A program made the translations under genes and the position numbers. 64,000 nucleotides of DNA from Terebella lapidaria (taxonomy: Eukaryota; Annelida; Polychaeta; Terebellida; Terebellidae): assembly GCA_949152475.1 (NCBI GenBank), contig OX424555.1:70943499-71007498 (forward strand), given 5' to 3'. The notes beneath the pieces were generated by a model that searched no databases, was not told the DNA's origin, and was given only the letters and a program-made list of their open reading frames with translations. This document shows positions 1 through 64,000 of the stretch, piece after piece; the stretch's first letter is position 1; every line of letters starts with the position of its first letter.

Positions 1-3387
<3,387 letters not shown>

Positions 3388-4219
3388 AGGACGCTTGGAT
3401 ACAGACTACCTTACCTCCCACATGTCCACGGCGCAAGTCTAAGCCGTAACAGCTACTGCATAGCCAGCCAACCAGCATACATCTACACTATCAAATATGT
3501 TACACTGAGATACCAATCATGGTCAATTTGTAGCTCTATTGTAGATGTATTCATTGCCGAGTTGGTATTTCTATGACATGTGACTTGCATGTGTCATACT
3601 TGCATCATTTAATGCAAATAGAGAATAAATTGGCTTGTGGCAGTTTGATATGTATCAAAGTGTATCAAATGTAACATCAGTGTCTGCTGCATTGATTTTG
3701 AAAAAAGTGATTTCTTCTGTATCATTGCAAAATTTGACAGTAATTGATATGCCTTACGACCCAATTGCAGAATCAAAATCTTCTGCAAAGACATCATATC
3801 TGAAGTTGTCATTAGAAGTTGAATTCCATGTATAATACAGTTGATAGGGAGCAGTTGCATAGCTTTACTGATATCTGTATACCAGTAGTTTTAACAACCA
3901 TGTAATTATCAGATTTTTGTTCATTGTACCAGACTAAATATTGCTCTCATTATGCATTTGGTCTTGTTCCGCTTGTACAATGGCTTCTGTGAGATAGAAC
4001 TCCATTTGGTGTGAACTGAAAGCTGGAGGTGTCTTATCTTAAATGGTCGCTGCCTGTAGCATAAGTCCATTGTCGGTGAACTGCAAGACCATTGGTTTTA
4101 AGTAACTTGTAAATTCTTCCAAATCTAGATATGACGCCAAATTATGATTTAATTCAAACTTGTTTTGTGATGAACCCATTTGCTCTACTGTATTTGTTCA
4201 TTCCCATAACCACAATAAA
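3388..4219 (+). other. SMG1 3' UTR with two candidate poly(A) signals
   Basis: After the SMG1 stop there is noncoding AT-rich sequence with AATAAA at 3624-3629 and again at 4214-4219. The second stands in a CACAATAAAGGC context followed by a T-rich, GT-containing stretch, a good cleavage context. The short open frames here show no recognisable domain and are best read as UTR. Which signal is used cannot be told from sequence. Confidence 0.6.
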
Positions 4220-5329
4220 GGCCTCAACGGCAATATGTCTGTGTTTTCTTCTTCTGAACCTCATAATGTGATTTTGGGTATAACGATGGAATGCACAAAG
4301 AAGTTCTACATGTTTCATTTAGGAAACCAACAAAATTGTTTCTTCATAATGCTACAGGGCGTTGCATGACATTTGACAAACTTTGGTTACTGACCATATA
4401 CAGTATACACGATATACATACAAGATATACAGTACACGTTATGGTTTACTGTATACATGGTATAGTCATAATGCAACTGGGCTTCCCCCTCAAACAATGC
4501 ACACACCTCGAGTTACACATACCTTGGGTGGCATTCAATGTCGTAAGGTCTGGTGCAAATCCACCCACTACTAACAATATCTGCACATACGCTCATTTAT
4601 ATTCAAGGCAAATCTGCCCATTTGGAATACACGCCATCGATTCCGAAGACAGCTCAGTCGCAGTCATCGAAATATGCATAATAGATACTACTCATATGCT
4701 CTCAATACAAAGCTAATTTCGGTCTTCAATTTTTTTTTAAATGATAAAAAGTTTGAACACCCTAGATGTAGATGAACACGACCCGAGCATACTCGTAGTC
4801 ACCGAAGGATGGACCACACCGGTATGCATAACACGATGATATTCACAAAGTACGAACTGAACCGATTAGGACTACGAATTCTTATTCAACTGGCCAGTTT
4901 AAATTTTACTCGTCATGAACAAGACAACACTGGTTGAACAAGGTCATTTGCGGTCAATTCCAAAGTCATCAGAACATACACCATCAAATGCACGACTTCT
5001 GAAAGTGTCTTTAATTTTTTAATCCCAAAAGAACATCACTAACACCACCCACCCCACCCCTCAAATGTAGAATGTAGTGTTAAAATAAAAAGCGAATCAG
5101 ACTTGATTATCTGAATTATTTTATTTTTCAAGAAATGGGCCAAAGATCCTCCGAATGCTAGGATTCTAGTATGTTATTTCAGGCAATTCGTAACGTGTGT
5201 GAAGATAGTGAACCTCGAATCGCTCAAAGGTCTGAAATAAGTCCCAAATTGGGCCGAAATGGTCAAATTGGCCTCTGGGACAGAACGCATGTAAAGAGAG
5301 CTTAGATACTAGTAGTATATCGAGAATCA
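4220..5329. other. Intergenic, nothing recognised
   Basis: AT-rich sequence with a small cluster of GTATAC/ATATAC palindromic words at about 4395-4465. Short open frames exist but match no family I know. No RNA gene, terminal repeat or promoter could be supported. Confidence 0.5.
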
Positions 5330-5890
5330 AGGTAATGATATTTTGGATCTGCTGGTGACCTTGGAATTGATCTCAGACGACCTTGAGTGGTAAACTTCAA
5401 GGTCACGTCTAACCTGAAAGGTGTTAAGCGGCCTCCACAGACGATTTGCTTGTAGTAAAGCTAAAGTTTGTGTTATGAGCATATATGGGATATCATATAT
5501 GTTGGGCATTTTGATGACCTTGAATTTGACCTCAGATGGCCTTGAGGGATGAATGTCAAGGTCACGTCTGACCTGAGATGTGTAGATTTGCCTGTGTAGA
5601 CATTACTTTTGTAGATACAGTAGAGCTTAAACTGTATTATGACCGTAGAGAAAGTCATGCATGATGGAGCATTGGTGATCTTGAACATGACCCGAGATGA
5701 TCTCAAGTAGTAAATCTCAGTCACATTTGACGTGAACTATTTTAAATGACATATACAGACGGATGATAAGAGATAGATTTTATGGTTGTACTTCGGGATA
5801 GGAAATATAGGGAATGATTATATTGTGGATATGTTGTTGACCTTAAACTTGACCTCTGACTACCTTGAGTATTAAAGCGCAATACCATGT
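5330..5890. repeat. CAAGGTCA tandem repeat, ~165-bp unit, ~3.5 copies
   Basis: Diverged units begin near 5337, 5510, 5668 and 5828. Each opens with a phrase like GGTGACCTTGGAATTGA or GATGACCTTGAATTTGAC, then CCTTGAG, then TCAAGGTCACGTCTGACCT, then a GTGTAGA/CACAGACGA segment. Related units occur at about 42470-43290 (and again in its duplicate) and at 63530-63750. A ~160-bp period and AGGTCA words are what the eye can support; a link to a named bivalve satellite such as BIV160 is only a guess. Confidence 0.7.
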
Positions 5891-6326
5891 TTGGTCGCAG
5901 TCTGCCAGTAAACGACAGCACGCTTTGTGTTACATGTTTATAAGTTAACGAGAAACTAATTTCGGGGAAAATATAGTGAATTTTTATACCACATTAAATC
6001 GTTATAGACAAACTGAGGAAACTGCACCATACCAACATGTACGTACATGTCAAAACTTACATATTTATGTAAAATAAAATCTATATTTAGGATAATGCTT
6101 AATATTGATAACGTCATTGAAGTCACCAGATCTATGACTTGGCGTTGGTTTGCTTGAAATCATTAAATATTTGTTGATATAATTCATTTATTTACCATTT
6201 ACTAACGCGTGCTCAATTGTGGAATTATTTCATTCAAATATGCTGGAATTTATTGTAATAAATTGGGAATCAACACCGTGCCTGGTAAATACATAATATA
6301 TGATTATGTCGGTACACATTTCAAAG
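5891..6326. other. Intergenic, nothing recognised
   Basis: AT-rich sequence between the CAAGGTCA repeat and the MITE that starts at 6327. No coding region, RNA gene or repeat was identified. Confidence 0.5.
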
Positions 6327-6690
6327 TGGTCCGCTCCAAAGAGTGAGGTAACAAAGGGTCCAAATTATTTCTTGAATATGATCTCTTAAAAATGATCTAT
6401 TTTATAGAGTAACTGATCAGCATCCTAATACTGAAAAGAAAATAGGTGGTCACCGTACTGGCTTCTTCGACACATCGATCAAAATCACAAACATATCACA
6501 TGACATATGTTTGGCATTTTTGCACATTTTTGGTCCATATTCACATTTTGCATCATGTTTTTTTTTAGGATGCTGATCAGTTACTCTATAAAATATGTCA
6601 TTTTGAAGCTCTAGATTATGTTCATAGAGTTATTTATTTTATTAAAACTCTTTGAGCCCCCCCTTAGCTCACTGTTTGGAGCGGACTACC
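6327..6690. mobile_element. Inverted-repeat MITE/foldback element, ~364 bp
   Basis: The outer ends are inverted: TGGTCCGCTCCAAA at 6327 and its near complement, TTTGGAGCGGACTACC, ending at 6690. A longer inner inverted repeat matches perfectly over about 29 bp (about 6400-6428 against 6565-6593), built around TGATCAGCATCCTAA. The centre contains no gene. No clear target duplication is visible. It is a non-autonomous DNA transposon or foldback element of unknown family. Confidence 0.75.
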
Positions 6691-8628
6691 TTAATGATTG
6701 AAATCACCGAGCGCACATTCCTGATAATTGTCGAGGCACGTTTTGTTTACTGAAAAACAGAGCGTTGACAACGTTCCATTCACAATAATAAGTCATGTTC
6801 TACCAAACTCAATTCAACGCATGGATAACTTAGTTTTACGACGACTTTGTTACTTATAATCAATAAATGCATATGAATCTTGCTATGTCAAAAGAAGACC
6901 ATTGAGCGGATTAAACCCAACACGAACCCGCACAAAACATTGGGGCTTAAACACTTGGCAGACCAACAAATCGTCGAAGGCGCGCGTTTCTCGGTCCGCA
7001 CTTGTTTCGCTTAGTGATATATGTTACGACAAGATCTTTGATCGCCGATATAAAAAGGACGTCTTTTGCACTGGCTGTTATCATTCGGCAACACTCTTGA
7101 ACTTGACTTCGAAGGAGATATTCTCTACACGCAAAACTCGATCGGAGCGGGTGTATGATTTTGCGGCGTCGCGGCCTGGTCCAACATAGTGGTGTCTAAA
7201 ATGAGGTATGCTATGGACGTACATGTACATATATTGGATTTACAAATCCAAAATTTGATTATTGGAAGAAACAAATTTCATATGAGTAATTTCGGCGCAA
7301 ATTTGGTTACAAAAATTATCGATATTCCAAGATAACTATGTTGCTATCGGTAATTTAAAAAACCCTCATAACTTGTAGTGTTATAAATAATAGACTGACC
7401 GATAACATTTTTGGTTATCACATGTCACTGTTTTTGGCACAGTTAACCGTTGTCAATGCATACACTGATTATTCAGTTTGATTTGACTACCGATCGAGAT
7501 ATTGAACGTTTACCGCCATGTCAGGTTATGCAATCAAACTGGGCGTGTTCTAAATAATGTCTAATTTGGCTGGAGTTTGTAATTAATTGCCGGATGAATG
7601 ATTCCAAGAAAGTGCGATTACCAGCGCATCGGCCACTGCATGGGCGCGGAAAGCGCGATTGAAGTCCCCATCGCGTCCGGACACGATCGGCCATGTATGG
7701 ACCGCTCGATCACCATACAAGGGCATGTGAGCACGGAGTCATGATCAATACTAGGACAATGATCAAGTTATTGATAAGCACACGGGTAAATATATACACG
7801 GTCAGACCGCTGAATATTTTGGCAACTACCTAACGGGAGCGCACAAACACACTTGGCGTTTGGACTTGTTCAGTGGAGTGAGCGTACACACAATGTAGAG
7901 GACAGACAGGTAATTAAACTTACTAACGCGTATATATTTTGTGTGTACAAAACAAGAAACTATGAATGGATTATCACACACTATGGGACCGGTATGTTGA
8001 ATGATCTTAGGATATTCACATTTCGATATATATTTAACAGGAGAGAACCACAGCTGTTTTCATATAGAATACTAAATATTTATGAACACAACTCGTGGTA
8101 TCTCTTTTGTGAAATATACAAACATCTGCTACGGGGAATATCCTTGCGTATATTAATGAACTTTTTTTTCATCTGGTTTGCTTGTTTCAAATGCCGTTAA
8201 AATGGCGAGTTAAATTGTTACGTGGGCTTAGATCTACATTCCACAAGAAATGTAAGCTTTACGTTCTTGACAGTGCAAAACTTGACAATATGGCAGACCT
8301 TTGGCGCTCCATGTGCATCGATTTATTTTTTTCAGAGCCAGGGCGTTCGAGAAAATATTTATTGACAGGTACTAAACTTCGAGATCCGACCACTTGAAAG
8401 AGTGAGAGTCAATAAATGTCGAGATCAGATCAGACAGCGGGTTGACCAGAAGACAAGACTGGACGGCACCGTGTCTTACATGCGACCGACACAACGACCT
8501 GCACTCTACACTTTAGCATTTATAATCAGATATATATGAGGTTGTCTGGTACAGTTGCACAATAGATACCAGTGTGTGAAAATCACGTGGGCAACTCATA
8601 TGTACTCTTAACCAGGATAAGTGCCCGA
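6691..8628. other. Intergenic, no confident gene
   Basis: Open frames of 70-115 residues occur (for example 6902-7189 and 7853-8200) but none shows a recognisable motif or splice context. One detail matters: 8080-8110 contains TATGAACACAACTCGTGGTA, the same words that form the core of the minisatellite at 9.2 kb, so a diverged precursor copy sits here. Confidence 0.5.
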
Positions 8629-9198
8629 TGTGCAGTTTCAGGAAAGAACGACTTTGAAAATGCATTATCTGGCACTACTGCTGGTTGAAACATGCACACA
8701 TCAACACGGAAGCTGATGGAAAACCAAGAGAATCGAAAGAATAAATGAATGGGATTTGAGAAAGAGAACTACAGATGTGCTCATATAGAGTCAGCAGTAT
8801 GAACACAACTCGTGGTATCTCTTTGTCAGTTCCTGCTAACTTCTCCACTGTAAACATTCTACCTGAGGCTTGACTGAAACAAACGGCTCGAATCAGTGTC
8901 GGATGTGCAGTTTCATGTGAATAATATTTGAAAATGCATATTCTGGCGCTAACTTTGGCCGACACATGCACCACTCAGAAGAACAATAGAAGCCGACAAA
9001 GAAGGACTAGTGATAAAATTACTGAAATAGTGATTTCCCGACGTCACTTGCATGTACAAACCATGTTTAGCTAATAATATCTTTGAGTAATATTACAATT
9101 AATGAGACACACAATCCGGATGAATAATCTCGGTAGACAAGCATGCTGCCCACAAGATGGATACGTTGTTTCCGGAATGAGAACTGCAGGTGTATTCA
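8629..9198. repeat. Diverged direct repeat, ~277-bp period, minisatellite precursor
   Basis: GATGTGCAGTTTCA with following TTTGAAAATGCAT and ACATGCAC recurs at about 8629-8697 and 8906-8972. Between them, 8790-8820 carries TATGAACACAACTCGTGGTA followed by TCTCTTTG, the core of the 57-bp minisatellite that starts at about 9199. The array therefore appears to have grown from one copy of an older repeat present at least three times (8.08, 8.79 and 9.21 kb). Confidence 0.6.
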
Positions 9199-10633
9199 TA
9201 CAGTTATTGGAGCTATGAACACAGCTAGTGGTATCTCTTTCCTGGACGGCTACTCGACAATCATTGGAGCTATGAACACAACTAGTAGTATCTCTTTCCT
9301 GGACGGCTACTCGACAATCATTGGAGCTATGAACACAACTAGTAGTATCTCTTTCCTGGACGGCTACTCGACAATCATTGGAGCTATGAACACAACTAGT
9401 AGTATCTCTTTCCTGGACGGCTACTCGACAATCATTGGAGCTATGAACACAACTAGTAGTATCTCTTTCCTGGACGGCTACTCGACAATCATTGGAGCTA
9501 TGAACACAACTAGTAGTATCTCTTTCCTGGACGGCTACTCGACAATCATTGGAGCTATGAACACAACTAGTAGTATCTCTTTCCTGGACGGCTACTCGAC
9601 AATCATTGGAGCTATGAACACAACTAGTAGTATCTCTTTCCTGGACGGCTACTCGACAATCATTGGAGCTATGAACACAACTAGTAGTATCTCTTTCCTG
9701 GACGGCTACTCGACAATCATTGGAGCTATGAACACAGCTAGTGGTATCTCTTTCCTGGACGGCTTCTCGACAATCATTGGGGCTATGAACACAGACAGTG
9801 GTATCTCTTTCCTGGACGGCTTCTCGACAATCATTGGGGCTATGAACACAGACAGTGGTATCTCTTTCCTGGACGGCTACTCGACAATCATTGGAGCTAT
9901 GAACACAGCTAGTGGTATCTCTTTCATGGACGGCTTCTCGACAATCATTGGGGCTATGAACACAGACAGTGGTATCTCTTTCCTGGACGGCTTCTCGACA
10001 ATCATTGGGGCTATGAACACAGACAGTGGTATCTCTTTCCTGGACGGCTTCTCGACAATCATTGGGGCTATGAACACAGACAGTAGTATCTCTTTCCTGG
10101 ACGGCTAGTTGACAATCATTGGGGCTATGAACACAGACAGTAGTATCTCTTTCCTGGACGGCTAGTTGACAATCATTGGGGCTATGAACACAGCTAGTGG
10201 TATCGCTTTCCTGGATGACTAGTTGACAATCATTGGGGCTATGACCGCAGCTAGTGGTATCGCTTTCCTGGACATGCTGGACGGCTACTCGACAATCATT
10301 GGGGCTATGAACACAGACAGTGGTATCGCTTTCCTGGACGGCTACTCGACAATCATTGGGGCTATGAACAAAGACAGTGGTATCTCTTTACTGGACGGTC
10401 ACTCGACAATCATTGGGGCTATGAACACAGACAGTGGTATCTGTTTCCTGGACGGCTTCTCGACAATCATTGGAGCTAGGAACACGGACAGTGGTATCTT
10501 TTTACTGGGCGGTTACTCGACAATTATTGGAGCTATGAACACAGCTAGAGGTATCTCTTTCCTGGACGGCTACTCGACAATTATGGGGGCTATGAACACA
10601 GCTAGTGGTATCTCTTTCATGGACGGCTAGTTG
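9199..10633. repeat. 57-bp minisatellite, 25 copies, with higher-order structure
   Basis: The unit holds the words ATTGGAGCTATGAACACA, then GTATCTCTTTCCTGGACGGC, then TACTCGACAATC. Twenty-five copies fit between the first core at 9213 and the last at 10590, with one 9-bp internal gain near 10271. About nine units between 9250 and 9720 look identical, while the 3' units differ, so the 5' block was homogenised recently. A three-unit pattern (one AGCTAGTGG unit, two GACAGTGG units) occurs at about 9726-9896 and again at 9897-10067. Because 57 is a multiple of three, an open frame of 321 residues (9143-10108; repeat of TIIGAMNTTSSISFLDGYS) arises automatically. It opens at a plain ATG with no visible signal peptide, and the opposite strand is also open, so coding is not supported. 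Confidence 0.95.
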
Positions 10634-12229
10634 ACAATCACAGGATACACGGAGACAACCAACTGTTGTATTTGTGACGAAATAGCGTTACTACCGGCGG
10701 ATATTACGCCGACAGGATCGTACAGTACGATGTATGCTGTGCAAAACACAAACGAATAGTCCGACGTTCTCCAATAAAATCCGATGTTTATTAGGATGAT
10801 AAAGTCCGATGAACGATCACGGCATTCACACACATAATCCCCAAAATATAGTCCGATATTATTAATAGTCTGTAATATTCCAAATTGGAATTTCCAATGG
10901 ATCTTGTATCTTCTTTACTTTACAATGTTCTTCTTGATATTCTTATACCTCTCATTCATATCTTCTAAAAGCCTTTTATCTTCTAAAAGTCTGGGAAAGC
11001 GTGGGGCCATGTGTTGAGACTGTTGAGTGTCTGGAAGTTTCCCGTTTCGTGGGGCGGAAGTTGTGCGTGATAGGTTGAATGTGATGTCATGTCTGGATAG
11101 GCGTGGTTTGGAGGGAATTTGCTGAGTGACGTCGTTTGCAGAGTTGTTTACATGTGGTGCGGTGGCTAGGACGGTGTGAGCTGGATGACATAAGGTAAGT
11201 ATGAAGTCATGTGATGAATCTGTGACGTGTATGTGGAGTGAGAGAACGTGTAAGGGATGGGTTTTGGGCGATAACATAAATAATCTACATATTATTGTGT
11301 TATTTAAACTGACACCAAGATGCTAAGTGTAAGCAAGTTGAAACCAACTGCAACTTGGCATACTTCATCTAGGAGTCAAACAACAATTTTCTACCGAAAA
11401 GGCACTCGTGACTGATGTTCTTCTGGCTATAACCTGAGGTCCCGAGGTTCATGTCATCCAAATAACCATATTTCAGACATCCATCGAAACGTTACCGGCG
11501 AAATGCACTTGTAAAGTGTTCACTTGGCAAAGTCTGAAATGGTATTGTTCTCCATAAAAATGACCATTTTGACCTTTCAATTTCATCAAAGTTAAAATTC
11601 GAGGGCACCACTCGAAAATTTGATTTCGGACCAAAAATATTTTTTCGCCGACCCTGCCACACACAAATCGACGATTCAGGGGCAACGAAACTTATACACT
11701 TCACAGTAGTACACGTGGGGAGTCATATGCATCAATTAGATGAAAGTTACTGAACACATTCCGAGAAAGTGGGGGTGCTGTGATGCATCGAATGAAATTT
11801 AACATTGGGGTAGATTGCTAACTATTTCAGTTTTTACGAAAGAAGTCTTAAATTTGGTACTAAATTGCGCTCGACTCCCAGTTGAAGTATACCAAGCCAT
11901 AATAAGATACCGGCACAGCATCGGAAAATATCCGCGAAAAAGGTTGTAAACGAGTTTCAACAAATCTGAGCATAAAAAAATCCGAATAGCCGATGGAGAA
12001 ATTACACCATTTCATAATATACATAGAAAAGATTTCATGTCGATAGGAGCCCAACTGGATGAGAGCATGACGCTGAGTCCTACAACAATCAGGCTTAAAT
12101 AAATCAAAGTATAAAATCACATGCAATAATGTATGATATAAAAGAATCCAAACATTTCCTGAGAGAATTATCATGCAACATATAAGTCTAAACATAACTG
12201 AGGTGTAAGAAAAACATTATACTACCCCG
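10634..12229. other. Intergenic, no confident gene
   Basis: Open frames of 68-120 residues on the minus strand (10627-10833, 10915-11277, 11860-12195) resemble no known family. GTCCGAT words recur at about 10750-10850. A fragment of the long dispersed repeat (words GTTCTTCTGGCTATAACCTG and GAGGTCCCGAGG) lies at 11415-11460 and recurs at 13140 and elsewhere. The segment near 11660-11700 vaguely resembles 54340-54390 (GAAACTTATACAC), possibly another repeat fragment. Confidence 0.45.
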
Positions 12230-15200
12230 TAATTTCTGAAATTCCTGTGGGTGTTGTGGACTGTATGATTTTCATCATAACGTGGTAATCGCGCGACCAC
12301 AGGCATTGCTATTAAAATGCAAATTTATGCGAAACGTTACTGATCAAGAGAGGAAATTGGACGTAACTAATTTGGGAGAAAGGCCGTTTGCAAGATGTAC
12401 TCTTAAATGACATCATTAAAATTAGTTATTGTTTTTCTTTGTTGAAAGACACATACAATGTGTGATGGCAAACGATATGCAGAGATCCAATATTTCAAGT
12501 ATCATGATTCAAATGCGTTTTCAAGGCTGATCTGACAAAAAAAAAATCAATGTTAATTTTATTGGGAAGTATATGTAGTAGTAAAGTCCTCCCTGTATTT
12601 TCTCACGATGCATTCAATCCATATCCTGACAAAAAACACAAGAAACTGTCCCCGTCCAGCAATATCAGTAATGGCATGTGGACGTGGAAGCAACAGAACG
12701 AAATCATGGGGTCGTCCTTCACCGATATCCATCAAGTTCGGCGTGCTGTGGAGAAGAGGTACTCGATCAATCACCAGCGACCGAGTCAATTTGGCTAAAT
12801 GAGATGGTCCTCCTTCTTCACAATCCGACTTCAGCCATATCAGGGACAATCATAATGGACTACCAGCTAGGGTAACCATTGATTTTTGTTTTCAAATTAT
12901 AGATCGAGCCATAGAACGAATTTATGATGAAATGATGCAATTTGGGAAGAAGCGAAATACAAAAAAATGCTGTTGTTTGTAATTCCATTTTAACAGATTA
13001 TCCTCAGCACCCCATGCATGATATTTCAGATTATTTTTTAATTCCTCCTGTTATCATGCTATTATGTTACTCCACCACTATGAAATGTAACTATACTAAT
13101 ACATTGGTTTATAATCTGATAACAAGGCACTCGTGACTGATGTTCTTCTGGCTATAACCTGAGGTCCCGAGGTTAATGTCATCCAAATAACCAGAATGTA
13201 GACACAGTATATCTTAATTACACATGTAGCTCGAAGCCAGTTGAAAAAGCCTTCCCCCTACTAAACGTCCTTCGTGTTTGTCTTCGTTAGTTACATATGT
13301 GGATAATGCGTGTACAACATATGTATATATCGAATATTAACTAATATTCACTGGCATCTATCACATATTAGGCGAGTAATATAACTATCCGGCACTGTCC
13401 AGTTGGGGAGCATTCTGTACACTGGCGGATTCAGGGGGGGGGGTGCACCCGGCGCGCACCCCCCCCCCCTATGGGGCCGTGAAAAAAAGAGAAAAAGAAA
13501 AAAGAGAGAGCAAGAAGAAAAGAAAAAAGAGAGAGCAAAAAGCTATAGAAAATGTGGGTATGCACCTATGTAACTAAATATGAGTGTAATTTTCCTTGTT
13601 TGATATTTTTGACCGGGGGGGGGGGGGGGGGGGGCGTTGGCGGAGGGAGGGGGTAGAGCCCCACAATATATTTTCAACAAAAAAATCTGTGACTCAGAAA
13701 TATGTTAAGGTGCATTACAGCGTTACATAGGCCTAACATTCGTTGGTCAATAATTATGCAATTGAGTGTCATTAATCATGAGTTCTTCAAGTTTTATGAA
13801 ATATGATATGTAAAGTGACAATGAGTAGTTTTGGGATAAATAAATCTAAATACCAGCAATATTTACATGCATGTGTGGAATGAAAAATACTCAATCAGAG
13901 CCAGAGAGAGCTCAGAATCAACCACACAACATGAAAAAAGTTCTGGCTTCTGGGGCCCGCTCAAGGGCCCCACGCCGTGTAAGCTACCACCTATCCACCT
14001 CACTTCGCTCGGTCGCTTGACTCCTCTAATCAGCTTGCCACCCCCACCCCCCCCCCACCCCTCCAATAATAAATCTAGTCCGACACACTTGACTTCATAC
14101 CGAAACTGTCATTGAATATACACAGGGGATATTTTTTATTTCATTTATTTGTTACAGACAGGGTTCTTTATAACTCTGGATATAATTCTGGATGTCGGCA
14201 TAACTTGGAAGATAATTATATCTTATCTTTATTATTAAACGATTGACCATCACCATGTCTGGTGCATAAGAACCTTAGAACAGCCTTAGAATGGTAGGAC
14301 TATTAGACCTTCCTTTCTTTGAAAATCTATCCTTCATTTACAACAGAACTAAGCAGACTTCTATGTAAAATTCTACTCATTGATTTCACAAGGTACAGTT
14401 GTAGAATACACCTTAGAAACCATCTCAGAGACACTAAATTAAAAAAATATCTCCCAGACCGCATAAGGCTTCACTCGCTAGTCAGTGATGTATCCTCCAT
14501 TCACAACAAAAACAGACTCCTAAAGTGAAAATCTACTTAGTGATTTCACAAGGTACAGTTGTAAATACACCTTAGAAACCATCTCAGAGACACTGAATTC
14601 CAAAAAATTTTCGGCGGGCTTACGGCGCCTCCCAAACCCCCAGACTGCATAAGGCTTCGCTCGCTACGCTCGCTCACACTATTTCAAGACTACTACATTT
14701 AAGAAGAGCACCCCCCCCCCTATTAAAAAATCCTGGATCCGCCCCTGAGTGGTGTATATAGTCTCACCAAAAACCACAAAATTGTTTATGGCTGTGCCTC
14801 GCGTGGGCCAAGCATTGTAGTAAATAAACCTCCTCCCTGTATGGACATAAAGTTAACGTCAATCGATAGGCAAAAGATCACCGATCAATCTCCAGTTGCT
14901 CAAATCATGAGCGGCGAGCACATTTCTCTTTCGCCTCTATGCATGGACGAAACTGCTGTACTTCATCCTCCAAGAGCACAATTATGCAGTTCTGTGAATT
15001 GTGAGTTAAAAAGCGAAGTGTAATAGCAAAATCATAACTATTTACCATCATAACAAGATTTCTTTTTCATTTGAGGAAACATTTTAAGATATCATACATG
15101 TTTTCTTTACACAACGTACTTGCTATCAAATGAATTGGAAAACGAAATATAATTTCATTCCTACAATATTTAGAATGTCTAAACACATTTAATGCCATGT

Positions 15201-15560
15201 ACTTCTGATTGCAATAGCTGAGTATTGAGCACTAAAAAGCTGTCAAGTCAAAATTCACTCCTCTCCAGTTGGATTGTCAGTTCATTTATTCACGAACAAG
15301 CACATCATATATGGATCTTGTCAAGTATCATAATTAGTGCATCACATACAGCATCACATAATTTCTGGGTCAGAATAAATTTCATGCATCTGCTTGATTT
15401 TTGAGGCGCTCAATCCTTTGAAATCATCATGTGGCTAAAATACATCCAAATGTTTCTTCTGGCTCAGAATTGCAACAATACTGTCAGTCTTCATGGATAG
15501 TAACAACCCCGAGCCTTAAACTGACGTGACCAAATAAAAGAAAATGTTCTCCTAGTCTTA
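12230..15560 (+). repeat. Long dispersed repeat, copy I (interrupted)
   Basis: First extended copy of a long noncoding repeat that returns six or more times in the window in the same orientation. It contains module A (about 12550-12900, with AAACTGTCCCCGTCCAGC and GATCAATCACCAGCGACC), module B (about 13130-13200, GGCTATAACCTGAGGTCC) and module C (14760-14900, a CCTCCTCCCT/TGGACATA segment). Its 12230-12960 part is roughly 95% like 15570-16300 by eye, so copies I and II separated recently. A 1.3-kb transposon sits inside at 13420-14751. Short open frames in module A recur in other copies but are not conserved as protein. Confidence 0.75.
13420..14751. mobile_element. Non-autonomous DNA transposon with CACT-type ends
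   Basis: The left end reads CACTGGCGGATTCAGGGGG. The right end read backwards is CACTCAGGGGCGGATCCAGG, followed by an A/T stretch and a G run. Inside are homopolymer G/C tracts (about 13431-13470, 13615-13634, 14040-14060), a purine-rich GAGAGAGCAAGAAG repeat and two direct copies of a ~160-bp block (about 14370-14490 and 14525-14650, both with TGATTTCACAAGGTACAGTT). No transposase is recognisable. CACT ends suggest a CACTA-like element, but no clean 2-3-bp duplication is seen. Compared with sister repeat copies, about 400 bp of the host repeat is missing at the junction. Confidence 0.65.
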
Positions 15561-18500
15561 AACTGTATTATTTTTACATTCCTGTGTGTGTTGTAGCTGT
15601 ATGATTGTCATCATAACGCGGTAATGCCGCGACTACATCCATTGCTGCTGAAAAATTGAAATGTATTAGCACATTAGTATTAGCAAATTGGATGTCCGTA
15701 ATTTAGGACCATGGACGTTAGCAAAATTTGTAAATGACAACATTAAAATTACTTATTGTTTTTACTTTGTTGAAAGACAAATACCATGTATAATGGAAAA
15801 CGATGTGTAGAGATCCAATACAGTACTTCAACTGTCATCATTCAAACGCGTATCTGAAGTCTGATCTAACATTGAAAAAAAAAAATCACTGTCAGTTTTA
15901 TTGGGAAGTAGTAGTTCAGTCATCCCTGTATATTCTCACCATGGACACAATCCATACCCTGACAAAAGCACGAGAAACTGTCCCCGTCCAGCAATATCAG
16001 TAATGGCATGTGGACGTGGAAGCAACAGAACGAATGCATGGGGTCGTCCTTCACCGATATCCATCAAGTTCCGCGCGCTGTGGAGAAGAGGTACTCAATC
16101 AATCACCAGCGACCGAGTCAATTTGGCGAAATGACATGGTCTTCCTTCTTCGCAATCCGACTTCAGCCATATCAGGGACAATCATAATGGACTACCAGCT
16201 AGGGTGACCATGGATTTTTGTTTTCAAATTATAGATCGAGCCATAGAACGAATTCGTGATCAAATGATGCAATTTGAGCAGAAGCGAAATCGAAAAATAA
16301 AATGCACAAAACCGTTGCAATCACGAAAAGGGAATTGTTTCAGAAACAAAACCATAGGGTATCTACAGTTGAAAAAATATCCTGTGTGTTCATAATTCCA
16401 TTTGTAACAGATCCTCAAGACCACATGCGTGATATTTCAGAGAAGTTTGTCATTTCTTAAATCAATATCCTAGTATTTTACTCGGACACTATTTTGAATG
16501 TAGCAATACTAATACTTTGGTTCACAAGGCACTCGTGACTAATGTGCCTTCTGGTTATTTCCTGAAGCTACCTGAGGTCCCGAAGTTAATGTCATCCAAA
16601 CAACCCTAATGTAGACACAGTATATCTCAATTACATGTACAGATGTGGCTCGAAGTCTTTTGATAAAGATAGACTGGTCCAGGTCAGAATACTCTTCCCC
16701 TACTTAACGTCCTTTGTGTGCTATTTTTGTCTTCCTTATTTTTGTCTTCACATATATAATTTTATTATACGACTTTGATGTTTACCGCACGCTAATAGGT
16801 CGAAACGTCGTCACATGAGCTCCCATAAATTTACGTATTTCTGCAGGTGACTCTCCACGTCTTATAACTCTCCACGTATTATATGAGTATGTGCTATGAG
16901 TATGTGCTAGTATTATATGAGTATGTGCTATCAGCATTGGTCCACCACAATACAGCATCACATGGGTACATGGTATAACATTTTATATACAAGGATATAT
17001 CAAAATGTAGCATATTACATACAATGATATAAAATGTGCAGCAATGACAAGAAACTCGCTGGTAACTATCAAAGTACATAAGGGCATGCTGATTGCAATA
17101 CATAATGTGTAGTGGGGACATTGTCTCAGCAAGAAGCACTTGGAGTTGTTCGTGGCTGTGCCTCGCTTTGCCACGAAACGTAACAAACGAGCCTCCTCCC
17201 TTTAAGGACATAAACGTCAATCAATAGGCGAAGAATGACCGATCAATCTCCTGCTGATCAAATCTGCTGGGTAACTTAGAAACATGGGCACATTCCTCTT
17301 TCGCTTCTACTCAGGAAGGAACTGTTGTTCTCCATCCCCCGAGAGCACAATGACGCAGTTCTGTGAAACTATCAGGAAGAAATTTTCTACACTCGAGGAA
17401 ATATTTCGAAATAGTATATATGTATGCTTTACACAACGTACTCGCATTCAAATCGATTGTAAATGAAATAGAATTTCATTCCTATAATATATAGATTGCC
17501 TGAACACTTTTAATACCAGGTACTACCGATTGCAATATCTGAAGATCGAACAATGAATGATCAAGTCAAAATTCACTTCACCCCATTGGGATTGTCACAA
17601 TTTATTTCTTCACGAAAAAGCTCATCCATATGGATCTTGTCAAGTATCATAATTACATTTTCCACCACCACTAACAATGACCAAGAGATATTTCTTCACC
17701 TTAGTTATTACCGAAAAATCATGAAAGTCAGTCAACATAAATTTATCTGCTTGTATAAAACGCAATGCATTTAATTTGACTCAGGGCTTCGGAATTCCTC
17801 ACATATACAGATTGTTTTCTGGCAGAGATTGACTTTCATGAATAAATTGTTCCAATGGGCGAAAAGTCGGATTACCGGGTAAATTGCCACGTCTTCAGTT
17901 AGGAGATTCACACAAAAAGTACCTAGTTGGTTGTTGGGCAGTTGTATATTAATTCCATCAGGTGTCCTTGATGATGCTATTTAGTGGTTTGGGATGTGGA
18001 TGTACAGTATTTATTTGTTCAAGAAGTTTATCATTTTGGGCTTTTTTAATGGCATCAGAACCTGTTTTGTATATGTGGATGTAGATTGCTATTTTATATA
18101 CAGCTCCACTGCATGCTTCTACCAGGTAAAATTGATATAGTTCTGCTGATGGCCAGTGATGTACATGTCAATATAGTGTATACACCCAAAGTTATGTATA
18201 TTTGGCTAAATTCATATGGTTCAGTTCGGTATGTGAAATGAATGATAAGCAATACCCTCATACAAAGAGAGGTCAAACCAGGATCTGGTGATGTGATTTG
18301 GCCTCGAGGGAACCGACTGGGTATCACCAGTGAATGCAAGGGAGTCGATGACAACAGAACAATACATGTATCCAGGCGTATATCGGTAACAATACATGGA
18401 TTTGTTATCTATTTCACTCAATATTGTTACTCCTCTGACTGGAAAAGCTTTTCCATCTTTCGCATTTCCTTGAGTAAATATCATTGATAGTTTGCCCGTG

Positions 18501-18900
18501 GCAAAAAATCATCTGTTGTGTACTTGGGTGAAGCAATTTTTTCTGAACAATAGAGAACAAAAATACATGTAAATTTATAGAGAATAACCGATAATACTAC
18601 CCGGGGTCCAATCGAGCCAAGTTTATCGGCAAAATAAATGAATCGTGATGATTTTCCATAGGAAGGCAAAACAAGTACTATAGTTACTAGTGTCCGGTGC
18701 ATTTATCACATGCTATGAATTTATCTTAAACTACAAACAGTAGGAACACACAGTGATTTCCGACAGTGTGATAACCTTTGCCGGAAACATCATGTTTGCA
18801 CTATTTTTTTCTTCACATTTTTGCTTCACATTTCACATATTCACATGCACTTGTCTGAATGCGTTTTTCTTTAAAGAACAATTAAAGCACGAGTGTTCTA

Positions 18901-19038
18901 TGACGTCACAATGAAACATCACGCGATTCAGCCTTAGTAACATAAAACCATTTAGAAAACGTACAACCACCGTGACGTCATAATACAAAGTATTTGACGA
19001 CCCGGTGATCTGCATTGTTTATATTGTTTCCTAGCAAC
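18901..19038. promoter_or_regulatory. Cluster of CRE and X-box-like sites
   Basis: Two perfect TGACGTCA sites (18901-18908 and 18973-18980) are followed by GTTTCCTAGCAAC at 19026-19038, which fits the RFX X-box pattern. They lie in repeat-derived sequence with no adjacent gene, so regulatory function is only a possibility; the CRE sites could equally be part of a transposon end. Confidence 0.35.
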
Positions 19039-19203
19039 GCACATGTTTACAGGTCTTCCACTCAGGGTCCTTGAGTACAATCAAAGATTGTAAGAAGTTC
19101 TTGCAATCTTTGGTACAATTTTACTTTAATTTACAGGGGTTGGGTTTCCAAATATTCCAGAATCATAAATTCATAGCATGTGATAAAAACAAAACCTGTT
19201 TCG

Positions 19204-19318
19204 TGTGTTTTCCAGCACACGGGAAAAGATCTCGTTTGAACTGGCGGAAGAACACCAGAAAGCTCTTGTATTCTTCCGCCAGTTCAAACTCGATCTTTCC
19301 CGCGTGCTGGAAAACACA
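19204..19318. repeat. Inverted repeat, ~48-bp arms, 18-bp spacer
   Basis: Arm 19204-19252 (TGTGTTTTCCAGCACACGGG ...) is the near complement of 19271-19318 (TTCTTCCGCCAGTTCAAACT ...), with a few mismatches and an 18-bp spacer. The structure lies inside copy II, between modules D and E. It would form a strong hairpin in single-stranded DNA or RNA. Confidence 0.85.
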
Positions 19319-20399
19319 CTCACCTAGTTTTGTCATTGTATACAATGACACCAATACATACATTTGCTTCTCACCTCCTCGTACTGTAATATAGTAAGAC
19401 AGTTCAGGAGTTTTTCAGATTTTTTGCTATGTTGTATCATCCTCAGTTAATGAACCACTTGGGATGCGTCAGGACAGCCTTAGCAAGCATTAATAGATTT
19501 TACGAGCATAAATAGATTTATCTTGATTAATTGACATTTATTTCCGGTTTCACCAAAGCGCACAACTTGAAAAGAACTTGCTGAAAAAACAACGCACATG
19601 AGTATTGACTCTGATGTTCCAGGTTACAATGCTTTGGGTGTTAGGAGATTGTTTGCTGCTGTCGACTACATTATCTAGATGGTCGTAAAGAGTTCGAACA
19701 GTACATTTCACAAACTTCCAACCAAGAGGTAGTAGTAGTATTAGTAACTTATTTCCAAACTATACATGTACATGTTTCAATAATAATATCAACTATAATA
19801 CAGTTAAGTTTGAAGTTAAGACCAAGGCAGTTTTTTGCCTGTTGACCCATAAATAAGCAGATTAACATGAAAGTAAAACAGGGAAGTTTTGGCTGGACTA
19901 AATTTCAGAAAATTAAGTAAACAATTAAGAACGCTGTTGAACTAGGCACAGACGGATGAGTGGCAAGACGGTGGATGTTAGGGCCGAATATATACCAACA
20001 TATTCAGTTGGTTATAGTATGTGCTTTTCTGCTTAAAGTTTTATTCATGAAGGAGCTCTAACTAGTCTGGAACAGATCATGGGTGTGAAGGTGGACATGC
20101 ACATACGAATGAGTGGCAAGGCGGTGGATATTAGTGCCAAATGGGTACAATTGCTTATTTCCCACCCAGTTACTCTATGTTAGAAAGTACAAGTGGCTTA
20201 TAGGGCTGAGACATGTTTAATTCCATATGACAGCATTTGATGTCGAATGTATTTTATGCGTACATGTATGACATACATACATGTGACATCGTACTTCGTA
20301 TTGCAATATGTGGGTTTGTTGAACGGGTTTATACTTAAATATGGAGATTATATTCAGATGTTAAGTATTTATTTATAATATGATTGTTTGTTGTAAATG

Positions 20400-22480
20400 G
20401 CCACGAGGGACCCCACCGATAACCATTGACCGTTAATTAATCAATTACTAGTATACGTATCCAGGCCTATAACAACAACAATACAGTCGTTGGTTGTGAT
20501 TTCCTTCAATCAATATTGTTACGTCTGTCAGACATCTGACAAGAAAGACGTGCATTTCTTCAGGTAAAAATCACTGATACTGTGTCGATGGCATAAATTG
20601 TCTGCAATTGAATGGAACCATCACTCTTTTTGAACAAATAATGAACGAAACATAACACAAATGCATGTATAGATGATGATGCACAACAGTACCCAAGGTC
20701 CAGTTGAGCCAAGCTTATTAACAGAATGAATGTCTTGTGATGTTATCCCTTACGTAGTTAGAATACCGTATGCATTGTTGTTACTAGTGTCAGATGCATG
20801 TGTACTATGACACCTACAGATAAATTCGAAATGTGCCTCCTGGTACTAGTACTGGTAAAACTCGAATTTCCCTTCAAATTTCCTGTTGTGTTGTAACACC
20901 CTCATGTAGGAACCATTGGGCATATTCATTTCGTCAGGATATTCCTAGCAAACATACCTCGATTTTATTAGAATTTTGACTTATTGACACTTGCTATAGG
21001 TGGTTCCAAAGTCAATCGATTGAAATGAATATTTTGCTGACAAATAACGCTTATGTTTCCCAATTATTTCGTCTAATACTAGTCAATATTGGCTCTTTTC
21101 ACCATGATAAGCCGGTATGGATATGAGGATTTTATTTCCAAATTGCTACTGGCGACTACATTAGCGAATGGTCATAAAGAGTCCCAATAGTGAATACGCA
21201 ATGTCCAGTTTTGTTATGTGCTCTCGGTGCTGAGAATTCTATCCACGAGGGAGTTTTAACTAGAGAACATAAACGTGATAATTTACAAGCGGCAAGAGGA
21301 TAGATTTTAGTGCCAAATGGATATAAATGCCTCATTTACCACTAAGTTTTTGTTAATAATTTGCATAATGGTTCATAACAACAGTTGTAAAACAGTTGTA
21401 TCTCTTCATATTTCTCCCATTATGTATGTATTTATCGACACATAAATGTATCAGCCTAATTACATTATAACTGATACATATTTTTAAAATGTCATCGTAA
21501 AGATAATAGATTTGGATCTGGAACACTGACATACTGAACAAGTATATAAGTAAGATACGGATTAGCTGCGATATGTATAATACCTCAATCAAAAGCAACA
21601 GCTGGTAATGCCGAATTTGTCTCACGAAAATTAACATATCCATGATATTCTCACATATTATTCGACGTGACGTCCAAGAGAAATACTCTAACCTGTCGCC
21701 TGGAATGTGCCGACCATATCGTATCCCAGCCGAGATAGCTTGGTATTTGCAGTACAGCAAATAATGTGGTATTAGCAACCAGGAAGGCTCCATGACAACC
21801 CTCAATGGCACAAACATTCTCTGTGTGTTCCACGTTCAGCCTCTACTTTATGTGAGTAACTGGACATTCATCAGCGCCACACAACATACTCTGAGAACTA
21901 CCTCATTCAATCAGTAAGACAGGCGCAAGGGTTGTGTGATAATAGTCTCTGGCTTAACTTCTGGAGGCTCCCGGAAAAATGTCTCCAATAAAATGTGATG
22001 GCGACATGACTGCTGTCTCTTTCTTTCCTGATGAATAGCATGGACGTTTATTGCGAAAACAACACAAAATAAAATAACCGAGTTCCTCGTGTGGCTTTGA
22101 AAATGTTCACTCATCAGTATAAGTTATGAAATGTCAACATGACCCCGGCGAGTATTCCATATGGACGTCAATGAAGAATCTGAAAGGAAAATACAAAATC
22201 ATACTTTGATCATCTACATATAGTTTCACGTGTCATTTTGATGCAATGATTACAATAGTTGATAGTAAAAATATCTTCATTTCGTCACGAACGAGTTTCG
22301 ATTTCGCCATGTCATGGAGTATGTCAAAGCAAAACACTAAAAAACATTTCTATAAACACTATAAAAGGCACATCCACTTCGATACATGCTATTGTATATC
22401 AAAACATAGTAAAATATATTCTTAAAGTACACCTAACATGTTTATTAGTTGCATGATTCTTCCCGTATTTAGTTTTTAAA
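20400..22480 (+). repeat. Long dispersed repeat, partial copy (modules D-F, then I)
   Basis: Module D returns at about 20400-20700, E at 20900-21060 (GTCAGGATATTCCTAGCAAACAT type) and F at 21170-21320, directly after copy II, so this part of the unit is tandemly doubled. A further module (I) with CCCGGAAAAATGTCTCCAATA and a CATGACTGCTGTC-like phrase is at 21960-22030. A segment at 22260-22400 resembles 60540-60660. The open frames at 21353-21817 and 21911-22114 lack recognisable domains. Confidence 0.65.
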
Positions 22481-22799
22481 AAACATCTCAATACAAATCA
22501 GGGACTTTTTAAAAGAATTTATTACATTACTATAACTAAATGTCCTTATTTAATTTACTTGTACTACTTGAAGTATTTGATATTTATAATTTGTAATCTC
22601 ATTTGACTTGATGTTGGGAGTTCAGGAGGGTTGGATGGCTCCTGATGTTTCTAAATCAAATCAATGTTCACGATTTTTACGACAATTTTATTGGTATCAT
22701 CGCCCTCTTTGCCCAAATAGCACTCCTTACTCTGTTAATACTACTCACCAACTGAATTTCTACCATATTTATTCCGTCTGGCACATTTTTAATCTTCAT

Positions 22800-23700
22800 T
22801 GAATTTGGAAGAAATAGTAAGCTGTGCTACGTGGGCCAAACTCTTTTGGATGATACTCTAGGGTTGGAAAGACAGTTTTGGTCTATTGAAAAGCACCAGT
22901 ACAATTCTCTCCGTAGCTTTCCACAGGACAAACCATGCAAAAAAAAAACAAATCCTGCCAAATAGGAAACGAACGCTTCCGCAATAACGCTAGTGGTATG
23001 TGGAAGCAACAGAACCAACGCACGGGGCTTTCTCTCGCCGATACTTCTCTCGCCGATTCTCTCGATCTTGGACTTTAAAATCAGGTCCCCATTTTAAGGA
23101 GTCGAGGTACTCGATCAATCACCAGCGACCGAGTCAATTTGGCTAAATGAGATGGTCCTCTTTCTTTACAATCCGACTTCAGCCATATCAGAGACCATCA
23201 TAATGGACTACCAGTGAACGTGGATTTTTCAGATTACGGATCGAGCCACACAACTAAATCATGTTCAGATTATGTAAACTGAGGACAATGAGCAAAACAT
23301 TTTTTTTTTTTTTTTACAAAACTGTTGCAACCACAAATAGGGTACTGTTATAGGAATAAGACAACATGTTATGTACAAATATTGAAATACACCCTTTAGG
23401 GGTGTTTCGAAATTCTATTTTTAAGAGATGATCCTTAAACATGCATGACATTCTCATCGCTCCTTCAAAAGTATATATGTGATTCGACCACTATGAGCAC
23501 GATGAGATGGACCGATACTAATAAATTGGTTTATAAGACCCTCGTGAATACTATGTCTTGTGGCTATTACCTCAGGTCCAGAGGATGATGTCAACCAGAC
23601 AACAGTAATGTAGGCACAGTATATCTCAATTACATGTACATGAAGCCAGTTGATAAAAAAGACTCATACAGGTTCTTCAAGTTACCTTCTTATTAGTTAT
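22800..23700 (+). repeat. Long dispersed repeat, start of copy III
   Basis: Module A is recognisable at 22950-23230 (GGAAGCAACAGAACCAACGC, GATCAATCACCAGCGACC, ATCATAATGGACTACCAG) and module B at 23545-23640. The module-A text is closer to copies I, II and V than to copy IV. This copy continues through the triplicated block to 29283, where a Tc1-like nest interrupts it. Confidence 0.7.
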
Positions 23701-26700
23701 ATGTGGATAATAAGTATACTACATAAGTAGTGCATCGGTCATAATAGAAGCAATGCCGCTTTCTTGAAGGGGAAAATATGTTATTCCGCTTATAACTGTA
23801 CTTATTTCCTTAGAGCAAGGTCTTATGGTATTTTCAACATAATATTCAAGCTATTTTTGAAATCAATTTAATACATAATGAACAATGTAATGTATATATG
23901 TATTATGTCAATGATTGACCGGAAGTGTCTCTAAATGTTTACCTACTTTTACGCGCGATAATGTTTGAAGTCCCACATAAAAACGCTGATCTTTTATTCG
24001 GACGATATAGTGATCGGTATATTGACTGATATTTACTGACGTTTATCACATATTAAGCTAGTAAAATAGCACTATTCGCACTGCCCAGTGTGGGATCATT
24101 CTGTATTATCGACATGTATAAGTAAGTAAAATATCAGCTGATATTAAATCATGAAAAACAACACAACTAGTAGGGAATAGCACCATATATTCGTATTCTA
24201 TACGTTTTTTCTTGAGGGAAATAATGCAGCACAAAATTACGAAATACGTCGAAAAATAATTCACGATATGGTATAATTATGCACCGATTTCCATACGGAA
24301 TTATTTTACCAAATGACACCACACACTATTATTATTATAATATTATGTTACCAATGATCTTAGTGCGACTGAGCCAACCACAATAACCAAGCACCTGGGT
24401 TCGAGTATCAATGATGTAACAGAATATGATATAATGTGCATCGACAAATATCTCACTTATAATTATCAAAGTGCATGGTCGGCTGTTGATTACAATACAT
24501 TATGTGCAATGGGTTATATTGTCTCATAAGGAGCCACAAAGTTGTTTGCCACCGAACATAATAAATGGACCTCCTCCCTTTATGGACATACATGGCTATC
24601 AATAGGCGGAGGCTGACCAGAGATTTGAGCTCTGGTTGATCAAATATTCTGGGTAACTTCAAAACATGGTCACATTTCTCACAAGCGAAATCCCTGAAGA
24701 GCACAATGATGCTGCGCTGTGAAATGTGAACGAAGGGTACAGCAAGGTCACAACTATATACTAACATGAATACATGCCCTACATTTCAAAATACCATACA
24801 TGTATTCCTAATACAACATACTCGTTATCAAATCGATATTCTTCCTACAATATATAGACTGTCTGTGCATTTAATGGCATGTACTGATGATTGCAATGTC
24901 TGAGTATTAGCAATCAAGTCTTTCCACTCCAATGGGTCTGTCACTCTTCATTTCACCTTAGTGATTGTGGAAAACGTCATGAAAATCATGCAACCTATAT
25001 GCTTGTAAAACACGCTGACATTGAATTTGAATTAGGGGTTTGGAACTTATATGTGGATAATAAGTATACTACATAAGTAGTGCATCGGTCATAATAGAAG
25101 CAATGCCGCTTTCTTGAAGGGGAAAATATGTTCTTCCGCTTATAACTGTACTTATTTCCTTAGAGCAAGGTCTTATGGTATTTTCAACATAATATTCAAG
25201 CTATTTTTGAAATCAATTTAATACATAATGAACAATGTAATGTATATATGTATTATGTCAATGATTGACCGGAAGTGTCTCTAAATTTTCACCTACTTTT
25301 ACGCGCGATAATGTTTGAAGTCTTACATAAAAACGCTGATCTTTTATTCGGACGATATAGTGATCGGTATATTGACTGATATTTACTGACGTTCATCACA
25401 TATTAAGCTAGTAAAATAGCACTATTCGCACTGCCCAGTGTGGGATCATTCTGTATGATCGACATGTATAAGTAAGTAAAATATCAGCTGATATTAAATC
25501 ATGAAAAACAACACAACTAGTAGGGAATAGCACCATATATTCGTACTCTATACGTTTTTGCTTGAGGGAAATAATGCAGCACAAAATTATGAAATACGAC
25601 GAAAAATAATTCACGATATGGTATAATTATGCACCGATTTCCATACGGAATTATTTTACCAAATGACACCACACACTATTATTATTATTATAATATTATG
25701 TTACCAATGATCTTAGTGCGACTGAGCCAACCACAATACCCAAGCACCTGGGTTCGAGTATCAATGATGTAACAGAATATGATATAATGTGCATCGACAA
25801 ATATCTCACTTATAATTATCAAAGTGCATGGTTGGCTGTTGATTACAATACATTATGTGCAATGGGTTATATTGTCTCATAAGGAGCCACAAAGTTGTTT
25901 GCCACCGAACATAATAAATGGACCTCCTCCCTTTATGGACATACATGGCTATCAATAGGCGGAGGCTGACCAGAGATTTGAGCTCTGGTTGATCAAATAT
26001 TCTGGGTAACTTCAAAACATGGTCACATTTCTCACAAGCGAAATCCCAGAAGAGCACAATGATGCTGCGCTGTGAAATGTGAACGAAGGGTACAGCAAGG
26101 TCACAGCTATATACTAACATGAATACATGCCCTACATTTCAAAATACCATACATGTATTCCTAATACAACATACTCATTATCAAATCGATATTCTTCCTA
26201 CAATATATAGACTGTCTGTGCATTTAATGGCATGTACTGATGATTGCAATGTCTGAGTATTTAGCAATCAAGTCTTTCCACTCCAATGGGTCTGTCACTC
26301 TTCATTTCACCTTAGTGATTGTGGAAAACGTCATGAAAATCATGCAACCTATATGCTTGTAAAACACGCTGACATTGAATTTGAATTAGGGGTTTGGAAC
26401 TTATATGTGGATAATAAGTATACTACATAAGTAGTGCATCGGTCATAATAGAAGCAATGCCGCTTTCTTGAAGAGGAAAATATGTTCTTCCGCTTATAAC
26501 TGTACTTATTTCCTTAGAGCAAGGTCTTATGGTATTTTCAACATAATATTCAAGCTATTTTTGAAATCAATTTAATACATAATGAACAATGTAATGTATA
26601 TATGTATTATGTCAATGATTGACCGGAAGTGTCTCTAAATTTTCACCTACTTTTACGCGCGATAATGTTTGAAGTCTTACATAAAAACGCTGATCTTTTA

Positions 26701-27750
26701 TTCGGACGATATAGTGATCGGTATATTGACTGATATTTACTGACGTTCATCACATATTAAGCTAGTAAAATAGCACTATTCGCACTGCCCAGTGTGGGAT
26801 CATTCTGTATGATCGACATGTATAAGTAAGTAAAATATCAGCTGATATTAAATCATGAAAAACAACACAACTAGTAGGAAATAGCACCATATATTCGTAC
26901 TCTATACGTTTTTGCTTGAGGGAAATAATGCAGCACAAAATTATGAAATACGACGAAAAATAATTCACGATATGGTATAATTATGCACCGATTTCCATAC
27001 GGAATTATTTTACCAAATGACACCACACACTATTATTATTATTATAATATTATGTTACCAATGATCTTAGTGCGACTGAGCCAACCACAATACCCAAGCA
27101 CCTGGGTTCGAGTATCAATGATGTAACAGAATATGATATAATGTGCATCGACAATTATCTCACTTATAATTATCAAAGTGCATGGTTGGCTGTTGATTAC
27201 AATACATTATGTGCAATGGGTTATATTGTCTCATAAGGAGCCACAAAGTTGTTTGCCACCGAACATAATAAATGGACCTCCTCCCTTTATGGACATACAT
27301 GGCTATCAATAGGCGGAGGCTGACCAGAGATTTGATCTCTGGTTGATCAGATCTTCAGGGTAACTTAGAAACATGGTCACATTTCTCACAAGAGGAATCC
27401 CAGAAGAGCACAATAATGCTGTGCTGTGAAATGTGAACGAAGGGTACAGCAAGGTCACAACTATATACTAACATGAATACATGCCCTACATTTCAAAATA
27501 CCATACATGTATTCCTAATAAAACATACTCGTTATCAAATCGATATTCTTCCTACAATATATAGACTGTCTGTGCATTTAATGGCATGTACTACTGATTG
27601 CAATGTCTGAGTATGGTGCAATCAAGTCGCTCCACTCCAATGGGACTGTTACTCCTTAGTGATTGTGGAAAACGTCATTACAGTCATGCAACATATATGC
27701 TTGTAAAACACGTTGACATTAAATTTGAGGGGTTTGGAACTTAGATTAGT
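23701..27750 (+). repeat. Three tandem ~1.35-kb units
   Basis: Units begin with ATGTGGATAATAAGTATACT at 23701, 25051 and 26405, so the periods are 1350 and 1354 bp; the third unit runs to about 27750. Units two and three are nearly identical, unit one differs at a modest number of sites, and the tail of unit three (after about 27330) diverges. Each unit carries module C of the long repeat (GTTGATTACAATACATTATG; the TGGACCTCCTCCC segment) plus the CTGCCCAGTGTGGGATCATT segment also seen at 13400. Duplicate open frames of 104 and 68 residues on the minus strand repeat because the DNA is duplicated, not because they are genes. Confidence 0.95.
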
Positions 27751-28149
27751 TTCTGGCAAAGTTTGAATTACAAGACTGAACTGCTCCAATGAGCGAAACT
27801 TCAAAATGGCGACAAATCGAAAATATTCACACAAAAAATAGCTAATTGGTTGCTGAGCACTTGTATACTAATTACATCAGGTGTGCAGTCGGAAAAAACC
27901 AAACATGTTTTACGGGCTACCTGCAGCCTAATGATATCATTCTGTGGTTTTGGAAAAAAATGTATTCTTGTTTACCATGTTGGGTTTTCACCAGGGGCAT
28001 CATCAGAACCTGCTTTGTATTATGTGGTAGTAGGCTAGACCGCTACACACAACTCCACTGCATTGTTTTACCAGATAGAAATCAACATACATCTTCTAAT
28101 GGCCAGTGTTGTATCCACCGGTGTATACACACATTGGCATATATTTAGC

Positions 28150-29283
28150 TCGGGTTGTGCAATTGTGGCAATGAATAATTAGCGAAACCCATTTAAAGAC
28201 ACTAGCAACCCGGGCTCTGGAATTGTGATTTGCAAAAAGCAAATGGCCTCGAGGAAACCCACTGAGAATCCATTACCGTACGTGGAGGAATCGAGGACCA
28301 CAGAACAATTATACACGTTTCCCCCCTGCCTATAACAGCAACCGTACATTGATTGTTATTTACTTCAATCAATATTGTAAATCGACTCAAATCTCTGAAA
28401 AGCTTTTTCCCCTTTCGCATTTCCTTAAGTAAATATCACTGATAGTTTTATGATGTCACAGATCATCTGCTGTGCACTTGAATAGAGCAATTATCTTTTC
28501 TGAACAAATAATGAAGGACACAGCGCATGCACATGTAGAGATACTCATTTTTACCCTGGGACCGATGGAGCCAAGCTTATTGACAAGAATTGTGATGCTA
28601 TTCCATAGAAATTCGAGAACAAAAACAGGTATTGTTTTTATCAGTGTCGGTTGCTTGTATACAATGACACCTTCATTTATATTGCACCTCCTCGTACACA
28701 ATAAGACGGTTTCTGATTCCCTCCGATTTTCTGTTGTGTTGTATCGTCCTCAGTTACTGAACCACTGGGGATGTTTTATTCGTCAGGTCAGCCTCAGCAA
28801 GCATTCACAGATTTTATGAGAATGTTGATTCATTGACATGTATTTTACGTTTCTTCAAAGTATATCACTTGAAAAGAACTTGCTGACAAGAGAACGCACA
28901 GGAATATTGACTATCGTTCTCCAATTTAAGATGGAACATATGGACTTGAGGAGATTGTTCCACATTGCTGCCGTCGAATGTATTAGCTAGATGGTCATAA
29001 AGAGTCCGAGCAGTGATCACATAATGTCCAGTTGGTTATGTGCTACCCTGCTAACAATTCCAATCACGAGGAAGCTTTAACTACACTGGGACATAAAATA
29101 GATGTGCAAGCGGACAGACACAGACGAGTTAATGGCATGACGATGGATTTTAGCTCCAAATGGTACCCGAGATTCTTTACCGATGATTCCATAATATCCA
29201 GTTCGTTACTAGGACATGTACGTGCATATTTGCTAATAATCCTACCGACTACTATATACAATTCGTGCAGTTCTACAACATAT
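28150..29283 (+). repeat. Long dispersed repeat, end of copy III (modules D-F)
   Basis: Module D is at 28200-28500 (GGCCTCGAGGAAACCCACTG, CAATCAATATTGT), E at 28740-28870 (CAGCCTCAGCAAGCATTCAC) and F at 28990-29170 (GGTCATAAAGAGTCCGAGCA). The block matches the order in copy II. It ends at the TA where the Tc1-like transposon inserted. Confidence 0.7.
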
Positions 29284-29652
29284 TACAGTCACCTCCAAAA
29301 GTTTGGGCCCACCCACAGGATTTCTCATGCGATGAGCATTGTGTTCTGGCCACGATATTCATAAACAGAAGCGTAATATATAATTGCCATTTATAAATAT
29401 GATGAAGAAGCATACTTTCAGTTCCCATATGAAACAATAAAATGCCCCATCTGTGACTTTCAATGTAAGAATGTTGAAAGTAAAGTAAATCACAGTGTTC
29501 AAGACGCCTCCACAAGATAATGCACACAAATCAGTGGATTTCACAAATCAATTCAGAAGCTTGTTTTTCATATCTCTTTGCTGACGCAACATTTGTTGAT
29601 CGAAAATGGGGTTATAAATCGGGTTCTGAAAAAAAATATCAGTGCAAAGTGT

Positions 29653-30283
29653 TACGGACCATGGCTGAGCTTACCGGATTCGAGCGATCCAGATGTGCGG
29701 ACTTCAACAGCACGGAAAGAGCCGGAGGGCTATAGCAGCCAAAGATAGACACTCTGCAAGACAGTGTGGCTTGCTATAGCCTTAATCGCAGGAACGGGCA
29801 AGATCGGGAAGACCTGCTGTACCCACTGCCAGGGATGACCAAGTTCTGGTACGTCACTGCAAGCAGAGCAGACGGGCCATTGTTCTTGAGTTTAGGGAAC
29901 ATTTGGAGCGATCATGGTGTCCATGCATCTCGAACAAGAGTGCACCGACCTCTGCAAACAGCCGGTTTGAATGGCAGAGTGGCCAGAAGGAAGCCAAACC
30001 TCACTCCAAAACCAAGCAGCTGAGGCTCGACTTCTGTCGGCATTACGAGGTTCGGACGTGAGTGGTTTGGTCAGTGGTTTTATTCACTGGCGATTCCAAA
30101 TTCAACCTCTACTCCATCAATAGGGGTCCACGTCCACCACAGAGCTGGGAAAGAGTACCTTCGTCAGGGCAACGCCGCCTAACCAGTATAGTTTGGTGGT
30201 GGTTGTGTCATGGTTTGTTGTCAGGGAATGCATGTGATGCAGAGGGGTCAGTCCGCTTCACACAATCAGCATAATCAGAGGGA
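29653..30283 (+). pseudogene. Tc1-like transposase, N-terminal part (pseudogene)
   Basis: Start-like MAELTGFERSRC at 29660 resembles the opening of Tc1-family transposases. Further on, 29890-30020 encodes HASRTRVHRPLQTAGLNGRV and then ARRKPNLTPK, the helix-turn-helix and following linker typical of the family. FGGGCVMV at about 30190-30215 matches the family's HGGGSVMVWG block near the second catalytic region. Several stops and frame changes separate these pieces, so no enzyme can be made. The 5' half ends at the duplicated CACGGC. Confidence 0.85.
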
Positions 30284-30289
30284 CACGGC

Positions 30290-30486
30290 TGTTGAACCCA
30301 CAAATGTTAAAACGCCCACAAATGTGAAAACCCACAAATGTGAAAACAAATTTTGTAAATCACCCACAAATGTGAAAATATCATTACCCACAAATGTGAA
30401 AAAAAATCCACCCACAAATGTGAAAAAAAAAATTTAACCACAAATGTGAAAACGGTTTTTGTCATTTGCCCACAAATGTGAAAATC
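30290..30486. repeat. Left terminal inverted repeat: 8 CCCACAAATGTG motifs
   Basis: Eight motifs with spacers of 0 to about 20 bp; several spacers are A-runs. The motif core CACAAATGTG is a near-palindrome. Such clustered terminal motifs are a usual place for transposase binding in DNA transposons (general knowledge; not shown here). Confidence 0.9.
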
Positions 30487-30849
30487 AAACACAGCATTAT
30501 TGTCCTATACATTACCTCCATAATACTACACGGGTAACTCCTAACAGCCTACTTAAATTAGGCTCCCCCATAGAGAAACCTCTCATATGGGGAAGAATAA
30601 AGAATGACCCCTCCCTTGCTGCCACCAGGGGCAGCACCGTAGCCACTTCCTCCATTCCCAATTCTCCTATTGAAGGAAGCAGACCTACTTATGCCTACTC
30701 TATATTTCTGTTTAATTTTATTGCTTGGATCCACCTCTGTGGAAACCTCTGTGGAAACTCGGCAGGAATGGACTCTTAGTCGTTAGGGGTGTCCTTTTTA
30801 ACACGTTGACGGTAGTCCACGCCCAGGTTTTCCTGTTTGAGTGAGCTGA

Positions 30850-33800
30850 GCTGACCATGCCCACGCGTGTGTGTGGCCGGTGCCACGTGTTCTTACCAGC
30901 GTGGGAGGTCCACGACTTCTGTTGGCGGTGTGTGGATTCGTTCTGCATCGACGATTTTCCTTGCGACAAGTGCGAATCTCGTTCACCAGAAGACTGGTCA
31001 ACCGTGTATGGGGCGTTGAGGGATTTACTTCACCTCCGTTCACGTCCCTCCCCACCTGATGTTGACTGCTCTCGGTCTGCCTGGGTGCATTGTCTCGCCG
31101 CCATCCGTCGCTTCGACACTGAGTCGGCTCGGCTTAATTTAGCTTTACAATCCCCAGTGAGTGTAGACGCCCTGTCCCTCTTAGACTCACAGGAATTTTG
31201 TCATAATTTTGATTGTAATGTCATGTTTGTCCCTCCCTCTCCCCCACCTGTGTGTGCGGCTCTGGCCCCGCAGGTGTGGTGGGTGATGTGGTGGGCCGCT
31301 CTCTGCTTTCGGCATTGCGCCCTCAGCTTTTGAGTGTTCGGAGTCTGTTAGATTTTCCAGCTAGCCTGGTTAATCGTTTTCTCTCCATTCACTCCGAGCG
31401 TCGTGTTTCCGAGTCCATGCCTTGCGTGGGCGCTCGGAGCCCGGGTCCCAGGAACACTCCGTCTGTTCCCGCGCTCTCATCTGTCACGCTCATGTCAGAT
31501 GACGGTGCTCGGCTCCCGGGTCCCGGTCGGGACCCGGGTCCCGGTGGGATTACGGCTCCGGGTTCCGAGTCACTGTCAGCTATACAGCTACACGTTGGCG
31601 CTCGAGTCCCGGGCCCCGCTCGGGGCCCGGGTTCCGACGGGAACCCGGGTTCCGATAGGAACACGACTCTCGTTAAGGTATCAGATGCTGATAGACCATG
31701 CTTGCGTCTTCCTCGGCATTCCGCTACCAGCTCAGGCTTGTCCCTCGTTACCACGGCGTTGCCTCTATGCCCACCTCGGGCATTAGTAACTGACGCTAGT
31801 GGTTTGGTCGAGTTAGAAACAGGGCTAGTTCGGCTCCCGGCCCCTGTCGGGGCCCGGGACCCGGGTTCCCATCGGATCGCAGGATCCGACCAGCCTCCGT
31901 TTTCTATTCGGACTAATGGCTTCAATGCTAGCAGTGAGTGCTCGCCTCATCTTCCACCGCATCTGACTGCCTCAGGGCGCGATGTTTCGGTGAAAGTGGG
32001 GGGGGGGGGGGGGAGGAGGTTATGACGGTATGTCTAATTCTCACTCTCTCTTCCAGTCGATATCCCAGCGCAGCAGGCCTTCCCCGCCGCCGATCCAGTG
32101 GATAGCCTCGCCACCAGACAGCTCCCTCGGGATGCCCTCTACGGACCCTGCCACAGCGGGTCGCTCTTTAGCGACGTCCGGGCCTTCGGGCCAGACTGCG
32201 GGTTGCTCTTTAGCGACGTCCGGGCCTTCGGGCCAACCTCTCACGACTGTCTTCGCGGGCCGCTCTTCAGCGGAGTCCGGGCCTTCGGGCCACCCTTCGG
32301 CAGTGCGTGTGTCGGGCCGCTCTTCAGCGGAGTCCGTTATGTTACCTTCACCTGCCTCCTCCGCGCCTCAGGATTTTCGGCAGTTGGAACTAGACATCTC
32401 CTCTCGCATGTCGGCACAAATGCAAGCGATGTTCTCGCAGCTCTCGACTCAGGTGCAGCACAGCCTCCTCCAGTGTCGTCCCCCGACTGCTCCTCCTCCT
32501 GGATTCTTGCCTCTCACAGGCCGTGCGAGCGAGGCCACCTGTGGACTATCCACGCCTCTGCAGCGGACCCAGTCCCTACAGTCACCAGGCCTCTTACCCC
32601 CGGACCAGCTCTTAGCCACTCCGGCTCAGGATCTTCCCGTGGAGTCACCCCGGCTCAGGTGCTCCAGGTGCTGCCCTCTTCCGGCTTCGTTCCCTCGGCT
32701 TCACGGAAGCGTCGCTGTCCCGACCCGGAGTCCGACTCGGAAGAAGAGGACGAAGAAGAGGATATGGACTCCGCGTCCATACATCCTTCCCTGGTAGACG
32801 AACGTGGCTCCTCTCAGGATCTCCAGTTCCGGGAGAAGTTGGTTCTCACGCGTGCGTGTCTCGGTTCCCAGTTTCCGCCAGAGCCTCCGACGGAAACCTC
32901 GTCAGTGGAACCAGTTTCTTGTGGCCAGCCAGTACCGCCATCAAGTTCACGCCAGCAACTGCCTCTCAGCCGCAGCGTACGCCAGGCGTTCGAGGTTCGT
33001 CGCCAAGCCTCCATCAAGGCCAAGGGAGACAAGATAAAGAAACCCAAGCTCTCCTCTTCATACTTGCCTTCCCACAAGGACTTCACGGAGAAGCCGTCGG
33101 AGCCTTCCAAGAAGACTCTTCAGTATATGTCGGCCCCCTCGAAGATCTCGGTGACCCCTGCCCAGGTAGCAGATGTTCAACAGTCGATTCGTTCAGCTGT
33201 TCTCATCGACTCCACCCAGGACTGGCTTTTAGCCGCCGCGCGGGATCTCCTCGAGAACCTGGCCCAGCAAGCCTCTGCTGTACCCGTCCCCCAAGCTGCC
33301 CTTCAGGATCAGATCTCCACCGCTATCGGATTTCTGTCCAGCGCGGGCTTGTCTATCCGGGACTGCCTACACCAGCTCTCTTACGGCGCGTTCACCATGG
33401 AGCAGTGGCGACAGGACGCCTTCCTCAAGTCCCTGACTTTCAAGCCGTCCCTGGATTTGAAATCCCGACTACGTTCCGCCCCCATGCTGCTGTCCTGCGC
33501 ACAGGAGGCGCTCACGGACCAGGCCGCCAACTCCCTGTTCCACGGAGAGGACGGTGCTCTTTCAGCTGAGAAACGGCAAGTGTCGGACCGCGTCCAGTCG
33601 GCCAATGCCCAGCTGGTCTCCGAACTGCTTGCCAAGCAGAAGGCTTGGAAGCCACGGCCACAGCCACAGACCGCTTCTTCTTCAAAGCCCAAGAAACAGA
33701 GGAAGAAGCAGCCCTTTTCAGGAGCCCCTGCCTCTACAACCATGGGTGGTCGCCACTCCGGGTCCAGCCGCCGCGGCAAGTCTAAGGGCGGAGCAGGGGC

Positions 33801-36690
33801 GTCCAGGCCCAGTCACGACAGTAAGTACCAGTGCCAGGGAACTTTCCGAGTACCACGCGTCACCAATGGCGACTCCCGCTCATTTTGGTCACGTAGAACC
33901 GCCAGTCGGTGGGCGCTTAAATCTCTTTTGGCCCATTTGGCAAGAGATGGGTGCCAGCCCTTGGATCTGGGGGGGTACTCAGGAAGGGATTCCAGATTCA
34001 GTTCATAACTCAACCTGCATTATCCCCCATCCCCAAGTCATTCACTCTGCCGTCGGCTCCGGCGAAGCGAGCAGCCTTGGATGTAGAGATAAAAAAATTG
34101 ATCGCGAAAGGGGCAGTAGAACCTGCAGATCCGCGGACTCCGGGTTTCTACAGTATCGTGTTCGTGGTTCCAAAGAGTTCCGGCGGTTGTCGCCCAGTTA
34201 TAGACTTGTCGCCTCTGAATCCGTTCGTGCAGACTCCAAAGTTCGTTATGGAGACGCCCGAGTTCATTCGGTTAGCGCTTCCAGAGAATGCATGGGCGAT
34301 CTCGCTGGATCTGAAGGATGCCTTCTTCCACATTCCGATACACTCAGCCTCGCGAAAGTATCTGAGGTTCGCTTTCCGGGGTCGTGTGTGGCAGTTCTGT
34401 GCTCTACCATTCGGCCTGTCACCTTCTCCTTGGATATTCACCATGGTGGTGAGGGAGGTCCAGAGCCTGGCCCACCAGCGGGGATTGTTCCTTCATCAAT
34501 ACCTTGACGACTGGCTCCTACGCAGTCAGTCTCGGGACACGTTGTTGGAGCACCGCGATTGGTTGATCAATACGTGTCAGACAATGGGCCTAGTGATCAA
34601 TTTCGAGAAATCAGAGCTCGTTCCATCTCGAGATTTCGTGTTTCTGGGCTACAGGTTTGTGACCACGTCAGGCATGGTCTTCCCACCTCAGGACAGAATT
34701 TCCAAATTGCGCCCTATTCTAGCCTCCTTCCTGGCTCATCCGTGTCAGTCGGCAGCCACCTGGCAGTCTCTGCTAGGCCTGTTGGCGGCAACGGAGAAGC
34801 TGGTACCTTTGGGCCGCTTACATATGCGAGAACTGCAGCATTGCCTGAGTTTGGGTTGGTGTCAAGCTACAGACCCCGACTCTACCATGGTAATGTTGTC
34901 TCCAGCGGCTCGCGAGTGCGTGCAGTGGTGGATTCAAATCAGAAACCTGTCACAAGGTTCTCCCTTCCGTCTGCCGCTGCCATCCAAGCATCTGTTTACG
35001 GATGCCAGCACGGAGGGCTGGGGCGCCCACTTGGACTTCCAAGAGATTTCGGGCTTGTGGAGCGACCATTATTTGTCTTGGCACATCAATGCTCTCGAGT
35101 TGGAAGCTGTATCTAGGGCCCTGGCCAATTGGGTATCCGAGTTAGCAGGACACTCAGTTTTGGTTGCCACGGACAACTCAACGGTCGTGGCCTACATCAA
35201 CAAGCAAGGAGGCACTCGTTCCTTGACACTCAGTCGTCAGGTGTCGGCCTTGCTACGGTGATGCAACGCCCAATCGATTTTGCTCCGTGCCCGTCACATT
35301 CCCGGCCGTCTCAATGTCTTGGCGGACATGCTGTCTCGGCGGGGTCAGGTACAGCTTACCGAATGGACCTTGTCTCCAGCGGTCTTTCGACAGTTATGTA
35401 CCCTTTGGGATCGACCTCATGTGGACCTGTTTGCCACTCGTTGGAACAACAGGCTCCCCACCTTTGTGTCGCCAATCTCAGACCCCCTGGCTTGGGGTGT
35501 GGATGCTCTGTCTATGGACTGGGAGGGCCTGTATGCATATGCTTACCCCCCAGCCATTCTGATTCCGCAAGTGATTGCCAAGGTTCGAGCACAACAATGT
35601 CGGATCCTGCTTATTGCGCCTCTACAACCCGAGAAGTCGTGGTTCCCAGAGCTTCTAGATCTCCTTGTCGATGTTCCGAGGCCGTTGCCTCTGCGAGGAG
35701 ATCTACTGAGGCAGCCACGGTCTCCGGTGTTTCACCAGAACACACGCCAGCTGGCCCTTCACGCGTGGATGTTGTCCAGCGATCCTTCCGCGCAAAGGGA
35801 TTTTCTGAGGGATGTGTCCTCTCGGCTCGCACGACCAAATAGAAGGTCTTCTTTGGCGGTCTACGAGTCGAAATGGGTCGTCTTCAGTGCTTTCTGTGAG
35901 CGCAGGCAGACTGATCCTTTCACGGCCAATGCCCCTTTAATAGCTGAATTTCTGATGTTAAAATTCTCTGAAGGTTGGGTGCCATCTACCCTTGCAGGCT
36001 ACAGAACGGCTATTGCTAAGACGCTTTTGCCGCGACAAGGTGTGGACTACGGGACCGATCATGCCTTGACTTTATTGCTCAAGAACTTCGAGGTAGATCG
36101 TCCCGTGGCGCGAAACCCCACTCCTGCGTGGGACTTGTCGTTGGTCTTGAACCGTCTGGCATCAGCCCCGTTCGAGCCCCTGGCTTCGGCGCCCCTCAAG
36201 TTAGTCACTTGAAAAACGGTTTTTCTCCTTGCCCTAGCCTCTGGCAGGCGTCGAGGTGAGATCCATGCTTTGGATGCGTCTAAGATTAGCTGGAAGGAGA
36301 ACTATGCTCAGGTCAGACTGGGCGTTCTCCCGTCTTTTCTCTCGAAAACCCAGCTCTCTACGGCCCATCCATTGGCGATTGTGATCCCTGCTCTCGATGC
36401 CTCTCTTGGAAGTTGGCACGGACTTGGAGAGTGACGCGAAGCTCTGTCCCGTACGTGCGTTGCGCTTTTACCTTGACAAGACCAAGGGTTTTCGACAAGG
36501 CAAAAAGCTTCTTTTCGTCTCTTATCTGAAAAGCTTCAAGAACGATATTCGCTCCCCGACTATCTCTTCTTGGATTAAGAAATGCATTCGACTCTGTTAC
36601 GATCTCGGCGATCAGCCGACTGATTGTTCTTTTCGGGTACGGGCGCATGACGTACGGGCCATGGCTGCGTCATCATATAATGAATAATAA
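30850..36690 (+). mobile_element. DIRS-like tyrosine-recombinase retroelement (fossil)
   Basis: Much richer in GC than its surroundings. Parts in order: a Cys-rich then Ser/Pro-rich Gag-like region (about 30.86-33.85 kb, ending in a Lys/Arg-rich tail); reverse transcriptase with RNase H (about 33.95-35.4 kb; RT blocks include DLKDAFFHIP, LPFGLSPSP and YLDDWL; RNase H shows LFTDASTEGWGAHL and VATDNSTVVAYIN); and a tyrosine recombinase region (about 35.8-36.68 kb, with RAHDVRA as the HxxR block). This RT-RNase H-YR order and the absence of LTRs and DDE integrase fit DIRS-like elements. It is broken, with roughly three to five breaks, and its own terminal repeats are not visible. The Gag-like region holds short GC-rich internal repeats (about 31.5-31.9 and 32.15-32.34 kb). 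The largely open coding regions suggest moderate age. Confidence 0.9.
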
Positions 36691-37298
36691 TAGTAATGTT
36701 GCCGTTACGTGAGGCCCGAGAACCATGGGAGGGGTCCCCGGAACCACAACGCTTGGGCATCCTGAGCCCACTTCCTTGAAAAATAATTCTACTTCCGGTT
36801 TGGTGTCATTTGACACCACAGGTGTAATCTGATACCAAACCACACCTAGTATATTGCCAATTAGCCCTACGGGTTCGAAAATAATGTCCTTTTTGCTCTA
36901 CGATCAATCTTTACTGAGATATGAAGGTTTTTATGGAAAAGTGGGTGATAATAGGGGAAAGTGTAAATTTTTGGCCTTCAAACACACCAAAACGGCCTAA
37001 TAACTGATCCTTGGGCATCCTGAGCCCATTTCCTTGAAAAATATTTCTACTTCCGGTTTGGTGTAATTTGACATCACAGGTGTAATTTGATACCAAACCA
37101 CGCCTAGTATATTGCCAATTAGCCCTATGGGTTCGAAAATAATGTCCTTTTTGCTCTACGATCAATATTTACTGAGATATGAAGGTTTTTATGGAAAAAT
37201 GATGATAATAGGGTAAAGTATTAATTGTGTAATAGGTTTTCAGAACAAAGGTCGGTAACCTAAAAACATTCCTCATGTTGAAGCTAATGTTGTGTCAG
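36691..37298. repeat. Direct repeat of a ~200-bp block, 258-bp period
   Basis: CTTGGGCATCCTGAGCCC and the following CTACTTCCGGTTTGGTGT, GATACCAAACCAC and CTTTTTGCTCTACGATCAAT occur at 36752-36955 and again at 37010-37205. GGTTTGGTGT and GATACCAAACC form an imperfect hairpin within each copy. No coding. It lies between the DIRS-like fossil and the right terminal array and may be internal sequence of the host element. Confidence 0.85.
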
Positions 37299-37544
37299 AT
37301 TTTCACATTTGTGGGCAATTGACAAAAATCGTTTTCACATTTGTGGTTGATTTTTTTTTTCACATTTGTGGGTGAAGTTTTTTTCACATTTGTGGGTGAA
37401 GATTTTCACATTTGTGGGTAGTTGACAAAAAACGATTTCACATTTGTGGTTGATTTTTTTACATTTGTGGGTGATTTACAAAATTTGTTTTCACATTTGT
37501 GGGTTTTCACATTTGTGGGCGTTTTAACATTTGTGGGTTCAACA
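37299..37544. repeat. Right terminal inverted repeat: 10 CCCACAAATGTG motifs
   Basis: Ten copies of the motif in opposite orientation to the left end. The outer ~80 bp equal the left end; the middle has two extra motifs. The last bases GGGTTCAACA are followed directly by the duplicated CACGGC. Confidence 0.9.
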
Positions 37545-37550
37545 CACGGC

Positions 37551-37700
37551 ACATTCAGGGGCATCCTGGGTGACAGCCTGGTGTCATTAGCACCCGTGCT
37601 CGGGTACATGGACCAAAACACTCTGCAAGATGATGGCACACCGTGTCATTGCTTTTGCCTCGTCGCTGAGGAGGCCTTTTATTTGCCTTTTATGTTGTTA
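37551..37700 (+). pseudogene. Tc1-like transposase, C-terminal part (pseudogene)
   Basis: Reads FRGILGDSLV ... GYMDQNTLQDDGTPCH. The LQDDGTPCH segment matches the second Asp block of Tc1 transposases (usually QQDNDPKHT or QDNARPH). The reading is in one frame for about 50 residues. Sequence between 37700 and the terminal repeat at 37926 is degenerate, so the third catalytic residue region is not recognisable. Confidence 0.8.
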
Positions 37701-37954
37701 TGAACATGGTTACTATATTCATGAAAAGATTAACTTCTGTTGAAAATTAGTGCAAAATTGATTGAACCTTCCACAATTGTTGAATTATACATTTTAAATT
37801 CTTAGAAAGACTTCTAAAATACTTTGTGTCACATAGGCACATATATAAATTACACTCATGACTGTGTTCAACAGTGTACACATCCAAAAGTGGCATACAA
37901 TGGGAAAAAAACTCAAAATTTTAAAGTGGGCCCAAACTTTTGGAGGTGACTGTA

Positions 37955-40330
37955 GAACGCCCAATAATTTTGCTTTTTCCATTTGCTTCATATTATCACT
38001 GAAGTATAAATATTCCAGCTGTCAGTATCACGGTGAGGAAGTGGGCGATAATGGGGTTATTTTCTGTCTGACTTCATTGCTAACGCCCCGAGGAAAATGG
38101 CACCAATTAAATTTTCATGTGATTATGGCATGTCTGCTTTCACGATTTCTCTCCAAAGAGTATGATGAATAACAAGGTCACTTACTGTGTATGGCAAATA
38201 ATATGATATTCAGTTCCGAATAATACTAAACAGAATATTTTATTTCCTACTGTTTCAATGGAATTGTCAACTGTAATTTCATCCGAGTAACCGATGTCTT
38301 TGGATTCCAATTTTAACCTGGTTTTTGAGATTTCTCAATCTGGATTTGTGGTAGCACATCCTCATCCGGTGATGTCCCGAACTAAACCGTGATACCTATG
38401 AAGTAAATATGGCTGTTAATTTGAAAATAAAATAAAGTCTCGTAACTTAGATATATGGGTTCGTTGTGTCAAAGCCTTGTCGTTGTACATATTGATTATC
38501 CGCAGAAGGTTATCGATCTTGGTAAAACAAAATCTCAAAATTGAAAGACAATCTGAGTCTATTAAAGAGCATAGTACACTCTACAATCCCTTTTGAACTA
38601 TGCACAAACCCAAATCCTGCCAAATGCACGATGAACTGGCAAAACCATCAACGCATCCTTCAATGATGACCATCAAATTCCACTCGTTGTGGATAAGATT
38701 TGCTCGATCAATAACAAAACTGGTTACCAAATATTACTCTGTTTGACAATACCCCACATTTCTCTGGTTTGATCCAACCACAAGTAAGGAACAATAGCAG
38801 AAAAAAGGTTTTTCTTTTTGGACATAGGAATCTTTTGATCAGGATCACTTGTCATATCTTATCGTCCATTTGATCGATATATTTGTGACTCGGCCACCAG
38901 GGGAACATTCAAATACAGATTACGAAAACTCCCATACAGATACATTATGCCGATTGACACCATGCATTATAAGTGCATTGCATCTTCAGAGTTCTTTGCG
39001 AGTGAACCCACCACAACACTCTAGCACCTAGGTTCAAGTTTCAATGTTATAACGGATTACGTACCAGGATATAATATCAAAGAGTGTAACATCAATTTGA
39101 GACCCCACTCCAACAAAAATGCGTGACTGAGCTATTCTGTAAGCGATAAGCGCTGAGGTGGAGCGCCTCTGGAAAATAATCGACGACGCCGCAGCTTAGT
39201 TCTCGGTTGGCAGTTGCTGCTTTTACATGCAGTACGTTATATTTCAGTAGATTATTGAATACAATAAATACGGGTTGGAGGAACCTCTCCACTAAAAGAC
39301 ATAAACGGCAGTCGATAGACAGAGGGTGACGAATCAATTTCTAATTGATCAAATCTTCTGTGTGAATCAGAAAGATTTATGGGCTTGTTGTGCTAAATAT
39401 TTGGTTGAATCTATATCTCCAAGCTAGGTATGTATAATTATGGCAATAAAAAATTAGCGATACCATTCTACACACGTTCATCGCCAGGTTCTTGTATTGT
39501 GATTCGCGGATAGCCTCGAGAAAACTCATCGAGTATCAATCAACGTGAATGGAGGAATCGATGAAAACAGAAGAATATACGTATTCAGGCCTATAACAGG
39601 AACGATACATTCATTGTTATTTGTGATTGGAAAAGCATTTTCCTCTTACTGAGAGTTTGTCGGTGACATCAATCGTCTGCCGTGCAATTAAATAGAGCCA
39701 TTGTTTTTCCTGAACAAATCATGAACGAAATAATAATGATATATGTACATGTATATATATATTCATGTATAATACTAGTCCGGGTCCAGTAGAGCTACGC
39801 GTATTGACATAATGAATGAATCGTGATGTTATTCTATAGAAATTTAGAACATATATGTTACGTTTGCAGCCATGTTTGACGACGCATTTATAACTAATAT
39901 GAGTCTAATTCATCTGATGAAACAAGATTACTTTGCAGACACATTTATTCCACCAGGATTCAGGTTACTAGGATATCATGTCTTTCAATATGGCGCTAAC
40001 CGAAACAGTAAGTAAAACACACAAAGGAAAAACTAGATAGTATTTTTCAAAGGACATGTGATTGACCCTTACTTTTTATGATGGGACGTAAGGAATCCCA
40101 ACAGTTAATAAACAATGTCTATTCCCTCCTCAGTTTCCTCCCACCCACGAGGTAGCTCAGGATGGAACATAATATATGTAAGGATGGCTCTTGCCAATGG
40201 GTATTGCCTTATACTTGTCAGCAAGTTCAAGTCAGTTCTAGTTTTTAGGAATGGGTAATTCCCTCCCAACAAACTGATAGCATTGTGGGTTTCTGTTTGT
40301 CTGTATTGCATGTAACCCGAACATTGTTTG
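37955..40330 (+). repeat. Long dispersed repeat, copy IV (diverged)
   Basis: Module I at 38080-38170 (TTCATGTGATTATGGCATGTCTG), a weak module A at 38500-38790 (CAAATCCTGCCAAATGCACG), module C at 39230-39360 (GAGGAACCTCTCCACTAAAAG type) and module D at 39490-39700. Words are retained but similarity is lower than between copies I and II, so this copy is older or less homogenised. No gene is seen. Confidence 0.6.
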
Positions 40331-40700
40331 TACAACCTATTACCACTGACAACACGCGCATGTAACTCGGAGAGGAATTGTCTGATTGGCCTGGGATGGA
40401 TTGGGATCTACGTGGCTTGGTTCTTCCCGATTTTGGAGAAAATTGGGTAAAATTGGTTGCCATGGCAAAGGAAAACGTGAATAATAACATTTTGGCCATA
40501 TCTTCTGAACAAATCATTGTAGAGACTTCAAACTTGACTCGAATTGTAGTGCCAAAGCAAGCGCATATTATAAGATCTTTCAAGACATTGAACTTGAGTT
40601 TGCCCCGGGGTCAACGTCATGGCCGTTTACAAATCTTTGGGCACCATATCGAGTAACATAAGGTCTTGAGCCCAAGATTCCAATTATACCTTACGTTTGG
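40331..40700. repeat. Fragment of the GTTGCCATGG-bearing repeat family
   Basis: GGATTGGGATCTACGTGGCT, GGTTGCCATGGCAAAG and TAGAGACTTCAAACTTGAC recall the units at 54950-55060 and, for the last phrase, 44090-44105. The 92-residue open frame here is thus likely repeat sequence rather than a gene. Confidence 0.5.
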
Positions 40701-41039
40701 CTCTACGACGTATAGTGACATCACAACGATTTGTGAGTGGGACCGGGATTTTAGGAAGAGTTCCAGATTATAAACGTACAATTTCAAAATGAAATTTGGT
40801 ATGCCTCTCATAAACGATTCGTGTTCTTTTTAATTTCTGTTTTTATTTTTGGTCAGTAACAATGAGAAAACGTCTGCAAACATGATCAACTTGTGTAGTG
40901 GCTAAATCAGTCGGCTGAGGGACTGCAATATCTGATCATCTTGTCGAAAAGTGTAATGAAAAGGATGTGACGATCCAATGTGCTGAGACTCTCAAGTATC
41001 ATGACTCACTTATTGAAAGATATATGAACATTTGAAAGA

Positions 41040-42215
41040 CCACCATTATAAAGTATACTTTCTGTTGTACAGCCCTCTCCGTAAAATTGTAATGGACAAA
41101 CCATGCACAAAAAAACAAATCCTGCCAAAAAACCAAATGTCCCCTTCCGGTAATAACGTTATCGGCACGTGGAAGCAATAGAACCATAGCTTGGTGCCTT
41201 TCCCAAGTCGATATCCACCAAGTGTCCATGTCGTGGAGAAGTACTCGATCAATCACCAGCGATCAAGTCAATTTGGCTAAATGAGGTTGCCTTCCTTTTT
41301 CCACAACCCAACTTAAATTTTAGCCATATCAGGTACAATCATAATAGACTACCTACTATGGGAACGTGGATTTTTGTTTTCAAATTATAGATAGAGTCAC
41401 AAAAAATTCTGATTAAATAATGGAATTTTAGGACAAAGAACAGAACCTAAAAATTGCACAATTCCGCTGCAACGGAAAAAGTGGAACACTTAATGTATAG
41501 AATTAAGAAATGCGATATCCACAATTGAGCAAATTGTTGCTTGTGTGCTGTTTGAAAGTATTGTTATGAGCGAGAAAAAACACCCAACACATTTCACTCA
41601 AGATGACATGCACGATAGTCTTGTCATTCCACCAATCAGTACTTGACCTGGCTCGTATAACATGTACGAGATGTACCGAGACTGATACCTTGGTTCATAA
41701 GGCACCTTGGTTGTCTACATGTCTTCAGGCTATTACGTTAGGACCCGAGGATAGTGTCACCTAAACAATGCTAATGTAACACAGTATATCTCAATCACAG
41801 ATGAGGCTTGTTGAAGATAGCCCCTTCCCAACACACAGGATACATTGTTCTCGTCTTCGTTAGCTATCAGAACATACCACATGTACACTATATGTTATAC
41901 CTAAAAAAAGAACCATGAACTCGATGTAACAGCTAAAACAACACAAAAAGCAAGAAATCACAGACCACACAAATCTTGTTATTAGGTTACCGGACTTGTT
42001 GCTTGTGTGTTGTACAATAGCTAAATTGATTTGACACCTATGGTCCGATGATCTGTTATCGCGGCGTTGCGTTTACAGTTCACAGTCGAATATTTCTGAA
42101 ATTTTACAGTAAAATCTTTCTGAAATTCTAAAGTAAAATCTTTCTGAAATTTTGCACAATACCTAAAAATATTTTAAGAATTTTTTTTTTTATTTTCGCA
42201 TTTTTGTTAGAATGA
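41040..42215 (+). repeat. Long dispersed repeat, copy V (modules A and B)
   Basis: Module A at 41060-41400 (GGAAGCAATAGAACCATAGC, CGATCAATCACCAGCGATC, TCATAATAGACTACC) and module B at 41700-41830. This copy runs into the doubled 2,543-bp block, where module D appears twice. Confidence 0.65.
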
Positions 42216-44759
42216 CAGCTATTTTCGACGCAAAACGGCCAATTTCGGACCATGATAGCCATTTCCTCAACATCTGCCTGATAACTTATTTCTAAGTTAT
42301 GCATAAAATTCCCCTTGAAAATTCACCCTTTGAAAAAAAATTGTGGACTTAGCTACTTTTTCTTTCATACTGGGAACTGCCACAACTATACTCATGGAAC
42401 GCCTGTTGAACCGCTAAATGTGAAATCAACGCCTAAAGAGAGAGCTTAGTTTTCGCATAAATGGAGGTCATATGGCAATTCGTGTGGTGACCTTGGATAT
42501 GACCTTCAGTGATTTGAAAGGACAAACGGCCATTTTGATTGAAATTGTTTATTCATAACTTTTCTTTTTTGAGATTGTTTTCTTCATAAAACGCTGATAA
42601 GGGTCCTTGATGTTGCATAAAGATGGGGAGCCTTAAATTGCTCGGAAGGCCGCATAATATGTAGCCCCGGAACGGCCTTGGAGGCCTGGTATGCACAAAT
42701 TGACTTCTGGGACTTTGGTGACATTGAATTTGACACTACATAACCCTGAAAACTGATCACAGGGTCAATCCTGACCAGAAATGTGTACATTGGCCCATAC
42801 AGACAAAATGTTTGTAGACCTAGGTTATGTTTGTAATATGAGCAAATAGGAGTTCATATGACATTATTTGTTGTGTCTTATGAATTTTTTCTCTGATGAT
42901 CTGGATTGCTCAATCTCACGTCTGACGGGAAATATGTAAATTGACCTCCAAGGCTACAACTCTTCCCGAAAAACTTAGATTCTTATTATAAGCAATATAA
43001 GAAGTTTCATATTACATATAATCAGAAACCCATAAGAGGTGGGTTTCTGATACGATTTGAGAACTTGAACCAGGCATTCAGAAGACCTCGAAGGCTAAAT
43101 CTCAAGGTCACATTTGGGAGTAAATGTGTATCAGCCGCTACAGACAAAATGGTTGAGCTTACGTATTATTTTAAGAGCAAATAGAAAATCATATAATGGT
43201 GACTTGAACCATTATAGAATATTGGTGAGACTGAACTTGAGCAAGATGACCTTGAATTTCAAGGTCATACCTGCAATCATCAAAATTATAATTTTATATA
43301 TATTATATTATATTCTTAGCCCTTGGGGTCAATTTTTCCTTTGTGCAAAATAATGCAACAATAATTTATGACACTCACTTGGTTGCATTATACAAAGACA
43401 TATATTCCCAATACAACGAGGAAATAATTCAAGAAATCGTACAAATACTGTCTCATCAAAATCTTCTTGTTCTTTTGGTAGTACGTCTATACACTCAACT
43501 CCATTCTATGCTCCTTGCTACCGGTGAGAATCAATACACCACGCTGAGGCCCAAGCTTGTGTGTGTGTGTGTGTGTCGATATATAGTATGCATCAGTACA
43601 TGCCTTAATTAACTTATCATCAAGTTGGCAAACGCTATATTGTTAAGCTCGGTATGTGAAATCATGACAATAAAGAGTCATAAATAAAAACATTCATCCC
43701 CCAGGCTCTGGTGTTATATTTGCAAAGGACCTCGAGGAATCCTGTCGAGTATCAATTAGCGTATTTGGAGGTATCAATGGCAACCGAACAATACACGTAT
43801 CTAGGCTACAGCAACAATATATCGTCTCTCGTTTATTACTTGCCGGAATCTAAAGATTTCGGCAAGTATGTTGGTCGGTTGGTTTGATTGATTGATTGAT
43901 TGTTTGTTTATCTGTTAGTGCTCTACAGGTCGCAATTGTACGGTGATTGTTACGTTACTTGGGGTATGTAATTTGTAGGATAATAGGCAGGCACCGCACA
44001 CTTTTGGTGAGTCTAGGTCAAAGGTCAAGGTCAAGGTCAAGCAAAACGTCGAAAACACATAAGTGGCCATAACTCCAGTTCTAATTGTCGTAGAGACTTC
44101 AAATCAAGTGCATATGGTAGATATACTCGAGTTCTATCTTTTGTGACCTTGACCTTGACATTTGACCTTGACCTTGAGAAGTTCGCCTGAGGTCGAATAT
44201 TTGACCTTGGAGGTTACCTCCTCCGATTTTCGATCTGATGCTTGGAAACGATGTCGGACCGGTCCCTTATGGTCAATGTCAATTTTTAGCGCGATCGGTC
44301 AATCCGTTATGACGTAATTGACGTTTCTATGGCAACGAAATCGGTCCCATTATAAGCGAAATTGCATGTTTCAAGCTGTCCATGCTGATAAAAGCGTCAA
44401 TAATGTGCGTAAAAATCTAATGATACACCTGTTTATAGCCAAGGACGAGTTCTTTTGTTCCGCGAAATTTCAAGGTCAAACGTCGGAAGTCAAGGTCAAT
44501 ATTGACCCGCAAGTGAAAACCATGTAGGTCACTATATCTCAGGAAGTAAGCAAGATAGAGACACGAAAGTAAATCCACAGTATTGCACTCACTTAGCCTA
44601 TCAACTTTTGTATTTACACCTAAGGCGTATGGCCGATAGCCTTTGCAAGCGCCTGAGGTCGAAGTTGACCCAAAAAATGACCTTGACCTTGACCTTTCGC
44701 GAAAATATCGAGTAGTAACTCGTTTGAAAGGTCTTCGGGAGTAGTTTCGATATATGTTC
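42216..44759 (+). repeat. 2,543-bp tandem duplication, first unit
   Basis: Every landmark recurs exactly 2,543 bp later. The unit carries a CAAGGTCA satellite segment (about 42470-43290), a GT microsatellite (about 43558-43577), module D of the long repeat (43690-43830) and the 5' part of a transposon whose end CTTGCCGGAAT is at 43839. Open frames of 68-89 residues are shared between units because the DNA is doubled; none has a known domain. I noticed only about three base differences between the units. Confidence 0.95.
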
Positions 44760-47302
44760 AGCTATTTTCGACGCAAAACGGCCAATTTCGGACCATGATA
44801 GCCATTTCCTCAACATCTGCCTGATAACTTATTTCTAAGTTATGCATAAAATTCCCCTTGAAAATTCACCCTTTGAAAAAAAATTGTGGACTTAGCTACT
44901 TTTTCTTTCATACTGGGAACTGCCACAACTATACTCATGGAACGCCTGTTGAACCGCTAAATGTGAAATCAACGCCTAAAGAGAGAGCTTAGTTTTCGCA
45001 TAAATGGAGGTCATATGGCAATTCGTGTGGTGACCTTGGATATGACCTTCAGTGATTTGAAAGGACAAACGGCCATTTTGATTGAAATTGTTTATTCATA
45101 ACTTTTCTTTTTTGAGATTGTTTTCTTCATAAAACGCTGATAAGGGTCCTTGATGTTGCATAAAGATGGGGAGCCTTAAATTGCTCGGAAGGCCGCATAA
45201 TATGTAGCCCCGGAACGGCCTTGGAGGCCTGGTATGCACAAATTGACTTCTGGGACTTTGGTGACATTGAATTTGACACTACATAACCCTGAAAACTGAT
45301 CACAGGGTCAATCCTGACCAGAAATGTGTACATTGGCCCATACAGACAAAATGTTTGTAGACCTAGGTTATGTTTGTAATATGAGCAAATAGGAGTTCAT
45401 ATGACATTATTTGTTGTGTCTTATGAATTTTTTCTCTGATGATCTGGATTGCTCAATCTCACGTCTGACGGGAAATATGTAAATTGACCTCCAAGGCTAC
45501 AACTCTTCCCGAAAAACTTAGATTCTTATTATAAGCAATATAAGAAGTTTCATATTACATATAATCAGAAACCCATAAGAGGTGGGTTTCTGATACGATT
45601 TGAGAACTTGAACCAGGCATTCAGAAGACCTCGAAGGCTAAATCTCAAGGTCACATTTGGGAGTAAATGTGTATCAGCCGCTACAGACAAAATGGTTGAG
45701 CTTACGTATTATTTTAAGAGCAAATAGAAAATCATATAATGGTGACTTGAACCATTATAGAATATTGGTGAGACTGAACTTGAGCAAGATGACCTTGAAT
45801 TTCAAGGTCATACCTGCAATCATCAAAATTATAATTTTATATATATTATATTATATTCTTAGCCCTTGGGGTCAATTTTTCCTTTGTGCAAAATAATGCA
45901 ACAATAATTTATGACACTCACTTGGTTGCATTATACAAAGACATATATTCCCAATACAACGAGGAAATAATTCAAGAAATCGTACAAATACTGTCTCATC
46001 AAAATCTTCTTGTTCTTTTGGTAGTACGTCTATACACTCAACTCCATTCTATGCTCCTTGCTACCGGTGAGAATCAATACACCACGCTGAGGCCCAAGCT
46101 TGTGTGTGTGTGTGTGTGTCGATATATATTATGCATCAGTACATGCCTTAATTAACTTATCATCAAGTTGGCAAACGCTATATTGTTAAGCTCGGTATGT
46201 GAAATCATGACAATAAAGAGTCATAAATAAAAACATTCATCCCCCAGGCTCTGGTGTTATATTTGCAAAGGACCTCGAGGAATCCTGTCGAGTATCAATT
46301 AGCGTATTTGGAGGTATCAATGGCAACCGAACAATACACGTATCTAGGCTACAGCAACAATATATCGTCTCTCGTTTATTACTTGCCGGAATCTAAAGAT
46401 TTCGGCAAGTATGTTGGTCGGTTGGTTTGATTGATTGATTGATTGTTTGTTTATCTGTTAGTGCTCTACAGGTCGCAATTGTACGGTGATTGTTACGTTA
46501 CTTGGGGTATGTAATCTGTAGGATAATAGGCAGGCACCGCACACTTTTGGTGAGTCTAGGTCAAAGGTCAAGGTCAAGGTCAAGCAAAACGTCGAAAACA
46601 CATAAGTGGCCATAACTCCAGTTCTAATTGTCGTAGAGACTTCAAATCAAGTGCATATGGTAGATATACTCGAGTTCTATCTTTTGTGACCTTGACCTTG
46701 ACATTTGACCTTGACCTTGAGAAGTTCGCCTGAGGTCGAATATTTGACCTTGGAGGTCACCTCCTCCGATTTTCGATCTGATGCTTGGAAACGATGTCGG
46801 ACCGGTCCCTTATGGTCAATGTCAATTTTTAGCGCGATCGGTCAATCCGTTATGACGTAATTGACGTTTCTATGGCAACGAAATCGGTCCCATTATAAGC
46901 GAAATTGCATGTTTCAAGCTGTCCATGCTGATAAAAGCGTCAATAATGTGCGTAAAAATCTAATGATACACCTGTTTATAGCCAAGGACGAGTTCTTTTG
47001 TTCCGCGAAATTTCAAGGTCAAACGTCGGAAGTCAAGGTCAATATTGACCCGCAAGTGAAAACCATGTAGGTCACTATATCTCAGGAAGTAAGCAAGATA
47101 GAGACACGAAAGTAAATCCACAGTATTGCACTCACTTAGCCTATCAACTTTTGTATTTACACCTAAGGCGTATGGCCGATAGCCTTTGCAAGCGCCTGAG
47201 GTCGAAGTTGACCCAAAAAATGACCTTGACCTTGACCTTTCGCGAAAATATCGAGTAGTAACTCGTTTGAAAGGTCTTCGGGAGTAGTTTCGATATATGT
47301 TC
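44760..47302 (+). repeat. 2,543-bp tandem duplication, second unit
   Basis: Near-identical to the previous unit. The junction at 44759/44760 joins CGATATATGTTC to AGCTATTTTCGACG; the same CGATATATGTTC at 47291-47302 instead continues into unique sequence. That marks both breakpoints and shows direct head-to-tail duplication with little or no microhomology. Confidence 0.95.
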
Positions 47303-47876
47303 TTATTTTTGGAATCTGACGTCATATGACGTCATAATGACGTGAAACGTGATTTTATCATACTTCAATTGATTGTTTACATGAGATGCATAAACCATTT
47401 ATGATTATTGTTGATCCGGTGCTCTGGTAAGTATTGGGGATACCTACTGACGCTATTTGACAAATATCAGTTCAATAATTGCAGTGGTAATGGCCTAATT
47501 GACCTTTTTATGACGGAAAATTGGAGAAAATTTCATTTGTTTGTCTTTTCATACTCATAGCGTCCACATTTGTTGCTTGATTCTTTTCAAATTTGATGTA
47601 GATATTCTGTAGGATAATGGCTCTTGACAGAATGATTTTGAGAAAAATAGCTCTGTTGATGACGTCACAAAAGATCCGAATCCTATCAGTCTTTCATGAC
47701 CACAAACTGCTTATGCTAGGAAAGAAATATAATACTTTTTTCAATGTTTTCCATCAACTATACAAAATCTAGAAAAATGCCATTACTCATATTTAAAATA
47801 ACCAGATGCATCAACTTTGCAAAAAATTCAAAGTCTTTGGTAAAAGTTCAAGGTCATTGCCAGCTATTCCGGCAAG
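46382..47876. mobile_element. ~1.5-kb non-autonomous DNA transposon, TTA duplication
   Basis: 11-bp inverted ends, CTTGCCGGAAT at 46382 and ATTCCGGCAAG ending at 47876, are flanked by TTA (46379-46381 and 47877-47879). The left end folds on itself (CTTGCCGGAATCT ... GATTTCGGCAAG). Inside are AGGTCAAGGTCA arrays in both orientations and three CRE-like sites. No transposase is visible. The partial copy 43839-44759 is the same insertion cut by the 2,543-bp duplication, so the insertion came first. Confidence 0.75.
47317..47345. promoter_or_regulatory. Three clustered CRE-like sites
   Basis: TGACGTCA at 47317-47324, TGACGTCA at 47327-47334 and TGACGTGA at 47338-47345, all within 29 bp inside the TTA-flanked element. 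They could bind CREB/ATF proteins; no gene start is nearby, so function is unproven. Confidence 0.35.
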
Positions 47877-47879
47877 TTA

Positions 47880-49080
47880 GTCGACTATGTCGGTTCAGTT
47901 TTTCAGTTGGCCGAGAGCACAACACTGTGTTGTTCGATATTGGTTTTGCATTTGAATACAACTACTGTTCCTTATGAATGAATGCTACCCAACGAGAAGC
48001 AAATTGCATGTTAGTGATTCTTTCATTATCATTTCATTATCATTTTTTGTGTGTATTCAAATTCCAACTTCTGATACATAATAAGACTGTTTTAACTTTA
48101 CACTGACCTCATTATGTGTTTTACTGGTATTACGAACAGTTAATGAATTACTAAGAAGCTATATTTGAATTCGTCATGATAGCCATACCACACATGCGAA
48201 GATTTCATAAGAACGTTGATTTCAGGGTTTAACACCAGTGTTTAAATGGCCAGAAAAAAGACAAGGATTTGCTAACGAAATGACGCACATGCGACTGGAG
48301 TTTTCAATTCTCCTCTTTTCCGTCAATACTGACATTCATAGTTTATGGTATTATGAATGCAAGGGTTTTGTTGGTCGTAAAGTCGTCCGAACAGTGGCTG
48401 CATAATCCCCAATTGGTTATGTGCTTTCCGGTCTAAAATTCTACCCACGCAGGAGCTCTAACTAAATCAGGAAAAAACATGGATGAAATCGCAGACAAGC
48501 ACAGTCGGGGCAGTGGAAAGGCAGTGTTTTTTTGGTGCCAAATGGGTACAAGTGCCTTATTTAACATCTCGTCGTGTTATGTCAGAAAGTTCGAGTCGCT
48601 TATTGGGCTGAGGCATAGTTAATTCCATTCCAACAACAAATTTTCTAGGATTTTATACAAAAAAAGTTAATACATCACGTAACATTTCTAGCGAATATGA
48701 CGGAAGGTTGGGGCTTTTGTGACGGATGAGTAAAATATCCTTTCGTACAGTCGTTTATAATGATATATTTATTTCGTATATTGTCATTCAGAAAACTGCA
48801 AGTCAGGGAAACGATAATGAATTAGTGTTACATGACGCGTTCTATTATGTTGCACAGTAAAAAAAATGATTTGCGAATGTCTATATTCCGTTCATATCCC
48901 GGTCCAACAACAAATAGAACCAGAATATTAATATTGGTTCAATAAATTAAAAGACCGACACTCACTCAGTGTTGGCAGTGTCAGTGACATCAACACCAGA
49001 TGGTGCCACTAGCTGCATCATTGTGTAATATGGAAAATAAATGAGCTGTCACTCCATTGGGACCCTTCTGGTTCCTGACG
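47880..49080 (+). repeat. Long dispersed repeat, copy V end (modules E-H)
   Basis: E at 48170-48300, F at 48370-48560 (GGTCGTAAAGTCGTCCGAAC), G at 48590-48660 (GGGCTGAGGCATAGTTAATT) and H at 48950-49080 (CATCAACACCAGATGGTGCC, AATGAGCTGTCACTCCATTG). H recurs at 53700-53815. Confidence 0.7.
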
Positions 49081-49716
49081 TATTTTTCAAAGGTGTATTA
49101 TCATGTTATAGCACAATACCATTATAATAGACAGAACAAGATGGTGTGCCATCGGAACACTCTACATATTATGACAACGGAACGAATGCTGTCTGATCAT
49201 TCTTGATGATATTATTGCACACAGAAACCAAAATGCAAAGATGTTCAATGGAATACACTGTAGGTGAATGATCCAACCATACAAAACCTCAATACGAGGC
49301 CACTGTTGGTTATGCTGCATTACTTAATTCTTTGTCTCACAGAGAATAAAATATCCATGATGATATTTTGTTAATGTTCTTTGACGTTCTATTCATGAAA
49401 CGTCCATGTTAAAATATTTTTAAACACGGATGAATAGAAGCGTCCTGTATGTTCAGACCGAATTCTTTCCCTGTCGAACTTACCTAGTATTAAGGTTGCT
49501 TATCAGCTACCAATAATGCCTTATCAGCCGATTATTGGTATATTTTATTTAGGCTATAGCTCTGCAGCGCCGGGATGTATTTCCTTTAAAATTTGTCTGT
49601 ATGTTCTGTACATGACCACAAGGCGACTTCATTTGCCTTTTGCCAAAAAGTCGATATTATACTGATCCAGACGTTGAAAATTTAAATTTGAAATTTCTGA
49701 GGATTTGCTATTTGTA
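49081..49716. other. Intergenic, nothing recognised
   Basis: AT-rich sequence between module H and the large inverted repeat. A short palindromic CCAATAAT...ATTATTGG pair lies near 49510-49540. No gene or RNA found. Confidence 0.5.
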
Positions 49717-50470
49717 GATGCATGAAACTTCCCAAACTATTTCTATATGCCATGTAGAAGATTTTCATTATGTAATTGGGCAAAGATAAATGTTCATATT
49801 ATCAAAATATGGATATTAATAACAATAATTTCATGTACATCCTGCACAAAAAATTAACAGAGTATTTATTCTCAAAATATACCCACACTGTAAAATGGGT
49901 ATCCTGCTATATCGCCCGAGTCCTAGTTTTTCTATTATCCGAGTGAGTGTTGCCCATTGACAGCGCAAAGTTGACACAATTTTGCTGTCAATCAAAAATT
50001 CCAAAGCACGTGGTTGCACTGGTTTTCTGGTCTACATTGCTGGCTTGACCCTTTGCCAGTATAATCATCAGTGCATGAGCAATGGTCTGGAGGCCTCAGT
50101 TTGGTACATTGAGTCATGCTTGATTGTTTTGTGAGGAAAGGGTCAAGTTTGCAATGTGGACCAGATAATCAGTGCAGCCATGTTTTCTGAGATTTGGTCA
50201 AGGAGCAAAATAGTTCATTTTGTACCGTCAATGTGCAAAACTCACTTGGATAATGGGAAAACTAAGACTCGAGCGCTATAGCAGGAAACCCTTTGTGCAG
50301 TGCCAGTATATTTTTGGCATGAATACTATTTTAATTTTTGTGCAAGATGTACCTGAAATGTTGTTATTAATATCCATATTTTGGAATATGAATATTTATC
50401 GCCGTCCAATTATATCATTAAAATCACCTACACTTCATACAGAAATAGTATGGGAAGTTTCACGCTTCTG
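49717..50470. repeat. ~750-bp inverted repeat, ~350-bp arms
   Basis: Left arm 49717-50060 and right arm 50134-50470 are complementary along their length at roughly 75-80% by eye, with a ~70-bp centre. Matching landmarks: GAAACTTCCCA with 50453-50463; AAAATATGGATATTAATAAC with 50366-50392; the CCTGCTATA block with the TATAGCAGG block; and TTGACCCTTT with AAAGGGTCAA. The two 60-120-residue open frames on opposite strands mirror each other for this reason. It is a foldback element or an inverted duplication. Confidence 0.85.
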
Positions 50471-50939
50471 CTCAGACAGAACAATATCAGATTTATTGTA
50501 CTCCAGACACTATTGTGTTCGGTGTCAGTGTGTAAATAGTAATTCACTAAACTTGTACTTAGAAACTTTCCATAGATTGCAATAGACATACACATTTGCA
50601 CATCGATTCGTCGTGTATATCGATGGATTGTAAAATCCAACGGTAGGTTATTGATCACGGATATGTACACTACACGTAGGTTAGAATTACACCATGTAAA
50701 GCTGTGTGTGCGATACGTACGTTACATTTGTACAAGTGAAATTCAACTGCATATAAATACTTGAAAATTAATGGTATGATCAATTTCACATTTGGCTCAC
50801 CATTCTGGTTATGTACAAAAGAAATATTTTACTTTTCATGGAATTGTGTGTAAACGGCAGAGATATAGGCTAAAATAGAACATGGTATCAGTCCATTCAA
50901 ATTATACGTTTGTTACCAGTTAAGCAATCTTAAAGTACT

Positions 50940-53820
50940 GTAAAGAACGTGACATTAACAACGAGGATATATGCTATGGCTCCCACAGAGAACATTAAAA
51001 ACCTGCATCATTGAATTAGTAAGTGCATTCAAGAGATTTATGTGGTAATTGTGACCACGATGTCCCGATTTCATTGCTGGGCGCTCTTAGAAAAATGTCA
51101 TCAATAGAATGTTCCGTGATTATGGCATGCCTGCTGTCAAGGTCATGTACTGTATATGACGAATGATATGCATTATTTCACAAAATGTAATGTTCTTTGG
51201 GTGACTAATCTCGCCGGCACACCATGACACCTGGGTTCTAGTATCAAATATGTTACAAGTGAAATACAAATTGTCTCAAAATACTTGAAATACTTATATT
51301 CACAAAAGCTGTGTAGTCGATGTTTTGTGTCTAAACATCTATCCAGACCACATATTTTTAAATGTGTTAGTGGTAACTTTGTCGATGGTCCCAGTACTTA
51401 ATTCATTCTGGAAAGCAATAGTGGAAGTCAACATATTGCATGATACAACTGTATTGGTGGTAATAGATTGATACTTACATACACATCAGAAGAGACATGA
51501 AAATCTTCAAATAAAATGTCACGTCATTGTTCAATTTGCATGTTGGTAAAATTAATATTGGGGGTAGTTAGTTTAATGTTTGATTATTTGTTCACACGAA
51601 AAGTATTTAAATCGGCTTTTGTGTGTAGTTGTATACTGATCCCAGTAGGTCTACTGCCGAAACAATTATTTGGGATGCTGTCGACTCTTCATGGACATCG
51701 TCGTGTGGTTTCAGATACACATGTTTGCACGTGGGTTTTCGGCCCCATTTTTTTCATTTTAGGTTCCTAACTTTGTCATCAAAATCACATTGTACATATT
51801 GTGGTTACATGCCTATACACTCAATTCCATAGTTCGCTCCTTACTACTGGTGAGCACGGATACACCATTTTGTATGTGCCAATAGCCTACATTGTTGGCG
51901 TGTACTCAAATTGGAAAACTCGAAAAACTCGATATGTGTAATCATGACGATGAATAATTAGCAACACTATTATACAGAAACATTCAACACCAGGCTCTGG
52001 TATTGTGATTTGCAAATAGCCCCCATGAAACCCACCGAATATCAATTAACGTACGTGGAAGTATCGATTACAACAGACACGTATCCAGGCCTACAAGAGC
52101 AACAACATATCGCCTGTTATTTGCTTTCTTGTTTCAGAACTGCAATAGTTTTCTTCCCCTATTGGATTTCCTTGGATAAATACTCCCAGGGCACAATACA
52201 CTGTGATGTTCGATGTTCACTTGAATACAACCAATGTTCGTCATGAACGAATGAAACCCAAGAAATTAATGCATGCAAACGAGAACCATGTAGACTGCAG
52301 AGCCAAGGTTATTGAAAGGAATATTGATGTTATTCCATACAGGTTTATAACAGATAATGCTGTTCCTAGAGTCAGATGTGTGCATTCGTTCACATTCAAA
52401 CGCTGACTGCACCTTCATTCTGGTACATAGTAAGGCTGTTTAAGCTTCCCAGTGATTTCATGTTGTGTTGTATCATCATTAGTGAGAGAACCACAGAAGA
52501 TGTCATGTCGCCATTTATTTTCCCTCATGTCATTCAATGTCGACACTATGGGCAGACCATAGTGTCGACATTGAATGACATGAGGGAAAATGTGTCTGGG
52601 TTAGGATAGTCTAGGGGTGAGAGGTTTGTTCCAATTTGCTGCTGGCGACTACATTAGTCGGATGGTCATAAAGGGTAGGAACAGTGATTACACAATCCTC
52701 ACGCTGGTTATTTGTCATGCCACAAATTCCACCGCAAGGGAGCTGTAACTAACCCATGACAGAATACAGATGTGATAGCGGGCAGGCACAGGCGGTGAAC
52801 GGCAAGACGGTGATGTTAGTACCAACTAGGGACAAGTGCCTTATTTACCACTCTTTTTTGTTATCTCTAAAGTTCAAGTCGCTTCTTGGGCTGACGCCTG
52901 GTTAATTCCATACTAACTAGTCGGCAGCATTTATGCAGAAAGTATTTTTCAGACGTATGGCATATACATGTATGTGACATCAAACTCGTAATGTGTCAAG
53001 GTTTCTTATGTCTCCATTAAAAAATAATTTAATGGGGACATAACATAAATCAATTCTACTCATTCATATAATATAACATGAATCGCAGTTCTTATAGAGC
53101 GGTTTTCCATGTAATATGCTCAAAGTGCTTTATAACCGAGACATTAGGGCCAGAAACCAATTTCCAATTCTTCGGGGTACATAGACAATAACCCATATAT
53201 TGCTGCCATAGGTTACAAAGTAGAACATTTCATTATTATTTATGTTATAATTATTCTTTTTGAACACATAGTGAGTACGTAATTTGTAAATTTTATTTTA
53301 ATACATCACGCATTTCAAAACATTTCCAACGATAATGACAGAAGATTGAAATATTTTTTTTATGACACAAGATTAAAAAGGTGTTTTATACGGAATATCA
53401 TACAGTCATTTGTAATGAAATGATGAGGTTATTCCGTGTATTTAATAATAATTGTGATTATAGAGAGGAAAGTTAAGGAAACATACCTCTCAAGTTCATT
53501 CTTTGTTCATGATAATGAAATAATGTTACACGACTTGCTGTATTATGTTACAGAGTGAAATGTTTTAGTGTGTGATATAATCAGCCATAATGGTTCAATT
53601 CCGCGCAGTAATTTTGAACGCATATATTCCATTCATATATTCCGGATATCCCGGTCTAACAACAAACCCAGAGAATAATATTGGTTTGGAAAATTAAAAG
53701 ACCGACTTCCAGTGTTGGCAGTACGAGTGACATCAACACCAGATGGTGCCACATCATTGCGAAATATGGAACAATAAATGAGCTGTCACTCCATTGGAAC
53801 CCCTCCGGTTCCTGATGTTT
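50940..53820 (+). repeat. Long dispersed repeat, copy VI (modules I, D-H)
   Basis: I at 50940-51140 (AAGAACGTGACATTA, TGTGGTAATTGTGACCACGA, CGTGATTATGGCATG), D at 51980-52140, F at 52650-52860 (GGTCATAAAGGG), G at 52880-53000 (TGGTTAATTCCATACTAACT) and H at 53700-53815 (CATCAACACCAGATGGTGCC). Modules A-C are missing between I and D. At 53010-53050 a small hairpin (TTATGTCTCCATTAAA/TTTAATGGGGACATAA) occurs. Confidence 0.7.
52517..52591. repeat. Perfect hairpin, 35-bp arms, 5-base loop
   Basis: 52517-52551 (ATTTTCCCTCATGTCATTCA ...) is the exact complement of 52557-52591, with loop GCAGA. It lies in copy VI where module E would be expected. A perfect arm this long is rare by chance. It could be a recent inverted duplication, a small-RNA precursor, or an assembly fold-back. 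Confidence 0.95.
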
Positions 53821-53978
53821 TTTCATCTTCGAGTTTTCTAGAGCAAATTCTGCCGATATTACTCGTAGATAAACATCCCTATTCCCTTTACATATATATA
53901 ATTATTAATTAGCATAATACTATTATAATAGACACATCAAGATAAAATGTTATCGTAAACATAGGCCCAAGAGACCTG

Positions 53979-54712
53979 TAGCTTACCGGCTAGCCAATAG
54001 GTGATCGGAACGATCGTCCGATAACTACAAGGTCACAAGTATATTCTGCATAATCATTTCCTATATGTCCGCAATTGATTCTAAAGCTGCAAAGTTACCA
54101 ACAAGTGAGATATTAGCCATTTTGTGCTTTGACCTTGAAAATAAGCTTAAAGGTCAAATTCAAGGTCACGAGAATATTCAGTATATATCATTTCCTATAT
54201 GTCCACAATTGATTCCAGGTCTCTAATCTCATTATTAAGTGAGGTATTAGGCATAATGGGACCCATTATAAAGCATAGGAGAATTTAACATGGGAATGTC
54301 CCATTTGGGCCCCGTAGAAAGCATCAAAATGGCCGCCACACGCAGACCGGCGATTCAAGAGTATTGAAACTTATACACATTATGATGATATATGAGGGGG
54401 AACATTTTGAAACTAAAATCTCAAAACTGATCAAAAGGTTTTTGAGAAAATAATTTTTGAAGTTGAAAACATGCAAAAAATGGCTGCCAAAACTGCATAA
54501 AAAAAAATATATATAAAAAAAATAAAATAAAATAAAATAAAAAAACATCTGGGGGTATTGACCCGACACATATCCGCACAAATTTATGGGCAAATTCATC
54601 AGCCCAAAAAAGAGATAAAAAATATTAACAGATGATACGGCGGACGACGACGACGGAAGACGGACGAAAAAGCACGATAATAGCTTATCGGCCTATCTGG
54701 GCCGGTAAGCTA
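53979..54712. mobile_element. ~730-bp short element with TAGCTTACCGGC ends
   Basis: TAGCTTACCGGC at 53979-53990 is complemented by GCCGGTAAGCTA at 54701-54712. The right end also forms its own hairpin (TAGCTTATCGGCC ... GGGCCGGTAAGCTA) preceded by a GACGACGACGACGG stretch at about 54640-54655. In my memory similar GACGAC-plus-hairpin tails are common in bivalve genomes. The interior has two related CAATTGATTC blocks (about 54070 and 54208) and an A-rich AAAATAAAATAAAA tract. No protein. Confidence 0.55.
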
Positions 54713-54759
54713 AAAATCGCATAATATGACATCGAATCAATAAAAACAAAAATATTTGT

Positions 54760-54870
54760 GAAAAAATTTAATTAAGTTGCTGATAATGCCTGATGGAATC
54801 CTGGTATACAGAAACGAAATTGCAGGCGTTCCCCAAGGCTCAATACTGGGACCACTATTATTCTTGATTT
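54760..54870 (+). mobile_element. LINE reverse transcriptase fragment, 5' piece
   Basis: From 54822 the DNA reads AGVPQGSILGPLLFLIF, the highly conserved RT block of CR1/Jockey/RTE-type LINEs. Upstream sequence is too decayed to extend. The reading stops where the inserted repeat begins at about 54871, and the next RT block resumes at about 55793. Confidence 0.85.
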
Positions 54871-55792
54871 TTACACTCGCCCCGATAGGGGGAGAGGGTA
54901 TTGCATTTGGGTCTGTCTGTTTGTCTGTCCTTCCGCACGCATAACATATTCTCTGATTGACTTTACATATGCAGAGAAAAAGCGGTATGGCAGTGGCTCG
55001 ATCCTCCTCAAGTTTTGTCAAAATCGAATAAAAAATAGTTGCCATGGCAACAGAAAAAGTGAAAATCACATATTTGGCTATAACTGCGGTTCTATTCAAT
55101 ATCATTTTTTCCAACTAGTTTTGCATTTTTTCTTTGGCCAATTCCCGATTGTATGATGTACGACCGATGGTCTCAAAACCAACATTCCCTAATATCATCT
55201 TTCAAGGTCGAAATTTTCGGGGTCACGATGAGTCAAGACCATGCTGTGAAGCCACCTTTCAATCCTTTTGAACTGTTTTCGTTCAGGAGAGGTGTAATAT
55301 ATATTCTTGATAATAGAAACAATATTGTGAAATTTTACGGCTAAATCAAGGTCAAGATCGAAGTTCAAAATCTAAGTAACAATAACTCTGTGTATATTTA
55401 TTATTAATTTCCCCTATTCATTTTGTATTTTTCAATGGCCCATTCCCCATCGTTTGCTATATGACTGATGGTCGTACAATCAAAATACCCCATTATCGCC
55501 AAGGTTGACAAGGTAAGGCTCATCAGCTGAAATCACCGCTAGAGAATTTGGGAGGCCAATATCAAGAATTCAGGCCGTGAATAAGGTCAAAACAGAAAAA
55601 TAGCAAGAATCATTACTTTTAATAATAATTATTTCCCCCATGATTCTTGTATTTTTCCACTGCTACATCCCTACCATTTGGTGTATGACCAATGGTCATT
55701 CGACCAAAATCTCCGACTATCGATCAGGTTGAAAATGTAAAGGTCATCAGCTTTAAATTTAGTAAATGGTATTTTCATAAATTTGTATATTT
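54871..55792 (+). repeat. ~920-bp repeat inserted in the LINE
   Basis: Starts ACACTCGCCCCGATAGGGGG and contains the perfect palindrome GTTGCCATGGCAAC (about 55040-55053). It is followed by three diverged ~220-300-bp internal repeats, each with ATTTTTC...GGCCCATTCCC...TATGACTGATGGTC-like words (about 55120, 55425 and 55640). An inverted relative lies at 58060-58812. Its interruption of the RT frame shows it arrived after the LINE. Confidence 0.75.
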
Positions 55793-56090
55793 ATAAATGG
55801 TATAACAATTGATATAGACAGTGACATACTTTTATATGCCGATGAAACATGTCTGATGAAGGCGATTACAGACCCCAAACCAGATCTGATTACAACTCAA
55901 TATTGCTCTTAAAACAAAAGGCAATCGTTTTGATTAAGGGCCACTCATTTCCAATGAACAGGAAATTCAGATAGTTCATGAACATCGTCATCTTGGACTA
56001 TTTAATTATTCACAGAAGATCCGATTTGGGAGAAATAAGAAATTCGAGAAAAGGTCATAATGAATATTTGAATATATTTGAACGATTTGT
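55793..56090 (+). mobile_element. LINE reverse transcriptase fragment, 3' piece
   Basis: Reads NGITIDIDSDILLYADETCL, the catalytic YADD block with the last Asp changed to Glu. Later, QIVHEHRHLG near 55970-56000 corresponds to the family's S-H-K-Y/H-L-G block. Taken with 54822-54870, this is one LINE split by a repeat. Stops and frame changes follow; no endonuclease or tail is recognised. Confidence 0.75.
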
Positions 56091-56289
56091 ATGACAATTC
56101 CTGGATGAGGGGAACCATTGTACATTTTGTATGTGTGAAAAAATTCTTGGAATAAATCATGTTTAAATAAAAGAATGATGATATTCTGCATATTGCTCTT
56201 TTGCTAACATGGCGAATTAATAAACATGGATAATGTGCGGTATGTGCAGACCATATTGATTTTGTCCCTATCGGAGTCGCCTAGTAACA

Positions 56290-56530
56290 AAGTGAAGCAA
56301 AGAACGTGACATTAGTGACGAGGATAGACTCCCCGCCTCCTCATCAGCACAATTTCCAAGAACTACATCATTGAATTAGTAAGTACATTCACAAGATTTA
56401 TGTGGTAATTGTGACCACAATGTCTCGACTTCATTGCTAGACGCCCCCAGAGAAATGTTATCAAAAGAATGCTCACGTGATTATGCCATGTCTGCTGCCA
56501 TTCTATCTCCGAGGAGTACGCTGCACAACA
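56290..56530 (+). repeat. Long dispersed repeat, module I fragment
   Basis: AAGAACGTGACATTAGTGAC, TGAATTAGTAAGTACATTCA, TGTGGTAATTGTGACCACAA and CACGTGATTATGCCATGTCT closely follow 50945-51130. It is the last clear piece of the long repeat in the window. Confidence 0.75.
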
Positions 56531-56597
56531 TGGTTAATATGTATTCTATATAACGAAAAATATCACATATTTATGAATATATTAGCAGAACTGCCCT

Positions 56598-56847
56598 GTT
56601 AAATTGAAACGCAGTAACTGCATGAAGCTAAAACTTGAGAAAAGCCCATTAACTTCAAGTTGGTGCCATTTTTGTTTGAATTATTGTATGAAATATATGT
56701 TAATGTCTATAAACATGTCTTTGGTGTACTTATGTACGAGATTAAACAGAATTGCATTTTCGCTTATCACGTGACCTCTGTGTCAGTTACTGCGTTTCAA
56801 TCTAACATAACATGACCTCTGTGTCAGTTACTGCGTTTCAATCTAAC
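56598..56847. mobile_element. MITE with GTTAAATTGAAACGCAG ends, copy 1
   Basis: Left end 56598-56620 and right end 56784-56806 are inverted (GTTAAATTGAAACGCAGTAA against CAGTTACTGCGTTTCAATCT). A ~41-bp piece of the right end (TGACCTCTGTGTCAGTTACT ...) is repeated to 56847. No coding; no clear target duplication. Confidence 0.75.
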
Positions 56848-56980
56848 AATAATGCGGTTTTAATTTGTAATCATGATTGCAGTAGGCCAGTAACTGTTAT
56901 TAAACTTGTTCTTAATCGGAAAATTTAATAAGAATAATACACTGTTAGTATGTTACTCTCCCTATCATTATTATCTTAAT

Positions 56981-58020
56981 AGGTTACCGACCCAAGGATC
57001 CGAAATATTAGGTTACCAGACCACAGCCCCATGAAATTAGGTTACCAACCCAAAGGTGCGATATATCACCATGGCATTGCATTTCTTCTGTATGCGGCCA
57101 TCCAACTATAGTGTTATATTTTCTTATAAGTCCAATCATCATTATTTTTTACAGATAATAGTCATCATTTATTATTTATTAGGTTACCGACCCGAAATAT
57201 TAGGTTACCGGACCACAACCCCATGAAATTAGGTTACCAACCCAAAGGCGCGATATCACCATGGCATTGCATTCGTCTGTATGCGGCCATCCAACTATAG
57301 TGTTATATTTTCTTATAAGTCCAATCATCATAATATTTTACAGATAATAGTCATCATTTATTATTTATTAGGTTACCGACCACAGGACTCGAAATATTAG
57401 GTTACCGAACCACAGCCCCATGAAATTAGTTTACCAACCCAAAGGTGCGATATCACCATGGCATTGCATTCTTCTGTATGCGGCCATCCAACTATAGTGC
57501 AATTTTTTCTCATAAGTCCAATCATCGTTATATTTTACAGATAATAGCCATCTTTTATTATTTATTAGGTTACCGACCAAAAGACCCGAAATATCAGGTT
57601 ACCGGATCACAGCCCCATATCAATGAACCAACCTAAATTATCGTGGCATTTTATCCGCTCATATGCGGCGGTCCAACTAGTTTCATATTTCTTGTGAAAT
57701 CATCATTACATTTCGCACAAAAAGATTTATCATTTATCGTTTATTATTTATTGGGTTACCGAACCAAGGTCCCAATAATTGAATTACCGGACCACAGCCC
57801 CATATTAGGTCACTGATTCAAAGGCCCGAAATTACCGTGGCATTGCATGCGTCCATCATGCGGCCATCCAACTAGTTTTATATTCTTCTTATAAGTCGAA
57901 TCATCACTATATTTTGCACAAAATAATTTTCTTATCCTTTTGTTACCATCTCATTTACCAAACATATAAGGTTACCTGACCACAACCCCATATAAGGTCA
58001 CCGACTCACCGGTCCCATAT
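56981..58020. repeat. ~195-bp tandem repeat, about 5.3 copies
   Basis: Units start with AGGTTACCGACC or a variant at 56981, 57181, 57370, 57567, 57753 and (partial) 57969. Each unit has three GGTTACC-type phrases, the CCACAGCCCCAT phrase, ATCACCATGGCATTGCATTC, and TGCGGCCATCCAACTA. The first three units are closest; later ones are more diverged, so the array decays to the right. Confidence 0.9.
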
Positions 58021-58059
58021 TTCTGTTGTGCTGATGCTGATTATTATCCGGTAGCTGTT

Positions 58060-58812
58060 CTCGGCGCTTGGGTGGTTTTTGAATTACTATTACTTGAAAT
58101 AATATGAATCAAAGGTTTCAGCTGTCATGATGACCAACACGATGATGACCGGCCTTGGGCGATGATGAGGAATGTTGACCATATGACCATCAATCTTAGA
58201 GCAAATGAAATGGAATTGACCATAGAAGAATACAAAAATAACAGGAAAATGAATCATGAATATAGGCAGAGTATTACAACTTTTCGATTTTGTTCTTTTC
58301 TCTGATCTTGACCTTGTCATTCAATTATTGAGCTTTAAAATTCCACAGTATTATTTCTATTATCAAGGCATGGCTTCTGAACAAACACGATTTTTTAAAC
58401 ACGGGCTCTACAATGTGGTCTCGAATCTCAGAACACTCAAACATCATAAAATACTGACCCCCCCCCCCCCCCAATTTTCGGCCTCGGGTGATAATGGGGA
58501 GTTTTGGTCTTAGGACCATCAGTTGTACACCATACGATAAGGAATTTGCCAAAGCAAATACAAAAATAGTTTGAAAACAATAATAACTATTGATTAAAAT
58601 CTGAGTTATAGCCAATTATGTGATTTTCACTTTTTCGGTTGCCCTGGCAACCATTTTGTGTTGATTTTGACAAAATTGAGAAAGGCCGAGCCACAGCCAT
58701 AGTGCTTAATTTCCATAACTTTCAAGTCAATCGGACCATTTGTTGTTGATAAACAGAGAGACTCAAATGCAATAACCTTTTCCCCCTATCAGGGCGAGGG
58801 TAATCAGTGGGG
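58060..58812 (-). repeat. Inverted relative of the repeat at 54871-55792
   Basis: Ends CCCCCTATCAGGGCGAGGGT, the complement of the 54871 start, with CAATAACCTTTTCC beside it. It contains GGTTGCCCTGGCAACC at the place of the GTTGCCATGGCAAC palindrome and repeated GACCAT(C/T) phrases. A C-run at about 58459-58472 is uninformative. Lying in both orientations, this family behaves as a mobile repeat. Confidence 0.65.
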
Positions 58813-59661
58813 CGGTTGAGGGAGCCACGCGTCAGCCTTTGTTTCAAATCCGGTACTGCACCCGCCTCTCGCTTCAAATTATGCGGCTTGTTTTGGTGCA
58901 AATATATTAATAACACATGTCCAATTTCTGTTGTAGACATATTTACCTAGCGTGGGCTATATTTTGGTATCGATAAGAAGCTATTTTATGCTTGTTTCCA
59001 ACTAAAAACATCATTGACAAAATATACCAAAATGGCTGTCAAACGGTTGTAACTTTTGAACGGATAGTGATAGTGACATACCGTGAATACCATTTTGCTC
59101 ATATCAAGAGATCTTTCATAGAAGTTCACATCATATTTACACTTAACTAGCACTTTAATGCCTTGGACGTTTTTCTTCTTTATAAATATTTATTAAAATA
59201 CTACTGCATGAATGAAAAACTATAGTGAAACATGACTGATCATATATACTTTTACAATAGGGCTACTGTAACAGTGTTTCTGGAAACACAATTTTCAACC
59301 TAAAATTCTGACCCCAGTAGAGATGGGGGGGGGGGGGGTTAAGCAGTTATAGGGCAATTTGTGTTTTCCGTGCGGGGTGACAAAATATACGAGATCGTAT
59401 CACTCGTGTACCTCTTTCGCATGCGTCAGTCAATATATTTGATGATAGCCGATCGGATACATTTCAAGATATTTGGTCGCTTTATACTGACATGTCCATC
59501 ATGCCAACTTATTGTTAACTTACTCTTCTTCAGCACCAGGCTAAGAATACGTTTGGCTCTTGAAAACCTTTCAAGATGGTTCTCAAGGTTGATGTAGATT
59601 CAAATTCGCGCATACGGATGCAGTAATTGCAGCCTCGTTCCCATCGTAACTGTATTGCGGT
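58813..59661. other. Intergenic, nothing recognised
   Basis: Contains a G-run at about 59323-59338. The open frame 59361-59597 (78 residues) shows no known domain. No repeat or RNA gene could be supported. Confidence 0.5.
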
Positions 59662-59882
59662 GTTAAATTGAAACGCAGTATCGTGAGTTACTGCGTTTCA
59701 ATTTCACACGGTACAGTTACTGCAAATCCTTCGTCAGTTACGGCATTTTGAGTATCCAGATGGAGCAGTTACGGACGGAATTGGTAAAAATGGTTAATTG
59801 GGGAGATAAATAATGACAAAAAAATGAGTTTAGGAAGAAAAAAAAAATTTCAAAAAATTTCAGTTACTGCGTTTCAATTTAC
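59662..59882. mobile_element. MITE with GTTAAATTGAAACGCAG ends, copy 2
   Basis: Left end GTTAAATTGAAACGCAGTAT at 59662; right end CAGTTACTGCGTTTCAATTT ending at 59882. The left end is doubled in inverted form within 45 bp. Same family as 56598-56847 but with a different interior. Confidence 0.75.
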
Positions 59883-59920
59883 TGATATTCCCAGTACTTC
59901 TCATGGTACTGGGAATATCA
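59883..59920. terminator. Perfect hairpin, 15-bp arms (function unknown)
   Basis: TGATATTCCCAGTAC (59883-59897) and GTACTGGGAATATCA (59906-59920) are exact complements around an 8-base loop, directly after the MITE. There is no T-run and no gene, so it is a structural hairpin rather than a proven terminator. Confidence 0.5.
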
Positions 59921-60470
59921 ATTGAGCTCTGTACTAATTCGAAATATGAGACAGAATGTATGAATGTAGAACCTGACCAGTCTGAAGGGCTCTTACAAAA
60001 TCTCGCCTTGGTTATCTGGTTTTGGTCATCCGGCTTGTATACTCATTGTTTTGAGTCATTGTGAATCCTCCCCCCCCCCCTCAAAAAAGGAGATTTGACC
60101 TCCCCCCCCCAAAAAAAAAAACAAAAAAAAACACACACACACAAAAACAAATCACCCACTTTTTCCTTCATAATGGGATCTGCTTTGAGTACACTCCTAT
60201 ATTGACAGCTTCCGATTGTGACGTTGAATGGGCAAAGCAACAATTTTGGTGCAAAAGATAGCAGTTTTGGTCCAACATTATGCATTCATCCGGTAAACTG
60301 TCTAGCCCTTCGCTTTAGGAGATTATTTTCGTATATTGCTATTAAGTTTATTCATTTCAACCAGGATTTCGTACATGAGTAACATCTGAAAAGTTTTAAG
60401 TTTTATTTATTTATGTGTCTCACATTATATGCCATATGGTGCCATGTTGTTATGAACTATGCCTTGATAA
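59921..60470. other. Gene-free, with low-complexity C/A tract
   Basis: 60065-60145 is a run of C tracts, A tracts and a CA microsatellite. These produce the proline- and lysine-rich open frames on both strands, which are artefacts of low complexity. Nothing else was recognised. Confidence 0.6.
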
Positions 60471-60680
60471 ATGAGCTGTTGAGCCAGAAGTCACTGCACT
60501 CCACCTGCCACTCTTCATTTCTTCATGAACAAATGCATCCATATGAATATTTGCCGGAAAATGTCCATGCTATTCGCCGAGTCATGGAGTTCCAGAAACA
60601 TAAAAAGTACATCAACTTCAACACACGCCGTTGTGCGTCATACCTCCAAATTGATAGTTTGGTTTACATGGTTTAGTTAA
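60471..60680 (+). repeat. Segment resembling 22260-22400
   Basis: TATTCGCCGAGTCATGGAGT and ACATCAACTTCAACACACGC resemble TTTCGCCATGTCATGGAGTA and ACATCCACTTCGATACATGC at 22300-22390. An 87-residue open frame (60413-60676) covers it, but the partner copy is not open in the same way. It could be a further fragment of the long repeat or, less likely, an old gene duplicate. Confidence 0.4.
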
Positions 60681-60689
60681 AACATAATT

Positions 60690-61676
60690 ATTCAATCTGG
60701 ATCGCCCAATGGCGTAAGCAATTCGAGGAGCTCTCCAGGGATAAAAAAAAGCACACACAACAAACATGCACACAGAACTGATCAATAATAGCCTACGCTT
60801 ACATTATCGGCTACCCTAACTTATTCGCTGAAACAGTACATGACATCATATGCCAGTCCGTAGCAATCAATGTCACATAAGGTATTGAACAAAGTGAATA
60901 CATAATCAACTAGCGGGCAAACCTCTCAGTCGTAAGCAAATATATTTTAACATCGTGCATTATTCGAGTATTATCGTCGGTAGTCGGGTCCATGCTGCCA
61001 TTAAATACTAGACCGATAAAGTATTGCTCGTCAAGAAGCGGAGGAATTAGGCATTCAGATTCACAGATATTGTATCTCTAATCTCAGATAGCATGAGAAG
61101 TCGTTTGGGCGAGTAATTTGGCAATTCAATCAAATAATTATGATAATAGAAAGGATCAAAGGCATCACAAGGACTATTGTGGGCCGAAGAACGGTGTATT
61201 CGATTAAGCTACACGGACTATCGAACACTAAACTCTTAAAATGCGGAGGTTCACAAAACAAAACAAAAATCGATTTGAAAGAAATGTTAATTTCGTTATG
61301 AAACGTTTTATCAATCTGTGTTGTAACTGACACAACTTCTCAAAACTTCTAAATAAATTACAGCTTACTGAAAGAAGGAGACGTTTTGGAACTGATAAAT
61401 CGAATACGTTCACGAACAGTATACTCCGAATATTTTTCACGAAGAGCCAGTTGAAAAAAAGGGTACAACAGTACAAAACAACGTTCTCTGCATGTAAATA
61501 TTCATCAGAATATAATAATTATCCGAAATAAATAAACACAGGACTGTAAAATGACGTGATAAATAAACCAGAGTGTATTTCCCCCATGGGTTTCTAAGAA
61601 GGCGTTCAAGAAGTCTCTCCAATACTAAATTAGTATCTCAGTGTAGACAGCTTTGTTCCAATTTGAGTATTGAATG
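60690..61676. other. Intergenic, nothing recognised
   Basis: AT-rich DNA; open frames on the minus strand of 60-82 residues show no known motif. It is the left flank of the miniature LTR element. Confidence 0.5.
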
Positions 61677-61703
61677 TGTTGCAGGGTTCGGAAAAATCCG
61701 CTT

Positions 61704-61777
61704 GCCCGAGAGGGGATTCGAACCCAGGACCCCACGAACAGTAGTCCAACACTCTACCAGGTGAGCTAAAGGGATAT
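61704..61777 (-). other. tRNA-like Pol III promoter in LTR (copy 1)
   Basis: On the minus strand: A box TAGCTCACCTGG (61757-61768) and B box GGTTCGAATCC (61714-61724), 32 bases apart, both close to perfect tRNA internal promoter consensus. CCTGGTAGAG and GGACTAC-like text around them is tRNA-like. The acceptor and T stems do not pair properly, so a functional tRNA is unlikely. Confidence 0.7.
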
Positions 61778-61932
61778 CCCACTAGCCAAGCTAGTAGGAA
61801 TGCTGACTACCAAATTGGGCGAACCCCGAATGGGCCCTGGCACATACTCCCCCCTCTTCGGAAATCTCGTCCCGAGATTTGGGCAAGTCCCCCATTGGGC
61901 GCCAATGTTGCAGGGTTCGGAAAAATCCGCTT

Positions 61933-62006
61933 GCCCGAGAGGGGATTCGAACCCAGGACCCCACGAACAGTAGTCCAACACTCTACCAGGTGAGCTAAAG
62001 GGATAT
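61933..62006 (-). other. tRNA-like Pol III promoter in LTR (copy 2)
   Basis: The same sequence 229 bp further on, in the other LTR: A box at 61986-61997, B box at 61943-61953. Both LTRs therefore carry the tRNA-like segment, so it belongs to the element and is not a later insertion into one LTR. Confidence 0.7.
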
Positions 62007-62073
62007 CCCACTAGCCAAGCTAGTAGGAATGCTGACTACCAAATTGGGCGAACCCCGAATGGGCCCTGGCACA

Positions 62074-62547
62074 TATGTAAGTATCAACATTTTAACACTA
62101 ACACATCCAGATTTCGACGAGGACCATAGCAAACCTAAAATATAGGGTACATTTTGGAATAAAAATAAAGCCTGACCAAACATAGTATCCAAAGGCACAT
62201 TGTGCCATCAACATAAATAGTGTGAATATATATATAAATTGACATATTTTGATCATAACATACCTTTTTCAACTCTTAAATATTGAATTATCATACCTAT
62301 TTGAAAATTTTAATATTGCAATCATTTCATTTGATGCTGTGGAATCAAGTAGAAAAAAATAACACAAAATTAAGCGTTGCCCGTTAAAATAGTACATGGT
62401 GACCGTCTATATGTCAGTGTATTCGCATCGCAGTCTCGATATATTGAAGATAGACAGAGCTGATCGAGTTTTCTAATCATTTCTCTTGTGATATTAGTTG
62501 CTGTGGTTTGGTTCAAAAAAGATTTTTTTTGACAACTGGATCCTTAA
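62074..62547. other. Intergenic, nothing recognised
   Basis: AT-rich right flank of the miniature LTR element. No gene, repeat or RNA found. Confidence 0.5.
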
Positions 62548-62949
62548 GTGACCAATTTCATACCCAGTGACGATGTGTATCTTTTTGCGATTGAACTTCG
62601 TTGTTCAAGTAATGAATTTTATGTCAGATGCACCGGACCATTTTCATACCCTTCTGGTTATATTGTTGACCTACATATTGCACTCTCGGCCACGTTGAAG
62701 CCATCAGCACAGCTCACAGCTATTGTGTATTGCAATTTATTGTACACGAATAAACAGTCCATGACCCTGGTCTGCACAAACACTACATGCATACAACAAT
62801 CAGAAAAGAAGACCACTTCAGTACTACTCACTTGTGTTCACAAGTCAACACGACTACAAAGTGACTACAAAGTAGATGACAGTTTTTTTTATCGCAAAAC
62901 GAACCTTAGCCAATGGCATTATAAGATCGTAAATACTATGCATGATTAA
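62548..62949 (+). CDS. 133-residue open frame, doubtful
   Basis: The longest non-repeat open frame in the last 20 kb. Composition is mixed with a number of Cys residues (RCSSNEFYVRCTG, VCTNTTC, LLTCVH) but there is no signal peptide at the start, no known motif and no obvious splice context. It could be an exon of an unknown gene or chance. Not recognised. Confidence 0.2.
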   Translation: MTNFIPSDDVYLFAIELRCSSNEFYVRCTGPFSYPSGYIVDLHIALSATLKPSAQLTAIVYCNLLYTNKQSMTLVCTNTTCIQQSEKKTTSVLLTCVHKSTRLQSDYKVDDSFFYRKTNLSQWHYKIVNTMHD

Positions 62950-63009
62950 GTGTTTTTTCTCTTGGTTTGAACTTTGTAGTTATTTCATACACATGATACC
63001 GTTCTTTTC

Positions 63010-63418
63010 TATAAAAGCAACATTCTACATTAAATACTGGAATTTACATTCGATCCCGCAACCACATCGCACGAATTTCCGTTCACGTTCACGTTCACTC
63101 TTGTAAGCTCTCAAGTTCGTCACACATTTTTGCTGCAGAGAGCGGTTGATTCAATAGAGTCCATCGCAACTATAACTGGTGGACGGTCGGAAGTTCAAAC
63201 GGAAATTGCACAATCGAAACTGGATTACCCGATTCTGTTGGTCCATCGTCCACGTCGCGAGGGAGCTTTACCTCAAATGGAATCACGTTTGGCCAAACAC
63301 AGCGTTCAACAGAAAAAAACCGATCGTGTGACATATTCAGACTCAGTTTTGAATTTCAAAAAATATCGTTATTTTCAATAAGAAATTCCTTATATCTCGC
63401 TTGATATTGCCTAATAAA
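63010..63418 (+). CDS. Possible small gene: TATA box, 83-residue frame, poly(A) signal
   Basis: TATAAAAG at 63010-63017, an ATG-started frame at 63130-63381 and AATAAA at 63413-63418 line up as a compact unit. The predicted peptide (MLQRAVDSIESIATITGG at its start, then a basic RPRREG segment) matches nothing I know. TTTTTGCTGCAG just before the frame would also fit a splice acceptor, so it may be an exon rather than a first exon. GTTCACGTTCACGTTCAC at about 63082-63099 is a short direct repeat in the presumed 5' UTR. Confidence 0.25.
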
Positions 63419-63529
63419 GTTAAATGTATTTTTCTGTTTAGATATACATAAACCTGTTTGTTTTAGTTTTCAGACAGACGAGGGCCATGCTCAGTAGGAG
63501 TAGCTAATAGTCCTGGTGAAAAAAATTGA

Positions 63530-63860
63530 TGTTTTTATTGATGACTTTGAACTTAATCTGGCAAATACACCGACAGCTCAATCCAAGATCATTCATACCT
63601 ACATATGTGCAAAGTGGTCCCCGGAGACAAAACTCTCAGTGCTTATATCTGTTTGATGATCATTTAAGAATTCCTATACAATGCATCACTCAGTTACCTT
63701 AAACTTGACTTATGATGACTTTGATAGCTGCAAATTGGGACAGAAATCTTGGAGTTTGCTATGGTTAATATTTTTTTTCTAAATATACGGGGAGGTATAT
63801 ACACGGTGTGGTTCAAGATGGCCCCAGTAACGGTTCCTATCCATATGCTCAATTGCTATC
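63530..63860. repeat. Diverged CAAGGTCA-type repeat units
   Basis: GATGACTTTGAACTTAATCT (about 63540) and TTAAACTTGACTTATGATGA (about 63700) are about 156 bp apart and follow the phrasing of units at 5.3-5.9 kb and 42.5-43.3 kb. Similarity is weak. Confidence 0.45.
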
Positions 63861-64000
63861 TTGTATTTATTCAAATGACTCTTTAGTGGTGGTGAGCAAC
63901 ATAGCCATCGGTTCTATATAATGGATCCTAATTGCAGACGTTGATTGTACCCTCATACATATCGGATTTATACACGTCGACATTGAATATTTTACAGATA
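63861..64000. other. Window end, nothing recognised
   Basis: AT-rich sequence without recognised features. Confidence 0.4.

Follow-up and report, generated by a model that had tools for sequence, protein, structure and literature searches.

A DIRS1-like retrotransposon in the genome of the annelid Terebella lapidaria lies inside a DNA transposon that ends in inverted arrays of a short motif. We consider it very probable (about 90%) that the retrotransposon was captured there once, and that the composite, and then a deletion form of it, spread by DNA transposition. The copy described here occupies 30290-37544 of the window, the 64,000-nt stretch of DNA that was analyzed (C1:70943499-71007498), and was compared with other copies in the genome searched (761.6 Mb in 438 contigs). 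These copies have dispersed ends, target duplications, an empty site for the retrotransposon, one shared junction, and a shared deletion in copies with separate duplications.

Ends and target duplications of the outer transposon

The element in the window begins with TGTTGAACCC at 30290, and its last letters, up to 37544, are GGGTTCAACA. It is flanked on both sides by CACGGC, at 30284-30289 and 37545-37550; both duplications were read directly and compared with those of other copies (32 in the case of the left). The left inverted repeat (30290-30495, forward strand), defined by sequence comparison, comprises the TGTTGAACCC end and eight copies of the motif CCCACAAATGTG, and in an alignment it matched L055, a copy without DIRS, at 99%. 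The right inverted repeat (37285-37544, reverse strand), defined by alignment, has ten motif copies and terminates in GGGTTCAACA. The two ends are 98% complementary over their outermost 94 nt. Sequence comparison also identified inner sequence of the outer transposon at 36671-37284 (forward strand), holding two repeats spaced by 258 bp (36752-36943 and 37010-37201). With one mismatch allowed, the 12-mer CCCACAAATGTG occurred 18 times in the window, eight times at the left end of the element and, inverted, ten times at the right end, and nowhere else; 0.47 copies were expected, and 18 were reached in none of 100 shuffles. Each unit holds CACA-AA-TGTG, that is, two inverted half-sites. The initial annotation had given the element with its duplications the extent 30284-37550, a perfect CACGGC duplication, exact ends and eight and ten inverted motif copies, all of which agree with the letters and counts obtained here.

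The array ends are dispersed through the genome. Exact CCCACAAATGTG had 1443 + 1488 matches, as compared to 101 + 96 for the reversed control, and a 37-nt end pattern with up to two mismatches had 217 + 224 matches (control 0). A variant end was found 61 times exactly, with possible overlap with the matches of the 37-nt pattern. Both ends were read in 33 copies; L042-L044 and L061-L064, which have a missing end or a complex structure, were excluded from this count. Exact duplications flanked 28 of the 33, being 6 bp long in 23 and 5 bp long in five, and the flanks differed between copies. Four others had six bp with one mismatch, and one (L046) was without a duplication. When left and right flanks were paired wrongly (n = 1056), two exact 6-bp and no exact 5-bp duplications were obtained, and the set of 33 copies, judged against this control, ruled out CACGGC as a chance match. 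Positions 3-4 of the 23 exact 6-bp duplications were CG in 18 cases and CA or TG in three; the background of CG in the window is 3.2% of dinucleotides.

Copies with the common ends and exact duplications from which the DIRS body is absent were 1.2 kb (L045, L052), 1.5 kb (L049), 2.8-3.1 kb (L047, L048) or 5.5-5.8 kb (L054-L056) in length. Inverted repeats accompanied by a short target duplication of fixed length at dispersed sites are the mark of a TIR DNA transposon, and by this mark the outer unit is a DNA transposon dispersed through the genome. The copies might instead be segmental duplications of a single locus, in keeping with matches that lie close together, such as those to the DIRS reverse transcriptase on C6 (34.75-34.76 Mb) and C9 (10.25 Mb). 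This explanation is barely conceivable, being contradicted for the copies measured by their differing flanks and by the duplication that each of 28 of 33 has as its own.

The DIRS1-like body

Alignment to fuller copies placed a DIRS1-like body at 30496-36673 (forward strand), starting with its left inverted repeat and with its right part deleted. The first three letters, ATT (30496-30498), are both the target trinucleotide and the DIRS left terminus, as seen from the empty site in L055, c4405, L047, L048 and L056. The left inverted repeat (30496-30664, forward strand) was identified by homology with 206-374 of c15345. On the same strand are an open frame with a Cys/His-rich start (30857-31330) and a long open frame (32038-34005), both gag-like by position and neither matched in the Pfam scan, and a frame for reverse transcriptase and RNase H (33921-35258), in which RVT_1 was matched with E 9.1e-24 and RNase H with 3.1e-4, below the Pfam cut-off. 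The tyrosine recombinase region (35262-36673, forward strand), outlined from its frames and by comparison with fuller copies, contains stops and ends before the catalytic tyrosine. Pfam gave no match to a methyltransferase domain in 35262-36209 of the window or in the 385-aa frame of c17121. This body had initially been called a DIRS-like fossil; it is indeed damaged, but the fossil state is in part one deletion common to 29 copies. Other copies retain the DIRS inverted repeats and the complementary region, which the initial annotation had missed.

In c15345, the DIRS inverted repeats (206-374 versus 7785-7619) are 97.6% complementary. The stretch at 7504-7565 is the exact complement of the right end (7754-7815) and continues into the complement of the left end, and together with this continuation is the predicted circle junction. 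The complementary region is missing from the window copy. The C-terminal part of the recombinase, with its HDVR and HYLRD motifs, is encoded in c15345, c18256, L060 and L061, and c18256 gave a Phage_integrase match below the cut-off (E 0.0024); a sequence-based search with the recombinase gave no solved relative. In L064, the region of the recombinase C-terminus is interrupted. The inner element thus has the inverted repeats, complementary region, reverse transcriptase/RNase H and tyrosine recombinase of a DIRS1-like element. AcaDIRS1/2 of Aplysia californica, which are DIRS1-like, have ATT termini and an AAT junction (excerpted text of PMC3266345), and the inner element resembles them in these features, in its inverted repeats, complementary region, reverse transcriptase and tyrosine recombinase, and in integrating without duplication beyond the trinucleotide. 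It differs from AcaDIRS1/2, as that excerpt describes them, in its position inside another transposon by which it would have been spread, in that no methyltransferase domain was detected, and in that the window copy has lost its right end.

The empty site and the shared junction

Full composites aligned with DIRS-free copies located the DIRS insertion point just inside the left array. The empty host site reads ..AATCAAACACAGC-ATT-AGGTTCCACATG in L055 and likewise in c4405, L047, L048 and L056. In composites, the left junction reads ..CACAGC-ATT-ATTGTCCTATAC and the right junction ..AAAACGACGA-ATT-AGGTTCCACATG. ATT is the sole sequence common to the empty site and both junctions, and the empty site and the predicted circle junction are concordant to the base. 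Both the empty site and the left flanks of five free DIRS copies indicate integration at a trinucleotide without further duplication.

A DIRS left-end pattern had 177 + 160 matches in the genome (control 0), with intact elements counted twice because the pattern also matches the complementary region. Among the first 100 matches listed, 43 were left ends situated at the composite junction (including a pair on C7 that had three mismatches in the host part and possibly has other flanks), 20 were complementary regions of junction composites, and 37 lay elsewhere, representing at most 28 elements. In the five free copies, unrelated sequence upstream of ATT is followed by the same left end, as read from the letters, in two cases by eye on the other strand.

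These free copies bear on the proposal that an atypical DIRS element has the arrays for its termini and that CACGGC is fortuitous. The 100 listed of 441 end matches include both ends of 43 elements; counted by eye, 25 of these have the DIRS body joined to the array, as that proposal would have it, but the other 18 are not known to hold DIRS. Furthermore, inverted repeats belonging to DIRS itself lie inside the arrays, its free copies end at ATT with the array absent, and 28 of 33 copies have duplications. The empty site already contradicts the proposal, which is very improbable. The initial annotation had set against its own reading a pattern of arrays always joined to DIRS and free of target duplications; the genome-wide search instead found array copies both with and without the DIRS body, flanked by 5-6-bp duplications. 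Of the two origins that it offered, the DNA transposon entered by DIRS is upheld by the DIRS-free copies, the exact empty site, the free DIRS copies and the 28 duplications. The other origin, in which foreign ends took up a DIRS body, is correct only insofar as the two elements now move together.

The array-DIRS junction, searched with up to three mismatches by a pattern that counts DIRS only at this site in the outer element, had 98 matches (control 0), or about 96 without the two on C7. Because this one junction recurs about 96 times and free DIRS copies also exist, the outer transposon most likely took a single DIRS insertion to about 96 places, and the simplest account is that DIRS was captured once and then spread. 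The junctions could in principle have arisen by repeated insertion into separate outer copies, since DIRS recombines at ATT and every outer copy makes this ATT available. We think this quite improbable, as some 96 junctions have one site and one orientation though ATT is common elsewhere, and as the deletion in 29 copies and a 1144-bp-spaced duplication in two show that many descend from composites and not from outer copies lacking DIRS. Pairwise differences between the reverse transcriptase segments of 12 copies were 0.27-3.33%, and therefore the spread looks recent.

A deletion shared by 29 copies

The window copy, c17121, L058 and L059 have a common deletion that joins DIRS GGCTGCGTCAT to outer-transposon ATAATGAATAATAATAG with a 3-bp CAT microhomology, located at 36671-36673 in the window. 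It takes out the catalytic tyrosine with the recombinase C-terminus, the complementary region and the right inverted repeat. The deletion junction had 29 matches genome-wide (24 exact and five with one mismatch; control 0), and in 13 of the 14 that were checked the common left junction lay at the appropriate distance to pair with it. Both flanks were read in nine deletion copies: seven had exact 6-bp duplications (CACGGC, ATCGTG, CACATG, CATATC, AACGAT, GACGTC and CGGGTG), one had an exact 5-bp duplication, and one had six bp with a mismatch. Since each of the nine has its own duplication, the DIRS machinery cannot have moved them; they are immobile as DIRS because the right end is absent, and it was the outer transposon that moved them.

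A tree of the reverse transcriptase segments of the 12 copies (240 nt only for L064) had very short branches and left the deletion copies ungrouped. The tree is therefore neutral on whether the deletion had a single origin, for which the identical junction would be the argument. Two of the 29 deletion copies, at C2:32.28 Mb and C17:2.03 Mb, both have a second reverse transcriptase segment 1144 bp away, a further inherited rearrangement.

Proposed course of events

We infer the following history. The outer element, with inverted repeats of the array type and non-autonomous in the copies seen, would be mobilized by a DDE transposase supplied in trans, which may bind the repeated CACA-AA-TGTG sites, may cut at TGTTG/CAACA, and would join the ends to targets that are staggered by 5-6 bp and mostly centred on CG. 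A DIRS1-like retrotransposon would have integrated once, by means of its own tyrosine recombinase, at the ATT just inside the left array, and the composite would then have been distributed by the transposase to about 96 places. A deletion at the CAT microhomology in one of the copies would have stripped DIRS of the C-terminus of its recombinase, of the complementary region and of the right inverted repeat, and this copy would have been carried on to about 29 places, the window among them.

If so, a retrotransposon has been multiplied by a DNA-transposition mechanism after loss of its own integration machinery, and the number of copies in a retroelement family is no sure measure of retrotransposition. 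One genome holds the empty site of the carrier, the free passenger and the crippled passenger, which makes testable the mode of DIRS integration, the tolerance of DNA transposons for cargo, and a transposase with a CG-centred target preference. That one mobile element can capture another is already known. Among the papers listed from open-licence literature, covered mostly as titles and the beginnings of abstracts, we found no report of DIRS amplified inside a DNA transposon, or of a retrotransposon brought to about 96 copies by one, in part after its own recombinase had been lost. Teratorn is likewise a DNA transposon joined to another kind of genetic element (excerpted text of PMC10175614); the composite differs from it in having a retrotransposon as partner and no transposase in the copies scanned.

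Candidates for the transposase

Six DIRS-free copies were scanned with Pfam, and no transposase was found in them; the matches were to retroelement domains, plus two weak ones below the cut-off. For c4405 the scan used open frames, with part of the 1146-aa one covered. Elsewhere it used translations in which X stood for stops, and it covered the inner parts of L055, L057 and L062, the fetched part of L063, most of c13316, and parts of c21702 on one strand. The Gypsy-type pol in c4405, the LINE domains in c13316 and the reverse transcriptase in L063 were judged to be nested insertions, although self-comparison of c4405 and c21702 gave no LTR pair, so that nesting is not proven. The integrase C-terminal fragment in c21702 was judged a stray piece, yet it is still a lead.

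By eye, none of the 123 genome matches to PolB and none of the 133 to rva_4, which we take to be the mark of IS3EU, lay between listed outer ends, the lists holding 100 of 441, 30 of 30, 100 of 110 and 61 of 61 ends. Polintons/Mavericks have long inverted repeats, as does the outer element. It also shares their 6-bp duplication (excerpted text of PMC10045372), but no PolB match lay between its listed ends, and membership of Polinton is unsupported. Dada elements are without terminal inverted repeats and insert in small RNA genes (PMC3706591, in excerpt); this assignment was ruled out by the long inverted repeats here, and Rfam had no match in the window.

The TGTNR ends together with CG-centred duplications of 5-6 bp suggest an integrase-type enzyme similar to those of Ginger or GingerRoot, and by this analogy we lean slightly toward such a transposase as the probable mover of the outer element. 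Ginger1 is described as having TGTNR ends, inverted repeats of 40-270 bp and a CG-centred target with a 4-bp CCGG/CCGT duplication, and Ginger2 as making 4-5-bp duplications (excerpted text of PMC2836005). The outer element is like the Ginger elements in its TGTNR ends (TGTTG here) and long inverted repeats, and like Ginger1 in its CG-centred target, but unlike both in its 5-6-bp duplications and in the lack of a transposase in the copies scanned. Membership of Ginger1 itself fails on duplication length (six bp in 23 of 33 and five bp in five of 33, versus 4 bp). IS3EU and GingerRoot make 6-bp duplications and have mostly TA..TA ends, occasionally TG..CA in GingerRoot (PMC10045372, in excerpt); the outer element agrees in the 6-bp duplications and in the occasional form of the ends, but not in the prevailing form, and no rva_4 match lay between its listed ends.

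The mover may instead be a DDE transposase that does not belong to the retroviral-integrase group (hAT-, Mutator- or P-like) or that has no described relative, and in our estimate this falls only a little short of an even chance. No transposase was seen, leaving the ends and duplications as the sole arguments, and the PolB and rva_4 matches fall outside the listed ends (by eye, on partial lists). However, in the excerpts cited above Ginger1 has TGTNR ends and targets centred on CG, and GingerRoot has 6-bp duplications with, at times, TG..CA ends. Tentatively, and with the odds against it, we propose that the outer element belongs to an undescribed integrase-type group with array ends and CG-centred 5-6-bp duplications, of which the DIRS composite would be the most numerous form, copies of the retrotransposon now arising mainly through DNA transposition, without need of its own recombinase. 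With an older subfamily end as query, 41 matches were obtained, almost all of them to the sequence adjoining the array rather than to the array.

Other retroelements in the outer transposon

Invasion of the outer, array-ended DNA transposon by retroelements other than the DIRS1-like element (DIRS) appears to be frequent. Among genomic copies of the outer transposon that lack the DIRS body, c4405 carried Gypsy-type RT-RNaseH-integrase domains, c13316 carried an endonuclease and RT of LINE type, and L063 carried an RT domain. The loci of these domains are L031/L032, L033, and L063. A further DIRS-free copy, c21702, contained an integrase C-terminal fragment (L040:5481-6209; Integrase_p58_C, E 7.4e-10). 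No reverse transcriptase was found in c21702 on the one strand scanned, nor was an LTR pair found in this copy. The fragment may have strayed in from a Gypsy element, or it may be what is left of an integrase-type transposase.

Matches to the DIRS RT were clustered at C6:34753617-34763057 (three matches, spaced about 4.1-4.2 kb) and at C9:10251880-10257776 (two, 4.8 kb apart), and these clusters are possibly tandem or nested DIRS arrays.

Short and tandem repeats

Within the gag-like region of the DIRS in the window are GC-rich short repeats with 18-bp and 42/57-bp units (31507-31890 and 32156-32336). A separate array at 9206-10640 comprises 25 copies of a 57-bp unit (92% match), and an open frame of 321 aa (9143-10108) runs in phase with it; together they may represent a 19-residue repeat protein or an array in decay. 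At 56964-57618 lies a tandem array of 3.4 copies of a 197-bp unit containing TTAGGTTACCGACC, which is present too near 37237-37262, on the right side of the outer transposon's inner sequence. Judged by this match, the satellite and the transposon may have sequence in common.
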